The notes beneath the pieces were generated by a model. The model did not search any database. It worked only from the letters and a program-made list of their open reading frames with translations, and was not told where the DNA came from. The translations under genes were made by a program, and so were the position numbers. From contig CASFQA010000001.1 of assembly GCA_949296775.1 (NCBI GenBank), positions 62,001 through 126,000 on the forward strand: a DNA stretch of 64,000 bases, read 5' to 3'. This DNA comes from an uncultured bacterium (GTDB taxonomy: Bacteria > Bacillota_I > Bacilli_A > RFN20 > CAG-826). Shown in pieces: positions 1-64,000 of the stretch. Within the stretch, counting starts at the first letter, position 1, and each line of letters begins with the position of its first letter.

Positions 1-67
1 GACGAGCATAAGATTTGCTTTCTTTCGGTGGGCCAGTATAGTTAAAGCGAAAGGAAGGTTACCCACC

Positions 68-208
68 ATGGCAGAACAGAAATACCGTTGCCTTCTCTGC
101 GGGGCCATCGTCGTTCCCAACCCCGACGGCACCTGCCCCATCTGCGGCGCCGGACCGGATATGCTGGTCCCGGTCGACGAAGACGGCAACGACATCGAGA
201 CCAAATAA
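68..208 (+). CDS. Rubredoxin-like small protein
   Basis: This is a 46-residue protein starting at the ATG after the GGAAGG ribosome site. It has two CxxC knuckles, CLLC and CPIC, separated by 14 residues (NPDG within the loop), and an acidic tail. This is the pattern of the single-Fe rubredoxin-like domain found at the C-terminus of rubrerythrins, here as a stand-alone protein. By family it would carry electrons in the cytoplasm, for example to peroxide or superoxide reductases. It has its own terminator and lies just upstream of ldh. A structural zinc ribbon cannot be excluded. Confidence 0.75.
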   Translation: MAEQKYRCLLCGAIVVPNPDGTCPICGAGPDMLVPVDEDGNDIETK

Positions 209-212
209 GGTG

Positions 213-235
213 GGGGCCAATCGGCCCCTTTCTTT
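213..235 (+). terminator. Intrinsic terminator of the rubredoxin-like gene
   Basis: GGGGCC and GGCCCC arms (213-218 and 223-228) around AATC, followed by TTTCTTTC. Confidence 0.75.
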
Positions 236-259
236 CGTTAATAGGAGGTAACTTCATTT

Positions 260-1213
260 ATGATAAACCCACGGAAAGTCGTCGTTATCGGCGATGGGGC
301 GGTCGGTTCCTCGATCGCCTTCACTTTAGCCAACGGCCACGCGGTCAACGAGATCGTCATCGTCGACGTCAACAAGGATAAAGCCGAGGGCGATGTCCTC
401 GATATCGCCGACGGCATGAGCTTCCTCTCGGTCCCCAAGCTCATCAAGGCCGGGGGATATGAGGACGCCAAAGACGCCCACATAATCATCATCACCGCCG
501 GGGCGGCCCAAAAACCGGGCGAGACCAGATTGGATCTGCTCCATAAAAACGCCGCCATCATGACCTCGATCGTCGAGAGTCTAAAACCCCATCTTGATCC
601 CGAGGCCATCGTCATCGTCGTCTCCAATCCCTGCGACGTTTTGTCTTACCTCGCTTATAAGAAGCTCGGGCTGCCCTCTTCCCAAGTATTTGGGTCCGGC
701 ACTGTCTTGGATACCTCAAGGCTTAAAACCGCCATCTCCGAGGATACCGGGATCGACCCCCGAAACGTCCACACCTTCGTAGTCGGGGAGCATGGCGATT
801 CCGAGGTCGCCGTCTGGAGCGCAACCTCGATCGGCGGCCTTTCGATCCTTGATTACTCGACCCAATGCCCGGAATGCAATCTTTCCCATTTGGATGAACT
901 CCACGATAAAGTCCGGGATGCCGCTTATCAGATAATCGCCAAGAAAGGCGCGACCAATTACGCGGTGGCTTTGGCCGTCTCGCGGATCGTCTCAGCCGTC
1001 TTGAACGACGAGAACAGCGTCCTCACCGTCTCCACCTATATCGAAAGCGAGTTCGGCGGGGCCTTATCCGATATCTATCTCTCCCTTCCCTGCGTCGTCG
1101 GCTCGAAAGGGGTCAAGTCGATCCTCCATCCTTCCTATTCCAAGAAGGAACAGCTGGCCATCGTCGATTCCGGCAGCCAGCTTAAGGAAAAGATCGCCGA
1201 GCTCGGATTGTAA
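260..1213 (+). CDS. ldh: L-lactate dehydrogenase
   Basis: This 317-residue NAD-dependent L-lactate dehydrogenase reduces pyruvate to lactate in the cytoplasm and regenerates NAD+ in fermentation. The N-terminal Rossmann motif is GDGAVGSS (11-18). The substrate loop AAQKPGETR carries Gln84, which is diagnostic for lactate rather than malate dehydrogenase, and Arg90. SNP at 122-124, Asp151/Arg154 and the catalytic His178 in GEHGDSE are all present. Length matches the family. The start follows an AGGAGG ribosome site at about 243. It is monocistronic, with terminators on both sides. Confidence 0.97.
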   Translation: MINPRKVVVIGDGAVGSSIAFTLANGHAVNEIVIVDVNKDKAEGDVLDIADGMSFLSVPKLIKAGGYEDAKDAHIIIITAGAAQKPGETRLDLLHKNAAIMTSIVESLKPHLDPEAIVIVVSNPCDVLSYLAYKKLGLPSSQVFGSGTVLDTSRLKTAISEDTGIDPRNVHTFVVGEHGDSEVAVWSATSIGGLSILDYSTQCPECNLSHLDELHDKVRDAAYQIIAKKGATNYAVALAVSRIVSAVLNDENSVLTVSTYIESEFGGALSDIYLSLPCVVGSKGVKSILHPSYSKKEQLAIVDSGSQLKEKIAELGL

Positions 1214-1245
1214 AATAGCGTCATCCCCTCTTTTAGCCTTTAATC

Positions 1246-1278
1246 GCCGATCGGCCCGATGCCGTCGGCTTTTCTTTT
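1246..1278 (+). terminator. Intrinsic terminator of ldh
   Basis: GCCGA (1246-1250) pairs with TCGGC (1265-1269) and is followed by TTTTCTTTT. The same terminator is duplicated at 4753 as part of the cassette repeat, so each surface-protein promoter is insulated from upstream transcription. Confidence 0.7.
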
Positions 1279-1321
1279 CCTTAATCGGGTTGCCGCCCGG
1301 TAAAAAGGGACAAACCTCAAC

Positions 1322-1350
1322 TTGATTCTCTCTCTCTCTCTCTCTATGAT
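1322..1350 (+). promoter_or_regulatory. Candidate phase-variable promoter, 17-bp (CT)n spacer
   Basis: A -35 TTGATT (1322-1327) and -10 TATGAT (1345-1350) are separated by exactly 17 bp made only of CT repeats (1328-1344). The transcript would start near 1357 and give a leader of about 125 nt. Slippage in the tract would change promoter spacing in 2-bp steps. The paralog at 4829 has 15 bp. Confidence 0.75.
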
Positions 1351-1479
1351 GAGTGGCGAACCGATGGGAAAGGCCAGGGAAAAGTCCGCTCGATCGTCAA
1401 GATGAGGGGGTTTTTCGCCATTTTTTCCCCAAAGGGTTCGACAATGGCGCGTTATTTAGAACGCGCGAAAGGAAAGGGA

Positions 1480-3195
1480 ATGTCTATGAAGAGAGCATCA
1501 TCTCGTCTGCTCCTCGGGCTCCTCGGCGTCGCCACGTCCGCCGGGCTGGTCCTTGAGGGGGCGGCGGAGGTAAACGCGGCCGAAGCGGTAGAGAAACTAT
1601 CAGCCACTTTTTCGTCTGACGAAGTTGTTACCAGCGCCGGCTACAGTAAATATGAAAACGATGACTGGGGCATTACTTTCGGCGGAAACAACAAATCAAT
1701 CGGAACAAATTCTGGTAACCGCAGCAAATGTGTTTTGACTGGCGATAACGCGAAATTTGCAGTCTCTCCAATTACTTCCAGTATGACCGCGACCGCCTTC
1801 TATTCGAAAGCGCCGCTTTCGTCAATTTCCAAGGTAACAATGAGCTACGGCGGCGGAAGTAACGCCAATCGTGCCCACTCTTATCTTCTTTCATCAACCG
1901 ATGGAGATAAATATTCATTGGTCGATATAAACGGAGCCTTATCCCAAGGTTCGAATATCAATTCAACAAATACTGAGTACTCATTTGAATTTGATTCCCT
2001 TGATGCTTACTTTGCCGTGGTTGTGGTTGATTCCGGAAACTCCGGCAACTTCCGTTTAGACAACTTTACCGCGGATTTCTATTCCTACGAATCGGCTCCA
2101 GAAGATTTGAAGGTGACTTCTATTGAATTAGCTGCTGGCGAGGATACCACCAATGCTTATCTGGGCATTCCCTATTCGGCTAAAGTCAGGGATTTCAGCG
2201 TTACGTTGAACTATACTTCCGAAACCAATCCGGCTTTCAATTATTCTGAAAACGTCGAACCTTACGACGAGAGATTGACCTGGTCTACCGTTGATACTTC
2301 GGAAAAGGGGCCGGAATACTTAAGCGTTTCCGTTGGCGATGTCGATTCCAATGCTTTGGACATCGAAGTTGTTGACGCTCCGGTCGGGAGTAAGCATATG
2401 TTTGGCGAAAGTGAAGCCTTCCTTGGCTGGAATGCTTCTTATGCCGCTCACACACTCAACTACCCTGGTTTAAAGGTTGAATTTGAATCCGCCAACAAAC
2501 AGCAAAAATCCGAGACGGTCGTTATAACTGATATGCCAGTAACTAAAGGAGCTAAGGTTACGATCGTTAGTTTTGCTGGGCCTTTATCATTTGCAGAAGT
2601 CGGACTAAAACAATGGGCAACAAAAGAGCAGAATGCCACAATCTCTGTTGGCGCAGATATTGGTCATTTGGAAGAGGTTTCGGATATTGCTGTGCAAGGA
2701 ACTACCAGCATATCCGCGACCGGCGCTTTTGAAGTTGCCCAAATTACTTTCAGCAGCCAGTCGAACCAGGTTGGCATTGCCTATGCTGACGTTAAGTTCG
2801 CCTATGAACAAACCCCAGTCGATCCGAACGTTGTCAAGGTTCAAGAATTCGTCGATACCTACATGCATCTTGATGACTATAACGCCAACGAGGGCAAGTG
2901 CTTAGGGGCCGATGGCTATTACGTCAAGGCCCGGACCGCTTTGATCGCGCTTGGCGAAGAATGCATCGAGCTCTTCAAGACGGCCGAACAGTTTGCCGCT
3001 GCCAAGGCGCGCTACGAGAACTGGGCCAAGTTCAACGGCGATGCCAATCCCTATAGTGGAACCTTCACCGCTTCGGCGGCCTCCCGCATCAATAACGACG
3101 ACCATGCCGAGTACTGGATCGTCGGCGGCATCTCCCTCGCCGCCATCGGCGTGGCCGCCGCCATGTTCTTCCTCCGCAAGAAGAAAGAGGCCTAA
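1480..3195 (+). CDS. Secreted, C-terminally membrane-anchored surface protein, paralog A
   Basis: About 571 residues. The N-terminus MSMKRASSRLLLG continues into a hydrophobic segment ending near VNA, a typical signal peptide. ATG 1480 or the in-frame ATG 1486 fits the GGAAAGGG site at 1471-1478. An upstream ATG at 1402 lies in the leader and is not supported, because the matching leader of paralog B is frame-shifted. The middle is beta-rich and Ser/Thr/Asn-rich. It is followed by a helical domain of about 95 residues (FVDTYMH, then LFKTAEQF and YENWAKFNGD). The C-terminus is NNDDHAEYW, one membrane helix and RKKKEA. There is no LPXTG motif. Function is unknown; it is probably an adhesin or exposed antigen. 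Expression is likely controlled by the (CT)n promoter. Confidence 0.85.
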   Translation: MSMKRASSRLLLGLLGVATSAGLVLEGAAEVNAAEAVEKLSATFSSDEVVTSAGYSKYENDDWGITFGGNNKSIGTNSGNRSKCVLTGDNAKFAVSPITSSMTATAFYSKAPLSSISKVTMSYGGGSNANRAHSYLLSSTDGDKYSLVDINGALSQGSNINSTNTEYSFEFDSLDAYFAVVVVDSGNSGNFRLDNFTADFYSYESAPEDLKVTSIELAAGEDTTNAYLGIPYSAKVRDFSVTLNYTSETNPAFNYSENVEPYDERLTWSTVDTSEKGPEYLSVSVGDVDSNALDIEVVDAPVGSKHMFGESEAFLGWNASYAAHTLNYPGLKVEFESANKQQKSETVVITDMPVTKGAKVTIVSFAGPLSFAEVGLKQWATKEQNATISVGADIGHLEEVSDIAVQGTTSISATGAFEVAQITFSSQSNQVGIAYADVKFAYEQTPVDPNVVKVQEFVDTYMHLDDYNANEGKCLGADGYYVKARTALIALGEECIELFKTAEQFAAAKARYENWAKFNGDANPYSGTFTASAASRINNDDHAEYWIVGGISLAAIGVAAAMFFLRKKKEA

Positions 3196-3246
3196 CACTC
3201 TCTTCTTGATATAGCCCTCCGCCTTCCCTTAGGGCGATGGGGCAAA
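3088..3246. repeat. 3' cassette repeat, copy 1
   Basis: Nearly identical to 6661-6818. It encodes the shared C-terminal anchor and continues about 50 bp past the stop codon. With the 5' repeat it brackets a divergent central region of the surface gene. Confidence 0.9.
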
Positions 3247-3272
3247 GGTCATCTTAACCGGGTGGCCTTTTA
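3245..3272 (+). terminator. Terminator of surface protein A
   Basis: A 9-bp stem with G-T pairs (3245-3253 with 3261-3269) and a short T run. Confidence 0.5.
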
Positions 3273-3289
3273 GTTTGCTTGATTCAGAA

Positions 3290-3380
3290 AGTTTTTACGC
3301 TACAGCGTCAAAACTCTACTTCTTTCTAAAGTTTTTACGCTCCAGCGTTAAAAGTGTTGAATTTTAATAAGTTCTTACGT
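3290..3380 (+). promoter_or_regulatory. Three phased operator-like sites upstream of the DUF4143 ATPase
   Basis: AGTTTTTACGCT begins at 3290 and again at 3330; each is followed by its inverted arm AGCGT(c/t)AAAA. A third, degenerate half-site AGTTCTTACGTA begins at 3370. The 40-bp period puts all sites on one helix face. They end 25 bp before the start codon at 3405. Confidence 0.6.
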
Positions 3381-3404
3381 AAATTATGATCAAAGGACCA
3401 GGTC

Positions 3405-4610
3405 ATGATATATCGCACCGAATACATGGAGCGTCTGAAAGCGTTCAAAGATCAGAAGATCATAAAAGTCGTAACGGGTTTGCGCCGTTCGGGGAAATCG
3501 ACATTGTTGGAGATGTTCAAGGACGAATTGCTGAAAGAGGGGGTTCGGACCGAGCAAATCCAGTATATCAACTTCGAGCTCATGAAATATGACTCCATTC
3601 GGGATTACCACCAACTATACGAATTGGTGGTCAAAAAGGCGTTGCCCGATGAGAAAAACTATCTTTTCTTTGACGAGATCCAGCAAGTAAAAGGCTGGGA
3701 GAAAGCCATCAATTCCCTTTCTTTGGAATACGATGCCGATATTTACGTCACTGGATCCAACGCTTATCTATTGTCTTCGGAATTAGCCACTTTGATCGCC
3801 GGCCGATACGTCGAGATTAAAATGCTGCCCTTGTCGTTTAAAGAATATTACGGATATTATGCCGATTCCGGCAAAACCGTTCAGGATGTCTTCAATCGGT
3901 ATTTGAAATATGGCGGGCTGCCGCAGCTACTGGCTTTTCCGGATGACGAGGCCGCGATCAATTCGTTTTTGTCGAGCATCTACGATACCGTCATCCTCAA
4001 AGACGTGCTTGCCCGCAACAACTTCAAGGACATCGATTTGCTCAAGCGGGTTTTCGCGTTTGTTTGTGGCAACGTCGGCAGCATCCTCTCCTCCAATCGA
4101 ATCGCCACATACATTGCCAACGAGGCTAAACTTGACCGTTCTTTCCGTCCGGCCACCGTCGGCAATATCCTTGAGATGCTAGAAAACGCCTTCATTGTCT
4201 ATCGGGCAAACCGTTATGACGTCAAGGGCAAAGAAGTCTTGAAGTCGCTTGAGAAGTATTATGTCGTCGATACTGGGCTTAAAAACACCATCGTCGGTTA
4301 TGGATTGGATAATTACGGTCATTCCATCGAGAACATCGTCTATTTGGAGTTGATACGCCGGGGGTATGAAGTATATGTGGGGAAAAACGAAACCAAGGAG
4401 ATAGATTTCGTCGCAGTTAGCAAAGACGAAAAACTATACATTCAGGTCACTCAATCGCTGCTTGACGAATCAACTAGAGAACGGGAACTCGCCCCTTTTC
4501 AGAACACAAACGATTTTTACCAGAAAATCGTCATTACTATGGATCAAAATTACGTTACCAATGCGAACGGAATCAAAATCGTCAACCTGATTGATTTCTT
4601 GCTATCTTAA
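3405..4610 (+). CDS. AAA_14/DUF4143 family ATPase
   Basis: 401-residue P-loop ATPase. Walker A is GLRRSGKS (25-32), Walker B is YLFFDE (86-91), a sensor-like TGSNA follows at 117 and an arginine-finger-like GRY at 133. The DUF4143 region covers roughly 200-330. The C-terminal ETKEIDFVAV...YIQVTQ resembles a PD-(D/E)XK fold. The family is common in accessory regions and its cellular role is not established. It lies between the two surface-protein cassettes and is preceded by three phased dyads that could be its operator. A decayed relative is at 40815-41358. The start follows AAAGGA with 7-nt spacing. Confidence 0.9.
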   Translation: MIYRTEYMERLKAFKDQKIIKVVTGLRRSGKSTLLEMFKDELLKEGVRTEQIQYINFELMKYDSIRDYHQLYELVVKKALPDEKNYLFFDEIQQVKGWEKAINSLSLEYDADIYVTGSNAYLLSSELATLIAGRYVEIKMLPLSFKEYYGYYADSGKTVQDVFNRYLKYGGLPQLLAFPDDEAAINSFLSSIYDTVILKDVLARNNFKDIDLLKRVFAFVCGNVGSILSSNRIATYIANEAKLDRSFRPATVGNILEMLENAFIVYRANRYDVKGKEVLKSLEKYYVVDTGLKNTIVGYGLDNYGHSIENIVYLELIRRGYEVYVGKNETKEIDFVAVSKDEKLYIQVTQSLLDESTRERELAPFQNTNDFYQKIVITMDQNYVTNANGIKIVNLIDFLLS

Positions 4611-4752
4611 TTTTCGTCGTCTTGTTTTGGCCGCCTTGCAATTCCTAACAAACGGTTGGCTCTGGACTGACCGGAACTTTTCGTGTTGGATGCAGATAAG
4701 CTTTAACGACGGGATTTGTAAAATCGCGCGCTTCTTCATTTTTGATTAGTTT

Positions 4753-4786
4753 GCCGATTGGCCCGATGCCGTCGGCTTTTCTTTTC
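4753..4786 (+). terminator. Terminator within the second cassette repeat
   Basis: GCCGA (4753-4757) and TCGGC (4772-4776) followed by TTTTCTTTT. It is a duplicate of the ldh terminator and would end ATPase transcription. Confidence 0.7.
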
Positions 4787-4828
4787 CTTAATCGGATTGC
4801 CGCCCGGTAAAAAGGGACCAACCTCAAC

Positions 4829-4855
4829 TTGATTCTCTCTCTCTCTCTCTATGAT
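4829..4855 (+). promoter_or_regulatory. Candidate phase-variable promoter, 15-bp (CT)n spacer
   Basis: The same TTGATT (4829-4834) and TATGAT (4850-4855) boxes as at 1322, but the CT spacer is only 15 bp (4835-4849). That is two bases below the sigma-70 optimum, so this copy is predicted to be weak or off in the sequenced cell. Confidence 0.75.
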
Positions 4856-4983
4856 GAGTGGCGAACCGATGGGAAAGGCCAGGGAAAAGTCCGCTCGATC
4901 GTCAAGATGAGGGGGATTTTTCGCTCTTTTTCCCAAAGGGTTCGACAATGGCGCGTTATGTAGAACGCGCGAAAGGAAAGGGA

Positions 4984-6768
4984 ATGTCTATGAAGAGAGC
5001 ATCATCTCGTCTGCTCCTCGGGCTCCTCGGCGTCGCCACGTCCGCCGGGCTGGTCCTTGAGGCCGTGGTCGACAGCGTGGCGAAGGGGGCGGCGGAAGTA
5101 AACGCGGCGGTCGGGGATGTTTTGGCTAAATTGCCCACTAGTCTTGGTAAGGGTTATGGTCCGCATGAAAACCTTACGAACGGCGGAATTGGTACCTGGT
5201 CTATTTCGTTTGGGCAAGGAACTTATTTCGGAACTAACAATAAAGAAAGTAACCCCACCAAAATTAAACTTGGTGATTTCATCAGCGTTGATGGCGTTTC
5301 TTCAACCGATCTCTATAAAGCCGTCGCGGTTTGCGAGACTCCTATTACCAATGCCGGAAAGTTAACTTTTTCCACTTCAGAATTGTCTTATGCGAACAAT
5401 GCGGAAATCACTTATTCCGTTATTTCGTCTGCTGCCCCTCGCAATACCGATGGATCGGTTTTCGAAATTGTTGCTTCAAAGACTTTGAACGGTTTGGTTA
5501 CTTCCTTTGAGATTGAATTCGACACAATCCGGGAGCCAGCTTATTTAGGGCTTTTGGTTGAATGCGATGATACTTATTTCCGATATAACAGCGTCGAATT
5601 ATCGATTTTGGAAGGCTCGACCATTGTTAGGCCGGCCGACGTTATCCCGGTCAGTGTTTCTTTAGAGCAAATCGCGGGTGGCAGTGATGTTTACGAAGGC
5701 TCTGACATTTTTAAGGAAAACTATAGCGTTTCCGTCACTTATGGGGGATCGACTATTAATCCTGAGTATTCAGAGACCGTCGCCATTGATAGCGATGATT
5801 CGCGGCTGACTTGGAATATCGACACCTCTTCCACGGGCGAAAAACCCTTAACTGTGACCTTTACCGAGGGAGATGCTACGGTTACCTCCGACCCATTGAC
5901 TATTAATGTTTTGCCTGATGCTTTTGCTGGTTATCATGCCGATGTTTTGACCGCGGATAGCCTTGGCTTAACTGGAAGCTACGAAACCAAAGACGTTACT
6001 CTTCCGTCTGGCGTTACCTATGTTTATAACGCTATGAAGGGGCAAGGTGCTATTCAGCTAAACGATTCGAGCAAAAGAGGCATTGTTGTCACTGATTCAA
6101 TCGGGACTGCCGATATGATTGAAATCACATTTAACGCTGAAACCGACGAGTCCAGAGTTATCGATATTTACGCCAGTCACAATCAATTCACCTCTCCTGC
6201 AGACCTTTACGAGACTGGCGTTTCGCCAATTGCTTCAATTGCTTATGCTGATGGTCAGGTCGGAACCCTTGATATTTCGGCCTTAGAAGGCGCTCCTTAC
6301 GAATACATCGGAATCCGTTCAAATGATGGTGCTGTCTACCTCGATCAAATCCGCATCGGCTACACCGAAGCGGCCACTCCGACCGACGCTGAAGTCGTGG
6401 CTAACTTCGTCGCGGATTATATGCACATGACTGATTACGATGCCGATAAGATCGGCGTTGGAACCGGCGCTTGCCTTGGCGAAGGCGGATATTACCAGGT
6501 GGCGATGGCCGCTTTCATGGAATTGACCCCTGAACAGCAAGAACTCTTCAAGACCAGCGAAGAATTCGCCGATGCCCGCAAGCGTTACGAGACTTGGGCC
6601 CGCATAAATGGGGACGAAACACCGTATGACGGTTCGTTCAATCCATCCTCTGCCGCCCGCATCAATAACGACGACCATGCCGAGTACTGGATCGTCGGCG
6701 GCATCTCCCTCGCCGCCATCGGCGTGGCTGCCGCCATGTTCTTCCTCCGCAAGAAGAAAGAGGCCTAA
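4984..6768 (+). CDS. Secreted, C-terminally membrane-anchored surface protein, paralog B
   Basis: About 594 residues, starting at ATG 4984 (or 4990) after GGAAAGGG as in paralog A. The signal peptide is identical for the first 24 or so residues. An eight-residue insertion (AVVDSVAK-like) then precedes GAAEVNA. The central beta-rich part has diverged strongly from paralog A. The helical domain (FVADYMHM, LFKTSEEF, YETWARING) and the anchor NNDDHAEYW, membrane helix and RKKKEA are shared. Conserved ends around a variable middle fit antigenic diversification by recombination. Function is unknown. The promoter carries the shorter CT tract. Confidence 0.85.
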   Translation: MSMKRASSRLLLGLLGVATSAGLVLEAVVDSVAKGAAEVNAAVGDVLAKLPTSLGKGYGPHENLTNGGIGTWSISFGQGTYFGTNNKESNPTKIKLGDFISVDGVSSTDLYKAVAVCETPITNAGKLTFSTSELSYANNAEITYSVISSAAPRNTDGSVFEIVASKTLNGLVTSFEIEFDTIREPAYLGLLVECDDTYFRYNSVELSILEGSTIVRPADVIPVSVSLEQIAGGSDVYEGSDIFKENYSVSVTYGGSTINPEYSETVAIDSDDSRLTWNIDTSSTGEKPLTVTFTEGDATVTSDPLTINVLPDAFAGYHADVLTADSLGLTGSYETKDVTLPSGVTYVYNAMKGQGAIQLNDSSKRGIVVTDSIGTADMIEITFNAETDESRVIDIYASHNQFTSPADLYETGVSPIASIAYADGQVGTLDISALEGAPYEYIGIRSNDGAVYLDQIRIGYTEAATPTDAEVVANFVADYMHMTDYDADKIGVGTGACLGEGGYYQVAMAAFMELTPEQQELFKTSEEFADARKRYETWARINGDETPYDGSFNPSSAARINNDDHAEYWIVGGISLAAIGVAAAMFFLRKKKEA

Positions 6769-6818
6769 CACTCTCTTCTTGATATAGCCCTCCGCCTTCC
6801 CTTAGGGCAATGGGGCAA
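6661..6818. repeat. 3' cassette repeat, copy 2
   Basis: Near-identical to 3088-3246; encodes the shared anchor and the start of the downstream region. Confidence 0.9.
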
Positions 6819-6819
6819 C

Positions 6820-6845
6820 GGGTCGCCTTCGGGCGGCCCTTTTCC
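6820..6845 (+). terminator. Terminator of surface protein B
   Basis: GGGTCGCC (6820-6827), loop TTCG, GGCGGCCC (6832-6839), then a T-rich tail. Confidence 0.8.
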
Positions 6846-6938
6846 TTAATGGGGCTAGCTAAGGGAAAAAGAAAAGCCGATTTGAGTTTGTCTAGACTTT
6901 CGCCATCGTTCTAATTGGGCAGATCTTCCTTTTGATAG

Positions 6939-8078
6939 CTAGCGCGAATTCCCGATCGACCAATCGAGCAACGCTTTGGCGTATTTTTCGTGGTAAGGGG
7001 CCAATAGCTCGTGCTTGTATTCGCGGATGTTGGCGGCCCCGGTGAGCGGGCTTTCGGGCGGATCGAAGGTCAGGTTGTCCATCAATTCGGATATGCCTTC
7101 GTCGCCGAGGTAGGTGAAGTAGGGCTGGTCCAGCTTATCGGCAGTCCAATAGGTATCGGTGAGCTTCCAACTCGATTCATCGATCGCGTCATTGTAGAAG
7201 ACCCCGGCCCCATCGATGTCGCCTTGGGTGTCGTAATGGAAGATGGTCGGGACGAACCCTTCCTTATAGCCGGGCTCCTCGATATTAGAGGCGGAAAGGC
7301 CGTAATCCGCCTTGAACTTAATCCATTGCTCGTAGGCCGCCTTTTCCTCTTCGCTCGCGTCGACATCGTCTTTCCCGGCGACCCCATTTAGCAGGCGAAC
7401 CCCTTCTTGGGCGGTGTCGAGGACATAGAGATAGTCGCTATCCCGGTTGTCGATGAAGTATTGCTGGAGGAAGTGGGTCTCAAGATAGCCGCAGTCGGGG
7501 CAGCCGGTTTGGGTGAATAGAAGAGTGAATTCCTGCTTGGCGGTCAGCTTCATATCGAATATGGCCTTATCGACGTAAATCATCTTCGGGTAGTTGATCC
7601 GCGCGTCCATCCATTCGGCGAATGCTTGCCTTGAGGTCACCCAATCCGATTCCTGGTCGACGTTATCGTGCTGATAGGATAGCTCCCCTTCGTCGAAGAT
7701 GGCGAGGGTCTCGTGGTTTACGACCAACTCCAGCCCATAGTCCTCATCCTCATCGACGATGTCGTTATAGTCGATCCAATATAGGAGGAGGTTATGCTGC
7801 TTAAGGTAGGGGACTAAGACGTCGTCATGCCAATCGGCGTAGCAAGAGCAGCCGATCCCCCCGTCATTATGGACCATAAGGAGGAACGATTGCTTTTCCA
7901 AGGCCATCGAACGGAGGGTGGGATAGTCGATCTGCTTCATATGGCTGGTCCCTTGGATCTCCTCCTCCATCCCGATTAAGGTCCCATAGGCCAAATCGAC
8001 CTTCTTAAACTCGTCGATCGGCCCGCAGGCGCCTAGGGGGAAGAAGAGGAACGGAAACAAGAAAGCAGCCTTTTTCAT
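6939..8078 (-). CDS. Lipoprotein with two thioredoxin-like domains
   Basis: 379-residue lipoprotein with signal peptide and lipobox LGAC (Cys18). There are two thioredoxin-like cysteine sites. The first is GIGCSCY (Cys77 and Cys79) in an N-terminal domain. The second is TGCPDC (Cys193 and Cys196), a CxxC after a predicted strand FTLLFTQ, as in thioredoxin folds. It probably acts in thiol-disulfide exchange at the outer face of the membrane; substrate unknown. No Shine-Dalgarno is visible. An extended -10 (TGCTAAGAT, box at 8093-8088) ends exactly 9 nt before the ATG, suggesting a leaderless or near-leaderless transcript. Confidence 0.85.
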   Translation of the reverse strand: MKKAAFLFPFLFFPLGACGPIDEFKKVDLAYGTLIGMEEEIQGTSHMKQIDYPTLRSMALEKQSFLLMVHNDGGIGCSCYADWHDDVLVPYLKQHNLLLYWIDYNDIVDEDEDYGLELVVNHETLAIFDEGELSYQHDNVDQESDWVTSRQAFAEWMDARINYPKMIYVDKAIFDMKLTAKQEFTLLFTQTGCPDCGYLETHFLQQYFIDNRDSDYLYVLDTAQEGVRLLNGVAGKDDVDASEEEKAAYEQWIKFKADYGLSASNIEEPGYKEGFVPTIFHYDTQGDIDGAGVFYNDAIDESSWKLTDTYWTADKLDQPYFTYLGDEGISELMDNLTFDPPESPLTGAANIREYKHELLAPYHEKYAKALLDWSIGNSR

Positions 8079-8246
8079 AACGGAGCAATCTTAGCATAAT
8101 CCAACTTAACTTTCACCCTCGCGAGCGGCGCATAAATACTAAGTAAAATTTTCTTGGTTTTTCTTAGGTGCTATCAAAGGAAAAGTGCCATTTAATGGGC
8201 AAAAAATCTCGTCTTGGTTTTTAATTGGGAAAAGTCGCGAAAATTT

Positions 8247-8278
8247 TTGTTTATTTTTAAGGGGGATGCCTCTATTAT
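8247..8278 (+). promoter_or_regulatory. Possible promoter of potABCD
   Basis: TATTAT (8273-8278) with TTGTTT (8247-8252) at a long spacing of 20, or TTATTT (8251-8256) at 16. A GGGGG/CCCCC dyad overlaps the -10 region. Weak evidence. Confidence 0.35.
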
Positions 8279-8340
8279 ACCCCCCGTTAAAATAGACCCC
8301 GGGATGGCAGTCAATCCAATCGGGGTTCGGGAGGAAGGGT

Positions 8341-9864
8341 ATGGAGCAGAACTCGGCCATCATCAGCCTGTCGCACGTCAACAAGGTCTTCGACGGAACG
8401 ACCGTCGTCGACGATTTCAATTTAGACGTCAAGCCAGGCGAATTCATCACCATCTTAGGCCCCTCGGGGTGCGGCAAGACCACGACGCTTAGGATGATCG
8501 CGGGATTCGAACTCCCAAGCGAGGGGAAAATCCTGCTTAACGGGGAGGACATATCTTACCTTCCTCCATATAAACGTCCGGTCAATACGGTGTTTCAGCA
8601 CTATGCCTTATTCGCCCATCTCGATGTCTACGACAACGTCGCCTTTGGGCTCAAGATGAAGAAGGTCCCAGTCGAGGTGAGCGATCGGAAAGGCAATAAG
8701 AAAATCAAGATGAAGCACCTCTCGATCAAGGAGATCGACGCCAAGGTCAGCAAAGCCTTATCCATCGTCGACCTCGATGAGATGGAAGACCGCGACGTCT
8801 CGACTTTATCCGGTGGGCAACAGCAACGGGTCGCCATCGCGCGGGCCATCGTCAACGAACCGAAGGTTTTGCTCCTCGATGAGCCCTTATCCGCCTTAGA
8901 CCATAAAATGCGGAAGGACATGCAGATCGAGCTCAAGCAGATGCATAAGAAGCTCGGCATCACTTTCTTCTACGTCACCCATGACCAGGAAGAGGCCCTT
9001 ACGATGTCGGACCGGATCGTGGTCATGAAAGACGGGGTCATCCAGCAAGTCGGGACCCCGGAGGAGATATACAACGAACCGATCAACGCCTTCGTCGCCG
9101 ACTTCATCGGGGAATCGAACATCTATAACGGCACCATGACCGGGAAGCGGAAAGTCCGCTTCATCGGGGCCAATTGGGATTGCGTCGACGACTTCCCCCT
9201 CAACGAGAAGGTCGATATCGTCGTCCGTCCGGAAGACGTCTTGATGGTCGAGCCGGAGAAAGGCAATACGGTCGGGGTCATCTCCAGCAAGATCTTCAAA
9301 GGCGTCCATTACGAATTCATCGTCAACGTCGGCAAAAACGAGGTCCTCTGCCGCGACACCCATGACCATGCGGTCGGGGCCAAAGTCGGGATCAACGTCG
9401 AGAAAGAGAACATCCAGATCATGCACAAGGAGCTCTCGGTCAACCAATACACCGACGCCTATATCAATTCCAGCGGCCAAGTGGTCATCGGCGAAGACCC
9501 CTTCGATTGCGATTTGACCAAGCTTTTGGCCGGCTCTCGCCTTGAAGAGGAGGGCGGCACCGTCTTAGTCGGGCCCGACGGGAAGCGGTATGAGCTCAAT
9601 GACGCCGAAGTGGTCGCGGAGATCGACCTCGACAAGATCGAGCTAAGCGACGACCTCTCGAAAGGGGAGGCCCAAGGCACCATCATCCAAAGCGTCTGGA
9701 TCGGCGACCATTACCAATACATCGTCCGGACCGACGACGAGGAGGATTACGTCGTCAACTCCCCCTTTACCTGGAACGAGAACGACATCGTCTCGGTCTT
9801 GGTCAAGAAGGAGGACATCAAGCTCCGGCTCAAATCCCCCCTCGAGGACTTGGTGAGGGAATAA
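8341..9864 (+). CDS. potA: Spermidine/putrescine ABC transporter, ATP-binding subunit (extended)
   Basis: 507-residue ATPase that powers polyamine import. Walker A GPSGCGKT (40-47), signature LSGGQ (156-160), Walker B VLLLDE (176-181) and H-loop His214 are all present. It is much longer than a usual PotA of about 370 residues. There is a short lysine-rich insert near 110-133, as in Mollicutes PotA. The C-terminus appears to hold two TOBE-like repeats: GVISSKIFKGVHYEFIV and GTIIQSVWIGDHYQYIV mark the start of each, separated by an acidic linker of about 100 residues. The start follows GGGAGGAAGG. It is the first gene of a tight potABCD operon (1 bp to potB). Confidence 0.95.
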   Translation: MEQNSAIISLSHVNKVFDGTTVVDDFNLDVKPGEFITILGPSGCGKTTTLRMIAGFELPSEGKILLNGEDISYLPPYKRPVNTVFQHYALFAHLDVYDNVAFGLKMKKVPVEVSDRKGNKKIKMKHLSIKEIDAKVSKALSIVDLDEMEDRDVSTLSGGQQQRVAIARAIVNEPKVLLLDEPLSALDHKMRKDMQIELKQMHKKLGITFFYVTHDQEEALTMSDRIVVMKDGVIQQVGTPEEIYNEPINAFVADFIGESNIYNGTMTGKRKVRFIGANWDCVDDFPLNEKVDIVVRPEDVLMVEPEKGNTVGVISSKIFKGVHYEFIVNVGKNEVLCRDTHDHAVGAKVGINVEKENIQIMHKELSVNQYTDAYINSSGQVVIGEDPFDCDLTKLLAGSRLEEEGGTVLVGPDGKRYELNDAEVVAEIDLDKIELSDDLSKGEAQGTIIQSVWIGDHYQYIVRTDDEEDYVVNSPFTWNENDIVSVLVKKEDIKLRLKSPLEDLVRE

Positions 9865-9865
9865 A

Positions 9866-10705
9866 ATGGCCAAGGCTTTGTCTAAGACCAAGCGGTTCTT
9901 CTCCTTCAAGCGGAAGTACCTCTGCATCCCTTATTCGGTCTTCCTTATCCTCTTCGTCATCGTCCCGATCTTCATCATCTTGGTCTATGCCTTCACCGGC
10001 TCGACCGAGGATGGGACCCTCTACTTCAGCTTCGATGCCTTAGCGAGTTTCTTCACCTCCCCGACGAAGATCAATATCCTAGTCGTCTCCTTATTCGTCG
10101 GGATGCTCAATACCATCATCTGCCTGCTCATCGGCTATCCGGTCGCTTATTTGCTGGCCAATAGCAAGGTCAACAAAAACAAGATATTGGTCTTGCTCTT
10201 CATCATGCCGATGTGGATCAACTTCGTCTTGCGGACCGGGGCGACCCGCGACGTCTTGTCCTGGATGGGGATCAATGGGGGCAACCATCCTTATCTAGCG
10301 ACCATGATCGGCATGGTCTATAACTATTTGCCTTTCACCATCTTGCCCTTATACACGACGATGATCAAGCTCGACAAGAGCCAGCTGGAGGCGGCTTCCG
10401 ACCTCGGGGCCAATCCGCTCAACGTCTTCCTGCACAGCACGTTGCCGCAGTCGCTGCCGGGCATCGTCTCGGCGGCCGAGATGGTGTTCATGCCGACTTT
10501 GTCGAGTTATGTCATCTCCGACACCTTATCGGAAGGGAAGATCACCTTATTCGGCAACATCATCTATCTGAACTTCAGCCAGTCGCAATGGAACGAAGGG
10601 TCGTTCATGGCCTTCGTCATGCTCATCCTCGTCGGCATCTCGATGCTGGTGAGCCGCCATTTCGACCGGGGTGAGCAAAGCGAAAGGAGGGGAACCTTAT
10701 GGTGA
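9866..10705 (+). CDS. potB: Spermidine/putrescine ABC transporter permease
   Basis: 279-residue inner-membrane permease with about six helices. The cytoplasmic EAA loop begins EAASDLGANPLNVF at residue 175 and docks on PotA. A positively charged N-terminus (KTKRFFSFKRK) precedes the first helix. Its end overlaps potC by 7 bp, which implies translational coupling. Together with PotC it forms the channel for polyamines delivered by PotD. Confidence 0.95.
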   Translation: MAKALSKTKRFFSFKRKYLCIPYSVFLILFVIVPIFIILVYAFTGSTEDGTLYFSFDALASFFTSPTKINILVVSLFVGMLNTIICLLIGYPVAYLLANSKVNKNKILVLLFIMPMWINFVLRTGATRDVLSWMGINGGNHPYLATMIGMVYNYLPFTILPLYTTMIKLDKSQLEAASDLGANPLNVFLHSTLPQSLPGIVSAAEMVFMPTLSSYVISDTLSEGKITLFGNIIYLNFSQSQWNEGSFMAFVMLILVGISMLVSRHFDRGEQSERRGTLW

Positions 10706-11580
10706 ACGACGCCATCGCGCGGAATAAGCGCAAAGACCTGGCCTACAAATCAATCGGCCTCTTCGTCATCTTCTTCATCCTCATCTTGATGTACGTCCCC
10801 ATCCTGGTGTTGATCGCCTATTCTTTCACCTCGGCCACCAACGTCGGGACCTGGACCGGCTTCTCCTTCGATCTATACGGGGCGCTTTTCCAAGACGAGG
10901 AGATCATGACCGCCTTAGGCAACACCATCATCTTGGCTTTGTCCTCCTCGGCTATCTCGGTGGTGCTTGGCACCTGCGGGGCCATCGGGACCTTCTATTC
11001 CTCGAAAAGAGCCCGGGCCGGCATCGAGATCGTGACCCAGATCCCGGTCGTCAACGCCGAGATCGTCATCGCCATGTCGCTGACGGTCATGTTCGTCTTC
11101 TGCGGGACCTACCTCTTCATGGGGGCCAACATCTTCTCCTTCTGGACCCTGCTCATCGGCCACGTCATCCTTTCGCTGCCTTTCGTCTATCTCTCGGTCA
11201 AGCCCAAGCTATTGCAGATGGACCCCCATATATATGAGGCGGCCCTCGACTTAGGCTGCTCGCAGGGAAAAGCGGTCTTCAAGGCGGTTCTGCCGGAGAT
11301 CATGCCGGGCATCGGGTCGGGGCTATTGCTCGCCATCACCTTATCGCTCGACGACTTCATCGTCACCGCCTTCACCCGGGGCGCGGGATTGCTCTCGGGC
11401 GAGAAGACCATCGACACCCTTTCGACCTTGGTTCAGGCCAAGATCAAGAAAGGGCCGGTCCCCCCGGAAATGCGGGCCTTGACCACCCTCATCTTCCTAC
11501 TGGTCTTCCTTATCGTCATCCTCATCACCGTCTATAACAACGTCAAAGCCCGGCGGAGCGTCAAAAAACGGAGGTATTAA
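10699..11580 (+). CDS. potC: Spermidine/putrescine ABC transporter permease
   Basis: 293-residue permease partner of PotB with about six helices. The EAA loop YEAALDLGCSQGKAVF starts at residue 179, and LSLDDFIVTAF is the usual PotC segment after it. The ATG lies inside the end of potB behind GGAGGGG. potD follows after 2 bp. The C-terminal tail is basic (KARRSVKKRRY). Confidence 0.95.
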   Translation: MVNDAIARNKRKDLAYKSIGLFVIFFILILMYVPILVLIAYSFTSATNVGTWTGFSFDLYGALFQDEEIMTALGNTIILALSSSAISVVLGTCGAIGTFYSSKRARAGIEIVTQIPVVNAEIVIAMSLTVMFVFCGTYLFMGANIFSFWTLLIGHVILSLPFVYLSVKPKLLQMDPHIYEAALDLGCSQGKAVFKAVLPEIMPGIGSGLLLAITLSLDDFIVTAFTRGAGLLSGEKTIDTLSTLVQAKIKKGPVPPEMRALTTLIFLLVFLIVILITVYNNVKARRSVKKRRY

Positions 11581-11582
11581 AG

Positions 11583-13490
11583 ATGAAAGCGAATAAGTTA
11601 TCCGCTTTTTGCGGCCTTCTTCTCCTTCTTTCCCCCTCTTTGGCGAGCTGCGGCGGGGCCGGGGACGGCTCCGCGATCGACCTCCGGGTGTATAACTGGG
11701 AGGACTATATCGGGGAATACGAGCTCGAGGCTGATTTCGATGGCGATGGGGAATACGAGACCTATCCCGACGTCATCTCGGCTTTCGAGGCTTTCGAATG
11801 GATCGTCAACGGGAAGAAAGTCAACGTCATCTACGACACCTTCGACACCAACGAGACCATGCTTTCCTCCCTCAAGACCGGGAAATCGACCTACGACCTC
11901 ATCTGCCCCTCGGATTACGCCATCCAGAAGATGATGAGCCAGGGGATGCTCGTCCCCTTCGAGGAGGGTTCGACCCCCAATTACGACGCCTCGGTCTCCC
12001 GTTACCTTTCCGGCCAGCTCGACTACATCAAAGCCGACGATGGGACCGGGAAGGAAGCCTCCTTGTCCGAGTATTCCCGCGGCTACATGTGGGGGACGCT
12101 TGGCATCCTCTACAATCCCGGTCAGGTGAGCGAGCAGACCGGGATAGCCGAGGACACGGTCAAGTTCGACATGGCCGACTGGGGCTCGCTTTGGGATGAG
12201 AAATACCACGGCCAGATGTCGATCAAGGACTCGATGCGCGACACCTATTCGGTCGGGATCATGAAGCTATTCGACGAGGAGGTGAAAAACGCCATCCTCG
12301 ACTCCGGCTATTACGATTCGAACCTCGACCTGCTCGAGGGAGTCGACATCAATTCGGTCATCCGCGACATCACCAACGATTCCCTCTACCTCGAGATGGA
12401 CCGGGTGTTCAATCTCTCCGACGAGGCGACCGTCGAGGCGGTCGAGGACGTCTTGCTCGAGCTTAAGAGCAACGTCTTCGGCTTTGAGGTCGACTCGGGG
12501 AAGGACGACATCGTCAAAGGGCTGATCGGGATGAACCTCGCCTGGAGCGGAGACGCCGTCTATTCGATGGACCGGGGGGAGAACGAGGCCGAGGAGACCA
12601 TCTACTACTCGGTCCCGAAAACCGGCGGCAACATCTGGTTCGACGGCTGGGTCATGCCCAAATCCGACTCCTTGCACCAGGAAGAGGCGCAGGAATTCGT
12701 CGATTTCCTCTCCCGCCCCGACATCGCGACCATGAACATGGACACCATCGGCTATACCTCCTTCATCGCCGGGCAGGACGTCCTCGACCTGATCCGGAAC
12801 TGGTACGACCCGAGGACCTACGCCATGTACGTCTACCACGACGCCACTTTAGACGGGGATTCCTGGGAAGATAGCGATTTCCTCTACGACGAGGAAGGCG
12901 AATTGGTGTATCAAGACGGCTCGGGGATGGTCGACGGGGACGATTACGGCCCCTTCGACATGACCGGCTCGACCTACGATTACGCCGTCGTCGACGGGGA
13001 GAGGATGTCCTGGGCCGACTACCAAGCCCTCTACAACGAGGAAGTGGCCGAATCCGAGGAGGATATGCTTTCTTGGGACACGGTCGATTTGACCTACATG
13101 TTCGAGGGGACGATCGAGACCGAGGGGTACGACTTGACCTCCTCGATCCCCGATATGAACCCTTATATCTTCTATACCGACGAGCTTGAGGAGATATCCT
13201 CGCCATATGGGGGGGAGGAGAGCGTGCTTGCCGGGCGGCAATTCTACGCCCAATACCCGCCCAACTACTTGATCCCGAAGCTCGCGGCCATGAAGGACTA
13301 CGGGGACAACAACCGGTTCGTCTTGTCGATGTGGGAAAACGTCAAAGGCAATAACCTTCCCATCTGGGGCGTGGTGGTGTTCGCCTGCATTCTAGGCGCG
13401 GTCATCGTCTTCGCCGGGGCTGGCCTCGTCACTAAGCTGCGATACCGCAAACTCCGGATCGAAAGGCGGAAAGCCGCCCGCAAACAATAG
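11583..13490 (+). CDS. potD: Spermidine/putrescine-binding lipoprotein, extended, with C-terminal membrane helix
   Basis: 635-residue solute-binding lipoprotein. The signal peptide ends in lipobox LASC (Cys23). The mature start LRVYNWEDYIGE is typical of PotD, as are TYDLICPSDYAIQKM and GNIWFDGWVMPK further on. It is almost twice the usual size of about 350 residues. There is an acidic, Tyr-rich insert or extra region (about 400-580) and a terminal membrane helix (IWGVVVFACILGAVIVFAGAG) with a basic tail. The protein would thus be anchored at both ends, by lipid and by helix. It is the last gene of potABCD. Confidence 0.92.
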   Translation: MKANKLSAFCGLLLLLSPSLASCGGAGDGSAIDLRVYNWEDYIGEYELEADFDGDGEYETYPDVISAFEAFEWIVNGKKVNVIYDTFDTNETMLSSLKTGKSTYDLICPSDYAIQKMMSQGMLVPFEEGSTPNYDASVSRYLSGQLDYIKADDGTGKEASLSEYSRGYMWGTLGILYNPGQVSEQTGIAEDTVKFDMADWGSLWDEKYHGQMSIKDSMRDTYSVGIMKLFDEEVKNAILDSGYYDSNLDLLEGVDINSVIRDITNDSLYLEMDRVFNLSDEATVEAVEDVLLELKSNVFGFEVDSGKDDIVKGLIGMNLAWSGDAVYSMDRGENEAEETIYYSVPKTGGNIWFDGWVMPKSDSLHQEEAQEFVDFLSRPDIATMNMDTIGYTSFIAGQDVLDLIRNWYDPRTYAMYVYHDATLDGDSWEDSDFLYDEEGELVYQDGSGMVDGDDYGPFDMTGSTYDYAVVDGERMSWADYQALYNEEVAESEEDMLSWDTVDLTYMFEGTIETEGYDLTSSIPDMNPYIFYTDELEEISSPYGGEESVLAGRQFYAQYPPNYLIPKLAAMKDYGDNNRFVLSMWENVKGNNLPIWGVVVFACILGAVIVFAGAGLVTKLRYRKLRIERRKAARKQ

Positions 13491-13510
13491 GCTAACCGCC
13501 TGATTTGTAT

Positions 13511-13526
13511 TAGAATTGGCCCGTTA
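13511..13526 (+). promoter_or_regulatory. -10 box next to the uppP start (leaderless candidate)
   Basis: TAGAAT (13511-13516) lies exactly 9 nt before ATG 13526. No Shine-Dalgarno is visible and no clear -35 was found. Confidence 0.4.
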
Positions 13527-14482
13527 TGGTGTATTTGGTTTTGATCGCCATCGCCTTAGCCTTCGGCTTGGTCGAGGGTATCAGCGAATGGCTCCCGATC
13601 TCCTCGACGGGCCATATGATTTTGCTGGAAGGCTTTTTCCAAGCCGCCGATTACGATATCCCGGAGAAACTCGGCTTCAGCCACGGGGCCGAGTTTTTCT
13701 CGATGTTCTTAGTCGTTATCCAGCTCGGGGCGATTTTGGCGGTCGTGGTGTATTTTTGGAACTCGCTTTGGCCCTGGAGCAAAAAGAAGCTGAATGAGGA
13801 TGAGGCCGAATTCGTCGCCAAAGGGTATCGCGAGGATGTCATCCAGGCGAGCAAAAGGCGGAAGATATACCAAACCTGGGGCAAAACCATCGTCGGGGTC
13901 TTGCCGGCGGCCGTGGTCGGCCTCGTCTTCGAATTCGCTGGATTGGACGCGAAAATGGAGAATTGGGTCACCGTCTCCGTTACCCTTATCGTCTATGGCG
14001 TCCTCTTCATTTTGCTCGAGCATTTCCTCAAAGGCAAAAAGGACTTCGCCCGGGTCCAATCGGTCGATGACCTAAGCTATAAAACCGCCTTCTACATCGG
14101 CTGCTTCCAGATCCTGGCCTTGATCCCGGGGACCAGCCGTTCCGGGGTGACGATCCTCGGGGCCTTGCTATTAGGCTGCAGCCGGAGCGCCGCCGCCGAG
14201 TTCTCTTTCTTCCTGTCCATCCCCGTCATGGTCGGGGCCAGCGGGTTGAAGCTCGTTTCCTTCTTTGTGGATTCCGGGATGCCGAACCTCAATGAGTGGC
14301 TGTTCCTGCTTATCGGGATGGTTTCGGCCTTCCTTATCTCCTTATTGGCGGTCAAGTGGCTGATGGGGTTCGTCAAGAAACACACCTTCACTTTGTTCGG
14401 CTATTACCGGATCGCCTTGGGCCTAATCGTCATCGCCTTCTTCGCCACCATGGTCGGCTTAGGCCGCATGAGCGCCTTCTAA
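13526..14482 (+). CDS. uppP: Undecaprenyl-diphosphatase (UppP/BacA)
   Basis: 318-residue integral membrane phosphatase. It dephosphorylates undecaprenyl pyrophosphate on the outer face of the membrane so that the lipid carrier is recycled for peptidoglycan synthesis. The two signature motifs are present: EGISEWLPISSTGH near the N-terminus and PGTSRSGVTI around residue 200. About eight membrane segments. A charged loop at 80-115 is slightly longer than usual. Its presence implies a walled cell. The start lacks a ribosome site but has a -10 box 9 nt upstream. Confidence 0.96.
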   Translation: MVYLVLIAIALAFGLVEGISEWLPISSTGHMILLEGFFQAADYDIPEKLGFSHGAEFFSMFLVVIQLGAILAVVVYFWNSLWPWSKKKLNEDEAEFVAKGYREDVIQASKRRKIYQTWGKTIVGVLPAAVVGLVFEFAGLDAKMENWVTVSVTLIVYGVLFILLEHFLKGKKDFARVQSVDDLSYKTAFYIGCFQILALIPGTSRSGVTILGALLLGCSRSAAAEFSFFLSIPVMVGASGLKLVSFFVDSGMPNLNEWLFLLIGMVSAFLISLLAVKWLMGFVKKHTFTLFGYYRIALGLIVIAFFATMVGLGRMSAF

Positions 14483-14521
14483 CCGCTTCAAACTCCCTCT
14501 TTCCTAGTGGGTCAGTTATGC

Positions 14522-14527
14522 TATAAT
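14522..14527 (+). promoter_or_regulatory. Extended -10 of tRNA-Cys
   Basis: TGCTATAAT, with the TATAAT at 14522-14527, 9 nt upstream of the mature tRNA. The -35 is weak. Confidence 0.6.
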
Positions 14528-14536
14528 TCGTCCGCT

Positions 14537-14610
14537 GCATCCATAGCCAAGTGGTAAGGCAAGTGACTGCAACTCACTCACCGTCGGTTCAAATCCGGCT
14601 GGATGCTCCA
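14537..14610 (+). tRNA. tRNA-Cys (GCA)
   Basis: 74-nt cloverleaf. Acceptor GCATCCA/TGGATGC, anticodon loop CTGCAAC giving anticodon GCA, T-arm GGTTCAAATC, discriminator T and encoded CCA. A U73 discriminator is typical of tRNA-Cys. Confidence 0.96.
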
Positions 14611-14624
14611 TCTTGAATTGCTTT

Positions 14625-14652
14625 AGCCGAGGTCATCTCGGCTATTTTATTT
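14625..14652 (+). terminator. Terminator of tRNA-Cys
   Basis: AGCCGAG/CTCGGCT around GTCAT, followed by ATTTTATTT. Confidence 0.7.
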
Positions 14653-14778
14653 AGTTGGTCGGAATGCCATCACCAATAACCTTAGAATGCCATCTTCCGA
14701 TTACATAAAAGCTTTATACGAAGATTGCCAAGGTCTTGCGAAACTATTATGAGGCTATTGCGAAATGGACTTTGCCTA

Positions 14779-14807
14779 TTGATAGGCGACGCAAAAGGGC
14801 ATATATT
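14779..14807 (+). promoter_or_regulatory. Promoter of tRNA-Arg(ACG)
   Basis: -35 TTGATA (14779-14784), 17-bp spacer, -10 TATATT (14802-14807); the tRNA starts 24 nt later. Confidence 0.7.
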
Positions 14808-14830
14808 AGCAAGGCCGTGAAAGCGGCGCT

Positions 14831-14907
14831 GCGCCCGTAGCTCAACTGGATAGAGTACCAGACTACGAATCTGGGGGTTGTGGGTTCGAGTCCCCCCGGG
14901 CGCGCCA
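14831..14907 (+). tRNA. tRNA-Arg (ACG)
   Basis: 77-nt cloverleaf. Acceptor GCGCCCG/CGGGCGC, anticodon loop CTACGAA, T-arm GGGTTCGAGTCCC, discriminator G and encoded CCA. The last 9 nt are repeated at 16926 as one end of an attachment-like direct repeat, so this gene is the apparent integration target of the adjacent islet. Confidence 0.97.
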
Positions 14908-14946
14908 ATAACCAAATTCCCTCGATTAGTTCGAGGGTTTTTGTTT
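14899..14946. repeat. attL-like 48-bp direct repeat (tRNA-Arg 3' end plus terminator)
   Basis: Perfect 48-bp match to 16926-16973. It starts with the last nine nt of tRNA-Arg (GGCGCGCCA) and includes a CCCTCGA/TCGAGGG terminator hairpin with a T tail. Confidence 0.9.
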
Positions 14947-15017
14947 GAAAGAAGGAAATTCTGGAGGACCTTCTTTTCCATTGATGTTATTGAGCGGCAC
15001 GTTGTAATTTGATTTTA

Positions 15018-16520
15018 ATGCCAAGGACGGACAAAGACCATCCATTAATCGACCGCGAGAGTATTACCGCAAAAGAAGAAGAGGCGCCTAACGGTGCTAT
15101 GACGGCCTTGAAATACTTAAATGATTTGGGCTGCCAACTGTTCGTCTCTGGTAAATCCATCCAGGAGATATCCAAGTACCATGACAAGCGAATCGCCAAC
15201 GCCACGATCAATAAGGTATCAGCTTCGTATAACGAACTTATCGGAAGTGAAATTGCCGACGACGCTTTGTTTCGCAAAGCCTTAGAAGGTTATCGAAAAG
15301 ACGATAACGGCGAAGTCGACGATTACTTGCTTTGGCAATTGTATACGGATCGTGTCGATTTCCTGTTTACCAATGATAACGGTTTGTTTAGAAAGGCGGA
15401 AGCTTTGTTCTTGTCGCCTCGAGTTTTGACGACACCCTCCATAATGAGCCAAATAGAGGCGAGCTTGTCGCGCTTCCCTCAATACAAAGCTTCGTTCATA
15501 CGGTTGTTGAGATTCAGGGACGTCAATATATCGGATGTTTTCTTTGACTCGCTTAAAGAGGATTATCCGGGGTTTGAAGCTTGGTTTCGAAAGAAATCTT
15601 CCGAACCTTGCTACGTCTATGAAAAGGAGGATGGAATAAAAGGGTTCTTATACATCAAAGAGGAAAGCGAGTCTGAATCATACGAGGACTTCGAAAAGCC
15701 GTTTATAGGAAAGAAGAAGCGCTTAAAAGTCGGAACTTTCAAAATATGCTCGACCGGGGTTCGCTTAGGGGAGAGGTTTATCCAAATAATTATAGGGTCC
15801 GCGTTGGCCAGGGGCATCGATCAGATTTATGTGACGCTTTTCGAAGACAAGCGGCAGGACGTCGTTGCCCTGAAGAATCTTTTGCTGAAGTGGGGCTTCG
15901 ATGCCTATACTCACAAAAAGAGCAATGGAGAACTGGTGCTGGTCAAGGATATCTCACTTTATAGGCATGAGCTGGACACGAACAAGAACTATCCTTTGTG
16001 CCGTGACGACCCTGATTATTATTTCCTGCCAATTTTGTTTGGTTATCACGATCGATTGTTCCCCGATCTACGCGTAAAGGGGGAGAGCGGTTCCGAACAG
16101 GAACTGGCATGTCACAACGCTTTGGAGAAAATTTACATTACTAAGCATCGTGGGAGCGCAAACCCCGGTGACGTTTTGCTTATATATAGGATGGGGGAGA
16201 GAAATAAGAAATACACGTCTTGCGTCACCGGCATCGCGATTTTAAAGCAAATCAAAACATATGAGAGCAAAGGCGAACTTATCCAGGCATGCAAAAACAT
16301 AACCGTTTTCGATAGCGAGGAAATCGGGGACTTGTACGAAAAAGGATACAGGACGGCCGTCTCCCTTATTTATATCCGGCCGCTTAAGCACAAAGTTATC
16401 CTGGATACCTTGTATAGACAAGGCATAATCGATCATGGCAAAGGGCCAAGGGTTCTGGAGCCCATAACAAAAATGTGCTTTGATAAGATTATCGATTTAT
16501 CGGAAGCGGATAAGCAATAA
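15018..16520 (+). CDS. PIN-GNAT-PUA-like (EVE/ASCH-type) fusion protein
   Basis: About 500 residues in three parts. At 1-135 is a PIN-like nuclease fold: an early Asp in HPLIDRESI, then VDDYLLW and TNDNGLFRKAEAL carrying the later acidic residues. Around 190-310 is a GNAT acetyltransferase-like region (KVGTFKICSTGVRLGERFIQI, then GIDQIYVTLFE). The C-terminal 340-495 looks like a PUA/EVE-ASCH fold (NPGDVLLIYRMG...SCVTGIAIL). ATG 15018 is preferred; TTG 15009 is in frame, and neither has a good ribosome site. It is followed 17 bp later by an ASCH gene. The architecture recurs in bacteria as an annotated but uncharacterised GNAT-family protein. A toxin, RNA-modification or defence role is inference. 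Confidence 0.8.
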   Translation: MPRTDKDHPLIDRESITAKEEEAPNGAMTALKYLNDLGCQLFVSGKSIQEISKYHDKRIANATINKVSASYNELIGSEIADDALFRKALEGYRKDDNGEVDDYLLWQLYTDRVDFLFTNDNGLFRKAEALFLSPRVLTTPSIMSQIEASLSRFPQYKASFIRLLRFRDVNISDVFFDSLKEDYPGFEAWFRKKSSEPCYVYEKEDGIKGFLYIKEESESESYEDFEKPFIGKKKRLKVGTFKICSTGVRLGERFIQIIIGSALARGIDQIYVTLFEDKRQDVVALKNLLLKWGFDAYTHKKSNGELVLVKDISLYRHELDTNKNYPLCRDDPDYYFLPILFGYHDRLFPDLRVKGESGSEQELACHNALEKIYITKHRGSANPGDVLLIYRMGERNKKYTSCVTGIAILKQIKTYESKGELIQACKNITVFDSEEIGDLYEKGYRTAVSLIYIRPLKHKVILDTLYRQGIIDHGKGPRVLEPITKMCFDKIIDLSEADKQ

Positions 16521-16537
16521 TTGGGAGGCAACAGTCT

Positions 16538-16909
16538 ATGAGAAAGATAATCATTAGTATAAATCCGAAATATGTGGAAAACATCCTCAGCGGCGTCAAA
16601 CGTTTCGAGTACCGCACCAAGGTTTCAAAGGATGACGTAAATTCATTGCTTATATACGAGACTTACCCGGTCAAGAAGATCGTCGCTGAAGCGGAAGTCA
16701 TCGGCATTGTTTCGATGCCGCCCAAAGACCTTTGGGAGGCTACGAATCAATACGGCGGAATATCGCGTGAGGAGTTCGATCGGTATTTCGATGGACGCGA
16801 AATAGCGTATGCCTATAGGCTTGGGAAGATAACAAAGTTCGATACGCCCATTTCCATAACGGATTTTGGGTTTCGCACGGCGCCCCAAAGCTTCGTCTAC
16901 GTCAGGTAG
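16538..16909 (+). CDS. ASCH domain protein
   Basis: 123-residue ASCH (PUA-like) domain protein. It opens IIISINPKYVENILSGVKRFEYR, the usual ASCH strand with the Gly-x-Lys region, and continues with KIVAEAEVIGIV and YRLGKITKF. ASCH folds bind RNA or modified nucleotides. It starts after GGGAGG and lies 17 bp downstream of the PIN-GNAT gene, inside the same repeat-bounded islet. The two are probably one functional module, perhaps an effector and its modulator. Confidence 0.85.
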   Translation: MRKIIISINPKYVENILSGVKRFEYRTKVSKDDVNSLLIYETYPVKKIVAEAEVIGIVSMPPKDLWEATNQYGGISREEFDRYFDGREIAYAYRLGKITKFDTPISITDFGFRTAPQSFVYVR

Positions 16910-16925
16910 TGCCGCGGTGCCAATC

Positions 16926-16973
16926 GGCGCGCCAATAACCAAATTCCCTCGATTAGTTCGAGGGTTTTTGTTT
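16926..16973. repeat. attR-like 48-bp direct repeat
   Basis: Perfect copy of 14899-14946, containing the tRNA-Arg 3' nonamer and the terminator hairpin but no complete tRNA. Confidence 0.9.
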
Positions 16974-17078
16974 AGATGAATCGCATAGAGGAAACAAGCT
17001 ATTATTTGTCGAGGGTCTATTTGCTGTTGGAGAAATTGGGCCCGAGATTCGGGGTTAGCGAAGTTATGGATCGGGATA

Positions 17079-17107
17079 TTGAAATATCTTTAGCCCGCGT
17101 GGATAAT
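17079..17107 (+). promoter_or_regulatory. Promoter of tRNA-Pro
   Basis: -35 TTGAAA (17079-17084), 17-bp spacer, -10 GATAAT (17102-17107). Confidence 0.7.
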
Positions 17108-17116
17108 AAGCGCGCT

Positions 17117-17194
17117 CGGGATGTAGCGAAGCTTGGTTATCGCGTCTGCTTTGGGAGCAGAAGACCGGCGGTTCGAATCCGCCCATCCCGACCA
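17117..17194 (+). tRNA. tRNA-Pro (TGG)
   Basis: 78-nt cloverleaf. Acceptor CGGGATG/CATCCCG, anticodon stem TCTGC/GCAGA with loop TTTGGGA (anticodon TGG), T-arm GGTTCGAATCC, discriminator A and encoded CCA. The D-arm is slightly longer than usual. Confidence 0.93.
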
Positions 17195-17209
17195 AAAAAG
17201 AACAAGAGG

Positions 17210-17254
17210 TCTGCTATTTCTTAGAAAATATCGAGAAATAAGCAGGCTTTTTAT
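17210..17254 (+). terminator. Terminator of tRNA-Pro
   Basis: CTGCTATTTCT pairs with AGAAATAAGCAG with one bulge and is followed by a T run. Confidence 0.55.
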
Positions 17255-17278
17255 AATTTTATATTTGTCGATGTGAGG

Positions 17279-17828
17279 TGAGGCGTTACCCAAAGTAAGG
17301 ATAATTAATCCTGGCAATGTTTATAACTCAACGCTAGAGGCTGTTCTTGGTGGAGTACAAACATTTAGAAACCCAGCCTTAGTTAATGTTCTTTATAAAT
17401 TAGGGTTTATTGAAAACTATGGTACGGGTCTTCAAAGAATAAGAGAAGCTTATGAAAACGAAGAGTTAAAACCAGAATTTAAAGTTATCGATAGATATTT
17501 TTTCTTAACTTTGCCTAATTTAAACAAAGATAGTTATTCATTTGAGGCTAATGATGCTCAAAATGAGGCCCATAATTCCACCATTAGTTCCACTAATAAT
17601 TCCACCATTGACTCCACTGTTCGACTTTCAAAAACGCAAGTAGCAATTCTCACATTAATTAAAGAAAACAAATATATTACAACAACTGAAATATCAAATA
17701 AGCTGAATAAAGAACTATCTACTATTAAAAAATCAATTAAAGTTTTGAAAGATGCTGGCATACTCGCGAGAATTGGTACTAATAGATCTGGCCATTGGGA
17801 AATCGCAGAAGAAGAAAAAGGAGATTAA
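17279..17828 (+). pseudogene. C-terminal remnant of an AlbA_2/HATPase_c_4 ATP-binding protein
   Basis: An AT-rich frame encodes VRIINPGNVYN, FRNPALVNVLYKLG and FIENYGTGLQRIREAYE. These are the C-terminal HATPase_c_4-like motifs of Schlafen/AlbA_2 ATP-binding regulators. A repeat-rich linker (NSTISSTNNSTIDSTV) and a winged helix ending NRSGHWEI follow. The N-terminal AlbA_2 part is missing; an in-frame stop precedes the motif. It lies just downstream of tRNA-Pro and its base composition differs from its neighbours, so it is probably a transferred and truncated gene. Confidence 0.8.
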
Positions 17829-18319
17829 ATTAAAGCATTAAATGCCATCCGGCTCATAATTGTTAGGCGGCTTCAACATCGCAAATAGCAAAAGAACAAT
17901 TGCAAATAGGAAAAAAACCGATCAATGCGCATTTTCTAAGGGGCTTCGTGTAAGAGTATAAAGGTGTGCAAAGTATCGAATAACATTAACCATGGTATTG
18001 ATTGTTATTTATCCGTCTGACCAATAAGCGATTTTATCGCCTTAATCCGAGGATGGAAAGAATCCCCGTTTTCTCTTTAACCAATCGTCTTACTCCGCTA
18101 GATGAGGCAGCGGAAAATTCGCTTTTGTCCCTGTTATAGGCTGAGCGTTGAAAATTCATTCGATAGCTCATCGTTAGGCTCGCGATGCAAGGCCATTTTC
18201 CTTTTGGGCATCGCGTCCCGTCATTGGATAGCCAAACGACTTTGTGGGCTTCCCGTCCTCGCCTTTTCCAAATATCTTCCCCTTCGTATAATTCCACAAA
18301 GCAAGGGAGGATTATCGTG
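17829..18319. other. Intergenic region, mostly featureless
   Basis: No supported gene. A likely -10 TATAAT near 18283 precedes the reductase gene. The minus strand holds an open frame here, without recognisable motifs. Confidence 0.4.
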
Positions 18320-19426
18320 ATGAACAAACGGAAATTACCCCACGGGGAAGAATTGATCAATCCGCTTGGCATCGGGACGGCGTCGTTATACCAAGCCGAG
18401 GCGGCGGAAATCAAGGCGACTTTCGATTTGGCCATCGATCAGGGAATCAACTTCATTGACTTAGCCTCCGGGGGCTCAGCGGTGTTTAAGCCACTCGGCG
18501 AAGCGATGAAAGGGAGGCGGGATAAAGTCTATCTCCAGCTTCATTTAGGGGCGGTCTATGATGAGGGAGGCGAATACGGCTGGAGTCGGGATTTAGCGCG
18601 AATCAAGCAGACCTTCGCAAAGGAAATGAAGGACCTGCAAACCGATTACGTCGATTTCCTTTTCCTCCATTGCATCGACGAGATTGAGGATTACCTTGAT
18701 CTAAAGAAGGCCGGCATCCTCGATTTCGCTTTGGAGTTGCGCAAGCAAGGAAGAGCCCATCACCTAGGCTTTTCCTCTCATACCCCGAAGACGGCGGAGA
18801 CAATCCTCCAAGATGGCTATTACGACATCATGATGTTCTCCATCAATCCGGCTTACGATTATGAATTGGGGGAGGACGAATTTGGAATCGGGACGGCGAA
18901 GGAAAGGAAAGCCCTTTTCGCCTTAGCTGAAAAGCTCGGCGTCGGTATCTCGGTCATGAAGCCTTTTCATGGAGGCAAATTGCTCAGCGGGGACACCAGC
19001 CCTTTCCGAAAGGAGCTGACCGCCTATCAATGCTTGGCCTATGCCCTCGATCGGCCGGGGGTCATCGCCGTCGTCCCCGGAGTCCGGGACCAAGCCGATC
19101 TTCTTCAATTGCTGGGCTTCTTCAGCTGCGATAATGATGACAAAGATTACGCGCCGCGCATCGCCGATATCAAGAAAGTGGCCGACATCGCCTCCTGCGT
19201 CTACTGCGACCACTGCCTCCCTTGTCCCGCCGGGCTCGACATCGGCTTGATCAACAAGTATTACGATTTAGCGAAAATCGGGGATAAGCTCGCCGCCTCC
19301 CATTATGCGAAGCTTAACAAGCACGCGGATGATTGCCTCCAATGCGGTCATTGCGACGCCCGTTGTCCATTCAAAGTCAAGCAAAGCGAGCGGATGAAAG
19401 AAATCGCCGCTTATTTTCAAAAGTAG
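18320..19426 (+). CDS. Aldo/keto reductase with C-terminal 4Fe-4S region
   Basis: 368-residue COG1453-type protein. It has a TIM-barrel aldo/keto reductase domain (GIGTASLYQAE, NFIDLASGG, DYVDFLFLHCIDE, HHLGFSSHT, GISVMKPF) and a C-terminal ferredoxin-like segment. That segment has cysteines CVYCDHCLPCP and CLQCGHCDARCP, enough for two 4Fe-4S clusters. The AKR catalytic Tyr position reads ASGGSAVF, so the usual Tyr appears absent, as in some members of this Fe-S subgroup. Start ATG 18320 follows GGGAGG; a GTG lies one codon upstream. It is probably a cytoplasmic oxidoreductase; substrate unknown. Confidence 0.88.
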   Translation: MNKRKLPHGEELINPLGIGTASLYQAEAAEIKATFDLAIDQGINFIDLASGGSAVFKPLGEAMKGRRDKVYLQLHLGAVYDEGGEYGWSRDLARIKQTFAKEMKDLQTDYVDFLFLHCIDEIEDYLDLKKAGILDFALELRKQGRAHHLGFSSHTPKTAETILQDGYYDIMMFSINPAYDYELGEDEFGIGTAKERKALFALAEKLGVGISVMKPFHGGKLLSGDTSPFRKELTAYQCLAYALDRPGVIAVVPGVRDQADLLQLLGFFSCDNDDKDYAPRIADIKKVADIASCVYCDHCLPCPAGLDIGLINKYYDLAKIGDKLAASHYAKLNKHADDCLQCGHCDARCPFKVKQSERMKEIAAYFQK

Positions 19427-19623
19427 GCTATTTTTTCCTAAAAGGCCGCAATTGCTTATTATTCCTACGGATTTTGCCTTCTCTTTTATATAAAAGAGAG
19501 GGGTTTTGCTTATCCATTCTTTTCGGGGCGGTTTGTAGATCATCCGCCAATTTATTCGGAAATACTTTATTGACAAAAATCCGATGCCCTTTAGATTTTC
19601 GCCATTGAAAGGAGGGCAAAAGC

Positions 19624-21873
19624 ATGAAGAAAACGCCCATTCTCTTAGCCGCTGGGCTGTTGGCTTTAACCGGATGCAACCAGGTGACATCGAGTAGTAG
19701 CTTGACCGAAAACACCGAACCCCCGGTTTCGACCACCCCAACGACTGATTCGACCCCGACCGTCCAACCCACCGATTGGACGGCGGAGGAAAAAGAAACG
19801 ATCGTCGCCTTGCTCGGCGATCACGCCCCCGTTTGCCCGGGAATGATGTTCCCTGGCATCGAATACGATGTTTTGGCCGGCCTATCCACCGCCGGCGATC
19901 CGGTCCTCATCGTCCAGCTTTTCGATTTGAGGGTCGAGGACGTGGACGAAATAATCTCCGCCCATTCGGAAGGCGGGGTCTATGAGGACGTCACCGATGA
20001 TTACGCCGACTATATCGACGAGAGCATGCATATGCTCGAGGCCTATTACGATGATCAGACCATCATCCAGGCCCAGATAGGGACGTATAGCCCCTTGGTC
20101 GAAGGGATGCCCGTCACCAGCGGGTATTGCAATATCGAGATCGATTATTTCGGGTTATCGGTTTATTACGAGGAATGCCCAGTCGAGAACCTCAATTACA
20201 AAGTCGACGCTTTGTATGGTTTGCCCGAAGGAACGGCGGATATCCCCGCCATTACGGGCACCGGATACCTTTTGACGGGTCTTTATGACGCGGCCTACAA
20301 CGAATATCCGGGGCTGCTGATAGAAGGAACCGATTCCGAAACCGTCGCCTCGGAGCTCTTGGAGGGGTCTTGGGATGACGGTTATGCCGATTACTATGGC
20401 GCGGACTCGATCTATCTTATTGACGAAACAGGGACGGTCGCGGTGCTTCTTTTCGATGGCGATGACGGCTATACCTACGTTCAAGTCGTCCTCAACGCTT
20501 TGCTTACCGGCTTTCCGCTAGAGGAGATAAAGGATTACTTCGCCGCCGGGGAGTGGCTTGATCCAGTGGTCATCACCGACGAGATCCCGATCCCATCGTT
20601 TGAATGCGACGCCTTTGAGACGATGGATTATTACGGCAGCCTTTACGTCCTTTGCTATCCAAGCGACGGGGCGGACCATGGCCAGGATTATATCGATCAG
20701 CTTCTCGAAGCGGGCTATTTCCCGGTGGCTTATATCGCAGGGGAATACTATTACTCCTCGCCCAATCGCCAAATCATGATCTGCGTCGCCTACGATGAGG
20801 AACTCCAATCGGTTGACCTCTTCTTCCAAATCGTGAGCGACAATTACGTCACCGAATGGCCGGCGGAGCTGATTAACGGGGCCATAACGAAAATCGGCGG
20901 GGCGGAGGTGACGGCCAATCTCCCGACGCCAAGCTTCGACTGGGATTTCGGGGTCGTTTACGACAGCACTGATCTCGCATTGCCCGAATACGGCATCTAC
21001 CCTGAATTCAACATCGATATCCAGGATGTCGACGAAGAGGGCGGATACGTCGAGCATGCCGATGATTACGCCGCTCAGCTTAACGCCGCCGACTCGGGCT
21101 GGGTTTACGATGACGTCGCCGAGGTTTGGCACGATGCGACCGGGAAAGTCGAGATCGAGATATACGATGACGAGCAAAACGGCTTCTCGATCTATATCCG
21201 GGCCTATGAACCGTTGGCCTCCGCCTTCGAGACCGAGCTCGTCGAGGAAGGATTGGCTAGCTTAGGGATCGCGGGGACCATCCCCGCCTATACCGGGGCC
21301 AGAGGTTACCAAACTACGGTTGGGATGTCTTCGCTGACCATCGATTTGCTGAAAACCGATCAAGCGGCGGTCGATGGCTATACCGCCGGATTGATCGAGG
21401 CCGGCTGGTCGGCTTTGCTCGCCGGCGACCTCACCCTCTACCTCAATCCGGAAAAGACGATGGTCCTGCAGATCGGGATATTCGACGATCAGGCCCAAAT
21501 ATTGGTTCAGAGCGTCGATATCTGGGAAGCCAAGGTCGAGGATGTCTCCACTTGGTTCATGATGATGGAACTAATCATGGGCATTGAGCTCCCCTTCCCG
21601 GAGGCTTGGGGTTGCCCGGAAGGAACCATCGGCGTTGACAATCCCCCGATATCCGAAGATCCGGAAGCCCCGAAATACTATTTCTACTACTATATATTCG
21701 ACACCTCCTTCGTCGAGTCGTTCGAGGCCGAGCTCTTGGAACTAGGTTACGTCAAAGAGGCGACTCCTGACGATGGATTCACCGCCTCTTACGTCTATAC
21801 CTTCAGCGAAAGCCTCTACTTCACCGTCGAAATTTACGTCGGGGAAGGGTATGCGATCGTCGCGCTGGTCTAG
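19624..21873 (+). CDS. Large acidic repeat lipoprotein
   Basis: 749-residue lipoprotein with signal peptide, lipobox LTGC (Cys18) and a Ser/Thr/Pro-rich linker to about residue 50. The rest appears to be about five or six degenerate modules of 110-130 residues. Each has a phrase like DYIDQLLEAGYFPV, DYAAQLNAADSGWVYD or GYTAGLIEAGW, followed by Tyr/Asp-rich strands. It is very acidic and surface-exposed by prediction. No enzyme motif was recognised; ligand binding or an adhesin-like role is a guess. The start follows AAAGGAGGG. It is monocistronic with a good terminator. Confidence 0.85.
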   Translation: MKKTPILLAAGLLALTGCNQVTSSSSLTENTEPPVSTTPTTDSTPTVQPTDWTAEEKETIVALLGDHAPVCPGMMFPGIEYDVLAGLSTAGDPVLIVQLFDLRVEDVDEIISAHSEGGVYEDVTDDYADYIDESMHMLEAYYDDQTIIQAQIGTYSPLVEGMPVTSGYCNIEIDYFGLSVYYEECPVENLNYKVDALYGLPEGTADIPAITGTGYLLTGLYDAAYNEYPGLLIEGTDSETVASELLEGSWDDGYADYYGADSIYLIDETGTVAVLLFDGDDGYTYVQVVLNALLTGFPLEEIKDYFAAGEWLDPVVITDEIPIPSFECDAFETMDYYGSLYVLCYPSDGADHGQDYIDQLLEAGYFPVAYIAGEYYYSSPNRQIMICVAYDEELQSVDLFFQIVSDNYVTEWPAELINGAITKIGGAEVTANLPTPSFDWDFGVVYDSTDLALPEYGIYPEFNIDIQDVDEEGGYVEHADDYAAQLNAADSGWVYDDVAEVWHDATGKVEIEIYDDEQNGFSIYIRAYEPLASAFETELVEEGLASLGIAGTIPAYTGARGYQTTVGMSSLTIDLLKTDQAAVDGYTAGLIEAGWSALLAGDLTLYLNPEKTMVLQIGIFDDQAQILVQSVDIWEAKVEDVSTWFMMMELIMGIELPFPEAWGCPEGTIGVDNPPISEDPEAPKYYFYYYIFDTSFVESFEAELLELGYVKEATPDDGFTASYVYTFSESLYFTVEIYVGEGYAIVALV

Positions 21874-21887
21874 AGTACAATCCAAGG

Positions 21888-21920
21888 AAAGGAAGGTCAA
21901 CCGGCCTTCCTTTTCTTTTT
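21888..21920 (+). terminator. Terminator of the repeat lipoprotein
   Basis: AAAGGAAGG and CCTTCCTTT arms around TCAACCGG, with a T-rich tail. Confidence 0.75.
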
Positions 21921-22100
21921 CGTCATCGCTTAAGGAAGCGAAAGACGAAAAGGGATAGAAACCCCTTGAATCCGCGATATTTCGGCCTAATGCCGATAAA
22001 GGGAAAATATAGGAAAAGTCAATGGTGATTGACGGCGTTTAATCCTCTTGCAAAGCGTATCCGTAAGCCCCATAATGCCGCTAGCCAGGAGAAATAGACA

Positions 22101-24671
22101 ATGCCAAATTTGGACAACTATGTCATCATCGGCGATAAACGGGTCGCCGCTTTCGGGCCGCGGATCATCCGCATCGAAAGGAAATCGGCTAAGGGCTTTT
22201 GCGACGACAAGACCCTTTTCGCCATCAACCGCGTCAACCTCGACACCACCCCGATTGAGGTGAGGAAAGGGAAGAAAAACGCCCTGATCGTCAATGAGGA
22301 CCACGAGATCGAATTGACCCCCGAGATCGTCGGGAGCCGGATTTACCGGGTCGAAGGGGGCGAACGGGTCTTGCTCAAGGTCATTGAGAAAGCCGACTTC
22401 CTCCACACTGGGGAATTGCCCCTTCCGGAGGCAACCCCCGAGATCTACATTGTCTCGGAATCGCCGAGGTTAAGGCTAAGCAAGCAAGGGTATTTGCCGA
22501 CCAAAGACCCGATGTCGGGCTATGTCTTCGAGCAAGAGGTCGAGGACCTTTACCTTGTCTTCGCCGACAAGAACCCCTTCATCCTCCGGAAAACCCTCCT
22601 TGCCCTCGTCGGGCCGACCCCGATGCCCCCTTTAAGCGCCTTCGGCACCTGGGATTCCAAGTACTTCGTCTACACCGACGCCACCGTCGACGAGGAGGTG
22701 GCCAACTATAAGAAATACGACCTCCCGCTCGATAACTTCGTCATCGACACCGACTGGCGGGCGGCCGGGGCCACCCGGGGGGCGGGGTATAAGGTCAACA
22801 CCGATTGCTTCCCCGATATCTCGGCCACCTTCGCCAGGCTCCACGCCGATATGATCAACGTCATGTTCAACGACCACCCCGACCCGGTGGAAGGGGCGAG
22901 CAACCTCTTCGACCCGAAGGAAGTCGAGTTCCGTTCCTATAACCTCGACCATCTGATGGACTTAGGGCTCGATTATTGGTGGTATGACCGGAACTGGATC
23001 ACCCACCTCGTCTCCCCCGATGAAGGGAAGCCGCAGATAATCAAGGCCGAGACCCTCGGTATGTATTTGTTCAACGACGTCACCGAGAAGCATTACGCCA
23101 AGGTCAAGAAAGGGAAATATCCCCGCCGGAGCCTTGGGATGTATAACCTCGACGAGGTCAAAAACGGCAAATACAAAGCCATCACCAACATCGCGAGCCA
23201 CCGTTATGGGATGCAATGGACCGGCGACACGGTGATGAAAAACGAATACATCGGCCTCGAGTGCATCAATTTGATCAAAGCCGGCGTCTCGCTCAACCCG
23301 TATTGCCATGGCGACATGACCGGCCACGTCAACGACGGCGACCTCGACCTTTACCTCCGTTATAACGCCCTCGGCATCTTCTCCCCGATTTACCGCCGGC
23401 ATAGCACCTGCGACGTCAAGCGGTTCCGTCAGCCTTGGCACTGGGGCGAGCATGCGATAGAAGTGTGCCGTTATTACGATTACCTCCGTTATCGGATGCT
23501 GCCGTATTGGTATTCCCTCTCCCGGGTCAACTTCGAAACCGGCATCCCCCTTACCAGGGCCCTCGGCTTCACCCCAAACGAGAAGACCCGTTACGACGAA
23601 TACAAGATCGGCGACGCCTTGCTTTATTCCCCTTCCTTCATCCCCGACAAGAAGCTGCCGGTCCGCAAGGAGATGTTCATTTCCCCCATCAAGGCGGTTT
23701 ATTGGAACAACAAAGAGCTTTCCGGGAAGCCGGTTTACGAAGAGACGATCGACGGGATTGTCGATTTCGATTGGGAAGACCATTCGCCGAAGGACGGGGT
23801 GGTCAACCGCGAGGATTTCTCCGCCCGTTTCGAATTCGACTTCTATAACCCCTACGATGAGGAAGTGACCCTCTATATCGGATCCGACGATGGGGCGAGG
23901 ATCTACGAAGACGGGAAGCTGATCTTCGAGAACTGGTCGATCCACGCCTATGATTTTGATGAGGGGCCAACTCTTCCCGCCAAGTCGAAGCATCATTACG
24001 TCATCGAATACTTCCAGGGGAAGATGGGGGCGCAGCTCCATCTGGAGATCTTGCCCAAATCGCTCATCCCGACCCCGGACAAAGACGTCTATATCCCCAG
24101 CGATTCCGCCTATTTGGATTTGATCGACGGCCACCTTCTAGAGCCCGGGACGGTGTATAACCATCTCTACGCCATGGAGCAGGCTTCCCTCTTCGCCAAG
24201 ATGGGCTCGATCATCCCCCTTGCCAAAGAAGCGCTCAACACCCATGATTCCGATTGGTCGAAGCTGACCTTGGCCCTCTTCCTCGATAAGGACCATCCGG
24301 CCAACTTCACCCTCTATGAGGATGACCGGGAGAGCGAAGGGTATCTCCATGGGGAGTACGCCAAGACCCGCATGAGCGCCAATTACGTCGAATCGAAGGG
24401 CTGCTTCGAGCTCACCATCGACGAGGCGATCGGGGATTACGAAGGGAAGATCGCCGAGCGCGACTATAACTTCGACGTCTATCTGCCGGAAGGGGCGAAG
24501 CTCAAAGCCGTCCGGGTCGACGGGGTCCTGCTCCCTCATACCGACGTCGCCAAGAGCGAGAAAGGCGATATCCTCCCCTTCGAAGGGCCCGCCCTCTCGA
24601 TCGATAAGGCGACCTGCCACGCCAAGCTCGACACCGCCTCCGCCCACTTAATCGAGTTCTTCCTCGAATAA
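22101..24671 (+). CDS. Glycoside hydrolase family 31 with PA14 domain
   Basis: 856-residue cytoplasmic GH31 enzyme (no signal peptide), expected to hydrolyse alpha-linked glucosides or xylosides. The barrel contains FGTWDSKYF and DLPLDNFVIDTDWR. The nucleophile region is DYWWYDRNW (Asp296) and the acid/base region QWTGD (Asp376). NPYCHGDMTG and SPIYRRHS mark the later barrel. A PA14-like beta domain is inserted near residues 565-680 (DFYNPYDEEVTLYIGSDDG, then HHYVIEYFQG) before the C-terminal beta domains. Start ATG follows CCAGGAGAAAT. It is monocistronic. Exact substrate cannot be read from the sequence. Confidence 0.9.
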   Translation: MPNLDNYVIIGDKRVAAFGPRIIRIERKSAKGFCDDKTLFAINRVNLDTTPIEVRKGKKNALIVNEDHEIELTPEIVGSRIYRVEGGERVLLKVIEKADFLHTGELPLPEATPEIYIVSESPRLRLSKQGYLPTKDPMSGYVFEQEVEDLYLVFADKNPFILRKTLLALVGPTPMPPLSAFGTWDSKYFVYTDATVDEEVANYKKYDLPLDNFVIDTDWRAAGATRGAGYKVNTDCFPDISATFARLHADMINVMFNDHPDPVEGASNLFDPKEVEFRSYNLDHLMDLGLDYWWYDRNWITHLVSPDEGKPQIIKAETLGMYLFNDVTEKHYAKVKKGKYPRRSLGMYNLDEVKNGKYKAITNIASHRYGMQWTGDTVMKNEYIGLECINLIKAGVSLNPYCHGDMTGHVNDGDLDLYLRYNALGIFSPIYRRHSTCDVKRFRQPWHWGEHAIEVCRYYDYLRYRMLPYWYSLSRVNFETGIPLTRALGFTPNEKTRYDEYKIGDALLYSPSFIPDKKLPVRKEMFISPIKAVYWNNKELSGKPVYEETIDGIVDFDWEDHSPKDGVVNREDFSARFEFDFYNPYDEEVTLYIGSDDGARIYEDGKLIFENWSIHAYDFDEGPTLPAKSKHHYVIEYFQGKMGAQLHLEILPKSLIPTPDKDVYIPSDSAYLDLIDGHLLEPGTVYNHLYAMEQASLFAKMGSIIPLAKEALNTHDSDWSKLTLALFLDKDHPANFTLYEDDRESEGYLHGEYAKTRMSANYVESKGCFELTIDEAIGDYEGKIAERDYNFDVYLPEGAKLKAVRVDGVLLPHTDVAKSEKGDILPFEGPALSIDKATCHAKLDTASAHLIEFFLE

Positions 24672-24691
24672 GAGCCCCTAGCGACCTGTCC

Positions 24692-24716
24692 GCCCCCTCA
24701 TCCGAGGGGGCTTTTG
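24692..24716 (+). terminator. Terminator of the GH31 gene
   Basis: GCCCCCTC/GAGGGGGC around ATCC, followed by TTTTG. Confidence 0.85.
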
Positions 24717-24970
24717 CGTTCATTTACCCTTTTATCAAAAACCCGACGGAGGCTGATTTTGCCTAAAAACGGAAACCAAGACTTTAAGCCAAACACTACG
24801 GATCGTGGGCTTAGCAAAAGGCGGTTGGGCCTTTAATTGTAAATAATACTTAACTTATTGTCCCGATTATGGCTATACTATTGCCAGCCGAGGTTTAATT
24901 AAGATTAACTTCTTCTTGATTCACCCTTGGCGAAGCGAATAATTGACCCGTAAAAAAGGAGGAAATCCCG
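24717..24970. promoter_or_regulatory. AT-rich upstream region of the feo operon
   Basis: 254 bp without a gene. It includes AATAA-N8-TTATT and TTTAATTAAGATTAA stretches that could hold the promoter and a metal-repressor site. No confident Fur or DtxR box was identified. Confidence 0.3.
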
Positions 24971-25201
24971 ATGCCTCTTCCCTTCGCGAAGACATATACG
25001 CCCCTGAAGGTCATAGCCGTCCGGGGCGCGGAGAAGCAAGTCCGCCACTTCCAGGATATCGGCTTAGCCCAAGGCGCGTTTATCCAGCTGCTTTCGGTGA
25101 GCCATGGCGCCTGCGTGCTGCTTCTTAAGGAAGGAAGGCTGGCTTTAGATGCCTTCACCTCGAGCCTAATCGAAGTCGAGGAGGCGGGAGAACGGTTATG
25201 A
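24971..25201 (+). CDS. feoA: FeoA-domain protein 1
   Basis: 76-residue SH3-like FeoA domain (YTPLKVIAVRG, then HFQDIGLAQGAFIQLLS). FeoA proteins are small cytoplasmic partners of the FeoB iron transporter. Start ATG follows AAAGGAGG. Its stop overlaps the ATG of the second feoA by 4 bp, so the genes are translationally coupled. This copy is the more divergent of the two. Confidence 0.88.
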   Translation: MPLPFAKTYTPLKVIAVRGAEKQVRHFQDIGLAQGAFIQLLSVSHGACVLLLKEGRLALDAFTSSLIEVEEAGERL

Positions 25202-25428
25202 CTTTATTCGAATTAGCCGTCGGGGAAAGCGCGAGGATCAAGGAGGTCAGCGGCGAGAAGAAGCTCGTCCGCCGCCTCTTCGATATGGGCTTGACCCCCG
25301 GGGTCGAGGTGTACCTGCGCAAGAAAGCGCCCTTAGGCGACCCCATTGAGCTCACCCTTCGGGGGTATGAGCTGAGCATCCGTAAGGCGGAAGCCAAAAG
25401 CATCGTCATCGAGGAGGAGAGGCAATGA
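25198..25428 (+). CDS. feoA: FeoA-domain protein 2
   Basis: 76-residue FeoA domain with the classic phrase RRLFDMGLTPGVEVYLRK and PLGDPIELTLRGYELSIRK. It overlaps the previous feoA and feoB by 4 bp each (ATGA). Two consecutive feoA genes before feoB are common in Firmicutes. It probably modulates FeoB activity at the membrane. Confidence 0.95.
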   Translation: MTLFELAVGESARIKEVSGEKKLVRRLFDMGLTPGVEVYLRKKAPLGDPIELTLRGYELSIRKAEAKSIVIEEERQ

Positions 25429-27695
25429 AGACCTTTGCTTTAGCCGGCAACCCCAACTCCGGCAAATCGACCTTGTTCAATTCCCTTACCGGCTCAAGGG
25501 CCTACGTCGGCAACTGGCCGGGGGTGACGGTCGAACGGAAAGAAGGGACTTACGTCAACAGGAAAAAGAACGAGGAGGCGAAGATAATCGACCTCCCGGG
25601 CATTTATTCCCTTTCCCCTTATTCGCCAGAGGAGAGGATCGCCCGGGACTACCTGCTTTCCGGCGAGCCGGATCTCGTCATCGCCGTCGTCGATTCGACT
25701 AACCTCGAACGGAACCTCTACCTAACCCTCCAGCTATTGGAGATGGATATCCCGGTGGTGGTGGCCCTCAACATGAGCGACGCCTTGGCTAAGCAAGGCG
25801 GGGCCGTCGACGTCGAAAAGCTTTCCAATGGGCTCGGGGCCCCGGTCATCGCCATCTCCGCCCTCCAGCAGAAAAACCTCGACGAATTGATGGTATTATG
25901 CCTTAAGGAAAGCAAGAAAGGGCGAACCGGGCAGACGGTACTTTCCGACCCCTCCATCCCCAAAGCCGAGGCGATTTACCAAGCGGAGGAGGTCGCCTCA
26001 CCCCTCTTCCACGCGATCAAGGCCTTAGAGGAAGACGAGGTCGAGGAGAAAGACCATCCGGAAGCCTATCGGCAAGTGGGGGAATTGGGGATCGAGTATA
26101 CCCTTTCCTCCCGATTCGCCGATATGCGTTACCGCTTCCTTGAACCCTTGGTCAAGAAGTGCCTTTCCGGGAAGAGGGGCAAAGGGAAGGAGAAGCTGAC
26201 CATTTCCGACAAGATCGACAAGGTATTGACCAATAAGTGGGCCGCTTTGCCGATCATGGCCCTCCTCATGTTCCTCATCTTCCACATCGTGTTCGGGACC
26301 GATTTGCTCTATATCGGCACCATCTATTCGGCGGCGACCGGGAATTCGCTATTCAGCGAAGGCTTCCTCGGGGTCTCGCTTACGATCGACGGGGAGGTGT
26401 ATCATCCCTTCGCCGACTTATTCTACTCAACCGACGGGGTCAATAACCTCGGTGAGTTCCTCCACATGCTGGCCGGGGATAACGAAACCGGGATCCTTGG
26501 CTGCATATCGCTAGGGATCAAGCAGGGGCTCATCAACATCAATACCCCGACCTGGCTCGTCAATTTCCTTTACGACGGGGTCTTAGGCGGGGTGGCGGCG
26601 GTCTTGGGCTTCGTGCCGCAGATCATGCTGCTGTTCGTCTTCTTCTCCTTCTTGGAGGATTCGGGCTACATGGCCCGGGTCGCCTTCGTCTTGGACCGGA
26701 TCTTCCGCCATTTCGGGGTCTCAGGGCGGGCGTTCCTCCCGATGATCATGGGCTTTGGCTGCGCCATCCCGGCCATGATCAACACCCGGTCGCTCTCTTC
26801 GGAGAAAGAGAAGATCAAGACCATCCGGGTCATCCCCTTCTTCACCTGCGGGGCCAAAGCCGAGTTCTTGGTCATCATCGCCGCCGTCATCGCCTCAATC
26901 GTCGGGGTCGATGCCGGGCTATTCACCTTCCTAACCTATGTCTTCGGGGTGGCGGTGGCTTTAATCGCCGTCATCGTCATGACCAAGACCACCTTAAAGG
27001 AAGAGGCCCCGCCCTTCATCATGGAGCTTCCTTCCTACCATCTTCCCCAGCCTAAGGCCTTGACCCTCCACGTCTTGGATAAAGGCGGCCACTTCATCAA
27101 GAAAGCCTTCACCATCATCTTCGCCTCGACCGTCATCATCTGGTTCTTGGCCAACTTCTCCTGGGATTACACCCCGATCTGGACTCTGGATGGGGAAGCG
27201 GCCGAGCAAAGCTCGATCCTCTATTCCCTCGGCAACTTATTGCAGCCCCTGTTCACCCCGATGGGCTTCGGGGTCCAGGCCGGGGAGAACGGCTGGATCT
27301 ACGCCGTCGCCTCGATCCAAGGGATCGTCGCCAAGGAGAACGTCGTCGCCACCGCCGAATCCTTATCGGGGGTCGTCGGCTTCGCCTCCTTCGAGGAATT
27401 CGCCTTGGCTTCCGGCATCTCGACCGCCGGGCTCATCGGCTTCGCCGTCTTCAATATGCTCACCATCCCCTGCTTCGCCTCGGTCGCGACCGCGAAGGGG
27501 GAATTGGGGAGCCGGAAAGCCTATGTCAACACCCTCTTGTTCTGGCTTTTGACTTCCTATGGCTTAGGGACCCTCGCCTACATCACCTGCGAATGGGTTT
27601 GGACCCTCGCCATCACCTTGCCCTGCGTAGCGGGCTTAATCGTCGGGCTCTACTTCTATAACCGCCCGAAGAAAGTCAAGGAGGTGAATGCCTAG
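25425..27695 (+). CDS. feoB: Ferrous iron transporter FeoB
   Basis: 756-residue Fe(II) transporter. The N-terminal G domain has G1 GNPNSGKS (8-15), the switch region GNWPGVTVERKEG, DLPG (G3) and NMSD (G4). A helical spacer follows, then a membrane domain of about ten helices with the Gate motifs MGFGCAIPAM and IPFFTCGAKAEF. It overlaps feoA by 4 bp and the next gene by 1 bp. It imports ferrous iron under anaerobic conditions. Confidence 0.97.
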   Translation: MKTFALAGNPNSGKSTLFNSLTGSRAYVGNWPGVTVERKEGTYVNRKKNEEAKIIDLPGIYSLSPYSPEERIARDYLLSGEPDLVIAVVDSTNLERNLYLTLQLLEMDIPVVVALNMSDALAKQGGAVDVEKLSNGLGAPVIAISALQQKNLDELMVLCLKESKKGRTGQTVLSDPSIPKAEAIYQAEEVASPLFHAIKALEEDEVEEKDHPEAYRQVGELGIEYTLSSRFADMRYRFLEPLVKKCLSGKRGKGKEKLTISDKIDKVLTNKWAALPIMALLMFLIFHIVFGTDLLYIGTIYSAATGNSLFSEGFLGVSLTIDGEVYHPFADLFYSTDGVNNLGEFLHMLAGDNETGILGCISLGIKQGLININTPTWLVNFLYDGVLGGVAAVLGFVPQIMLLFVFFSFLEDSGYMARVAFVLDRIFRHFGVSGRAFLPMIMGFGCAIPAMINTRSLSSEKEKIKTIRVIPFFTCGAKAEFLVIIAAVIASIVGVDAGLFTFLTYVFGVAVALIAVIVMTKTTLKEEAPPFIMELPSYHLPQPKALTLHVLDKGGHFIKKAFTIIFASTVIIWFLANFSWDYTPIWTLDGEAAEQSSILYSLGNLLQPLFTPMGFGVQAGENGWIYAVASIQGIVAKENVVATAESLSGVVGFASFEEFALASGISTAGLIGFAVFNMLTIPCFASVATAKGELGSRKAYVNTLLFWLLTSYGLGTLAYITCEWVWTLAITLPCVAGLIVGLYFYNRPKKVKEVNA

Positions 27696-27931
27696 TGGAT
27701 TTATCCTGGATTAGCTACGTTCTTCTATCCCTTGTCCTTGCTTTCTTCCTCTTCGTCTTGATAAAGGGGATCATCAATAAGCTCCAGGGGAAGGGCGGCT
27801 CTTGCGGCTGCTCTTCCTCCAAGGGCAAGAAGCTGGTCAAGCAGTTCCATAAGATGAAGAAGCGAGAGGCGAAATGCCCTTATTGCCAACATGGAGAAAG
27901 CCACTTTAATCCGGGCGATGCTCGCCATTAA
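27695..27931 (+). CDS. FeoB-associated Cys-rich membrane protein
   Basis: 78 residues starting at a GTG that overlaps the feoB stop by 1 bp. There is one N-terminal membrane helix, then GGSCGCSS and a C-terminal CPYCQHG. This matches the FeoB-associated Cys-rich family, whose biochemical role is not settled; iron handling or redox sensing has been suggested. It is part of the feo operon and its 3' end overlaps the next gene by 41 bp. Confidence 0.88.
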   Translation: MDLSWISYVLLSLVLAFFLFVLIKGIINKLQGKGGSCGCSSSKGKKLVKQFHKMKKREAKCPYCQHGESHFNPGDARH

Positions 27932-28238
27932 GCCCAATCTCGATAAGCGGGGCTATTTCACCAGCAAATCGCTCGCTTATTCCCTCCGGGTGTCAAAGGC
28001 CCGGACTTCGGTCATCGTCGCCTCGCTGATCCAAGACGGGTATTGCCGGAAAATCGGGGCCCGCGATCTGGTCCTAACCGAAAAAGGGGTTCTTTGGGTG
28101 GAGGCGATGGAAAGCGATCTGGCACGCATCGCCCTCAACCTCAATGACCTCTCCCCGATCGAGGCCAAGCAGGTGAGCCGGCTGATTTACGCCTACGGGG
28201 GGACGCGGCTAGTTGAGCAATTGCTTAAAGCGAAATGA
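27891..28238 (+). CDS. Winged-helix DtxR-like/FeoC-like regulator
   Basis: 115-residue helix-turn-helix protein (FTSKSLAYSLRVSKARTSVIVASLIQDGYCRKIG, then a VLTEKG wing), as in DtxR-type N-terminal domains. The short C-terminal part (LSPIEAKQVSRLIYAYGG) is helical and lacks an obvious set of DtxR metal ligands. As the last gene of the feo operon it is probably the local regulator of iron uptake. An alternative is a FeoC-like factor. Confidence 0.7.
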   Translation: MEKATLIRAMLAIKPNLDKRGYFTSKSLAYSLRVSKARTSVIVASLIQDGYCRKIGARDLVLTEKGVLWVEAMESDLARIALNLNDLSPIEAKQVSRLIYAYGGTRLVEQLLKAK

Positions 28239-28253
28239 AACTTGGTCTATAAT
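28225..28253 (+). promoter_or_regulatory. Promoter of tRNA-Arg(TCG)
   Basis: -10 TATAAT (28248-28253) and a weak -35 TTAAAG (28225-28230) with 17-bp spacing, overlapping the end of the regulator gene. Confidence 0.55.
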
Positions 28254-28261
28254 CTTCTGGC

Positions 28262-28338
28262 GCGCCGGTAGCGCAACTGGATAGAGCACCAGACTTCGAA
28301 TCTGGGGGTTACGGGTTCGAGTCCTGTCCGGCGCGCCA
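28262..28338 (+). tRNA. tRNA-Arg (TCG)
   Basis: 77-nt cloverleaf. Acceptor GCGCCGG/CCGGCGC, anticodon loop CTTCGAA, T-arm GGGTTCGAGTCC, discriminator G and encoded CCA. The accessory region begins right after it. Confidence 0.97.
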
Positions 28339-28390
28339 TCTTATAACTAACATTTTGATACAAAGTAAGGCTATCAAAGTGAACGATATT

Positions 28391-28420
28391 TGCTCGAGAA
28401 ATCGGGCATTTTTTGTTTTT
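28391..28420 (+). terminator. Terminator downstream of tRNA-Arg(TCG)
   Basis: TGCTCGA/TCGGGCA around GAAA, followed by TTTTTTGTTTTTT. Confidence 0.75.
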
Positions 28421-28478
28421 TGCGTTTTGCTAGTTGATGAAAATCGATTCGAACTGATGGATTTTTAAAATTTGTTTC

Positions 28479-28518
28479 TACTAAAAAAACGATACCCTAC
28501 TAGAGAAATGATACCCCC
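28479..28518. repeat. Left inverted repeat of an AT-rich accessory block
   Basis: Two units, ACGATACCCTACTAG and AATGATACCCCC. They are the reverse complement of the unit array at 33027-33077, so the two arrays face each other about 4.6 kb apart like ends of a mobile element. Confidence 0.7.
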
Positions 28519-28760
28519 ATCAAAATCTCAACATTGTCACGGTTTTTCTCCTTCCTTTTCCCGAAGTTGTCCCAAGTGTTGATTTTTCTTTAATTATTAT
28601 GCTTATTTATTCCTTAAAAATCGCTGGCATTTACACAATAAAGATGTGGTGGCTGAAGTGATGAAAATGATGAAAAGACAAAATAGATAACTATAAACAA
28701 AGTCAGGTTATATCTTCGTCTAATTTGACAAAATGATAAAATATAAATGAGGTAGATATC

Positions 28761-30689
28761 TTGTTACACGTTAAACACTATCCAGTTAATGATTTTGCTT
28801 ATTCAGTTATGCTCCAAGAAAGCATGAATGTTTTGGCTAACAATATTCTTAACTTTGATAATCCGAATGTATTTGAAATAATTCAGATATTTAATATTAG
28901 CTTGTTTTTTAAAGACGAGCAGTATCTTAATGAACATGGAAAAAACATACTAAACACTAACAAAAAGTACATTCCGATATTAAAGAAGACACAAAGCCTT
29001 TATTTTAAGAACATTAATAGTCGGAAGATTGAGAGTGATTTTGTATTTTTAAAAGACAATTTATCTACAGAGAGTTCGTATACTCCATCCGACTATTTTG
29101 AAACTTTGTCTTCAAATATCGACTTTTCTAAATGCCAAAGAGATATAGGTGAAATCTGCTTCAAATATGTTCCACTATCCTTCATGCTAGAAAACAAAGA
29201 CTTTGTTGATGCCTTTTCTTCACTGATAAAGAGTGAAATGCTGAACAATCCGCAATATTTCAGCCTACTTATTTACCAATATGATGATGCCTCTTTTAGA
29301 AATGATTATTATTTTCCGAAATTTAGTGATGATGAGATTAATATTCTAATTGAAGGATATTTGAAATCTAAAGAGTGTGATTTAAAAGCATTAGAGCTTG
29401 CCGCTCTGCATAAGGATTCATCGGAAACATATCGAATCAAACGTAAAACTCGATTGATGATTTCGCAAAAATTAAAAGAAGAACAAAAGAGATTCTTAAA
29501 CGATGAAAATGTGGTTTCTATGCGCGTACATCATGACTATGGCTTTATTGTTTCTATTGATCAGAAAGATTTGTTTACTGTGAAGACGGAGAATAACCAA
29601 ACTCTAATTTCTTTTTCTAAAACCTTTTTTAATGATGCTGACTCGTGGGAAAAAGTTTTAGATAGATTACTTGATTGTGGTGTTCTAATTAATCAATTTG
29701 GTTCTATAAGCAATCTATATAATCCATACAAAGAAAATACTATTTCCAAACATTTTGAAGCCATTCATGTAACGCAATATGGCTCACAGATATACCAATT
29801 TCAAAACGGACTTAATCAAACTTTTTTTGACTTTCTTTATTCTAATTTCTCACATATAAGCAGAAACTTTGAAGATTTGTCCGTTTGGATTATCACTGAT
29901 AAGATAAATCCGTTATTAGAAGGTTCAAAACTTAATTTGACATTTGCAAAAGACGATAATTTTCAAATTAAATGCGAGCATCTATTTAACCAAATCGCAT
30001 CATTGCTTTTGCAATATAGGATTTTTGTCGAAGAGGGAGAAATTAGCCCAGCTCTTATAGATGAAACAAAAGACTCGTTAAAAATATGTGATCTCCCTTC
30101 ACTGATAAAAGATAAGTACTACGACATTAATCCCAATAGCAACGAAGCTAGAACAATAATATTTTTGTTGTTTAGCAATCAATCCGGTATTAACTATGTA
30201 AGTGAAGATTTAAATGCAGACAATTTCTTTGACCTCATAAGAAGTAAAAAGATAAACATTGACAATTATAAAGGAGAGCTGAAAACAAAGATCGATTATC
30301 TTATTGAGCATTCAATTATAAATATTGAAAATGGAGCACTAATTTTTTCAAGTTTTGAAACGTCCTTCGTTTGGAAATTATTATTTAGCAATCTTTTTAT
30401 TCCATCTTATTTAGTAGACGATAATGTCATTCAGTTGCTGGATAATTATTGCAACAAACAAATATGTAGAAAATATTCAAAACTATTTTCAAATGCTGAA
30501 GCTGATTATTTGGATTACATTATGAATAATTCTAAATTTTCGAATGCCCTTGCTTTACGCAACCATTATGCACATGGACAATCGATTTATTATAATAAAC
30601 AGCAAAATCAGGGCAATTATTTGATTGGATTAAGGACGTTGCTTATTATCCTTGTCAAAATTTATAAAGATTTGGTTGAGCATAAGTGA
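28761..30689 (+). CDS. Large AT-rich protein with C-terminal HEPN RNase motif
   Basis: 642 residues; TTG start after GAGGTAGA. No known domain is recognised in the N-terminal 550 residues. The C-terminus has LRNHYAHG, i.e. R600-x4-H605, the RxxxxH signature of HEPN ribonucleases as found in DUF4209-like and abortive-infection proteins. Composition is far more AT-rich than the core genes. It lies between facing inverted repeats, next to a tRNA. A stress- or phage-triggered RNase is a reasonable hypothesis, but nothing in the sequence proves defence. Confidence 0.75.
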   Translation: MLHVKHYPVNDFAYSVMLQESMNVLANNILNFDNPNVFEIIQIFNISLFFKDEQYLNEHGKNILNTNKKYIPILKKTQSLYFKNINSRKIESDFVFLKDNLSTESSYTPSDYFETLSSNIDFSKCQRDIGEICFKYVPLSFMLENKDFVDAFSSLIKSEMLNNPQYFSLLIYQYDDASFRNDYYFPKFSDDEINILIEGYLKSKECDLKALELAALHKDSSETYRIKRKTRLMISQKLKEEQKRFLNDENVVSMRVHHDYGFIVSIDQKDLFTVKTENNQTLISFSKTFFNDADSWEKVLDRLLDCGVLINQFGSISNLYNPYKENTISKHFEAIHVTQYGSQIYQFQNGLNQTFFDFLYSNFSHISRNFEDLSVWIITDKINPLLEGSKLNLTFAKDDNFQIKCEHLFNQIASLLLQYRIFVEEGEISPALIDETKDSLKICDLPSLIKDKYYDINPNSNEARTIIFLLFSNQSGINYVSEDLNADNFFDLIRSKKINIDNYKGELKTKIDYLIEHSIINIENGALIFSSFETSFVWKLLFSNLFIPSYLVDDNVIQLLDNYCNKQICRKYSKLFSNAEADYLDYIMNNSKFSNALALRNHYAHGQSIYYNKQQNQGNYLIGLRTLLIILVKIYKDLVEHK

Positions 30690-30872
30690 AATATTATTGG
30701 GTTTTGATTTTCTTTGTAATACTTGTTCAAAAAATAGAGGTAGCGAAGGCCTCAAAATTTTTAGAAATTTATCAATTTTGCTAATTTAATATCGATAAGA
30801 AGTGTTTAAACTCTTAAAGTGCTAACATACGTTGTTTAATCATCTTATACATAATATTTGATGCAAAACAAC
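30690..30872. other. AT-rich spacer between the HEPN gene and the IS element
   Basis: No gene or clear signal seen. Confidence 0.3.
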
Positions 30873-32250
30873 GGGGACCACGGATAAATGTTGTGTAAGG
30901 GAAAAGCCCGGTCTCATCCCACCCCTAGGGGTGGCGGCCCGGGCTTGAAACCTAAGATGTAGCCTTCTATCCTTGCCGTTGCACCAAAAAGGAGAAAGCT
31001 ACATGAGTGATTCTAATGCAAAAACGCCGGGCCGGGAAGCCCTTTCGCCTGCCATCGAGCCGATGAGGAAAGCCACCGAGCAGGCGGTCAACGAGGCCAT
31101 GGAGGACCAGTTCCCGTCCTTTCCGGAGGACCGCGTTTCCGGCTCGGGGTCGCCGAGGAACGGCCGCTACGAGAGGAAGGCCCTCGCCACGGTCGGCGAG
31201 ATCGACGTCCGCGTGCCAAGGGATGGGCTGGGCTATTCGAGGAGAGGGCCATAGGCAGGTGCAGGAGGAGGGCCGACGGCCTGGACGCCGAGATCGGGGC
31301 CCTCTACGCCCAGGGGACGTCGTCCTCGGACATAAGCCAGTGCCTTTCCGCGGAATCGGGCGTCGAGGCGTTGGAGAAGCCCGTCCTCGCGATCGCGAAG
31401 GGAAGCTACGGCGAGGCCGAGGGGTTCAATTCCGGGAAACCGCCGAAATGCGCCTTCGTCTGCCTGGACGGGACGCGGCTCCCAGTGAGGGGGAGGCACG
31501 GCGACGGGCCCGACCGTTGCGAAAAGGAATGCGTCATGGCCGCCTTGGGCATCACCGAATCCGGCCGAAAGGAGGCCCTCGGCTTCCGGATAGGGCCGAG
31601 CGAGTCGGCGGAGGGGCGGGGAAAATGCCTTGAAAGCCCCAAGGAGAGGGGGATCGGCGAGCCCATGATGTCCATCGCGGACGGGCTGCAGGGGATGCCA
31701 GAGGCCATAAGGCGGGCATTCCCCGGACCCTCCCGCCAAAGGCGCCCGGTCCACGTCGGGAGGAACGTGCCCTCCGGGGCGAGGGGGAAGGGCAGGCAGG
31801 CCGTATCGGACGATTTCAAATCGGTCTATCCGGCCGGATCGGAGGCGGAGGCGAAGGCCCGGCTGGGCCCATTCGTGGCGAAGCGGCCGCAAGCCCACCC
31901 ATCGTTCGGGAAGTACCTGGCCGAGCCGGGGCCGTTCCCGTTCTGCCGCTTCCCCAAGGCGGCCTGGGGGCCCCTTTGCACCTCAAACGCGGTTGAGGCC
32001 TTCCGCGCCTGCCTCAAAAGGAAGCTGAGGGCCAGGCTGGCCCTCCATTCCCTCAAGAACGGGCGCTGCCTCATAGCCGTCGAGGCAGAGAGATACGACA
32101 GATCCGGCAGGAACAGGAGGCTGACGGGCTTCGATGAGCTGACGGCCGACGAAGTGAAAACCCTTGGAATGGAGAGGCAGAAATAGTTTAATGTCAGAGC
32201 AAGAGGAAGGCGTCGAAGGTCTTATCACACAAAATTCGGCGGTGGTCTCG
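30873..32250 (+). mobile_element. IS256-family-like insertion sequence, degenerate
   Basis: Imperfect terminal inverted repeats: a left end GACCACGGATAAATGTTGTG starting near 30876, and a right end whose complement begins GACCACCGCCGAATTTTGTG (near 32247). The TTGTGT core is typical of IS256 ends. Inside is one GC-rich transposase reading with a frameshift. The element splits an AlbA_2-type ATP-binding gene whose 3' part follows at 32251. Confidence 0.75.
31003..32186 (+). pseudogene. IS256-like (Mutator-type) transposase, frameshifted
   Basis: The first frame (from ATG 31003 after AAAGGAGAAAG) encodes NGRYERKALATVGEIDVRVPRDG, the start of an IS256 transposase. It stops near 31254. The sequence continues in another frame with LDAEIGALYAQGTSSSDIS, then FVCLDGTRLPVRG, IADGLQGMPEAIRRAFPG and TSNAVEAFRACLKRKLRA. 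These carry the catalytic-type Asp, Asp and Glu positions. A single frameshift around 31245-31255 plus shortened spacing makes it inactive unless rescued by frameshifting. Confidence 0.85.
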
Positions 32251-32688
32251 CTCAAACAATCGAAGGCTTTTATTTAGGAGAATCAGTACCAGTAAACGAG
32301 AAACTCTCTGAGATTTTTGCTCAGCTAAGAATAAGCGATAAATCTGGTAGAGGCGTACCGAAAATTGTTGAAAGTTATACTAGAAATGCCTTCCAATTCA
32401 GAGACAATTCAATTGTGATAAAAATCCCTTTTAATTCAATTAGAAAAGTTGGTAACAAAGTTGGTAATAATGTTGGTGATAAAACCATTACTACAAGAAA
32501 ACATGGCTTAAATTCAACTAGAGAAAGAATACTTTCAGAAATGAGACATAATCCAAATATTACTAAAGCCGAACTAGTCGTTTTAATCGGATACGGCAAT
32601 CGATAATAATATAAGGTATTTAAGAAATAACGGATTTATAAAACGTATCGGCGAAAACAAAAACGGATATTGGGAGGTTGTTAAATGA
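32251..32688 (+). pseudogene. 3' remnant of an AlbA_2/HATPase_c_4 ATP-binding protein, cut by the IS
   Basis: Contains VPVNEKLSEIFAQLRISDKSGRGVPKIVES, a linker with GNKVGNNVGDK repeats and a winged helix (ILSEMRHNPNITKAELV). After a small frameshift near 32600 the final IRYLRNNGFIKRIGENKNGYWEVV follows. The N-terminal part is absent on the left side of the IS. It overlaps the next remnant by 4 bp. Confidence 0.75.
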
Positions 32689-32998
32689 ATATAGATAAAA
32701 GGAGTGGATATTGTGGCATCGATTGTAGCAAATGTGAGCCTATATCGTCGCAATCACTAATGACAATGAATTAAAGGAAAAAACGGCAAGACTTTGCTCT
32801 AAACTAAATAATGCAAAAATATTGCCCGAGAATATTAATTGCAATGGGTGGAATCTGAAGGAATTAAAACAATCTTTTGTACAAATTTATGTTTTTTTAG
32901 ATAATGTGCGATAGAGAATAATGTTGATAATTGCAAGCAATGCGCGAAATTCAACACATGTGCCGATATTCAAAAACTCGTGAAAATAAAAAATCTAT
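32685..32998 (+). pseudogene. DUF3795 protein, frameshifted
   Basis: ATG 32685 starts MNIDKRSGYCGIDCSKCE, the DUF3795 signature. The reading then breaks. Pieces corresponding to ITNDNELKEKTARL, LPENINCNG and NCKQCAKFNTCADIQ are found in other frames up to about 32998. At least two frameshifts; clearly dead. Confidence 0.75.
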
Positions 32999-33026
32999 AA
33001 TTTCAATCATATTTTGCCTTTTTTAA

Positions 33027-33077
33027 AGGTATCGTTTTTCTAGTAAGGGTATCATTTCGCTAGTAGGGGTATCGTTT
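33027..33077. repeat. Right inverted repeat of the AT-rich accessory block
   Basis: About 2.5 units of (G)GGTATC(G/A)TTTyk-CTAGTA(r), in opposite orientation to 28479-28518. Confidence 0.7.
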
Positions 33078-33099
33078 TGTATTAAAGCGATAGCATAAA

Positions 33100-33429
33100 G
33101 ATATTTTCCGACAAACACCTATAATGCGCGGGCGTTAAAGGGTTAAGTCGGTTTTTAGGGCCGCGTCCAGACTCGATGAGGCCCATCCGGCTAGGCCCTT
33201 TGGCTTCATCGGATTGGGTTCGTCGCCGGCTTCGCCTTCTTCCGAGGCCTCGGAGAGCGTCTTGCGCTCGGGGTCGGCGATGGCGGAGATGCCCTCTTTG
33301 GTGAGCCTTCGGCATTTGTCCGTTTGATCTCTCCTTGCCGGGGACGGGCGGGGCGTCACTATTTTAACCCGAGGCAGGACATGACTTCTAAACGGAACCC
33401 AAAACAGGACATGACGTTTTTAATCAAGC
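33100..33429. repeat. Three-copy dispersed repeat, copy 1
   Basis: Begins TTTTCCGACAAACACCTATA, contains the GC-rich segment GCCTCGGAGAGCGTCTTGCG and ends in two CAGGACATGAC units and AATCAAGC. Copies at 34190-34413 and 35884-36184 are in the same orientation. It probably derives from an IS end or a non-autonomous element; no protein function recognised. Confidence 0.8.
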
Positions 33430-33544
33430 TCCGCTGTTATTATTCATTGCAATATAAATAAAAAGCACATAATTATCATATAAACCGATTAAAATTCATT
33501 CGTTTTGCATATAATAAAGATGAAATTCAATAGGAGGTATTCTC

Positions 33545-33802
33545 ATGGCTAACATCAATGTCACGATCCGCATGGATGAGCAGCTTAAAGCCCAGGCTGA
33601 TGAATTGTTTAGCGATCTCGGGCTTTCCTTAAGTTCTGCCATTACCATGTTTGCCAAACAAGCCGTTCGGGAACAACGCATTCCCTTTGAGGTCAAGCGT
33701 TCAGGAACTACGATTCAAGTAGCAACAGATAGTTCCGTAGAAACACTTTCCAAACAGCTCATTGAAAAAAACCGGATGGCTTATGAGGAGTTGGCGAAGT
33801 GA
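33545..33802 (+). CDS. RelB/DinJ family antitoxin
   Basis: 85-residue ribbon-helix-helix antitoxin. It starts MANINVTIRMDEQLKAQAD and continues LFSDLGLSLSSAITMFAKQAV, the RelB/DinJ DNA-binding motif. A C-terminal tail should wrap the toxin. The start follows AGGAGG. The stop overlaps the GTG start of the Doc-like gene by 4 bp, so the pair was a translationally coupled toxin-antitoxin operon. The antitoxin is intact while the toxin is not. Confidence 0.9.
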   Translation: MANINVTIRMDEQLKAQADELFSDLGLSLSSAITMFAKQAVREQRIPFEVKRSGTTIQVATDSSVETLSKQLIEKNRMAYEELAK

Positions 33803-34188
33803 TTGTTCTTTCCAAACATCAAATCATCGCTATGCACCATGCTTTGATAATGGAAACAGGCGGTTTGGATGGCTTACGGGACGAAGGATTTTTGGATTCG
33901 ACCATCGCCGCCCCGTTCCAAACCTTTGATTCAACCGAACTGTTTCAATCCGTGTAACAGAAAGCGGCTCGTCTAGCTTGCGGGCTGGTACAAAACCACC
34001 CCTTCCTTGATGGCAACAAGCGAATCGGCGCACACGCAATGCTTGTGTTCCTCGAATTGAACGGATTCCCCCTTTTCTATACGCAAGATGAACTGGCCTG
34101 GGTTTTTCTAAAAATGGCGGCCGGCGAAATTGATTATGACGACCTTTTGAAATGGGTAATCGACCATGAAAAAACTGATGATGATTGA
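33799..34188 (+). pseudogene. doc: Doc/Fic-type toxin with internal stop
   Basis: GTG start overlaps the antitoxin stop. The reading HQIIAMHHALIMETGG, HPFLDGNKRIGAHAML and FLELNGFPLF is a Doc (death-on-curing) protein with the Fic motif HPFxDGNKR. A TAA at 33955-33957 interrupts the frame right before QKAARLACGL; a single CAA or GAA to TAA change explains it. The rest of the frame is open to the TGA at 34186. Doc toxins phosphorylate EF-Tu; this copy should be inactive. Confidence 0.85.
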
Positions 34189-34189
34189 C

Positions 34190-34413
34190 CTTCCCGTACC
34201 GAACGACGGGGGCTTCGCCTTCTTCCGGAGGCCTCGGAGAGCGTCTTGCGCTCGGGGTCGGCGATGGCGGAGATGCCCCCTTTAGCGAGTCTTCTCTATT
34301 TGTCCGTTTGATCTCTCCTTGCCGGGGGCGGGAGGGACATCACTATTTTAACCGGAGACAGGACATGACTTCTAAACGAAACCAAAAACAGGACATGACG
34401 TTTTTAATCAAGC
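34190..34413. repeat. Three-copy dispersed repeat, copy 2
   Basis: Shares the GC-rich segment and the paired CAGGACATGAC units with copies 1 and 3 but lacks the ACAAACACCTATAATGCGC end. Confidence 0.8.
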
Positions 34414-34496
34414 GTTCTGTTACAAAAACTGTAAATTCCTAGATATTCTGCTTGTTTTTATATATATTTTTATTATCAAGAAAACAATTCTTTATT

Positions 34497-35817
34497 ATGA
34501 AATACGAGGAAAGCGACAGAATTGAACTCAAAAGAGAGATGATCGATGATCTTGATAAGGAGATTGTCGCTTTTCTTAATGCACATGGTGGAACCATCTA
34601 CATCGGTGTTGATGACGACGGGAAAGTAGTTGGCGTACCTCAAGAATTGAAAGACAGATATGATGAAAAAGTTTCCGCCATTTTATCCAATAACATCAAG
34701 CCTAGTCCTAGGAACAAAATCGAGTTCTTTTTTAATGAGGATAATGTTCTTGTCATCGATATCAAAGAAGGCGATTCAAAGCCTTACTATCTGGCGAACA
34801 AGGGTCCTAAACCTAGTGGCACTTATGTAAGAGTCGGAAGAAGCAAGAGGCCTGCGACTGATAATGAGATATTGACGATGATTCGCGATAGCAGTGGATG
34901 GCTTTGGGAAAACCAAACTTCCAAGGAACAAGATCTAACTTTTGATGAGGTTTCCAAAATAGCCAAGAAGAAGGGGTTTGATTTCGGTGCCCATAAATTT
35001 AGAAACCTGAAGATCGTGAACAAGAACGGCGAATTTACCAACCTTGGTTTGCTTGTGAGTGACCAAAACCCAATTGAAGTTAAATTCGCTGTTTATGATA
35101 AGAATTTAGACTTCAAGGTGAAGGAAGAATTTCATGGATCAATTGTGACTATTGCCGATGACGTGCTGAAATACGCCGAGCTTTTCAATGCCACATCCGC
35201 AAAAAATAATCCCTGGCCAGATTTCGAGAGTGGAAACCAAATCCTATCCAGGCGCTAGCTTAAGGGAAGCAATCCTTAACGCAATATGTCATGCGGAGTA
35301 TTTCGCACCATCAAATATCAAAATCGAATTTTTCCCGGATAAAGCGAAAGTAACAAATCCGGGTAATATCTATAACGACGGAACGATAGAGGACATCAAA
35401 AATGGCATCCAGTCTTTTAGAAACCCAAGTTTGGTCCTTCTTTTGAACAAGTTAGGCTATATCGAAAACTACGGAACCGGAATACAAAGAATCCTGGAGG
35501 CTTATCAAGACACAGAACATCAACCGGAATTCTATGTCAGCAAGAGTTATTTCATGGTTACTTTGCATAGCTTGAATCCAATAGGTACTCATGACACCCA
35601 AAATGACACCCAAAATGACACCCAAAAAATTACGATTGTTGATTTAATCAAAACTGAAATTAGAAAGAATCCTTCTATAACGCGCCAAGAATTGGCTGAA
35701 AAGCTTTCAAAATCCAAAGCCACGATTACTCGTGCTATCAAGAACAGCAACGAAATAAAATTCGTTGGTTCATCGAAAACGGGACACTGGGAAATAACTT
35801 CTAAAAAGGAAGATTAG
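34497..35817 (+). pseudogene. AlbA_2/HATPase_c_4 ATP-binding regulator, frameshifted
   Basis: The first frame from ATG 34497 has ESDRIELKREMIDDLDKEIVAFLN and GTIYIGVDDDG, the AlbA_2 domain, and stops at 35258. The second frame continues with PGASLREAILNAICHAEYF, NPGNIYNDGT and YIENYGTGIQRILEAYQ (HATPase_c_4). A DTQNDTQNDTQ linker and winged helix follow to 35817. The frames switch near 35200-35230. Otherwise the gene is complete and recent-looking. It is AT-richer than the core and is bracketed by copies 2 and 3 of the dispersed repeat. Confidence 0.85.
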
Positions 35818-35883
35818 CCTCATTTTATAGGCATTAAAGGCGTTCGCTTATCGATTTTGAGGGCATTTAAGGCGTTTTCCAAG

Positions 35884-36184
35884 CACATTTTCTGACAAAC
35901 ACCTATAATGCGCTGGCGCCTTTTCGCCCAGGAACGCCTTGTCGGTTGCCCGTTGGCCTTCTTCCCGCACCGAACGACGGGGGCTTCGCCTTCTTCCGGA
36001 GGCCTCGGAGAGCGTCTTGCGCTCGGGGTCGGCGATGGCGGAGATGCCCCCTTTGCTGAGCCTTCGGCATTTGTCCGTTTGATCTCTCCTTGCCGGGGGC
36101 GGGAGGGACGTTATTATTTCAACCGGAGGCAGGGCAAGATTCTAAACGAAACCCAAAGCAGGACATGTCGTTTTTGTTCAAGCC
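35884..36184. repeat. Three-copy dispersed repeat, copy 3
   Basis: Has the complete form with ACAAACACCTATAATGCGC at one end and the CAGGACATG unit at the other. Confidence 0.8.
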
Positions 36185-36211
36185 GCCAAGGAGATCGTTG
36201 ACCTAGTCGAT

Positions 36212-36240
36212 TGACAAGCTTAGGGCACGTTTTTATAATA
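36212..36240 (+). promoter_or_regulatory. Strong promoter of the mini-kinase gene
   Basis: -35 TTGACA (36212-36217), 17-bp spacer, -10 TATAAT (36235-36240); both boxes match the consensus. Confidence 0.8.
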
Positions 36241-36286
36241 TTTTTATCTGGGTTTATGGCATCTCTAAAGGCAAAAGGGAGCGAAA

Positions 36287-36817
36287 ATGCTTGATATCGG
36301 CGGCGAAATCACGATCGACGGAATCCAATACAAGGCCGTAAAGCTACTCGGCCGTGGCAAAGGTGGCTATTCCTTTTTGGCGACGGCTAACGGCAAGCAA
36401 TGCGTCTTAAAGCAGATTCATCATGAGCCCTGTTCTTATTATAGCTTCGGCAATAAGATCGAAGCCGAGCTTCATGACTACGGCCGCCTATCGCAGACCG
36501 GAATCAGGATTCCTAAGATGATCGCGGTCGACAAGGACAAAGAAGTCATCGTCAAGGAGTATGTCGATGGCCCGGTCCTTTCCGATTTGATCAAATCCCA
36601 TCAAGAGGTGGCGGCTTATATCGAACAGATGAGATCGATGCTCCCCGCCATCTACGGCGCGGGGCTGAACATCGATTATTATCCCACGAACTTCATCATC
36701 GGTAGGCAAGATGGGTTGCTTTATTATATCGACTATGAATGCAACCTTTACGATCCGAAATGGGATTTCGAGCATTGGGGCATTAAGTATTGGAACGGCC
36801 AAGAGCCAATAAATTAG
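36287..36817 (+). CDS. Small protein-kinase-like protein
   Basis: 176-residue kinase-fold protein with the core motifs in a minimal scaffold. The Gly-rich loop is LGRGKGGYSF (21-30), the Lys is Lys42 (CVLKQ), and a helix C acid is in NKIEAEL. The catalytic-loop-like segment is NIDYYPTN (Asp130, Asn135) and the metal Asp is in YIDYE (Asp149). It is smaller than classic Ser/Thr kinases and resembles RIO/Bud32 or aminoglycoside-kinase-like folds. The start follows AAGGGAG. Substrate unknown. It has a near-consensus promoter of its own. Confidence 0.8.
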   Translation: MLDIGGEITIDGIQYKAVKLLGRGKGGYSFLATANGKQCVLKQIHHEPCSYYSFGNKIEAELHDYGRLSQTGIRIPKMIAVDKDKEVIVKEYVDGPVLSDLIKSHQEVAAYIEQMRSMLPAIYGAGLNIDYYPTNFIIGRQDGLLYYIDYECNLYDPKWDFEHWGIKYWNGQEPIN

Positions 36818-37680
36818 GCATGGGCGATTGGCGTTCCGCTAGCGAACCGGGCAACGGTTATCTATGCCAATTTTTCGTTTGTCAAAAGGGGTATTAACCG
36901 ATATAAGGCTTTTGGATGCAGCCTTGTTTTTAAGCTTGGACATTGCCAAGTTTAAATGGGCTAAGGCCACTATGGATATTTAACGCCTTCAAACTATGTC
37001 TTCCATACCATTGGTCGCAAGGGATATGGCCCAATAGGGGAGGCGAAGCTAACGGATTTTAATTTCCTTACGTCAAGCGAAATCGATGAACCTCCTTAGC
37101 CTGGTTTTCTGTTCCATATCGACGGGGGCGCATGGTTATCCGAATGATGGGGCGGCCTATTGTCATTAAGTTAGCCTAAAATCATTCCTCGGAGTCGGCG
37201 GTCTTTGTCATCTTCGGTGGTTTTAACAGCCGGTTTACGTCGATTTTTAATGAATTTAGTGGGAAATGGATGATTTTTGCGGGCAAAACGCGGTACTTCA
37301 CACTCAGTGAAGTGAAGTGTGAAGTAAGAGTGAAGCAAAACTTCATTCCTCTCATTTAAGAGTGAAGTAAAACTTCATAAAGCTTGAAAAACGCCAACGC
37401 ATCCTTGCTGATAGCTACCGAAAGAATATAGACGCCGACCGAAGCGAAAACCGAGCGAAAGCATTTGGCGAATTGAATTGTTTCAAAAACGGGAATGATC
37501 TTTCCTCAAAAACCGGAATTACTATGAGGGGCTATTCCTCATTGAGGATGAGAACAGCGAATGCTCCGCCTTCTTCGAGGGCAAAGACGTCGATTTGCTG
37601 GAGACAATCCTCAAAGGCTTCGCCCGCATTGCCTCCCTCCGCCAAGATTTCGATGATTGGAAAGGGCGCCTAGCGTATCG
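36818..37680. other. Long non-coding stretch with a short-repeat cluster and a possible gene remnant
   Basis: No intact gene. 37296-37378 carries an inverted repeat CTTCACACT/AGTGTGAAG (37296-37304 and 37316-37324) and two 21-bp direct repeats with a 32-bp period (37326 and 37358). From about 37510 a frame reads NRNYYEGLFLIEDENSE and VDLLETILKGFARIASLRQ and runs into the end of the convergent AbiEii gene. It looks like a coding remnant but was not identified. Confidence 0.4.
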
Positions 37681-38622
37681 TTATAGCCCTAGGGAATCCA
37701 GCTTGCTTCCGATTTGCTCCATTGCCTCTAACACTTCATTAAAGGATGGGAACTTATCGAAGAAGGACATGCTATGCATAATCGACTCATAGCCTTTCTT
37801 GACTTCGGGATTGAGTTTGGTTTTCCAATTGGAGTAGGCATAGGGCCCAGTGGGATCATAGCCTTGCTCTCCCCATTCGGGATGGCGTTTAACATAATAA
37901 GCGTCCGATTCCTTGCTTAGGCTAATTAGTTGCTTTAGTTCATCGGGATCGGCGAGGAGGTTTTTGACGTCTGGGTGATTCATCATCAAGGTGACGTCAT
38001 TAAGATGACGGGAATTGGTCGCGAGTTTGCCGATATAGGCATAACGCTTGATGGCCAACAACTTATCGACGAAGGTCCGTTTGATGGAGGTGACGTTGAT
38101 CGCCACCTCCTTTAAGCCGTAGCGTTCGATCTCCTCTTTTAGCCTCCGTTCCTCCATGAAAACCTGGATATAGGATTTGATGGGGCGCGGGGAGTAGGGG
38201 ATGGAGTTGGAGAAGGATCCGATATCGAGTTTGATCGGCTCGATGCCCTCGATTAGGATGGTGCTGCTTTTATGGCGGGGATAACGTTTGTGGATGTCTT
38301 TTTGAAAGGTGGTTCCCTCGATGTCTGACAATATCGATTCGATCTCCTTGATGTTCCGGCTGCAATTGCCATTGGAAAGATTCGCCCCGAGGTAATTGAG
38401 GTCGACGTCCTCGGAGAAGCGGTCGATGGACCCAGGGTAGCCTTTGCTTAAGGAGGTGCCACCTTTGAAGACGCAGTCATTGGCAAAGGGGGAGGCGGCG
38501 AGGTTGGATAGCATCTTGACGATGTAGTAATCGCGTTTTATTTGGTCGGCATCGATGCCGATGAAGGCCGAGGTTTCGCGGGCGTAACGTTCAAAAGACG
38601 ACGGGGTTAGATGCAGATTCAT
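37681..38622 (-). CDS. abiEii: AbiEii-type nucleotidyltransferase toxin
   Basis: 313-residue protein of the AbiEii/AbiGii family. The nucleotidyltransferase core reads FKGGTSLSKGYPGSIDRFSEDVDL (GGTSLSK at 54-60, Asp72 and Asp74). The downstream SIKRTFVDKLLAIKR motif is typical. AbiEii toxins add nucleotides to tRNA 3' ends and are bacteriostatic. ATG 38622 is chosen because GGAGG lies 6 nt upstream; the frame is open 27 bp further. It overlaps the antitoxin gene by 32 bp. The motifs look intact. Confidence 0.9.
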   Translation of the reverse strand: MNLHLTPSSFERYARETSAFIGIDADQIKRDYYIVKMLSNLAASPFANDCVFKGGTSLSKGYPGSIDRFSEDVDLNYLGANLSNGNCSRNIKEIESILSDIEGTTFQKDIHKRYPRHKSSTILIEGIEPIKLDIGSFSNSIPYSPRPIKSYIQVFMEERRLKEEIERYGLKEVAINVTSIKRTFVDKLLAIKRYAYIGKLATNSRHLNDVTLMMNHPDVKNLLADPDELKQLISLSKESDAYYVKRHPEWGEQGYDPTGPYAYSNWKTKLNPEVKKGYESIMHSMSFFDKFPSFNEVLEAMEQIGSKLDSLGL

Positions 38623-39304
38623 AAATGTCCTCCATTTTCGGTATGTCATAAATAGATAATTCGCTGAGGTACTCGGTGAGTTCGTTTTTGATGTTATAGA
38701 AGTTCAGCACGTTGCGTAGGAAGGCGATGGTGCTTTTCTTGTACCGTCTTTTCTTCAATAGCCTGCCCAAGGCCTTTTCGTCGAAGGATGAGGCGACCGT
38801 TTTGGTGAATTCCATGAAAGCCCCCTCATCAAGGTCAGGGATTTCTTTGTAATGTTCCAAGACCTCAAGAGAAGAGAGGATATCGACGGTCTGCTTGTCG
38901 AATTTGACGTTGAGCCGATAAGCGGTGCACTTGCCGATTTGCTTTCTATCGCCCTCGATTTGAGAGGTCAGGTATTCACGCTGAAAGGGGACTTGGGTCG
39001 TGAGGCCTAGCTTATTGTAGAGGGCATAGCCAACCGGCATCCCCGATTCGTCATCGGTCAAGGATTTCTCGATGCCGCTAAGTTTGATGGGGAAGGACCG
39101 GCCCTCAAAGGTGTAGGGGAAGTAGTAAACGCCCCTGGCGGCTTTGGATAAGGTCCCATCCGCAACCAATCGTTCCAAGCACTTGTAATAAGTCAGCTCA
39201 TTGACTCGTCCCTCTAACCGTTTACGGTATAAAGAGGAGGCGAAGATCAATTCCTCAACCCGGAATTTCTTCAACTCGTTTTTGATAATCTGCATTTGGC
39301 TCAT
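38591..39304 (-). CDS. abiEi: AbiEi-type antitoxin/autorepressor
   Basis: 237-residue antitoxin with an N-terminal winged helix (FRVEELIFASSLYRKR, LTYYKCLERLVADGTLSKAARGVYYFP), followed by the AbiEi-like C-terminal domain. ATG 39304 is preferred because it follows GGAAGGTG; an in-frame TTG lies two codons upstream. AbiEi proteins neutralise AbiEii and repress their own promoter by binding inverted repeats. A suitable inverted repeat overlaps the -35 box here. Translation is coupled to the toxin. Confidence 0.85.
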   Translation of the reverse strand: MSQMQIIKNELKKFRVEELIFASSLYRKRLEGRVNELTYYKCLERLVADGTLSKAARGVYYFPYTFEGRSFPIKLSGIEKSLTDDESGMPVGYALYNKLGLTTQVPFQREYLTSQIEGDRKQIGKCTAYRLNVKFDKQTVDILSSLEVLEHYKEIPDLDEGAFMEFTKTVASSFDEKALGRLLKKRRYKKSTIAFLRNVLNFYNIKNELTEYLSELSIYDIPKMEDIYESASNPVVF

Positions 39305-39330
39305 TGGCAATCACCTTCCTTGTTACTAAA

Positions 39331-39377
39331 ACTATAATGGCATAAACCAAGATGTCAAGTGCATCGGCGGTGCACTT
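39331..39377 (-). promoter_or_regulatory. abiE promoter with operator overlapping the -35
   Basis: On the minus strand: -35 TTGACA (39358-39353), 16-bp spacer, -10 TATAGT (39336-39331). A perfect 7-bp inverted repeat AAGTGCA/TGCACTT (39357-39363 and 39371-39377) touches the -35, as expected for an autorepressor site. Confidence 0.8.
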
Positions 39378-39644
39378 TTGCAAAATGATGGTTCCTATAA
39401 CGATGTGATTTGGTAGTTTATGGCTTTCAAAAACCTAGCAAATCGGAAAGCTATGGTACCAAATCGACTTTTTATCAGGAGATTTCTTAAAAAATTTCCG
39501 ATGCTGGACACTTTCTAAAATTGTTTCTTAATTATACGCCAAGACGAAATACGCAATCTATATCTGCTTTGGCATAACGTCGAAAATATTTTGAAAATAC
39601 CCGGCACTTATAATCGTTAGCGAAATGGCTGCTAGCCCATTACT
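39378..39644. other. Intergenic, nothing recognised
   Basis: AT-rich, no open frame or hairpin of note. Confidence 0.4.
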
Positions 39645-40520
39645 TTATAGATAAGACGGATGGATGTAATAATCTTCCCCGAATAGCCCCGGGCAATAGG
39701 CGACTTCGACCTTCTCCCCGATCTGAAGGTCGACGTAAATCGACTCAGGGACGGCGATGGTGCAACCGCCATCTAGGCCTTCAAAACTTAGGGAGTAATA
39801 GCCGTGGGTTCGGACGCGGTTAACGTATTTCAAGTCGGTTATGGTCACGATTTGGTATTGGGGTTCGGCGCAGTCGAAGGCGACGTTGAAGGAGGAGACC
39901 CCGCACCAAGCATAGGCAAAGCCCAGGATCAAGCCGATCAGAGCGGAGCCGGTTACCCTCGCCCATAGGGGGCCTTTGCTTTTCTTGGGCCTTTGCCTTT
40001 GCTTTTGCCAATAGGCCAGCCCGGCGACCCCCATGACCACGATGGCGATGATCAAGGAGGGGAGCCAAAAAGGGAAAGCGGAACGATAGCCGACTTTTGA
40101 GTTGAAGCTTAGGCCCGGCAATAAGGCTAGAAGGGCGGGGCAATCGATGAAAAGGAAACGATCGCTTTCGCGGCTTTTGAGCACCACTCGGGAGAAAAAG
40201 GACAGCATGCCGCCGGATAAGGCGAAGAAGAAACTGCAGACGATGTAGGTTTTGCTCGACACCAAGAAAGGGAGATAGCTGATTCCGAAGGTGAATAGGA
40301 GCATATAGCCGACAAACTCCCAATGAAGTTGAGGACGGCGGAGGAAAATCAAGATCAGGAAGGACAAAGCGTAGAAACAACGGATCAAAAGGCTTCCGTT
40401 AAACGAAGAAAGGAAAGCGTTGTTGCGGCTTGCGATATCGAGCGCCAACCCCAGGATCAGCAATATAGCGAACCCGAGGTAGCGGGCATAGTCGATCCAA
40501 TGACGCGGCGCTTTGCGCAT
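39645..40520 (-). CDS. Multi-pass membrane protein with C-terminal soluble domain
   Basis: About 291 residues from ATG 40520. There are six or so hydrophobic segments, for example ARYLGFAILLILGLALDIA and WLPSLIIAIVVMGVAGLAYW. A C-terminal strand-rich domain (YQIVTITDLKYVNRVRTHG...GEKVEVAYCPGLFG) resembles small DUF domains of Firmicutes membrane proteins. The frame is open upstream to 40739, but that part is antisense to a transposase-like remnant. A -10 box TATAGT lies 6 nt before ATG 40520. Function unknown. Confidence 0.6.
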   Translation of the reverse strand: MRKAPRHWIDYARYLGFAILLILGLALDIASRNNAFLSSFNGSLLIRCFYALSFLILIFLRRPQLHWEFVGYMLLFTFGISYLPFLVSSKTYIVCSFFFALSGGMLSFFSRVVLKSRESDRFLFIDCPALLALLPGLSFNSKVGYRSAFPFWLPSLIIAIVVMGVAGLAYWQKQRQRPKKSKGPLWARVTGSALIGLILGFAYAWCGVSSFNVAFDCAEPQYQIVTITDLKYVNRVRTHGYYSLSFEGLDGGCTIAVPESIYVDLQIGEKVEVAYCPGLFGEDYYIHPSYL

Positions 40521-40629
40521 GAAAATACTATACAGCAAAACGATGAGATAAAAAGTTTCAAAATAAGCAAAGGGGACTGCGGACAAATTGTTGGACGCAT
40601 AATGGGCTATGGCCCAGAAAGGAGTCCAT

Positions 40630-40770
40630 ATGGCAAACAAATACGACAAAGAGACAATCGAGGCCACCATCGGCCTGCTAATCCAATACGACATGCAGTG
40701 ATCCAAGGTCAGCCGCGAGAAGGGCGTGCCGGTCGGCACGATTAGGCTTTGGTGGAAGAAGATCCGCTAG
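40630..40770 (+). pseudogene. Short helix-turn-helix remnant, IS orfA-like
   Basis: ATG after AAAGGAGTCCAT. Reads MANKYDKETIEATIGLLIQ, a TGA, then KVSREKGVPVGTIRLWWKKIR. This is the helix-turn-helix of IS3-type orfA or a similar transposase start, with one in-frame stop and no downstream transposase. Confidence 0.55.
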
Positions 40771-40814
40771 ATGCAAACTCTAACGAAATCTAAAATTTTC
40801 CTGTGAGCACCATT

Positions 40815-41358
40815 ATGCAAAATGCATTCTCCATTACCTTTGGCATCGAACCATTGAATTTTATCTCCAGACCCGAGGAAGCAAACGCAATCATCGCGTC
40901 GTTTGATGAGCCTTATCCCTCTAATTCCGTTTATCTGCTTTTGGGGGCTAGAGGGACTGGCCGGGTTATAAGCCCACCATCGTCAGGGGTTTCGCTTAAC
41001 GTCATAGCAAATCCTATATCATCATCGATTTCCCTCGCATCGAGTCTTAGGTATTGGAATGCCCGATTGCCTTGGCGACTTCGATTTCTTCTTCCTCCAT
41101 CTGCCAGCCGTTACCTATACCGGGTTGCCTCAACGGGAATCAGCCATCGTCTTTGACGAAATCCACTTGATGCCGAAAGCTTCCTTCCCAAGAAATCAAA
41201 ATCACCGTCTATCCCTTCAATCACGAGGAATCTGCTGGGCCACCGGCCGGGACTATTCATCGTACGGCAAGATCTTGAAAGCCCATCGGTCGTTGACGCG
41301 CGACTCCGGGTCTATGCCGTCGGGGCGTGCCTTAGGCGGTCGCCGGCTACTTCGATAG
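40815..41358 (+). pseudogene. Decayed P-loop/DUF4143-type ATPase
   Basis: Fragments in several frames: FSITFGIEPLNFISRPEEAN and VYLLLGARGTG (P-loop), then PTIVRGFA and KSYIIIDF, DFDFFFLHLPAVTYTGLPQ, AIVFDEIHLMPKA (Walker B) and WATGRDYSSYGKILKAHR. The later parts match AAA_14/DUF4143 ATPases in order, with internal deletions, while the first part looks like a different ATPase family. It may therefore be a fusion of two wrecks. Confidence 0.65.
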
Positions 41359-41363
41359 GCGAT

Positions 41364-42167
41364 TCAGGATTGGGGCGATTCCATCTCCCCCTCCCTTTTG
41401 AAGAGGTATTCCCTTTTGCCCGTATAGGGCGAGAGGTCATCGTTATAATGCTGGGAGACGAAGAAATATATCAGCCACATATAGGGGAGCCCCATATTGG
41501 TCTCGATAAGCGAATTGACGACGATGGTCTGGAAGGAGTAGCCGTTAAGCGGCCTGATCCCGTTGATGAGCAAGGCCGCCTCCCAGGCGAACTGGACCGC
41601 GATGCCGATGAGGTTAAGCTTAAGCAAGGAGAAAAGGTGCCTTTTGTCGGGGCGGAAGAGCTGATAGGCGACCATCGCCCCATAGCCGACGAGCAAGAAG
41701 AGGGCCATGATGTAATGGTAGGCCATGGTGGTCCGCTGGGTGACGATGTCGGCTTCCCCGCCGGCTTCCGATAGGCTGGGGCACACCAGCCACCACATGA
41801 CGATCAAGAAGACGAATAGATACCTATCCTCGTCGCCTTTTAGCAATAGCCAGATGAAGCAGAAGTTGGTTATCCCGTAGGATAAGGACATCCATAGCAA
41901 GACCAAGGCGGTGTTAAGCTCCCCTTGCTCGACCCCGTCGATCAATACCTCCCGAGTCCCGCTTATGAGGTGGAAGCCCCCGTAATCGACGAGGAAATAG
42001 AGGATCCCGCCGAACAACGACCAAAGGAGGGTGATCCGCTTCTTCTTCAGGAAGAGGAAGGATAAGACGAAGAGGATGAACAATGAGTCGAGGACGATGT
42101 AGGTGAGGTTGAAGCTCCGGGTCGGGGTGATCTCGGTCGGATCGGTGATCATGGCGAAGATGTTCAT
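41364..42167 (-). CDS. Uncharacterised seven-helix membrane protein
   Basis: 267 residues with about seven membrane segments. It opens NIFAMITDPTEITPTRSFNLTYIVLD and includes YFLVDYGGFHLIS, SYGITNFCFIWLLL and a Trp-rich VMWWLVCPSLSEAGGE. The polar C-terminus is charged. The family is not recognised. It is transcribed divergently from the PH-domain gene. A -10 TATCAT lies 7 nt upstream of the ATG and no ribosome site is seen. Confidence 0.75.
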   Translation of the reverse strand: MNIFAMITDPTEITPTRSFNLTYIVLDSLFILFVLSFLFLKKKRITLLWSLFGGILYFLVDYGGFHLISGTREVLIDGVEQGELNTALVLLWMSLSYGITNFCFIWLLLKGDEDRYLFVFLIVMWWLVCPSLSEAGGEADIVTQRTTMAYHYIMALFLLVGYGAMVAYQLFRPDKRHLFSLLKLNLIGIAVQFAWEAALLINGIRPLNGYSFQTIVVNSLIETNMGLPYMWLIYFFVSQHYNDDLSPYTGKREYLFKREGEMESPQS

Positions 42168-42232
42168 GCCGTAAATGATAATCGAGCGCGCCGCTTATTC
42201 AAAATATCCTTTGATGGTTTTATCATTTGGCT

Positions 42233-42892
42233 ATGAAGAAAATCGATGACCGTTATTTCGTCAACCCCAACCTCGACCAGGAGAGCCTCGAGGCTTGCCT
42301 AGAGGCGGATGAGCAGATTTTGTGGCGGGGCAAGCCATATAAGAAATCGTTCATCCTCTCGAGCGTCTTCCGCTTCCTGCCGGTCGCGGTCATCTTCCTC
42401 CTCTTCGATTTGACCTTCCTAATCATGCTCGGCGCCTTCTTCGACGGGCTGCCGTGGTTCGTCTATATCTTCATCGCCGTCTTCTTCTGCTTCCATCTGC
42501 TGCCTTTATGGATTTGGATCGCCGGCATCGTCTCCAGCAGCAAACGCCAGCAGAAGGAGGAATACGCCTTCACCTCCAAGCGGATCATCGTCAAGCAGGG
42601 GCTCATCGGCTCAAGCGTCGTCTCGCTTTATTACCCATCCCTCACCTCGGTCAACCTCAAGATCGGCTTGATCGAGAAGCTTTGCAAAGTGGGGGACATC
42701 TACATCGTCGCCGCCAACCAACGGGCGGTGCTCGAGGATATCAAGGACCCCTATTTCATCGCCTCGCGGCTGCAAGGGATCGCCAACGACATCAAAGCCG
42801 ACATCTATTACCCCAATGACCTCCGGCCGAAGGATAACCATGGCTACAACAGCCGATACAAAGGAACTAACGACCCCAATGAAAAAGAATGA
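42233..42892 (+). CDS. Bacterial PH-domain (bPH2/YdbS-like) membrane protein
   Basis: About 219 residues. EQILWRGKPYKKSF opens the family. Two membrane helices lie at about 45-100, followed by the bPH2 domain EEYAFTSKRIIVKQGLIGSSVVSLYYPSLTSV (about 110-175). ATG 42233 is chosen over TTG 42227. A -10 TATCAT (42221-42226) lies 6 nt before it, with TTCAAA 17 bp further upstream, so the transcript may be leaderless. Role unknown; YdbS-type proteins sit in the membrane. The next gene starts inside its end. Confidence 0.8.
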   Translation: MKKIDDRYFVNPNLDQESLEACLEADEQILWRGKPYKKSFILSSVFRFLPVAVIFLLFDLTFLIMLGAFFDGLPWFVYIFIAVFFCFHLLPLWIWIAGIVSSSKRQQKEEYAFTSKRIIVKQGLIGSSVVSLYYPSLTSVNLKIGLIEKLCKVGDIYIVAANQRAVLEDIKDPYFIASRLQGIANDIKADIYYPNDLRPKDNHGYNSRYKGTNDPNEKE

Positions 42893-44105
42893 GTTCTTCA
42901 CCGAGGCCCTCGGCAAATTGCTGGAAGCCCAAGCCCAAAACGACGAAGAGGCGGCGACGATAGCCAAAAGCTTCAAGCCCGACGAGGAGACCATCGCCAT
43001 CAATGCCCTCTACGATGAGTTCGAGCAGGCCACGGGCAAGAAGAAAAAGGATCTGGGGGAGAAGATATTGGCCAAGCGGCCGGATGACCTCGACGTCAAG
43101 GTCGAATTGCTTTATGAGGAAAACCTGCCCCCGCGGGATACGCTCCGCCATCTCGATGGGCTTTTGGAGCAAGCCTATCCCCATTTCGCCAAGGAAGGGG
43201 GATTGAAAGACGATAAGTACGCCCACGATTACGATAACCTCTATCTCTATTTGGGCTGCCGTCCCTATCTAAGGGCCCTTAACGCCAAATACTCGTTGCT
43301 GATCGAGCTTGACGACAAAGCCGGGGCGGCCCAGGTGGCCAAAAAGCTCCTTTATTATTCAGTCGACGATAACCTCGGCATCCGGATCAAGGCCAGCTGC
43401 CTTTTCTTCTATCTCCAAGACCAGGAGATGATCGACCTCCTCCGCGAGCGTTACCATGACGACACCTCTTTCGCCTTCGCTTCCGCCTTCGACAAGTATT
43501 ATCGCGATCATGACGCCGAAGCCTTCGTCAAGGCGGTGAAGCCCTTCAACTTATACCTCGCCTTCTATTGCACGGGCCAGCTATTGGTCGAGGACGAGGA
43601 TTTCCGCGCCGCCAATCGCAGCGGTTATTTCCGCCATAACTCCTTAGAGGAGGCGACCGATTACCTTCAAGCGGTCCTCGATTCCTACGGGAACGATGCC
43701 TTCAACGATTTGGTTCAGCATGGGCAGCAGACCCGCCGGCTCGTTGATTTCGCCGCCTTCGTGAAGGAGAACCCGATCGTCATGGAAGTGGTGTGCCCCC
43801 TTTACTTCATCCCGGAGTGTTACCAAAACGGCGTGAGCCGGAATTACCTAATGAAGGTGGCGGGCGGGAAAACCATCCCCGGGGCGAAGAGGAAGATGTT
43901 CGAGAGCCTGCTGTATAAGCATTACCAGGGGAGGGAGAAAGACTTCGAGGATGAGCTTCGTTACCTCGATTACGATATCTGCGCCATTTACCAAGCCCGC
44001 GACAACACCGTTTACGTTACCCCCTCAGGGGCCGGCTTAGCCAGCACCTTCGCCTATTTGATGGAGATGGCCAATCCTTTAGAAGACGGGATCGCCTCGG
44101 CTTAG
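42840..44105 (+). CDS. Helical-repeat (TPR-like) protein of unknown function
   Basis: 421 residues from ATG 42840, which follows GAAGGA; the frame is open to 42816. It overlaps the PH-domain gene by 53 bp. The N-terminal 60 residues are acidic and helical. Later segments such as LRALNAKYSLLIELDDKAGAAQVAKKLLYYS look like tetratricopeptide-type helix pairs (compare ST7-like proteins). No catalytic motif was recognised. It is probably a cytoplasmic scaffold co-expressed with the PH-domain protein. Confidence 0.75.
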   Translation: MATTADTKELTTPMKKNEFFTEALGKLLEAQAQNDEEAATIAKSFKPDEETIAINALYDEFEQATGKKKKDLGEKILAKRPDDLDVKVELLYEENLPPRDTLRHLDGLLEQAYPHFAKEGGLKDDKYAHDYDNLYLYLGCRPYLRALNAKYSLLIELDDKAGAAQVAKKLLYYSVDDNLGIRIKASCLFFYLQDQEMIDLLRERYHDDTSFAFASAFDKYYRDHDAEAFVKAVKPFNLYLAFYCTGQLLVEDEDFRAANRSGYFRHNSLEEATDYLQAVLDSYGNDAFNDLVQHGQQTRRLVDFAAFVKENPIVMEVVCPLYFIPECYQNGVSRNYLMKVAGGKTIPGAKRKMFESLLYKHYQGREKDFEDELRYLDYDICAIYQARDNTVYVTPSGAGLASTFAYLMEMANPLEDGIASA

Positions 44106-44124
44106 GGAAAGGGACAATAGGAGC

Positions 44125-44153
44125 AAGAGGAGGATGCCGGCCTCCTCTTTTTC
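44125..44153 (+). terminator. Terminator of the helical-repeat gene
   Basis: AGAGGAGG/CCTCCTCT around ATGCCGG, followed by TTTTTC. Confidence 0.75.
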
Positions 44154-44359
44154 GATAGGGCGGAAGCAATCGAGCTGGCTGATCCGTCCGCCTCCCATGA
44201 TCATGGCCAGTTGGCGATCGGGATCGAAGCTTTTGGCGTGTGGATTGTCTAACCACTGTCTTTTATGCTTGCCTAACGCGCCTTGAAAATATTCGGCCGC
44301 CCCTTCTTCCTACCTCCGGCGGAATTAACGCGTAACGAATCTTGAATCTTATATGAATT

Positions 44360-44704
44360 ATGCCCAAACGGAAGAACAGTCTGGAAACTATCGTCAGTGG
44401 CACTGAACAGACGTTGGACACCGAGTGCCTTTGCTCTGCTTTAGCGCTTGTTCCGCCATTTCCGCATATTTGCGGAAAAGCGAATTACCTCGGTATCAAT
44501 AAGAATGGCGTTGTTGCCGGAAATTCTTCGACGAATATATCGGGAACTAATAGAAGCGTGGTCCGACGGCTAATGAATCGCAACATCAAGGGCATGCCGT
44601 ATTCGTCAGACGAATTGGTTTATAAGCTCAGGTGCGCTTTTCTTCATAACGGCACTTCGAAAGAACTAGAGAGCGTCCCCCGAATTGTCTATGCAATCCG
44701 ATGA
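44360..44704 (+). CDS. Small HEPN-like protein or fragment
   Basis: 114 residues. The C-terminal half reads YSSDELVYKLRCAFLHNGTSKELE. RCAFLH is an R-x4-H motif in the sequence context often seen in small HEPN-type hypothetical proteins. The N-terminal half is weak. It may be a fragment of a longer gene. It lies upstream of a truncated DUF3990 gene and an ASCH gene, so this is a second cluster of RNA-targeting-type domains. Confidence 0.5.
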   Translation: MPKRKNSLETIVSGTEQTLDTECLCSALALVPPFPHICGKANYLGINKNGVVAGNSSTNISGTNRSVVRRLMNRNIKGMPYSSDELVYKLRCAFLHNGTSKELESVPRIVYAIR

Positions 44705-44794
44705 ACGCTCCCGCCGATTTCAAACTATCGCCACGTCGATGATTATTGAGTAAAATTCAAATGATAAAAAAGAGATATCTCGGGAGGGCGGAAC

Positions 44795-45115
44795 TTGAAG
44801 ATATATCAAGGAAGCAATCAAATTGTGATTCGGCCGAATCTTCTATCTGGCCGTAAATTCCTTGATTTCGGAGGCGGGTTTTACGCCACCAGCGACTTTA
44901 GCCAAGCCGCTTCGTGGGCGGTAACGAAAACCTCGCGAATCAAGTCTGGACGCCCGACCGTCAATGTTTACGAGCTTGATGATTTCGCCTTGGCCAACCT
45001 CAAAGTCTTGAAATTTGACGAACCGAATAAGGAATGGCTGGAATTCGTCGTCGCCAATCGAAAAGGGCTAATCTCTTTTCTAGGCAACGGGCAAAATCAA
45101 AAACTATGGCTATGA
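44795..45115 (+). CDS. Truncated DUF3990 (ADP-ribosyltransferase-like) protein
   Basis: 106 residues from TTG after GGGAGGGCGG. KIYQGSNQIVIRPNLL, LDFGGGFYATSDFSQAASWAV and RPTVNVYELDD are the N-terminal DUF3990 motifs, a fold related to ADP-ribosyltransferases. The family is usually about 150-170 residues. Here the frame ends shortly after EFVVANRKGL and runs into an ASCH gene, so the C-terminus appears lost. Confidence 0.75.
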   Translation: MKIYQGSNQIVIRPNLLSGRKFLDFGGGFYATSDFSQAASWAVTKTSRIKSGRPTVNVYELDDFALANLKVLKFDEPNKEWLEFVVANRKGLISFLGNGQNQKLWL

Positions 45116-45453
45116 CCTACCAATACACCTTGTATAACGAACCCTTCCAAGCCATTAAGGATGGCTATAAGAAAGTCGAGATGCGACTATACGACGAAAA
45201 GAGGCGATTGCTATCCGTCGGCGACCATATTGTCTTCGTCAATAAAACCAATGGCGAAACCATCGAAGTGGTCATCAAAGGCTTAAAACGATATCGCGAC
45301 TTCGACGAGCTTTATTCCGCCTATCCGGATAAGACGCTTATCGGGTATAAGCCTGGCGAGCCAGCCTCCCCTATGGATATGCTCCATTATTACAAAGAGG
45401 ACGCCATCAAGCGGTGGGGCGCCTTCGCCATTGAGATCGAGCCGGTCAAGTAA
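45112..45453 (+). CDS. ASCH domain protein (second)
   Basis: 113 residues from ATG 45112 (ATG 45106 is in frame). Motifs YTLYNEPFQAIKDGYKKVEMRLYDEKR, SVGDHIVFVNKTNGE and YSAYPDKTLIGYKPGE are those of the common ASCH/YqfB-type family in Firmicutes. A C-terminal MLHYYKEDAIKRWGAFAIEI completes the fold, so the protein looks intact. The start overlaps the DUF3990 stop by 4 bp. It is distinct from the ASCH protein at 16538. Confidence 0.85.
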   Translation: MTYQYTLYNEPFQAIKDGYKKVEMRLYDEKRRLLSVGDHIVFVNKTNGETIEVVIKGLKRYRDFDELYSAYPDKTLIGYKPGEPASPMDMLHYYKEDAIKRWGAFAIEIEPVK

Positions 45454-45814
45454 TTCACGCTTAAGCACTTTGTTTAAGCAAAGGACCCAACCTTGACAAG
45501 CAAAATATATAACCTAATACATAACTTCGAAAAACAAACCAAGAATAAATATATTTATGTCGAGGCTTTGCTAAGAAACATCTTCGATAACAATCCGCTC
45601 TGTTAACCTCGATAATCAAGGCTATTTTTTAAACAAGCCGGTTCTACAAACGGCTAATTCCCCAATTGATTTATAAAAACCAAATATATAAGTAAATATA
45701 TGGCTGTTTAAAAAGAATGCGTAATAAAATTTAAAATAAGCCAACATAATTCAATTACGTTTAAATGTTGTTTCCTCGATGGCCTTTTGGTCAGCTTAAT
45801 GATAAACTTATGGA
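45454..45814. other. AT-rich intergenic region
   Basis: No supported gene. A 36-codon TTG-started frame (45494-45604, SKIYNLIHNFEKQ) is open but has no good ribosome site. TAAACT (45803-45808) lies 6 nt before the ogt start. Confidence 0.35.
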
Positions 45815-46279
45815 GTGAACACCTACCTCTACGATAGCCCGATCGGCCAATTGCTCCTCGCCTCTAAAGGCGGCGAACTATGTTACCTCGGCTCGCCTTT
45901 TGCCCATTCCGATTGGCTAAATGATGAGCCTAGGGGAAAAGATCCCGCCATCGACTCAGCCATCGCTTGGCTCGATGCCTATTTCGCTAAGCGCCCTTAC
46001 CAATTCCCTATCCCCAACGGGTTAAACTTAACCCCCTTTCAGCGGCGCGTTTACTTAGCCTTATCGACCGTCCCTTTTGGGTCAACCATCACTTATTCTA
46101 AGCTCGGCGAGATGATCGGCTGCTCTGGGGCTAGAGCCATCGGAAAGGCCCTCCATGCCAATCCCTTGCTGCTTATATTCCCCTGCCACCGGGTCGTAGC
46201 CAAAAACGGCCTCGGCGGCTTCGCTTTGGGGATTGAGAACAAACGGTATCTATTACGTCATGAAGGAGTGAGCATATAA
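45815..46279 (+). CDS. ogt: Methylated-DNA-protein cysteine methyltransferase
   Basis: 154 residues, GTG start; the ATG just upstream hits a stop. The active-site motif IFPCHRVV places the acceptor Cys at 124. TPFQRRVYLALSTVPFG and YSKLGEMIGCSGARAIGKAL form the DNA-binding helices with the Arg finger. It removes O6-alkyl groups from guanine in a suicide reaction. It lies in a small repair neighbourhood with a HhH-GPD glycosylase. Confidence 0.95.
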   Translation: MNTYLYDSPIGQLLLASKGGELCYLGSPFAHSDWLNDEPRGKDPAIDSAIAWLDAYFAKRPYQFPIPNGLNLTPFQRRVYLALSTVPFGSTITYSKLGEMIGCSGARAIGKALHANPLLLIFPCHRVVAKNGLGGFALGIENKRYLLRHEGVSI

Positions 46280-46284
46280 CCCAA

Positions 46285-46755
46285 TTGAACCCGGCTTTGC
46301 TTTCAAAGCTGACCGCTTCCTTATCGTCTCTTAGCCCAGAGGAAAGCAATGACGAGGAATTGCTCGGCTTAGCTAAGCAAACGATTAAGGAAAGACGGAT
46401 CGACGACGAAGCCCATTGCTTTTTGTTGTTTGCTGCCTTCAATTACCTCAACGCCGCGGTTAAGCGCGATAAGTCGGTTGGCTACTATTTCAAAGCCGTC
46501 TTCAAAGAGGTGGTGCCATTAATCGAGGACAATGATTTCGACATCGACTTCTATTTGGATTCCGATGCCAAAGGCTCAATCCTCTACGTCGAGTTCGAAG
46601 GCTGCTTCCAGTTCTCCTTCCATAACCCCAACATCAAAGCCATCGCCTCCAAAAGGGTCATCTCCTTCGACGGGATAAGGAAGCAAGGGGTCGCCGGATT
46701 CATCCTTAAGCAAGCCCGCTTATTTATACGTGCCGGCGATCTCCCAGAAGTATAA
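46285..46755 (+). CDS. Conserved hypothetical protein
   Basis: 156 residues from a TTG just after ogt (6 bp), so probably in the same transcript. Start uncertain. A helical N-terminal half (EDEELLGLAKQTIKERRI region) is followed by a strand-rich domain (SILYVEFEGCFQFSFHN, RVISFDGIRKQGVA). No family recognised. Its 3' end overlaps the convergent glycosylase gene by 36 bp. Confidence 0.6.
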   Translation: MNPALLSKLTASLSSLSPEESNDEELLGLAKQTIKERRIDDEAHCFLLFAAFNYLNAAVKRDKSVGYYFKAVFKEVVPLIEDNDFDIDFYLDSDAKGSILYVEFEGCFQFSFHNPNIKAIASKRVISFDGIRKQGVAGFILKQARLFIRAGDLPEV

Positions 46756-47316
46756 AGAGGCTAAGGATAAGTGGGGCGAAAGCCGTTTCTCTATTTTCTT
46801 GAAACGGGTCATCGATAGGCTTCTATATCCATAGACCATCATGATCCCCTTCCTGATCCCATAATCCCCATAGCTTAGGACCGAGGGCCTTTCCAAGCAG
46901 AATAGGAGGAACATCTCTCCCGTCCACCGGCCGATCCCCTTAATCGCGGTGAGCTCGGCGATTATCTCCTCATCGGTCAATTCCGAAAGCCGCTTCTTAT
47001 CTAGCTTTCCCTCCTTGGCCAACAGGGCGATGGATTTCAGAGTCTTGGCCTTTCTTTCCGATATCCCAAGCCCCCGGAGGGAAGCGATATCCATGGTTAA
47101 GATCGCGTCGGGATTCAAAATCGGCTTCGCTTTACTCAATATCCCCATCAAGGCTTTATTCGATATCTGCTGAGCGATGACTTGGCGGCTAAGCGAGGCG
47201 AAAGGATCAGGCCATATTTCCTTATGGATATGGGGGATATCCTTGATGGATGACGCCAAAACCGGGTCTTTGGCTTTGAGTTCATTAAGCTCTATTTCGC
47301 TATATTGGTATTCCAT
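46720..47316 (-). CDS. HhH-GPD DNA glycosylase (AlkA-like)
   Basis: 198 residues. The helix-hairpin-helix is LTAIKGIGRWTGEMFLLF (122-139) and the catalytic Asp151 is in SYGDYGIRKG. SRQVIAQQISNKAL is the usual AlkA-type N-terminal helix. It is a 3-methyladenine-type glycosylase for base-excision repair of alkylated DNA, fitting its neighbour ogt. It is divergent from an aldo/keto reductase. An extended -10 (TGCTAAGAT) ends exactly 9 nt before the ATG. Confidence 0.9.
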   Translation of the reverse strand: MEYQYSEIELNELKAKDPVLASSIKDIPHIHKEIWPDPFASLSRQVIAQQISNKALMGILSKAKPILNPDAILTMDIASLRGLGISERKAKTLKSIALLAKEGKLDKKRLSELTDEEIIAELTAIKGIGRWTGEMFLLFCLERPSVLSYGDYGIRKGIMMVYGYRSLSMTRFKKIEKRLSPHLSLASLYFWEIAGTYK

Positions 47317-47325
47317 AACGTTTAT

Positions 47326-47349
47326 ATCTTAGCAAAGAAGGTGTAATCT
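47326..47349. promoter_or_regulatory. Divergent overlapping -10 boxes for the glycosylase and reductase genes
   Basis: Minus-strand TAAGAT (47331-47326) and plus-strand TAATCT (47344-47349), each exactly 9 nt from its ATG and with no Shine-Dalgarno on either side. Confidence 0.55.
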
Positions 47350-47358
47350 TCCTTCGCT

Positions 47359-48156
47359 ATGCATTATATCTATTGCCCTTCGGGGATGAAGATACCTCAT
47401 ATCGGCTTCGGGACCTATACCTTGACCGATGAGGAGGCGGAGAAGCTCATCCCCTTGGCCTATCGGCACGGTTATCGCCTCTTCGACTGCGCCCCTTATT
47501 ATAAGAACCAAGCGGCCATCGGCCGGGCCATCAAGAGGCATAACCTCCCCCGGGAAGAGCTATTCCTTTCCAGCAAGGTCCCGCCCGATGAGCGGGGCTA
47601 TTACCAAGCCGGGGAGAGCATCAACCGCAGCTTATCCGAACTCGGGGTCCGGCAACTCGACCTCCTGCTTCTCCATAGCCCCTGCCCTTTGGATAAGCTC
47701 GATGGAGACCATTCCCCCTATTACGAATCCAATAGGGCGATGTATCAAGCGATGGAGGAGGCCTTTTATTCCCGACGGGCGAAATACCTCGGGGTCTCGA
47801 ACTTCAACGCCCAAGACCTCGCGGATTTGCTATCGAACTGCCGGGTCAAGCCGGCGGTCAATCAGATCAAGCTCCACCCCCATCATGTCGATAGGGAAAC
47901 GCTGGAATATTGCAAAGGCAAGGGCATCCTAATCGAAGCCTATAGCCCCTTAGGCTCCGGCGGGTTGCTGCTTGACCCGATGCTTAATCAGATCGCCCAA
48001 TCCCACCGGGTGAGCCCCGCCAATATCTGCCTTTCCTTCGTCCGCCAGATCGGCTGCCTTCCCATCACCATGGCTAAGGAAGAACGATATATGGATGACA
48101 ATATCTCGGCGAACACGATACTTTCCCCCGACGAGTTATATTGCTTATTGCAATAG
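47359..48156 (+). CDS. Aldo/keto reductase
   Basis: 265-residue NADPH-dependent oxidoreductase with a complete catalytic tetrad: Asp43, Tyr48, Lys73 and His106. Motifs IPHIGFGTYTLT, LFDCAPYYKNQAAIGRAI and YLGVSNFNAQDL are typical of the family, as is PAVNQIKLHPHH. It is cytoplasmic; substrate unknown. The start probably belongs to a leaderless transcript (TAATCT 9 nt upstream). Confidence 0.92.
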   Translation: MHYIYCPSGMKIPHIGFGTYTLTDEEAEKLIPLAYRHGYRLFDCAPYYKNQAAIGRAIKRHNLPREELFLSSKVPPDERGYYQAGESINRSLSELGVRQLDLLLLHSPCPLDKLDGDHSPYYESNRAMYQAMEEAFYSRRAKYLGVSNFNAQDLADLLSNCRVKPAVNQIKLHPHHVDRETLEYCKGKGILIEAYSPLGSGGLLLDPMLNQIAQSHRVSPANICLSFVRQIGCLPITMAKEERYMDDNISANTILSPDELYCLLQ

Positions 48157-48199
48157 AGGCTTCCCGTGGTATGGTTGGCCCGTTGACTGAATGCACATT

Positions 48200-48964
48200 A
48201 TGAAAAAGATCCTCTTGTTACTGCCGTTAATCGCCCTCGCCGCCTGCCGCGAGCCCTCCCCATCCTCTATCGATTCGGAGTCCACCCCTTCGGAATCCCC
48301 CTCCACCGAATCCACTCCCTCGGTTTCGATCCCCGACATCGACGTTATGCAAGCCTTCACCTCGTTACGGGCCGACGTCTTGGCCTTCAAGGGAGAGCTC
48401 AATTACAAGATCGTGGGGATGACCGGCAACCTGCTTGGCGACATCACCACCTCGATCGAATCGATCTTCGCCGTCGATTCCTATTCCTATCTCCGGGAAT
48501 ATGACGAGGACGGGACCGTCTTCATCGCCGAGGACTATGCCGATGAAGACGGCTATGCCTATACCTACCAAAATGGCGAGCAGGCTTATTACGTCTATGA
48601 GGAGACCAACGAATACGTCCCCTTCTCCGACGTCTGCCCGCCGATATTCAAGATGCTGGCCTCCTCTTTAGCGCAGCCCCAAGCCGACGGGACTTTATTG
48701 CTCACCTTCTCGACCAACGAAATCAATTACCAATACAAGCTCGAGATCTTGGCCTTGCTCACCGGCCATCAGGATATCCCAGCCAACGGGGACTTCGTCT
48801 TCACCCTTACCGACGGGGTCATCGATGGCGGCACCTATACCGCCTTCGCCCCGACGTCGACGGTCGAGGTGGGCGGGGTCAATAAGTTCGGCGACATCAC
48901 CACCACCTACAGCTTCGAGATCTGCCAAGCTAGCGACATCGACTTCACCCCCAATTTCGCCTGA
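48200..48964 (+). CDS. Lipoprotein of unknown function
   Basis: 254 residues from ATG 48200, which gives a compact signal peptide; an in-frame ATG at 48191 is less likely. Lipobox LAAC (Cys16), then a Ser/Pro/Glu-rich linker to about residue 45. The globular part has strands such as LNYKIVGMTGNLLGDIT and Tyr-rich turns, resembling LolA/LppX-type folds only loosely. No ribosome site is seen. Function not recognised. Confidence 0.8.
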   Translation: MKKILLLLPLIALAACREPSPSSIDSESTPSESPSTESTPSVSIPDIDVMQAFTSLRADVLAFKGELNYKIVGMTGNLLGDITTSIESIFAVDSYSYLREYDEDGTVFIAEDYADEDGYAYTYQNGEQAYYVYEETNEYVPFSDVCPPIFKMLASSLAQPQADGTLLLTFSTNEINYQYKLEILALLTGHQDIPANGDFVFTLTDGVIDGGTYTAFAPTSTVEVGGVNKFGDITTTYSFEICQASDIDFTPNFA

Positions 48965-48981
48965 TTCGCTTTGCTTCCATT

Positions 48982-49013
48982 AGCCAATCCGGTCGACCCT
49001 GGTTGGCTTTTTT
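48982..49013 (+). terminator. Terminator of the lipoprotein gene
   Basis: AGCCAA (48982-48987) and TTGGCT (49003-49008) with inner GG/CC pairs, then a T run. Confidence 0.65.
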
Positions 49014-49414
49014 GCATCTTTCGCTTCACACCCGAAGTAGGGCAAAAAGCCTAGAAACTTTATATATAAGTATGTTTAGGAATGCAAATAAATGTATTTT
49101 GAAAACAATAAAACAATCGATGAATGCGTATTAATGAACTATCAACTTCATATACTTCACTGTTCACTTCACGATACTTCGCGATAGCCGCCTTTCGAAC
49201 GGGTGAGCCTTTAACCGATGGATTGGGGAGCGGGAAAGGGAGAGGCGGTATTTTCCCTCGTTATGCCGATAGGGCCGATCGAATACTCGGATAGGCCAAC
49301 GCTCGTCTAATCAAGTTATCACGTTCAAATTAGAATAGGCCGGCGAAGAAAGGGCTTGCCTTTTGCATGTTCAAATTGCAAAATAATTTAGGCAATTAGA
49401 GGAGAAAAACCAAT
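49014..49414. other. Intergenic region with GTGAAG-type repeats
   Basis: AT-rich, no gene. ACTTCATATACTTCACTG and CACTTCACGATACTTCGCGA (about 49142-49183) echo the CTTCAC repeats at 37296. TTGCAT (49365) and TAATTT may form a weak promoter for the next gene. Confidence 0.35.
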
Positions 49415-50044
49415 ATGGCAGCAGAAAAGAAAATGGTCTTTGTCGAGAAGCTGAAGAAGAAATTCGGCTACGACGAGCCGATCTTCACTTCCGAGATCAT
49501 CGATACCTTCCCCGAGCTTTCGGTCGTCCGGGTCCATCAGCTCATCCGGGCCGCCGAGGAGGAGGGCTACCTCAAGCGGTTCCAGCACGGGATCCATTTC
49601 TTCCCCAGCGATCGGGCCGCCAAGCTCAACGTCTCAAGGATCATCGAGCGGAAATACGTCACCGACGGGAAAGACATCTATGGGCTCTACGATGGGCTCA
49701 TCAAGCTCCTGCCCTCGATGTTCCGCGACCCCGAGACCCGGGAAGAGGAAGTCTACACCAACCGGGAAGGACGGCGGATGAGGGAGGTCATGATCGGCAA
49801 CAAGCGGATCATCATCCGCAAATCCCGGACCAAGATCAATAACGACAACTACCAGGCCTACGCCTTGCTCGAATGGCTCTCCCATCATAAATCCATCACC
49901 TCCAAGCTCCGCAAGGAAGTGACGGAGTACCTGAACGAAGTCCAATTGACCAGGCAAGACGTCTTCGCCCTCGCCACCTATTTCCCGGGCAAGGCGATGA
50001 AGAACCTAATCGCCGGCGGCCTGTTCGACCTGCTCCGCGCCTAA
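49415..50044 (+). CDS. AbiEi-like winged-helix regulator (orphan)
   Basis: 209 residues. An N-terminal winged helix (PIFTSEIIDTFPELSVVRVHQLI, then YLKRFQHGIHFFP) is followed by a C-terminal domain like DUF6088/AbiEi antitoxins. It starts after AGAGGAG. No AbiEii partner is next to it, in contrast to 37681-39304. It is probably an orphan antitoxin or repressor. It is monocistronic, with a clear terminator. Confidence 0.75.
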   Translation: MAAEKKMVFVEKLKKKFGYDEPIFTSEIIDTFPELSVVRVHQLIRAAEEEGYLKRFQHGIHFFPSDRAAKLNVSRIIERKYVTDGKDIYGLYDGLIKLLPSMFRDPETREEEVYTNREGRRMREVMIGNKRIIIRKSRTKINNDNYQAYALLEWLSHHKSITSKLRKEVTEYLNEVQLTRQDVFALATYFPGKAMKNLIAGGLFDLLRA

Positions 50045-50045
50045 G

Positions 50046-50065
50046 CCACCCTCGGGTGGTTTTTT
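50046..50065 (+). terminator. Terminator of the AbiEi-like gene
   Basis: CCACC/GGTGG around CTCG followed by six T. Confidence 0.85.
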
Positions 50066-50139
50066 AAATGAAAAAAGAACGCAAAATAGTCTTTTCGTCA
50101 TTGATTTGACGCTCCATTTCCCTAAGATATGCCTTTGCT

Positions 50140-51318
50140 ATGACTACTTTCCTATTGGCCGTCATCTATCTGGTCTTCCTCTCCCTCGGCCTCCCCGACT
50201 CCTTGCTCGGCTCCTCTTGGCCCTCGATCTCTAGCGAACTCGACATCGGGAGGGGGATGCAGGGGATGATCACCATCATCATCAGCGCCGGCACCATCGT
50301 CTCCTCCTTATCGACTAGGTTCCTGAATAAGCATCTCCACCGTTACGGGACGGTCGCCCTCTCCATCTGCCTGACCGTCTCCGGCTTAATCGGCTATTCC
50401 TTCTGCGGCGAGCTCTACCAATTATGCCTATGCGCCATCCCTTTGGGGCTGGGGGCGGGGGCGATCGACGCCACCTTATCCGATTACGTAGCCAACCACT
50501 ATAAGGCCATCCACATGCAATTGCTCAACGCCTTCTGGGGCATCGGGGCCTTGACCTCGCCTTTCATCCTCTCGGCCTTCCTAACCGATTACGGGGGCTG
50601 GCGGAAAGGGGCTTTGGTCTTAGCCTGCATCCAAGGGGTCATCTTCCTCCTTACCTTATCGATCATCCCGGTTTGGCGTAAGGTCGAGATCAGCCGGGGC
50701 GAATCGGCGGCGAAGGAAGCCTCGGAGTCGGCGGGGCTAGTGGAAACATTGAGGCAGCGGGGGCTCATCTTCTCGATGATCGCCATCTTCGGCTACATCG
50801 CCTTGGAGCAGACCTCCTTCAATTGGTACGCCTCCTTGGCCGTCTTCGAATACGGCATAGCCGAGGATTTGGCCTCGATCTATTCCTCCTTGTTCTTCAT
50901 CGGCATCACCGCCGGACGGCTTTGCTCGGGCTTTTTGTCGCTTAAGCTCGACGACGACCACCTCATCCGGATCGGGGAGGGGATTATCCTCTTATCCTGC
51001 ATACTCGTCTTCTTCGCCTTCGTCCCGGCCTTGCTCCCCATCGGCATCGCCTTGACCGGCTTCGGCTGCGGGCCGATCTATCCCTCCCTCCTCCATCGGA
51101 CCCCGTTCCGCTTCGGGCGGGAATATTCCTCCTCGGCCGTCAGCTTGGAGATGGTCGCCGGCTATGTGGCGTCGCTTAGCATGTCGGCCTTATTCGGCTT
51201 GGTCGCCCAAAACACCACCTTCAAGATATTGCCGGTTTATAACCTCATCATCCTATCCATCATGGTCATCGCCAATGAGGCGGTGGGGTGGACCAAGCCC
51301 AAACAATCTAGTAACTAA
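50140..51318 (+). CDS. Major facilitator superfamily transporter
   Basis: 392 residues with about twelve membrane helices. SLGLPDSLLGSSWPSISSEL opens the protein as in FucP/YfkF-like MFS permeases. LGLGAGAIDATLSDYVANHY and ITAGRLCSGFLSLKL are MFS-type loop motifs. Substrate unknown; sugars or small metabolites by family. A -35 TTGATT (50101) and -10 TAAGAT (50123-50128) with 16-bp spacing end 11 nt before the ATG; no ribosome site. Confidence 0.88.
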   Translation: MTTFLLAVIYLVFLSLGLPDSLLGSSWPSISSELDIGRGMQGMITIIISAGTIVSSLSTRFLNKHLHRYGTVALSICLTVSGLIGYSFCGELYQLCLCAIPLGLGAGAIDATLSDYVANHYKAIHMQLLNAFWGIGALTSPFILSAFLTDYGGWRKGALVLACIQGVIFLLTLSIIPVWRKVEISRGESAAKEASESAGLVETLRQRGLIFSMIAIFGYIALEQTSFNWYASLAVFEYGIAEDLASIYSSLFFIGITAGRLCSGFLSLKLDDDHLIRIGEGIILLSCILVFFAFVPALLPIGIALTGFGCGPIYPSLLHRTPFRFGREYSSSAVSLEMVAGYVASLSMSALFGLVAQNTTFKILPVYNLIILSIMVIANEAVGWTKPKQSSN

Positions 51319-51329
51319 AACTAGATGAC

Positions 51330-51357
51330 TTGACTTTTATTACTAGGAGGTTATAGT
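51330..51357 (+). promoter_or_regulatory. Promoter of trhA (leaderless candidate)
   Basis: -35 TTGACT (51330-51335), 16-bp spacer that happens to contain AGGAGG, -10 TATAGT (51352-51357). The ATG follows after 9 nt, so the AGGAGG cannot serve as ribosome site. Confidence 0.7.
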
Positions 51358-51366
51358 TCTTTCCGT

Positions 51367-52044
51367 ATGAAAGAACGTAAGCCCCTCGACCTTCCCCAAT
51401 ATACCCTCGCCATGGATTTGACCAACTCCATCACCCATGGGGCGGGGGCTTTGTTCATGCTGATAGCCGGGGGCTTCATCATCGAAAAAGCCGCCTCAAC
51501 CCTCGATTGGGTGGCGGTTTTATCCTGCGTTATCTACGTCATCGGCGTCTTCTTGATGTTCTTGATGTCCTGCCTTTACCATTCCTTGGCCAAGAATAGG
51601 GGCAAGAAGGTCTTGAGGGTATTGGACCACGATTTCGTCTTCGCCGCCATCATGGGGACCTATGTCCCTTATTGCCTGGTCGGGCTTAAGGAAGTGCCGG
51701 GCTCTGCTTTCCCTTGGGGGTATTTCATCCTCGCCGTCGTCTGGGCCGGCTCGATCGTCGGCATCGTCCTCAATTCGGTCAACTTGAAGAAGTTCAACGC
51801 CTTGAACATCACCCTCTACGTCGTCTTAGGCTCGGTCGCCACCTTGGCTTTCTACCCAATATATCTAGCCATCCCCTTAGAGGGGCTGCTCCTATTGCTT
51901 TTCGGCGGGGTCGCCTATTGGATCGGGGCGGTCCTCTATGGATTGGGGGGCAAGAAGAACCTCTGGTTCCATACCGTCTTCCATGTCTTCGTTTTGATCG
52001 GGGCGGTGTTGATGTTTTTCTCGCTGTATTTCTACGTGATTTAA
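51367..52044 (+). CDS. trhA: Hemolysin III family membrane protein (TrhA/PAQR)
   Basis: 225 residues, seven membrane helices. Family motifs NSITHGAGALF, SCLYHSLAKNRGKKVLRVLDHDFVF and WFHTVFHVFVL carry the conserved Ser, Asp and His residues of the PAQR-type metal site. Bacterial members are linked to membrane-energy and lipid homeostasis. The start is set by the promoter geometry rather than by a ribosome site. Confidence 0.93.
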   Translation: MKERKPLDLPQYTLAMDLTNSITHGAGALFMLIAGGFIIEKAASTLDWVAVLSCVIYVIGVFLMFLMSCLYHSLAKNRGKKVLRVLDHDFVFAAIMGTYVPYCLVGLKEVPGSAFPWGYFILAVVWAGSIVGIVLNSVNLKKFNALNITLYVVLGSVATLAFYPIYLAIPLEGLLLLLFGGVAYWIGAVLYGLGGKKNLWFHTVFHVFVLIGAVLMFFSLYFYVI

Positions 52045-52075
52045 ATGGCGGAATCTTATGTCCGCTATTTTCGTT
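52045..52075 (+). terminator. Terminator of trhA
   Basis: ATGGCGGA/TCCGCTAT (one G-T pair) followed by TTTCGTTTT. Confidence 0.65.
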
Positions 52076-52166
52076 TTGGCGCCTTTAATCAATCCCCGGG
52101 TAGGGCGATTTGGTTTCGCGTCAAAATAAATGGAATCATTTTGAATGGCCGATACTATTTGAATAA

Positions 52167-52183
52167 GAAAGCGACTCGCTTTC
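52167..52183. promoter_or_regulatory. Small palindrome upstream of the secreted protein
   Basis: GAAAGCG/CGCTTTC around ACT, about 16 nt before the GTG start; could be an operator or an RNA hairpin. Confidence 0.3.
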
Positions 52184-52199
52184 TCAAAGATTGGCTATT

Positions 52200-52712
52200 G
52201 TGAAATTCAAAAGGTTTTTCGTCTTTGCGCTTGGAAGTGCGTTTATTCTTACCAATCCGGGCCGCCCGATAGCCGCCCAAGCAGAGATGGTTCGGAAACT
52301 TAGGTGGACAGACTCTATTTTGCTGATGCAATATGTAACCGACGGTGGCTTTAATCTTTGCTCTACTCCGGTTACTTTTGAATATTGTGAATCCGCTAAA
52401 AGCCATAAACATGGATTTAGTTCCTATGCATGGTATCAGAATACCGCCCGAGGTTTGACGCTTAAAACCGGCACTGGGGTGAGGACCGCCAAACCGGAAA
52501 TTGGGTCTTTTGCTGGCTCAAACGTTGTTCTAATGAAACATTTTCATAATTGTCGTTTAAATGAGAAAGGAGAAGCGGTTCGAATCAGCAACAAAGAAGA
52601 CGCTGAAGCGCATAGAAGCCATAGCTTTTTCGGGCAACTATATTATTACCCTAACGGCACCAGCGGCCCTGTCGTTCATCCCGATAGCCCTAACCAGAAT
52701 CCCAATGCCTAA
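52200..52712 (+). CDS. Small secreted protein of unknown function
   Basis: 170 residues from GTG 52200 (TTG 52191 in frame). A signal peptide FKRFFVFALGSAFILT ends near AAQA. The mature part has cysteines in NLCSTPVTFEYCES and KHFHNCRL and several His residues, ending in a Pro/Asn-rich tail. No family recognised; it resembles short lactococcin-972-type bacteriocins only in size and in the signal peptide. It overlaps the next gene by 8 bp. Confidence 0.6.
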   Translation: MKFKRFFVFALGSAFILTNPGRPIAAQAEMVRKLRWTDSILLMQYVTDGGFNLCSTPVTFEYCESAKSHKHGFSSYAWYQNTARGLTLKTGTGVRTAKPEIGSFAGSNVVLMKHFHNCRLNEKGEAVRISNKEDAEAHRSHSFFGQLYYYPNGTSGPVVHPDSPNQNPNA

Positions 52713-53088
52713 TCAACGCAAATTCAAAAAGGGCGATTTCGTCCTCATTCGAGCCTGGCTCCCTTTTGATTATGAACTGGGGAAAATAATTAAGTTCGAC
52801 GAAGAGAAGAATATGTATCAGATGTTTTACTATGATGAAATCGATGATCCTGCCTCTTTGGTTTTTTGGACGTATATGAAGGAGGACGATCTGGTGCTTG
52901 CCGAAGAGGTATTGCGCCGGCCGTACTCCGATATGTTCATCAACGAAGACATCCAATTCAGCGAAGAGACCTATGCGAACTGCTACAACGCTTATTATTT
53001 TCTGGCCAAGAAAGTCTACGACGGGGAGATAAGCAAGGCCGAATATTACGATGCTGTCGATCGTCTGTGGGCCAAAGGCTCTTCTTAA
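52705..53088 (+). CDS. Small cytoplasmic protein of unknown function
   Basis: 127 residues, starting at an ATG inside the end of the secreted-protein gene (ATGCCTAA overlap), so the two are coupled. The N-terminal FKKGDFVLIRAWLPFDYELGKIIKF looks like an SH3-like beta barrel. The C-terminal half is helical (YNAYYFLAKKVYDGEISKAEYYDAVDRL). Function unknown; possibly the immunity or partner protein of the secreted product, by context only. Confidence 0.6.
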   Translation: MPNQRKFKKGDFVLIRAWLPFDYELGKIIKFDEEKNMYQMFYYDEIDDPASLVFWTYMKEDDLVLAEEVLRRPYSDMFINEDIQFSEETYANCYNAYYFLAKKVYDGEISKAEYYDAVDRLWAKGSS

Positions 53089-53298
53089 TTTAAGGCTGCT
53101 ATGGTTTTGTGGATGCAAACCAATGGAAGGGATGAATCCATTGCCGAAAGAAGAGATTTCGGTTGATGATAAGTCCATCAGCCGAATGAAGGCACCCAAT
53201 AATGACGTTGCTTTGACATAGGAAGTGGCCACGGGCAGATTTCCTCTTTGATGCGGAGTCCTCTTTTCCTTCTATAATTCGGGGCGGAGAACAAATCG

Positions 53299-53787
53299 AT
53301 GGAAACGCTGATTGATAGGAACGAAGAGTCCGAAAAAGACGAGGCCTATCTGCAGGCCGATATCGTCCCGCTTCCTGATCGCGGCAGCTGGGCCATGATG
53401 ATCGCGGGGCGGGGCTAATAGTTTTGGGGCCGGCCTTATTCGCTATCGATTTGCCTTGGGTCTTTGGCCTGATGATTTTAGCCATGGTCTTAGGCGGATT
53501 TTTGCTTTCCCTAGGCTTTCTAATCCTCTCCTTCGATCCAGAGCCCTCCGAGCTATGCCTTGATTCCAATCGTGTTTACGGCCGTGCCGATTCGATTTAT
53601 AAATGGTTTTGGTCCTAACCTAAGAAGCGGTTCGTCCTGGAATATTCGGATATCGCCGATGTCCATCTCGTCAGCAACGCGAAAGCGGTCATCCTTACCA
53701 TCACCGACAGCAAATTCCGTCATTACGAGTTCGCCTCGCCATAACGCCGATGAAGTCCAAGCTTTTATAAATCGCTGCCGAGGATAA
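53299..53787 (+). pseudogene. Decayed membrane protein with PH-like domain
   Basis: ATG 53299 starts METLIDRNEESEKDEAYLQ and stops after about 40 codons. The rest is in other frames: WVFGLMILAMVLGGFLLSLG (membrane), KRFVLEYSDIADVHLVSNAKAVILTITD (PH-like strands) and NADEVQAFINRCRG. A TATAAT lies at about 53273. Several stops and frameshifts; inactive. Confidence 0.65.
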
Positions 53788-54087
53788 TCGGGCGGCGCGG
53801 AGTCATTAGCATACTAGGCCCGGCTGGCCGTTAAGGCAAAGAAGCCTGGCCTTGGCTTTCGATTTGCCGTTTTTCGACCCCCTCCTCGCTCATCGGGGCT
53901 GAGGAAGCGCCGTCTCGGCAAAACAGCCGGTCGCGTCCCGACCCTCCCTCTTGAGGTAGTGGAGCTTGGACCCCTTGGTCACCTTGACGATCGTCTTATC
54001 GCCTGGCCGAAACGACCCTATTTCGCATAGGCCAACGGTGGACGGGAGGATCTGGTCGCGGATGACGTCCCTTCCTCCCGCATCGCC
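53788..54087. other. Intergenic 3' to exoA
   Basis: On the minus strand the exoA frame stays open for about 65 codons past its stop (GDKTIVKVTKGSKLHYLKR), without a start codon. It may be a gene remnant; not identified. Confidence 0.35.
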
Positions 54088-54843
54088 CTATAAATCGATA
54101 TCGAGGATGATCGGGCAGTGGTCGGAGTAGGGGAAGTCGCGTTCCATGTAGGAGAGTTTGAGCTTATCCTTGAGCCGATCGGAGACGATGAAGGCGTCGA
54201 TTCGCCAACCGGCGTCCTTCTCCTTGGCGTGGAAGCGGTAGCTCCACCAGGAATAGGCGATTTTATCCGGGTAAAGATAACGGAAGGCGTCGAGGAAACC
54301 GGCGGAAAGCAGCTCGCTCATCTTGTTCCGCTCCTCAATGGTAAAGCCGGCGTTATGCTCATTGGCCTTCGGGTTCTTGAGGTCGATCTCCTCGTGGGCG
54401 ACGTTGAGGTCCCCGGTGTAGACAAGGGGCTTATTCTTATCGAGGGAGAGCAGGTAATCCCGGAGCTTATCCTCGAATTCCATCCGGTAGGCGAGCCGCT
54501 TTAAGCCCTCCCCGGAATTGGGGACATAGGCCCCGACGAGGTAATAGCCCTCGTATTCGAGGGTGATGACCCTCCCTTCGTCGTCATATTCCCCCTCGCC
54601 TAACCCATAATGGACCGACAATGGGGCGTTTTTGACGTAGACGGCGGTCCCGGCATAGCCTTTCCGGAGTTTGGAGTTGGTATAGTAAAGCTCATAGCCC
54701 GATACTTCGGAAGGCCGCAAATCGCCGCTAAGCTTAGTCTCTTGGATGAACAAGACGTCGGGATTGAGGGCGAAGGTCGCCTCATACATCCCTTTGCTTC
54801 CGGCGGCGCGGATCCCATTGACGTTATAACTGATGATTCTCAT
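54088..54843 (-). CDS. exoA: Exodeoxyribonuclease III (AP endonuclease)
   Basis: 251 residues. SYNVNGIRAA, FIQETKL, GDLNVAHEEIDLKNP and the terminal SDHCPI are the metal and catalytic motifs of the ExoIII/APE1 family (Asn, Glu, Asp, Asp-His). It cleaves DNA at abasic sites and complements the alkylation glycosylase and methyltransferase encoded 7 kb away. ATG follows AGGAGG and overlaps the upstream membrane-protein gene by 20 bp. It is last in a three-gene minus-strand operon. Confidence 0.96.
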   Translation of the reverse strand: MRIISYNVNGIRAAGSKGMYEATFALNPDVLFIQETKLSGDLRPSEVSGYELYYTNSKLRKGYAGTAVYVKNAPLSVHYGLGEGEYDDEGRVITLEYEGYYLVGAYVPNSGEGLKRLAYRMEFEDKLRDYLLSLDKNKPLVYTGDLNVAHEEIDLKNPKANEHNAGFTIEERNKMSELLSAGFLDAFRYLYPDKIAYSWWSYRFHAKEKDAGWRIDAFIVSDRLKDKLKLSYMERDFPYSDHCPIILDIDL

Positions 54844-55612
54844 CGCGGCGATGCCTCCTTTTTATTTCCCGCCGGTTGTCTTCCGAGAAGAAGAGGAAGT
54901 CGAGGTTTTTGATTTTCCGCCCCAGCAGCACCGGCCCTTTGATCAGCAAATAGCCTTTCCCTTCCCTTATTCTCCCTAAGGCTTTATAGGGGATATAGGC
55001 GGTGAGGCTTCTCCCCACCGTCTCCCCTTGGCTTAAAGAGGCGAAGTCGGCTTGCAGATAATCAGGGGCATAGGAATAGAGGATCGCCTGGTTTTTATAA
55101 AGGTGAGGCTGGGAGAAAAGGAGGAAAAGGAGCAAGGCGAAAGAGAGGGCGGCGCAGACGAAAAGGCAGGAGGAGAGCAAGACGTCGTGGTTGGTGAACA
55201 AGGGGATGGAGCCGAAGAAGGCGAAGGCGCAGCTGGCTAAAAGCAGGCCAAGATAAGTGTTTTTGTTGGCTCGGCTAACCGGGATGAAAAGCCGCCAATA
55301 GGAGGGGAGGTCATCCTGATAGGCGACCTCGACTTTCTCCTCCTTCATCCCCTTAGCGAGCTCAAGCAGGTTCGCTTGGACCGAAATGGCCTGGCGGAGC
55401 TTGCGGAAGTGATTGGTCGGGAAGAACAAGACGATGAGGGCGAAAAGCAAAGCCAAGAAGGCGGCGAAGAACTTCTGCTCGTCGATGATGGCGAGCTCGA
55501 TCCCCTTAGCCCCGAAATAAAGATAGGCGATGCCGGTCCCGACCAAGCCGAGGAAGACCCCGATCTCGGTGAATAGGAACAGGAAGAAATTGACGTTGGC
55601 TTTCAGTTTCAT
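54824..55612 (-). CDS. Membrane protein with soluble C-terminal domain
   Basis: 262 residues with four membrane helices in two hairpins (NFFLFLFTEIGVFLGLVG, KFFAAFLALLFALIVLFF, then YLGLLLASCAFAFFGS and LLSSCLFVCAALSFALLL). A strand-rich C-terminal domain (AYIPYKALGRIREGKGYLLIKGPVLLG) resembles bacterial PH-type domains. The tail is strongly basic. Role unknown. It lies between an ECF S component and exoA in one operon. Confidence 0.75.
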   Translation of the reverse strand: MKLKANVNFFLFLFTEIGVFLGLVGTGIAYLYFGAKGIELAIIDEQKFFAAFLALLFALIVLFFPTNHFRKLRQAISVQANLLELAKGMKEEKVEVAYQDDLPSYWRLFIPVSRANKNTYLGLLLASCAFAFFGSIPLFTNHDVLLSSCLFVCAALSFALLLFLLFSQPHLYKNQAILYSYAPDYLQADFASLSQGETVGRSLTAYIPYKALGRIREGKGYLLIKGPVLLGRKIKNLDFLFFSEDNRREIKRRHRRDENHQL

Positions 55613-55613
55613 G

Positions 55614-56183
55614 CTAATCCCCCAATAACCCCCTTAACGCTTTGATCGAGGGCTTGGCGATCAAGACGGCGACGACCGCGGTCAATGTCGAGGCCAAAGC
55701 CCTGATGATCGTTTCGACGAGGACGAAGGTGAAGGGATAGCCGATGATCAAGGCGTCGAGGTATATGGCCAAGGTGTTGGTCAGGGTCACGAGCCAGGCG
55801 GAAAGGATGGCGAAGAGGAAGAAAAGGGGGAGGGAGTCCTCCAGCCGCTTCCCTTTCCGCGCGAATCCATAGGCGACGAAGCCGAGGAAAAGCGGGCGGA
55901 TGGCCGGCCCGACCATCCAGATTACGGTGGTCGGCCCCGGGCCGTAATTAACGAATTGGATCACGAACTCGCCCAGCAGGCAGACGATGGTCCCCTCGAT
56001 CGGGCCGAAAAGGATGGCGGTGACCAGGAGGACGACGGAAGCGATGGAGAAGGAGTAATTGCCCGTCCGGAAAGTGAGGAAGGACAAGAGGATGTAAATG
56101 GCGACCAAAAAGGCGAGGGCGGACATCCGCTTCAAGGCGCTGCCTTTGCCAAGGGGCAGGAATATCGATCGTTTCTTCTCCAT
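55614..56183 (-). CDS. ECF transporter S component
   Basis: 189 residues, about six membrane helices. LKRMSALAFLVAIYILLSF and FGPIEGTIVCLLGEFVIQ are typical for S components of the folate/pantothenate-like group, the substrate-binding subunits of energy-coupling-factor vitamin transporters. The EcfA/EcfT module is not in this window and is probably shared. The start follows GGAGAGAC. A structured leader (GTTGCC...GGCGAC) precedes it. Confidence 0.85.
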   Translation of the reverse strand: MEKKRSIFLPLGKGSALKRMSALAFLVAIYILLSFLTFRTGNYSFSIASVVLLVTAILFGPIEGTIVCLLGEFVIQFVNYGPGPTTVIWMVGPAIRPLFLGFVAYGFARKGKRLEDSLPLFFLFAILSAWLVTLTNTLAIYLDALIIGYPFTFVLVETIIRALASTLTAVVAVLIAKPSIKALRGLLGD

Positions 56184-56190
56184 TGTCTCT

Positions 56191-56236
56191 CCGGGTCGCC
56201 ATTCTACCCTTAAAAGGGTAACTAGGCAACGGAAGG
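56191..56236 (-). promoter_or_regulatory. Structured 5' leader of the ECF S component gene
   Basis: On the minus strand an outer stem GTTGCC/GGCGAC encloses a TACCCTT/AAGGGTA hairpin with short asymmetric joints, ending just before the GGAGAGAC ribosome site. It could be a small regulatory RNA element. No known riboswitch class was matched. Confidence 0.35.
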
Positions 56237-56254
56237 CATAGTAGGGGGATTCCT

Positions 56255-57148
56255 TTATTCGCCCAAAAGGATCTTCGCCCGTTCCTCGAGTAGTTTCCTT
56301 AGTTTCTCCTTGCTCTTTTCCTCAAGCATAGAATCCTCGATTGCTTGGATATATTCCTGCTTATGGGTTAACAAACGGCTGATGAGCCGGGGCAGCATGA
56401 CCTGGGTTAGGCCAAGGGAGAGGGCGAAGCGCTTTAAGTCGGCTAAGCCGAGCCCTTGCTTCTTCCCGTTCAGCGACAAAGCCAACTCGTCCGGCCCGTT
56501 ATTGAAAGCCGCGCTTGAAAGCGAGTAAGCCGGAGCGAGGCGGTAATGGCCGTTTTTGGTCTCGACCAAAGCGAATTTCTTGAAGTGGAGGTCATTGTCC
56601 CCGGTCAGGAAGGCGAAAAGGAGGCGGAAGGCGTATTCGGCTTTGTCTAAGCCGGGGTAGGCGGAGTAACGCTCCAACACCGTCTTCGCCTCCTCATACG
56701 CCCCTTCCCGCTTATCCGCGGCTATTCGGCCGAGCAACGAAGCGAAATCCTCGAACCCGACCTTCTCCTTCTTGGCCAAGTCGATCCGCTTTATCAATAG
56801 GGCAAGCCCCTCGCGGGTTTGGTAATAGCCGTAAGTCGGGACCTTGATCCCGGCGATTTTGGCTAGGCTAAATAGCAGGTGCTCCCCTTCGACCCGCAGC
56901 GGATCGTTTTTATCCGGGTAAATGAGCAAATAGGCGCTGAAGCGCTTATTGACGGCGAAGGGCAGGATCCTCCCTTCCCCCGGCACCGCCATCCCGGCTT
57001 TGATGTTCTCGCTGCTCTCATCGGCGTAGCTGAGCTGCGCCTGAAATGGCAGCTTCTCGTCGTGAAAACGCCCTTTCAGGCAAGAAGGATGGTAGGGCAA
57101 TTCGCCGCCATCTAAGGCCTTATGGCAATATAGGCAATAATCAGTCAT
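56255..57148 (-). CDS. hipT: HipT-like kinase subunit (split HipA)
   Basis: 297 residues. An N-terminal zinc-ribbon-like CLYCHKAL...YHPSC precedes the Gly-rich loop ADESSENIKAGM, which carries paired Ser45/Ser46 as in HipT autophosphorylation loops. The kinase core has LTGDNDLHFKKFAL with catalytic Asp186. The metal-binding Asp expected 23 residues later (LAPAYD in HipA) is Ser209 (LAPAYSLSS). The kinase may be impaired. It overlaps hipS by 8 bp. HipT-type toxins phosphorylate tRNA synthetases. Confidence 0.85.
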   Translation of the reverse strand: MTDYCLYCHKALDGGELPYHPSCLKGRFHDEKLPFQAQLSYADESSENIKAGMAVPGEGRILPFAVNKRFSAYLLIYPDKNDPLRVEGEHLLFSLAKIAGIKVPTYGYYQTREGLALLIKRIDLAKKEKVGFEDFASLLGRIAADKREGAYEEAKTVLERYSAYPGLDKAEYAFRLLFAFLTGDNDLHFKKFALVETKNGHYRLAPAYSLSSAAFNNGPDELALSLNGKKQGLGLADLKRFALSLGLTQVMLPRLISRLLTHKQEYIQAIEDSMLEEKSKEKLRKLLEERAKILLGE

Positions 57149-57470
57149 CCTCGATTATCCTTATGTCCCCGATCAAGTCTTTCGACAAAAAGAGCAGGCA
57201 GGCGAATCTGTCTTCGGGGCTGATCCCCAATTGGTGGCACGCTTTGCCAAGGTTCTCCCCTTCGGGCAGGAGGTTATCGAAGCAGGGGAAAAGGATAGGG
57301 GAGCGATAGACGGCCGCGGTTTTCGGGATAGAGGGCAATAAGGGCCGATTGGCCTTATCGGATAGATACGACCGGTCATACTCAAAGGCATAGCCCGCAT
57401 CGGTTTTCTTCAAATACCCGCAGAACCGGCCCTTTTTATAAACCAAGGCGGTTCTTTCAGCGATCCCCAT
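57141..57470 (-). CDS. hipS: HipS-like antitoxin (N-terminal HipA subdomain)
   Basis: 109 residues from ATG 57470. AERTALVYKKGRFCGYLKKT, SPILFPCFDNLLPEGENL and FACLLFLSKDLIGDI correspond to the N-subdomain 1 of HipA, here on a separate polypeptide as in the tripartite hipBST systems, where HipS is the antitoxin. It overlaps hipB by 14 bp and hipT by 8 bp, so all three are coupled. Confidence 0.85.
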   Translation of the reverse strand: MGIAERTALVYKKGRFCGYLKKTDAGYAFEYDRSYLSDKANRPLLPSIPKTAAVYRSPILFPCFDNLLPEGENLGKACHQLGISPEDRFACLLFLSKDLIGDIRIIEDD

Positions 57471-57669
57471 CTTCCTCCTCCGGGACCAATGTCGCCCCAA
57501 ACATCTTCAAGGCCTGATTGACCTTGTCGAGGCGGACGGTCTGCTTCCCTCGTTCGAGTTCTTGGACAAAACGAAAACCCAAGCCCGAAAGGAAGGCGAA
57601 TTCCTTCTGGCTGTAGCCGGCTTCTTTCCGCTTTCTCCGTATGTATTCGCCGATCAGGTTGTCGTTCAT
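57457..57669 (-). CDS. hipB: HipB-like XRE regulator
   Basis: 70 residues from ATG 57669; the frame is open upstream to 57759, but that part overlaps the operator region. The helix-turn-helix reads IRRKRKEAGYSQKEFAFLSGL, then FRFVQELERGKQTVRLDKV and a typical HipB C-terminus. It binds the operators of its own operon. A -10 TATAGA (57684-57679) lies exactly 9 nt before the ATG, with no ribosome site. Confidence 0.9.
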   Translation of the reverse strand: MNDNLIGEYIRRKRKEAGYSQKEFAFLSGLGFRFVQELERGKQTVRLDKVNQALKMFGATLVPEEEDGDR

Positions 57670-57678
57670 AGCTGATAG

Positions 57679-57777
57679 TCTATACCCAAGAATGAATAAA
57701 ATAATTAGTAAGTTAAATATAATACCCGAACGGGTAACAATATTCTTAAATTTATTCAAATTACCGCCCGTTCGGGT
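57679..57777 (-). promoter_or_regulatory. hipBST promoter and paired operators
   Basis: Two palindromes with the core CCCGNNCGGG lie at 57724-57735 (ACCCGAACGGGT) and 57767-57776 (CCCGTTCGGG). Their centres are about 42 bp apart, four helical turns, which would suit cooperative HipB binding. The -10 box of hipB is 57684-57679. Confidence 0.7.
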
Positions 57778-57782
57778 CTTAG

Positions 57783-58211
57783 TTATGCCTTATTAGGCCA
57801 TTAAGGAAAGGGCTAATCCGAGCGGATGGCCGCCTCTATCTTTTAAGCGTCCCCGCCTTCCCTCTTTTATTCGCCTATGGCCTGATCGTCGATTCGAACG
57901 AGCATACCGTGTATTACTTCGCCGATATGGACGTCGATCTCTCCCCTTATTACAACAAAGCCGCCTCCGTCGACTTGGCGTTGAACGTCGGCGAGACCGA
58001 AAACCTCGCCGAGGACCACGATTACCGTTTCGACGACTTCGTTTCCTGCGCCGAGGTCTATTCCATCCAAATCGACGGGCAAGACCTCTATACCCTTGAT
58101 GATTACCTCAATTCCAAGAAAGGGTCGAACCTAGCCATCGGGGCCATCCTTGGCGGGGTGGGGCCTCTCTTCGCCATCCTTGGCGTCGTCAGCGCCGTTA
58201 AGAAGCGTTAA
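57783..58211 (+). CDS. 5'-truncated membrane protein
   Basis: An open frame without a start codon begins directly beside the hipBST operator. LYLLSVPAFPLLFAYGLIV looks like a membrane helix. It is followed by SNEHTVYYFADMDVDLSPYYNKAASVDLAL, an extracellular-type domain, and a second helix LAIGAILGGVGPLFAILGVVSAVKKR. The only in-frame start is GTG 57909, which would drop the first helix. The gene was probably cut by the arrival of hipBST. Function unknown. Confidence 0.6.
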   Translation, partial: LCLIRPLRKGLIRADGRLYLLSVPAFPLLFAYGLIVDSNEHTVYYFADMDVDLSPYYNKAASVDLALNVGETENLAEDHDYRFDDFVSCAEVYSIQIDGQDLYTLDDYLNSKKGSNLAIGAILGGVGPLFAILGVVSAVKKR

Positions 58212-58223
58212 TCGCCATCGTCG

Positions 58224-58249
58224 ACCAGTCGGAAGGCTGGTCTTTTTTG
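58224..58249 (+). terminator. Terminator of the truncated membrane protein
   Basis: GACCAG/CTGGTC around TCGGAAGG, followed by TTTTTTG. Confidence 0.75.
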
Positions 58250-58748
58250 ATCTTGGCTAAAAAAAGCCAAACAAGCGCTGGTCGATTTTTCTGATTCGGT
58301 CTTGTCGATGTTCGCATAAGAAAAGGCCGAATGTAACGGCAATTGTTTTTACGAAGGTCCTAAGCTTTGACCGGAGTTACCTTAAAACCGCAATGCTCAT
58401 TGGCGAGGCCAACATTGGCTTTTGTCCGTGATCGCAAATGACTCCTACGGAAACGTCGAGATACGTGTGTCTAAAGGATCCCCTAATCATCGAGATAAAC
58501 TGTCTTATCTATATACCTCTATGGCCCTCTTAAGTTTCGCGAATACTAACTTTGTTTTGATCGCGGTATTTAGATTAAAGAGGTCAAACGCATTTGCTTA
58601 AGGTAGCGAGCAGGGGATCCCTTTCCAATTCTATTGTGGAGGCCAGACGGTAAATAACCCCCTGTTTATCCTTTGGCTTAGGCATTGAGAGGGACGAATA
58701 TATTCATCGTTTTGGCTGATAGATACCGCTTTTGCTAGGGTTTACCCG
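58250..58748. other. Non-coding stretch
   Basis: About 500 bp with no supported gene, RNA or repeat. Confidence 0.4.
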
Positions 58749-58889
58749 GCTTGACTATTCAGGGATTAAACGTTAATGTATGAGTGGCTTAGGACCACGA
58801 AGGCCTTATCGGTCGTCGTGGCCTTTTTTCTCTAAGGCCGCCTTAAGCGCCATCGATGGGCATAAAGCCGATATAAGGTGGGGGGCGGC
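58749..58889 (+). ncRNA. Candidate small-RNA module, copy 1
   Basis: -35 TTGACT (58751-58756), 17-bp spacer, -10 TAATGT (58774-58779), then about 45 nt. It ends in a CCACGA/TCGTGG hairpin (58795-58800 and 58816-58821) and CCTTTTTT. No open frame fits between promoter and terminator. The whole unit is repeated 174 bp downstream. Confidence 0.5.
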
Positions 58890-58922
58890 CAGCGGTTAAC
58901 GCCGTGCCTAGGCCCTTTCGGG

Positions 58923-59062
58923 GCTTGACTATTCAGGGATTAAACGTTAATTTATTACTGGGTGGACCACGAAGGCCTTATCGGTCGTCGTGGCCTTTTT
59001 TCTCTAAGGCCGCCTTAAGCGCCATCAATAGGCATAAAGCCAATATCAGGTGGGGGGCGGCC
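58923..59062 (+). ncRNA. Candidate small-RNA module, copy 2
   Basis: Near-identical unit with TTGACT (58925-58930), 17-bp spacer, TAATTT (58948-58953) and the same hairpin (58967-58972 and 58988-58993) with its T tail. Differences cluster between the -10 and the hairpin. Confidence 0.5.
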
Positions 59063-59280
59063 TGCAAGAACTCGACCAGTCTTTTTCCGTTTTCCCTAAT
59101 AGCCAAGTCCCCGATCGGGTGAAGTCTCCGTTTGGCATAGTAGCCTCCCTTTGACAAGATAATTATATTGGAAAACCTATACAAAGTAAATATAAGTGAA
59201 TGTGATTAAAAATAAAATATTGATTGGTTTGGGTTTTGATGGTTAATTCGATTGAATAATTAGCAAACTGGCGGTTAAGG

Positions 59281-59311
59281 CAAAAGAAAAGCCCCACCGT
59301 ATAGGCGGGGC
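59281..59311 (-). terminator. Terminator of tiny peptide gene 1
   Basis: On the minus strand GCCCCGCC/GGTGGGGC around a TATA-containing loop, then TTTTCTTTT. Confidence 0.85.
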
Positions 59312-59330
59312 AGAGCTAACGAGCCAAGGA

Positions 59331-59480
59331 CTAGAAGAGGTTCGAGGACTGGGTTAGCTGATTGTCGAAGATCTCGACGTAGGTCGGGGCTTCGTAGGCT
59401 TTCCCTTCGAGCTCATCATAGGAAGCGTCGAAGTGGACGCCGTCGGAAGCGATTTGGTTCAACTTTTCACTGAAGTTCAT
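59331..59480 (-). CDS. Tiny peptide 1 of a paralogous pair
   Basis: 49 residues; ATG 59480 after AAAGGAGAAAGCGAAC, a strong ribosome site. The peptide begins MNFSEKLNQIASDG and contains FDASYDE and APTYVEIFDNQ. It ends in a polar stretch and Leu-Phe. It has its own promoter region, a conserved 42-bp operator-like block upstream and its own terminator. The second copy at 59734 shares about half of the residues (LAS-G, FDxSYDE, P-Y-EIFD-Q). No known family recognised. A signalling peptide, RiPP-like precursor or small regulator is possible. Confidence 0.75.
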   Translation of the reverse strand: MNFSEKLNQIASDGVHFDASYDELEGKAYEAPTYVEIFDNQLTQSSNLF

Positions 59481-59563
59481 GTTCGCTTTCTCCTTTGCAA
59501 TTCCGCCTCTTTTTCTTGAGGCGGCATTATATTAGCAAGTAGGCAACAGCAATATGAATGTAA

Positions 59564-59606
59564 CCGTTTTCTGAAAGGGGTTTCTGAAAACGCTTTCAGA
59601 AAAAGT
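59564..59606 (-). promoter_or_regulatory. Conserved operator-like block 1
   Basis: Contains CTGAAA-N4-TTTCAG (59584-59599) and two further TTTCTGAAA units. It is about 38/42 identical to 59981-60022. It lies about 85 bp upstream of peptide gene 1. A TATAAT -10 is between it and the gene (about 59533-59528). Confidence 0.7.
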
Positions 59607-59690
59607 AGGCTTTTTATCGCATATATTTCTACTTAAAAAAACATTAATGTTTTGTTCTTTCATTCGTTTTCACAACGTTTTCAGGCAATG

Positions 59691-59715
59691 AAAAAGCCCA
59701 GCGCGAGGGCTGGGC
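59691..59715 (-). terminator. Terminator of tiny peptide gene 2
   Basis: On the minus strand GCCCAGC/GCTGGGC followed by TTTTT. Confidence 0.85.
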
Positions 59716-59733
59716 GAAGCGATTAGCCGCTTA

Positions 59734-59886
59734 TTAATAGAGATGGTTGAGGTTAATCCGCTGGCTGTCGAAGATCTCGAGGTAAACCGGCTGGGCATAG
59801 GGCGCGCTGGTGACTTCATCGTAGGACGAATCGAAGGTCGCGCCTTGGGAAGCGAGTTTGTCGAGCTGCTCGGTGTAATTACGCAT
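59734..59886 (-). CDS. Tiny peptide 2 of a paralogous pair
   Basis: 50 residues; ATG 59886 after GGAGGAAAGCGAAC. The peptide begins MRNYTEQLDKLASQG, contains FDSSYDE and QPVYLEIFDSQ, and ends Asn-His-Leu-Tyr. Upstream is -35 TTGATT with -10 TATATT at 16 bp, and then the second operator-like block. The N-terminal and central motifs are shared with peptide 1. The last nine or so residues differ, a leader-plus-variable-core look. Function unknown. Confidence 0.75.
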   Translation of the reverse strand: MRNYTEQLDKLASQGATFDSSYDEVTSAPYAQPVYLEIFDSQRINLNHLY

Positions 59887-59980
59887 GTTCGCTTTCCTCC
59901 TTTTTCTTAGGCCCCTTTTTCTTGAGGCAGCTAAAATATAACCCCCTATTCAGCCTAATCAAGGCCGCCGGTCGTGTAAG

Positions 59981-60022
59981 CGTTTTCTGAAAGGGGTTAC
60001 CGAAACCGCTTTCAGAAAAAGT
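59981..60022 (-). promoter_or_regulatory. Conserved operator-like block 2
   Basis: CGTTTTCTGAAAGGGGTT followed by CGAAACCGCTTTCAGAAAAA; matches block 1 at 59564-59606. Located about 95 bp upstream of peptide gene 2. Confidence 0.7.
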
Positions 60023-60186
60023 GACCTATTTATCGTAGGAACGCATCTGATGCTCGTTTGGTGATTTGCCTTTATATTGCTGGATTATATTGGAGCGTTC
60101 TTCGCTGAAGCCCGTTACCGTCTCCCATTGCTTCGGACTTAGCCGGTTAACGATGAATGCTCTTAAAACTTCTTTCCGGTAAGTTT

Positions 60187-60192
60187 TATAAT
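60187..60192 (+). promoter_or_regulatory. -10 box of the mgsA operon
   Basis: TATAAT 29 nt before the mgsA start, with GCAGGAGAA as ribosome site in between. Confidence 0.6.
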
Positions 60193-60220
60193 ATCTACCA
60201 AGCAGGAGAATTCTCTTAAT

Positions 60221-60604
60221 ATGGATAAAACGAAACCGGTCTTGGCCCTGGTGGCCCATGACAACAAAAAGCCCGAGATGGCGGTTTGGGCCGCCTCCCA
60301 TAAGGAACGGCTGTCCCTATTTACTTTAGTCGGGACCGGCCACACCGCCAAATTGGTCCAAGACGCCACCGGGCAGCCGGTCAAGGCCTATCTATCGGGC
60401 CCGATGGGCGGGGATCAGCAGATCGGGGCCGCCATCGCCGAAGGGCAGATCCAAGCCATTTTCTTCTTCTGGGATCCCCTTTCGAGCCAACCCCATGACC
60501 CCGACGTCAAGGCGCTTATGCGGATCGCCGCCGTCTATGACATCCCCTTCGCCACCAACGAGGCGACCGCTTCGGCCGTCCTCTCCTATTTAGCCACCCA
60601 TTGA
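60221..60604 (+). CDS. mgsA: Methylglyoxal synthase
   Basis: 127 residues. It converts dihydroxyacetone phosphate to methylglyoxal and phosphate in the cytoplasm, a bypass of lower glycolysis. ALVAHDNKKPEM, LVGTGHTAKL, SGPMGGDQQIGA with the catalytic Asp and FFWDPLSSQPHDPDVKALMRIA are all family signatures. Full length. It is followed 14 bp later by the aconitase X genes. Confidence 0.97.
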   Translation: MDKTKPVLALVAHDNKKPEMAVWAASHKERLSLFTLVGTGHTAKLVQDATGQPVKAYLSGPMGGDQQIGAAIAEGQIQAIFFFWDPLSSQPHDPDVKALMRIAAVYDIPFATNEATASAVLSYLATH

Positions 60605-60618
60605 GGAAAGGAAGAGAT

Positions 60619-61914
60619 ATGTACGAACCGAAAATGGAATTGACCCCCGAGCAAAAAGCCATTTTGGAGGGGAAGGAAGGCCAGACCAAAGCCAAGATGA
60701 TGGAGTGCTTGGTCCGCTATGGCGACGTCTTCGGGGCTAAGCGGCTCGCTCCCCTCACCTACAAGACCGGCCACCTGGTCACGAGCTTCGGGATCTCGAT
60801 GCTCACCACCATCTATCCCCTTATGGACGAATTGATCGCCTCCGGGCTGAAGGCCGAAGGTGGCTTCACGGTCGACCCCCGGCCGATGGAATTCGAGAAT
60901 TGCTCGGCCAACCTGCTCGAGAAGCTCGTCTTCAAGAAGATCATCTACGGACGGCAAAAGGAATATGAGGAGATGTTGGGGAAAGTCGGGCTCAAGTCAA
61001 AGGATTCCTTCACCTGCACCTGCTACCTCGACGAAGTCGGCAACGCCCCGAAAAATGGCGATGTCATCTGCTGGGCCGAGTCTAGCGCCGTCGTCTACGC
61101 CAACTCGGTCTTAGGGGCTAAATGCAACCGGAACTCCGGGGTGCTTGAGCTATTCGGGACCATCCTTGGCTATGCGCCGGAATTCGGCTTCTTGACCGAG
61201 GAAGGCCGGAAAGCCGATTACAAGGTCATCGTCAAAGGCGACTCGCTCCCCGAGGCCCAGATCCTGGGCTCGGCCATCGGGATGAAGGTGATGGAGAAAG
61301 TCCCCTACATCGTCGGCCTCGATAAGTTCCTAAAGCCCCTGCCCGATGAGGACACCATCGCTTATCTAAAGGATATGGGCGCCGCCTCGGCCAGCAATGG
61401 GGCGGTGGGGCTCTATCACGTCGAGGGCATCACCCCCGAAGCTAAGGAGATGGGGGAGAAATTGCTGAAGGAGGACGCGAAAGAATACCTCGTCGACGAG
61501 AGGGAGATCGAACGGGTTTATAAGTCCTATCCGATCATGTGGAAGAAGAAGGACAAAGCCCCCCAACGGGCTTTCATCGGCTGCCCCCATCTCAGCTATA
61601 AGCAATTGGTCGATTGGACGGATAAATTAGAATCCGGGCTAAAGGAAACGGGGAGGAAGAAGCTCACCTGCTACACCGTCTTAACCGCCGCCCCGGCGGT
61701 GGTCAAGAAGTTCAAGGCCACCCCCGATTACGCTCGGCTTATGGCGACCGGGGCCCACCTTGCCTCCATTTGCCCCCTGATGTATGCCGATAACCCCCTA
61801 TGCGGGGCCAAGCGGCTCATCACCAATTCCAATAAGCTCCGCACCTACACTTTCGCCAAATACGCCAAAGACGCAGAATTGCTTAATATCCTCGTCGGAA
61901 AGGAGGGCAGGTAA
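60619..61914 (+). CDS. acnX: Aconitase X, large (catalytic) subunit
   Basis: 431 residues from ATG 60619 after GGAAAGGAAGAG. The protein has SFTCTCYLDEVGN, SSAVVYANSVLGAKCNRNSG and RAFIGCPHLSYKQL, the cysteine-containing motifs of the aconitase X catalytic domain. Known members act as cis-3-hydroxy-L-proline dehydratases (bacteria) or phosphomevalonate dehydratases (archaea). The substrate here is undetermined. It abuts the small-subunit gene. Confidence 0.92.
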   Translation: MYEPKMELTPEQKAILEGKEGQTKAKMMECLVRYGDVFGAKRLAPLTYKTGHLVTSFGISMLTTIYPLMDELIASGLKAEGGFTVDPRPMEFENCSANLLEKLVFKKIIYGRQKEYEEMLGKVGLKSKDSFTCTCYLDEVGNAPKNGDVICWAESSAVVYANSVLGAKCNRNSGVLELFGTILGYAPEFGFLTEEGRKADYKVIVKGDSLPEAQILGSAIGMKVMEKVPYIVGLDKFLKPLPDEDTIAYLKDMGAASASNGAVGLYHVEGITPEAKEMGEKLLKEDAKEYLVDEREIERVYKSYPIMWKKKDKAPQRAFIGCPHLSYKQLVDWTDKLESGLKETGRKKLTCYTVLTAAPAVVKKFKATPDYARLMATGAHLASICPLMYADNPLCGAKRLITNSNKLRTYTFAKYAKDAELLNILVGKEGR

Positions 61915-62358
61915 ATGAAAGAGTTCCACGGCCGGGTCATCGCCCCCGGCACCTTCAAAGGGGAGGCCTCCGTCACCCATGGCGGGTTCAATACTTTGGC
62001 CTCCTTCCAGAAAAGCGCCCTCAATAGCCGTTGCAAGAAAGTCATCGTCTCCGATCAGAACAATCCCGATCTATTCGGGAAGAACATCACCGGCAAGGCC
62101 TTATGCCTCCCGATGACCATCGGCTCGACGACCGGCGGGATGATCATCCAGACGGTGGCTTCTAGAGGCATCGCCCCTCTTGCTTGGCTATTCAGCGAGC
62201 CGATCGATCCGCTGGCCGCCTCCGGCATCATCCTCGCCACCACCTGGAATGGGGTTAAGCTGGTGGCCGTCGATAACTTAGGCCCCGATTTCCTGGATGC
62301 CGTCAAAACCGGGGACCAAGTCGAAGTCAAGGAAGACGGAACCGTCATCGTCTATTGA
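61915..62358 (+). CDS. Aconitase X, small (swivel) subunit, DUF126
   Basis: 147 residues. FHGRVIAPGTFKGEASVTHGGFN, GKALCLPMTIGSTTGG and ATTWNGVKLVAVDNLG are the DUF126 swivel-domain signatures that complete the aconitase X active site. It starts right after the large-subunit stop (GGAGGGCAGGTAAATG), so the two are coupled as a split enzyme. Many bacteria carry the fused form. Confidence 0.92.
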   Translation: MKEFHGRVIAPGTFKGEASVTHGGFNTLASFQKSALNSRCKKVIVSDQNNPDLFGKNITGKALCLPMTIGSTTGGMIIQTVASRGIAPLAWLFSEPIDPLAASGIILATTWNGVKLVAVDNLGPDFLDAVKTGDQVEVKEDGTVIVY

Positions 62359-62364
62359 TAAGCG

Positions 62365-62397
62365 GGCCAGCCTGAACCGGGTTGGCCTTTCTTTTTA
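62365..62397 (+). terminator. Terminator of the mgsA-acnX operon
   Basis: GGCCA/TGGCC with inner CC/GG pairs, followed by TTTCTTTTT. Confidence 0.7.
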
Positions 62398-62511
62398 TAC
62401 GCCGTTATCGAAAACGCCTAAATCCTTTATTGAAAGCATAATTTCTAAAACTTTGATTCCATCGAAGGAATTTCATTTTGCTATAACGATGTTATCGCTC
62501 TCGTTGTAAAA

Positions 62512-62718
62512 ATGATGAATAGAGCCGAGGAAATAGAAACGGCATTAACTATCGGCATTAACGAACTTCTCCATGGCGATTTAGCCGAATCAATCCGGCT
62601 CGAGTTCAAATCCGGTTGGAATCCCATTTCGATTATTCATGCGATCAATGCCAAATCATATCTTCTAATCAATTATCTCCGTTTATCCAATAGCCGTCTT
62701 TGCCTCCGCCAACCCTGA
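62512..62718 (+). pseudogene. N-terminal remnant of an AlbA_2-type protein
   Basis: ATG-started frame with GINELLHGDLAESIRLEFKSG and WNPISIIHAINA, the start of a variant AlbA_2 ATP-binding regulator. It then runs out of homology and stops. Confidence 0.5.
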
Positions 62719-62739
62719 TTAAGACCCAAGGTTTTTAAG

Positions 62740-62900
62740 TTTGCTGATTGCGCGCGAAATGGTGCGCTGGCTAACTCCAATCTCCTAGCTTAAGTCTTTG
62801 GCTATGAGGCTGGGCCTCTCATTTAAAAGCTGCCGGACTTTCGTTTCCGTCTTACTTAATGAACGGGTAGTGCCATCGGTTTTACGATAAAAGATAAAGC
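62740..62900 (-). pseudogene. Winged-helix C-terminal remnant, minus strand
   Basis: Minus-strand reading YRKTDGTTRSLSKTETKVRQL, NERPSLIAKDLS, a stop, then EIGVSQRTISRAISKLKNLG. This is the C-terminal winged helix typical of AlbA_2 regulators. Confidence 0.5.
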
Positions 62901-62919
62901 GAAACCTGAGCCCTGTTTA

Positions 62920-63094
62920 GACTTATCCCCCTGACCCGCGATGGGCTGTCGGTGGCCGAGGCCATGGAACGGCTGCATCTTTGGCGGCGGAAGGCGGATG
63001 AATCGCTTTCCGCTTTGCAAGCCAAGGGGCTTATCAAAAATAACGGCCAGGCCACCAAAGGGAAGCGATACCTTAAGGCTTGGCGGACCATTTG
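62920..63094 (+). pseudogene. Short helix-turn-helix remnant
   Basis: Plus-strand frame LTRDGLSVAEAMERLHLWRRK and ESLSALQAKGLIKNNGQATKG; looks like the last domain of a regulator, without a start. Confidence 0.4.
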
Positions 63095-63145
63095 ATCGGA
63101 TTCTTGTTCATTTTGGCTAATAAGTGAAAAGAATATAGGCCAAAT

Positions 63146-63200
63146 GAGCAAGAATAATTCAGTTGGAACAAGAATAATCGCCTTTCGAACAAGAATAGTT
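63146..63200 (+). promoter_or_regulatory. Three tandem operator-like repeats
   Basis: GA(G/A)CAAGAATA(A/G)T begins at 63146, 63166 and 63187, i.e. with 20- and 21-bp spacing, ending about 35 bp before the next start. Confidence 0.6.
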
Positions 63201-63233
63201 TGAAATAATCAAGATTCGTCTTAAAATAGGTGC

Positions 63234-64000
63234 ATGAAAAATATCGAAGAGTTGAAAACCTTGAAGGAAGGGCAAAACATCGAACTTAAAGCTGCCGTCA
63301 ATAAATTGCCCGCTTCTTTTTGGGAGACCTATTCTAGTTTCGCCAATACCGACGGCGGAACCATCTACCTGGGAATCGAAGAGCGGAAATCCGCCGATAA
63401 TATCATCGTCGGCGTCACCAATCCCGCCCAAACCAAGACCGACATCATGAATGGGGCGAACAATCGGTCGAAAGTTTCCCTTAACGTCTTGGCTGATCCG
63501 GCCTTTGATGAATATCAAGTTGAGGAAAAGACCGTCCTCGCGGTCCATATCCGTCGGGCCGAATTCTTCGAGAAGCCCGTCTACATCGATAACAATCCGC
63601 TGAAATCGTTCCGCCGGTTGGGCGATGGCGATTATTTGATGGGGCAAGCAGAAATCAAAAGTCTTTGGGCTTATCAAGCTGGTTCCCCCTCCAAGTCCTT
63701 GGATACCGTCATCAACGCTCAAAAATACCGCCTTTCGGACCTCGACCCGCAATCGCTTTCTTCTTATAGGGAACGCTTCAATCGCGAAAATCGTGACAAT
63801 CGTTTCGCCGATCAATCCGATGAGCTTTTCTTCACCGCTATTGGAGCAGCCCGGAAGGAGGGGGACGAATACTTGGCGACCAATGCGGGCCTGCTTTGCT
63901 TTGGCTATCTCTATCAGATCAAAGAGGCCTTTCCTTTCTTCCAGCTTGACTATATTCAAAGCGATGGGCAATCGATTCGTTGGAACCGCCGCATCAGTAG
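63234..64000 (+). CDS. AlbA_2 ATP-binding regulator, partial (runs off the window)
   Basis: At least 255 residues, open to the window edge. The AlbA_2 domain reads EGQNIELKAAVNKLPASFWETYSSFAN and GGTIYLGIEER; VLAVHIRRAEFFEKPVYI and SFRRLGDGDYLM continue the fold. This copy has core-like codon use, unlike the AT-rich copies upstream. A -10 TAAAAT (63222-63227) lies 6 nt before the ATG with no ribosome site. Three tandem repeats further upstream are a plausible binding site for its own C-terminal winged helix. Confidence 0.85.
   Translation, partial: MKNIEELKTLKEGQNIELKAAVNKLPASFWETYSSFANTDGGTIYLGIEERKSADNIIVGVTNPAQTKTDIMNGANNRSKVSLNVLADPAFDEYQVEEKTVLAVHIRRAEFFEKPVYIDNNPLKSFRRLGDGDYLMGQAEIKSLWAYQAGSPSKSLDTVINAQKYRLSDLDPQSLSSYRERFNRENRDNRFADQSDELFFTAIGAARKEGDEYLATNAGLLCFGYLYQIKEAFPFFQLDYIQSDGQSIRWNRRIS

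Follow-up and report, generated by a model that had tools for sequence, protein, structure and literature searches.

Tandem-repeat promoter spacers as candidate phase-variation switches of surface-protein genes across an uncultured family of gut Bacillota

Two paralogous surface-protein genes, here called copies A and B, are preceded by promoters in which the -35 and -10 boxes are separated only by a CT repeat, and the same design recurs across the bacterial family to which this genome belongs. Comparison with related genomes makes it very probable that these promoters are a class-wide form of slipped-strand phase variation acting through promoter spacing, of the kind known from hif and porA, with a CIRCE-like operator arm added in relatives. 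Coordinates refer to the window, the whole stretch of 64,000 nucleotides that was analysed, and its features are collected in Table 1.

Results

Two CT-spaced promoters one repeat unit apart

In both copies the boxes TTGATT and TATGAT enclose nothing but CT repeats, CTCTCTCTCTCTCTCTC in copy A (17 bp, (CT)8C) and CTCTCTCTCTCTCTC in copy B (15 bp, (CT)7C), letter for letter as the initial annotation had described them. All the way from the terminator-like hairpin on the upstream side to the signal peptide the two regions are nearly the same, with flanks 97% identical, and a pairwise comparison of both regions confirmed the further statement that the tracts differ by exactly one CT unit. The tracts are modest in size (8-9 units). 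CT x7 was absent from all 100 dinucleotide-shuffled versions of the window, which speaks against chance. Pattern searches of the whole genome (1.52 Mb) located CT runs of at least 12 at three places, all of them promoter contexts; the third is a promoter-like TTGATT-CTCTCC(CT)n-TACAAT with a spacer of 17, ahead of a lipoprotein gene.

Generic promoter and terminator scans of the stretch containing A and B returned no more sites than shuffled sequence, so that the promoter call rests on comparative evidence rather than on a consensus match. The upstream terminators that had been proposed to insulate each promoter stood in part: hairpins with T-rich tails are present at both copies (1251-1268 and 4763-4775 without the tail), but the terminator scan showed no excess. 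A search of positions 1200-7000 against Rfam gave no match, and the CT promoter was not found in viral contigs.

Table 1. Positions of the promoter, leader and coding features in the window.
Feature	Position	Strand	Basis
Intrinsic-terminator-like hairpin with T-rich tail, end of ldh unit, 5' of switch A	1251..1278	+	repeated in copy B
-35 box TTGATT, copy A	1322..1327	+	sequence
(CT)n spacer, copy A, 17 bp	1328..1344	+	sequence, shuffles, genome pattern search
-10 box TATGAT, copy A (predicted transcription start near 1357)	1345..1350	+	sequence, relatives
Structured leader stem-loop, copy A	1357..1440	+	fold against shuffles; relatives
Pre-Shine-Dalgarno hairpin GCGCGTT-ATTTAG-AACGCGC, copy A	1447..1466	+	relatives
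Surface protein A, 569 aa: signal peptide, beta-rich domains, C-terminal membrane helix, FFLRKKKEA tail	1486..3195	+	sequence, structure model
AAA_14/DUF4143 ATPase gene between the cassettes; a neighbour of the switches	3405..4610	+	
Terminator-like hairpin with T-rich tail, 5' of switch B	4763..4785	+	A/B comparison
-35 box TTGATT, copy B	4829..4834	+	sequence
(CT)n spacer, copy B, 15 bp	4835..4849	+	sequence, A/B comparison
-10 box TATGAT, copy B	4850..4855	+	sequence
Structured leader stem-loop, copy B	4862..4944	+	fold against shuffles
Pre-Shine-Dalgarno hairpin GCGCGTT-ATGTAG-AACGCGC, copy B	4951..4970	+	sequence
Surface protein B, 592 aa, paralogue of A	4990..6768	+	sequence comparison

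A class of repeat-spaced promoters, often joined to a CIRCE-like arm

Related genomes were searched with one genome per species (220-279 genomes), and -10 boxes were assigned by best match. A pattern search for TTGANT-CT-TANNNT found the layout in 34 of 224 genomes of the family, spread over 10 of 35 genera, while the reversed control gave none; the same CT promoter is present in a public contig of Candidatus Alloenteromonas pullistercoris.

The HrcA/CIRCE heat-shock operator is the palindrome GCACTC-N9-(A/G)AGTGC. The repeat tract follows TTAGCACTC-N9-(A/G)AGTGCTTGA in the majority of the other genera and in a small number of Alloenteromonas-like genomes, and the arms of these CIRCE-bearing relatives are laid out as GCACTC-N9-AGTGCTTGACT. 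Set against the CIRCE operator TTAGCACTC-N9-GAGTGCTAA, the left arm and the N9 spacing match, whereas the outer bases on the right are TTG instead of TAA. At the repeat promoters of most relatives, the -35 box is the right arm of a CIRCE-like palindrome, GCACT-N11-AGTGCTTG (CIRCE-TTG). When this palindrome was searched for by itself, with no repeat required, 37 of the order's 279 genomes yielded 68 sites, all within the family, and the reversed control yielded none. At 63 of the 68 sites the -35/-10 spacer consists of a tandem repeat, 10 bp or longer, with CT (27), CTT (27), AAG (6), CCCT (2) and CCT (1) as units; the other five are mostly interrupted versions of such repeats, and one further site has AC repeats after AGTGCTTT. 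By comparison, only 3 of 107 classical CIRCE sites with AGTGCTAA at the loci examined have even a 10-bp repeat nearby.

An HrcA protein is encoded in the window's own genome (313 bits, above the cut-off), and several classical CIRCE sites of relatives precede Hsp20-like genes. A layer of HrcA control is probable at the repeat promoters of relatives. The own genome holds no GCACT-N11-AGTGCTT site and the sequence 5' of the window copies differs, so we do not claim HrcA control for copies A and B. Between sibling species, the 9-bp centre of the CIRCE-like palindrome is inverted in L291 relative to L290 and L292 (TACACGTGC against GCACGTGTA), as if the loop of the palindrome had flipped.

Similar arrangements were seen outside the family. 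In a Spirochaetia MAG, related lipoprotein genes follow two promoters with CT spacers (15 and 17 bp; L150 5956-5982 and, on the minus strand, L155 5260-5288), apparently of independent origin. Sites resembling TTGACT-(CT)n-C-(G/T)TAAAAT occur at seven loci of gastric Helicobacter, several of them preceding the same 'MFIQDLSVEQQQVF' gene. A contig labelled Bacteroidales combines a CIRCE-like arm, a CT spacer and a zinc-ribbon gene (L189 284-312) and is probably a misbinned contig that belongs to the family described here.

Spacer lengths keep to a register that includes 17 bp

The optimal -35/-10 spacing is 17 bp, within an optimum range of 16-18 bp. CT spacers of 13, 15, 17, 19 and 21 bp and CTT spacers of 11, 14, 17 and 20 bp were found. 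With tied -10 boxes resolved to the first one and no tie-break towards 17, both distributions have their mode at 17 bp: 26 of 58 CT spacers (15 bp in 12, 19 bp in 10) and 8 of 25 CTT spacers (14 bp in 7, 20 bp in 6). An odd length was found for 56 of the 58 CT spacers, and all but one of 30 trinucleotide sites keep the register to which 17 belongs; the five AAG sites counted show no peak at 17 of their own. The sites have ancestry in common, so that a nominal p value makes the evidence look stronger than it is, although their junctions differ. Because different units occupy one position, because CT and CTT have their modes at 17 and because the register almost always includes 17, spacer length appears to be what varies.

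Length also changes between close relatives. The initial annotation had suggested comparing tract lengths in related genomes, and near-identical loci were found to differ in length, most sites with flanks at least 90% identical being separated by whole units. In three species whose AAG orthologues are 95-97% identical along some 550 nt, the spacers measure 17, 20 and 14 bp, and a trio of CT orthologues with flanks 92-94% identical has spacers of 19, 13 and 11 bp. Repeat number therefore varies both among paralogues and among sibling species, as at promoters of the hif/porA type, and the unit changes likewise cross the 16-18 bp optimum. At one locus (L119) an assembly gap falls within the CT tract, which would fit a mixture of lengths and proves nothing.

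MutS1 is absent from the genera that carry the repeats

No MutS1 above the cut-off was found in the own genome, where the single weak match covers the C-terminal part only and looks like MutS2. Across the family, MutS1 was detected above the cut-off in 20 of 220 genomes belonging to nine genera, and none of these genera has a CT run of at least 14 or a CIRCE-TTG repeat site (genus-level Fisher p about 0.01, with genera not independent and MAG incompleteness adding noise). The MutS1 association and the spacer register are partly co-inherited and hence not fully independent.

The promoters mostly precede surface-protein genes

Proteins A and B both start with a signal peptide and are 34% identical overall, with a divergent middle and identical ends that comprise the membrane helix and the charged tail. 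The structure model of protein A is beta-rich and of low confidence (pLDDT 63), and Pfam gave no informative match for either protein; proteins of relatives contain Big_2, Big_3 and List_Bact_rpt domains. By a simple rule applied to the N-terminus (signal peptide, lipoprotein or membrane), 72 of 90 ORFs downstream of repeat promoters look secreted, lipoprotein or membrane-bound, against 9 of 27 genes of the window. As at hif and porA, the genes concerned mostly encode surface structures; some look cytosolic.

Among the non-secreted targets of CT promoters, a zinc-ribbon protein (MYC.NCGKK) turns up repeatedly (L068, L073, L074, L080, L118). AAA ATPase genes (AAA_14/DUF4143-like) adjoin repeat-spaced promoters at two loci (L003, L199) besides the one in the window.

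Structured leaders

The leaders of the window copies fold better than their shuffles (z -2.5 for A, -3.9 for B). At the position homologous to the stem-loop of leader A, several relatives have a terminator-like hairpin followed by a U run, clear for example in the CIRCE-less L094, L095 and L103-L105. A clean leader terminator was also considered for the window copies and was dropped, since the hairpin is clear in relatives and not in A or B. Terminator-like hairpins between promoter and gene were noted in CIRCE-less members (the foregoing and L076, L098 and L102) and are rare where the CIRCE-like arm is present; in CIRCE-less members attenuation may take the place of the operator, and the leader hairpins may more generally add attenuation.

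A hairpin just before the Shine-Dalgarno sequence, with an ATATAG-like loop, is shared by the window copies, other CIRCE-less members and the AAG group. Its stem varies while the loop A-T-x-T-A-G is conserved (window, L094, L095, L098, L291, L292), and it is possibly a family-wide leader RNA element.

Discussion

We propose that the CT tracts are variable spacers of sigma70-type promoters at surface-protein genes. Replication slippage would add or drop CT units and so shift the distance between the boxes around the 17-bp optimum, and each gene would flip at random between strong transcription at 17 and weaker transcription at 15 or 19; copy A (17) is predicted to be on and copy B (15) to be weak. 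In most class members the CIRCE-like arm fused to the -35 box would join this random switching to stress-responsive repression by HrcA, whereas the window copies would have lost the arm, or never had it, and carry a structured leader instead. The initial annotation had read the two promoters as phase-variable, and that reading is supported by the predicted layout, the spacer lengths, the unit differences, the surface targets and the missing MutS1 in relatives; slippage around 17 bp gains weight from relatives that share the layout, the register and the unit steps at mostly surface genes. The wider promoter class, the CIRCE-like arm of relatives and the structured leader lay beyond its view. 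On a broader reading, which we favour by a small margin over its negation, the family has a regulon of stress-gated contingency promoters in which an HrcA arm is fused to the -35 box, the spacer is a hypermutable and swappable unit (CT, CTT, AAG, CCT, CCCT, AC) held in the register of 17, and heat-shock signalling and random switching jointly run many variable surface proteins in mismatch-repair-deficient gut commensals.

Three other explanations are each unlikely to account for the promoters. Expression might be decided by the leader, its terminator-like stem and pre-Shine-Dalgarno hairpin acting as an attenuator that promoter spacing would only tune. The good folding of the window leaders and the clear hairpins of several CIRCE-less relatives speak for attenuation and leave it about one chance in ten, but most CIRCE-bearing members keep the repeat spacer despite short or unterminated leaders, and in A and B the hairpin falls short of a clean terminator. 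A shade less likely, the tract might be a fixed polypyrimidine element that sets promoter strength as a binding site, as bent or easily melted DNA or by forming a triplex, with its length changes incidental. Most units (CT, CTT, CCT, CCCT) are indeed pyrimidine on the coding strand; AAG, which is purine on that strand, nevertheless takes the same place at five to six sites and AC does so at one, and these examples weaken the idea. Nearly all sites are moreover perfect repeats, which mere composition would not need, and their lengths keep to the register of 17.

Least likely of all, the repeats could have accumulated neutrally once mismatch repair was lost, HrcA or the leader alone being responsible for regulation. 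The absence of MutS1 from the repeat-bearing genera would fit such an origin. Against it, the repeats gather at one promoter position, where all three CT runs of at least 12 in the own genome lie, and they occur at 63 of 68 CIRCE-TTG sites against 3 of 107 classical CIRCE sites.

Phase variation through promoter spacing would then be a repeated design throughout this family of uncultured commensals, one that uses exchangeable repeat units and probably includes a heat-shock operator. It suggests how the cell surface could be diversified in the gut, gives a specific example of repeat-based switches going together with the loss of mismatch repair, and supplies numerous natural length variants for measuring the effect of spacing on promoter strength.

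Comparison with known systems

To our knowledge, phase variation through the promoter spacer has been described at single genes in a few pathogens. What is new here is that the repeats are joined to a CIRCE-like arm and that their units can be interchanged, in a new lineage; spacer phase variation as such was already known. The repeat promoters share with the HrcA/CIRCE system the GCACTC-N9-(A/G)AGTGC palindrome, an HrcA gene and, in relatives, classical sites ahead of Hsp20-like genes, and they differ in that the right arm of relatives runs into the TTG of the -35 box, that the targets are mainly surface genes and that both window copies are without the arm. Full-text searches of a partial literature collection found nothing that joins HrcA/CIRCE with spacer repeats.

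The initial annotation had pointed to dinucleotide spacer repeats at fimbrial and outer-membrane genes of other bacteria, and spacer repeats are on record, dinucleotide at hifA/hifB and mononucleotide at porA. In Haemophilus influenzae, according to the papers that cite the original work, (TA)9-11 between the -35 and -10 boxes of hifA/hifB sets the spacing (van Ham 1993, cited in PMC2651432 and PMC3899988). The family's promoters resemble these in having a repeat in the same position whose unit number would set the spacing, and in hif the genes encode surface appendages; there, however, the repeat is TA in a divergent promoter of a proteobacterium, whereas here CT, CTT, AAG, CCT and CCCT serve many unidirectional promoters of one Bacillota family and are often fused to a CIRCE-like operator. 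At porA of Neisseria meningitidis, poly-G in the -35/-10 spacer sets transcription of a surface protein (PMC3899988), which is the same link from spacer repeat to transcription level, though with a mononucleotide and at one gene.

Other systems share single elements. The nadA gene of N. meningitidis combines a phase-variable repeat with the signal-responsive repressor NadR (PMC2791445), but its repeat is distal, between operators and outside the core spacer, and NadR is of the MarR type. The pil1 locus of Streptococcus gallolyticus couples repeat-based switching to a leader terminator at a surface gene (PMC3894217), with repeats in a translated leader peptide and not in the promoter. In Mycoplasma gallisepticum, (GAA)n precedes many paralogous vlhA surface lipoprotein genes and varies in number while its flanks stay (PMC6258824); trinucleotide repeats at many paralogous surface genes, differing in number between orthologues, are common to both, but the GAA tract is placed some 40 nt 5' of the start site, where a protein is believed to recognise it, whereas the repeats described here lie inside the spacer and not upstream of the core promoter.

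Follow-up and report, generated by a model that had tools for sequence, protein, structure and literature searches.

A decayed PDC-S56 cassette behind a tRNA-Arg gene of gut Bacilli and its probable ties to a phage attachment system

Islands that follow tRNA genes concentrate defence genes, and the arrival there of single operons devoid of integrase genes often has no explanation. Among the described mobile systems closest to the locus reported here, SCC elements carry the large serine recombinase genes ccrAB or ccrC, insert at the 3' end of rlmH and stack serially, and some members have no recombinase genes. CALINs are integrase-less arrays of exchangeable integron cassettes that are moved in trans (PMC11389934). 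The element analysed here lies in a 64,000-nucleotide stretch of bacterial DNA (hereafter called the window), and it is probably a degraded member of a mobile cassette family of gut Bacilli, a judgement made jointly with the whole explanation developed below.

In the window, the initial annotation had delimited a block at 28479-33077, flanked by repeat arrays and situated 3' of a tRNA-Arg gene. The flanking arrays and the position relative to the gene, which ARAGORN identifies as tRNA-Arg(tcg), both stand, but the limits were too narrow: the mobile element spans 28339-33103, starting on the first base after the tRNA (Table 1). The arrays face each other as described. The IS256-like element also noted in the block corresponds to a Mutator-family transposase gene split over two frames (30973-31254 and 31371-32186), the second of which matches PF00872 with 106 bits for a cut-off of 21, as expected of IS256/Mutator transposases. 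The GC content of this insertion is 0.65, vs 0.30 for the open reading frame (ORF) of the PDC-S56 protein. As for the broken genes, tblastn identified them as remnants of SLFN_AlbA_2 and DUF3795 proteins, located right of the insertion and followed by the right end. A match to PF12675 (DUF3795) was also seen within the set of cassette ORFs that contains the copy of locus L020. The right half of the element is 90.6% identical in DNA over 307 nt to the sequence at the same tRNA in the sister species G031 (L087). The PDC-S56 cassette has kept its left end and lost its right end; judging from its sequence, the window copy is a fusion of two cassettes, that of PDC-S56 and the rear part of one with SLFN_AlbA_2 and DUF3795 genes.

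Table 1. Features of the element and of its attachment gene (window coordinates).
Feature	Position	Strand	Evidence
tRNA-Arg(tcg), attachment gene; the element begins 1 base past its CCA	28262..28338	+	ARAGORN, sequence
Left end (LE), 26 nt, TCTTATAACTAACATTTTGATACAAA	28339..28364	+	Exact 26-mer in 55 stretches; adjacency to tRNA/tmRNA CCA
Hairpin and T-run, terminator-like, element-borne, behind the tRNA	28391..28414	+	Stem pairing across 25 left ends
Left array, 2 units (28479-28496, 28498-28515), 19-bp period, inward	28479..28515	-	Repeat search
Cargo 1: 642-aa PDC-S56 candidate defence protein, TTG start, RNHYAH near C-terminus	28761..30689	+	PADLOC, relatives
Mutator/IS256-type transposase, frame-broken, inserted in the element	30973..32186	+	PF00872
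SLFN_AlbA_2-type protein remnant (C-terminal part), second, older cassette	32250..32685	+	tblastn, 87-94% identity to the L022 protein
DUF3795-type protein remnant, same older AlbA cassette	32691..32985	+	tblastn, pieces with 55-59% identity
Right array, 2 units (33028-33045, 33048-33065), 20-bp period, and partial third running into the RE	33028..33078	+	
Right end (RE), 25 nt, GTATTAAAGCGATAGCATAAAGATA; the usual form ends ACA	33079..33103	+	Alignment of 23 right ends

A search for the array unit GGTATCRTTTNNCTAGTA, one mismatch being allowed, gave 8 occurrences in the whole 1.52-Mb genome (reversed control pattern, 0). These occurrences are confined to three loci, each directly 3' of a tRNA or tmRNA gene, the other two being the tmRNA (L001) and tRNA-Leu(gag) (L002), which excludes a single, random distribution of the arrays. 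From the comparison of these loci with 20 regions of relatives emerged one architecture throughout: tRNA CCA, LE on the next base, hairpin, left array, cargo, right array and RE. The idea that the arrays mark the ends of an element is thus borne out well beyond one locus, the same ends recurring behind tRNA and tmRNA genes across the family. Left arrays usually comprise 2-4 inward-pointing units with a 19-bp period, right arrays point inward with a 20-bp period, and the RE consensus across relatives is GTATYAAAGCGATAGCACAAAGACA. The hairpin with its T-run is found ~55 nt into the cassettes. Over 25 left ends, 99.3% of the cells of its stem are paired, with two of the six pairs changed on both sides; preservation through paired changes would fit a terminator delivered for the tRNA. 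An Rfam search matched only a tRNA. Cassettes are 1-9 kb in size and inserted in one orientation only, and in tandem arrays the RE of one cassette is fused directly to the LE of the next.

The exact LE 26-mer was found in 55 stretches of the genome contig collection, mostly in records whose titles read uncultured bacterium, Bacilli or Acholeplasmatales. When 3 mismatches are tolerated, the LE is present in 45 of the 224 genomes of the window's family, in 8 of its 35 genera (reversed-pattern control, 0), and two-unit arrays in 33 of these 224 genomes. A variant LE (CATCTAATAACTAACG...) adjoins the tRNA CCA in L185-L187. The loci gathered contain 75 LE sites, 74 of them with 30 nt of upstream sequence. 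Their upstream neighbour is the CCA of a tRNA or tmRNA in 42 cases, the RE of another cassette in 20 and another sequence in 12, two of the latter being truncated tRNA 3' ends (L055, L076). The LE is immediately preceded by CA at all 42 tRNA/tmRNA sites, all 20 RE sites and 10 of the 12 others; the two misses (L005:661 and L006:8586) resemble REs aligned two bases off. A TCRA motif lies at -22 to -19 of the junction in 42/42 tRNAs, 10/20 REs (TTRA in 9 more) and 6/12 others. As the reversed LE carries GTATC at a distance matching that of TCRA, RE, CA and LE form a dyad centred on CA. This 48-bp dyad has 15 of 23 positions in agreement, a score equalled in 6 of 20,000 shuffles. With this TCRA spacing and the CA-centred dyad, RE and LE thus look like the half of a tRNA gene that holds the T-loop and CCA, a geometry that we infer to be the recognised half-site.

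No intact recombinase gene was recognisable in any cassette by a Pfam survey of 89 of 147 cassette ORFs and by phmmer searches. No recombinase type is universal in the genomes either: of the 26 genomes of genus g19, 12 have serine recombinases (PF00239), which are missing from many LE-bearing ones, and rve-type transposases are present in 11 of 17 genomes. The absence of the latter from the LE-bearing genomes G000, G105, G109, G038 and G210 argues against the cassettes being non-autonomous DDE transposons, in which a transposase would bind several subterminal sites and a Tn7- or IS21-like factor would direct insertion to tRNA genes. Inward subterminal arrays and imperfect terminal inverted repeats would suit such elements, as would IS21-type genes, which lie close to arrays in L010 and L024, but a target duplication could consist of CA at most, and the IS21 copies seem to be situated within cassettes, on which ground IS21 was rejected as the autonomous element. 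Altogether, we regard a DDE transposon as highly improbable.

A host XerC/XerD or integron-type tyrosine recombinase as the mover is also very unlikely, if slightly less so. In its favour, the PF00589 proteins of 9 of 20 LE-bearing genomes number just two, with the sizes of XerC and XerD, and the sole matches in G109, G093, G105 and G100 are of the same kind. No dedicated integron integrase is among the PF00589 proteins of those nine genomes. A search of eight genomes gave a dif-like site in three, all of genus g19, and this site is a poor fit to the RE-LE junction; the centre of the dyad is 2 bp. The 267-aa tyrosine recombinase encoded near the L010 cassette (L010:74-877) was likewise discarded, its relatives in L143, L164 and L165 being distant from any LE or RE. 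Other tyrosine recombinase candidates, of ~330 aa, lie inside apparent prophages or beside apparent restriction-modification genes.

Of 20 loci around serine recombinases, only two, the prophage ends L204 (G109) and L206 (G099), harbour an array and an RE. In both, tandem genes for large serine recombinases precede the array and RE, at a distance of up to 3.8 kb in L204 and up to 0.7 kb in L206, and the terminal 122 bp, ending at the RE, are 90% identical between the two. All four recombinases have Resolvase, Recombinase and Zn_ribbon domains. Their nearest NCBIfam models are CcrB/CcrC/CcrA and XisF, far under the cut-offs; the best CcrB matches (E 1e-46 to 1e-35) reach 122-160 bits for a cut-off of 900, which does not place them among the SCC ccr recombinases. 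Inspection by eye of the regions upstream of these recombinases showed apparent phage structural and lysis genes. No prophage with both ends in one assembly was found in these genomes.

In 72 phage records, the second recombinase has a relative that covers 80% or more of its length; the best of these records is PV036447.1 (Anaeroplasmataceae phage NatCom_34063, Ca. Heliusvirales, 63,197 bp). This record begins with CACCA directly followed by TTAGAGTACATTAGTCTTGATAC, and its terminus comprises the recombinase pair, TAGGGGTGTCG repeats and then GTATTAAAATAGTTGTGTAAATACA, with words of 31 bp and 17 bp inverted between the two ends. Positions agree with those of the cassettes: the left end starts after CCA, GATAC is at +19 to +23, the arrays point inward, and the 25-nt right end begins with GTATTAAA and ends with CA. 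This positional agreement is the strongest sign that LE, array and RE represent a phage attachment system. Identity of the ends to those of cassettes is modest (16/25 for the RE and 12/23 for the LE), and the dyad built from the phage ends alone, with 11/23 positions, is not significant, being equalled in 1120 of 20,000 shuffles. No LE/RE-like ends were present at the limits of the record PV036431.1, nor was any LE or RE in L224 and L225, two viral contigs that encode a recombinase of this kin. The exact LE 26-mer, an LE 19-mer and the array pattern matched no viral contig, three matches to an RE 17-mer in viral contigs were judged to be chance, and blastn with the R-L junction gave no match in phages or plasmids. 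The best helper candidate would be the large serine recombinase pair of temperate phages whose prophages share these ends. Against a phage helper, no cassette encodes one, and most carrier genomes are without it.

The RE and array common to prophage right ends, the C-terminal pieces of large serine recombinases that remain in L018 and L187 and the deletion fusion in the window would also suit another origin, in which the cassettes are internally deleted prophages reduced to their attachment ends and nearby accessory genes, with no cassette movement. We find this unlikely. Intact cassettes that consist of a single operon and have both ends are seen repeatedly, and tandem joins are precise. The same pair of cargo proteins (471 and 107 aa) follows tRNA-Arg(ccg) in L020 and, in a different genome, tRNA-Thr(cgt) in L022. 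Of the 43 families matched in complete cassettes, the first 25 contain no phage structural proteins. Occupancy varies between related genomes. In G031, the tmRNA has no cassette, its CCA leading into other sequence with its own terminator-like repeat, and no LE with up to 3 mismatches was detected on the tmRNA contig of G025. At the tRNA-Arg(tcg) of the window, G025 is empty, and all that G031 holds is an AlbA tail with an array in decay.

Cargo families were surveyed with Pfam in 89 (42 + 47) of the 147 cassette ORFs of at least 100 aa, the families considered being the first 25 of 43 and the first 25 of 65. In this set, modification and restriction proteins include C5-methyltransferases and MutH-like, Tsp45I-type, type IIG and type III-like restriction proteins. 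Other defence-type cargo corresponds to DUF1016/YhcG, RhuM, SLFN_AlbA_2 and the PDC-S02, PDC-S05, PDC-S23 and PDC-S57 candidates, and further cargo to GNATs, MerR, ADP-ribosylglycohydrolases and transporters, to which open-ended loci may add host genes. By these annotations, the cassettes carry exchangeable cargo that is rich in defence genes.

The 642-aa protein of the window had been described as a large HEPN-type defence protein, whose N-terminal part might serve an RNase effector as sensor. It matches PDC-S56, a candidate family of PADLOC, over its full length (residues 3-639 on positions 7-639 of the 649 of the profile, E 1.2e-86). R600, N601, Y603 and H605 are invariant in 6/6 relatives, and RNxYxH has the form of the R-x4-6-H motif of HEPN proteins, which makes a HEPN nuclease likely. 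The expected HEPN bundle did not come out of structure searches. The mean AlphaFold pLDDT is 73.9 for the full model and 83 for a C-terminal model, the motif stretch being <50 in both; with these models, Foldseek and VIA-align yielded no HEPN chain among the matches listed, only helical-repeat matches for the N-terminal and winged-helix matches for the C-terminal part, with best Z scores of 5.6 and 6.6, values that common arrangements also reach. A fold search with the whole model gave weak helical-repeat matches, searches of PDB sequences with the single sequence or a profile gave nothing convincing, and a literature search on PDC-S56 found no paper. PDC-S56 relatives occur in 6 of 279 genomes overall. 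One of them, in genus g10 (L168), is 61% identical and sits between left and right arrays, LE and RE being unrecognisable there; its location identifies PDC-S56 as genuine cassette cargo. Relatives at 28-31% identity are found in four other genomes, outside LE/RE cassettes. By eye, the neighbours of these distant relatives include an HsdR-like gene (L169) and SMC and JetD-like genes (L171).

We thus favour, as rather likely, that these are recombinase-less cassettes that settle immediately 3' of the CCA in tRNA and tmRNA genes by means of a temperate phage attachment system with a CA dinucleotide at its centre. The recombinase pair would come in trans from a phage, either visiting or resident. 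The helper would cut the central CA of the 48-bp dyad (RE half, CA, LE half) of a circular cassette, and the circle would join the target half-site TCRA-N16-CA, given by the T-loop and CCA geometry of the tRNA gene, always in one orientation. In the product (tRNA-CCA, LE...RE, then the old flank), the tRNA sequence would be intact and would gain a terminator. The site would be usable again, so that later cassettes would stack next to the tRNA. Arrays may serve as accessory or regulatory sites; accessory arrays are unusual for serine integrases, and the proposed mechanism does not account for their role. In the window, an older AlbA/DUF3795 cassette, of which G031 keeps the AlbA tail at this tRNA, may have been joined by a newer, tRNA-proximal PDC-S56 cassette, followed by the IS256-type insertion and deletions.

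If true, this gives a testable route, by which phage serine recombinases act on short ends and on a half-site present in nearly every tRNA gene, and links phage integration machinery to the accumulation of anti-phage genes. Bacilli would possess an integron-like capture system with any tRNA gene as platform, and serine recombinases a natural generic landing site in tRNA genes. The end sequences are an easy handle to search for unknown cargo such as PDC-S56, whose full-length PADLOC match here appears as cassette cargo.

Listings of open-licence PMC papers contained no description of tRNA-anchored cassette arrays like these. With phage satellites and hitcher elements, the cassettes would share a function borrowed from a helper phage; unlike satellites, they show no packaging, capsid or replication genes, the attachment system alone being in common. 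The dif modules of Acinetobacter plasmids are also recombinase-less and flanked by recombination sites, but their sites and enzyme are others and they are not known to be anchored at tRNA genes. Integron cassettes and CALINs are similarly recombinase-less, exchangeable, arrayed and moved in trans (PMC11389934), whereas here no dedicated integron integrase was seen, both cassette ends bear arrays, the head of the array is a tRNA gene and the enzyme is likely a serine recombinase. The likeness to SCC extends to a large serine recombinase pair of similar size, insertion 3' of a conserved gene, tandem stacking and recombinase-less members. However, the cassettes, of 1-9 kb, target many tRNA and tmRNA genes and not rlmH, and the recombinases are borne by prophages, with ccr absent from the cassettes themselves; because recombinase family and target differ, they do not belong to SCC. 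The system works in the manner of SCC and CALIN, but it may well form a class of its own. Whether that class is defined by copied phage attachment ends, any tRNA gene as landing half-site, a supplied terminator, stackable defence-rich arrays and a phage-supplied integrase is a proposition to which we give slightly under an even chance.

A third type of left end, TCTTGAAAAAGTCGACATTTCGTATCAA, lies behind a tRNA CCA or a right end at four loci, L074 (353-380), L013 (1654-1681), L193 and the prophage end L204 (10434-10461), and its half-site departs from the rule of a GATAC at fixed distance inside the left end. The conserved inverted repeat of the left leader consists of CTAGTAGA...TCTACTAG, flanking a GGTTCGAAC-like, T-loop-like sequence. 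At locus L191, the ARAGORN tmRNA prediction (10486-10916) overlaps tRNA-Ser/tRNA-Ile and a left end, and is probably a false call.

Features in and to the right of the cassette element
Feature	Window position	Strand	Remarks
Conserved inverted repeat, left leader	28446-28484		alignment A3 columns 113-187
186-nt repeat, two copies	33244-33429 and 34228-34413		92% identity between copies
RelB-domain ORF	33545-33802		
Kinase-like ORF	36287-36817		
AbiEi/AbiEii pair	37681-39310	minus	PADLOC E 3e-61 and 2e-58

Both copies of the 186-nt repeat contain GGACATGAC-type direct repeats, and they are possibly IS-end debris from another element. A stretch similar to this repeat is found in an ORF at window 35908-36201. 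By eye, the kinase-like ORF resembles the cargo of three cassettes (L019, L028 and L077); in the related genome G025, a similar gene comes after the empty tRNA-Arg site (L088).

Tyrosine recombinases of 278-337 aa are encoded in L136, L140 and L164, where the neighbours look like type I R-M genes; these recombinases are perhaps specificity-gene switching enzymes.
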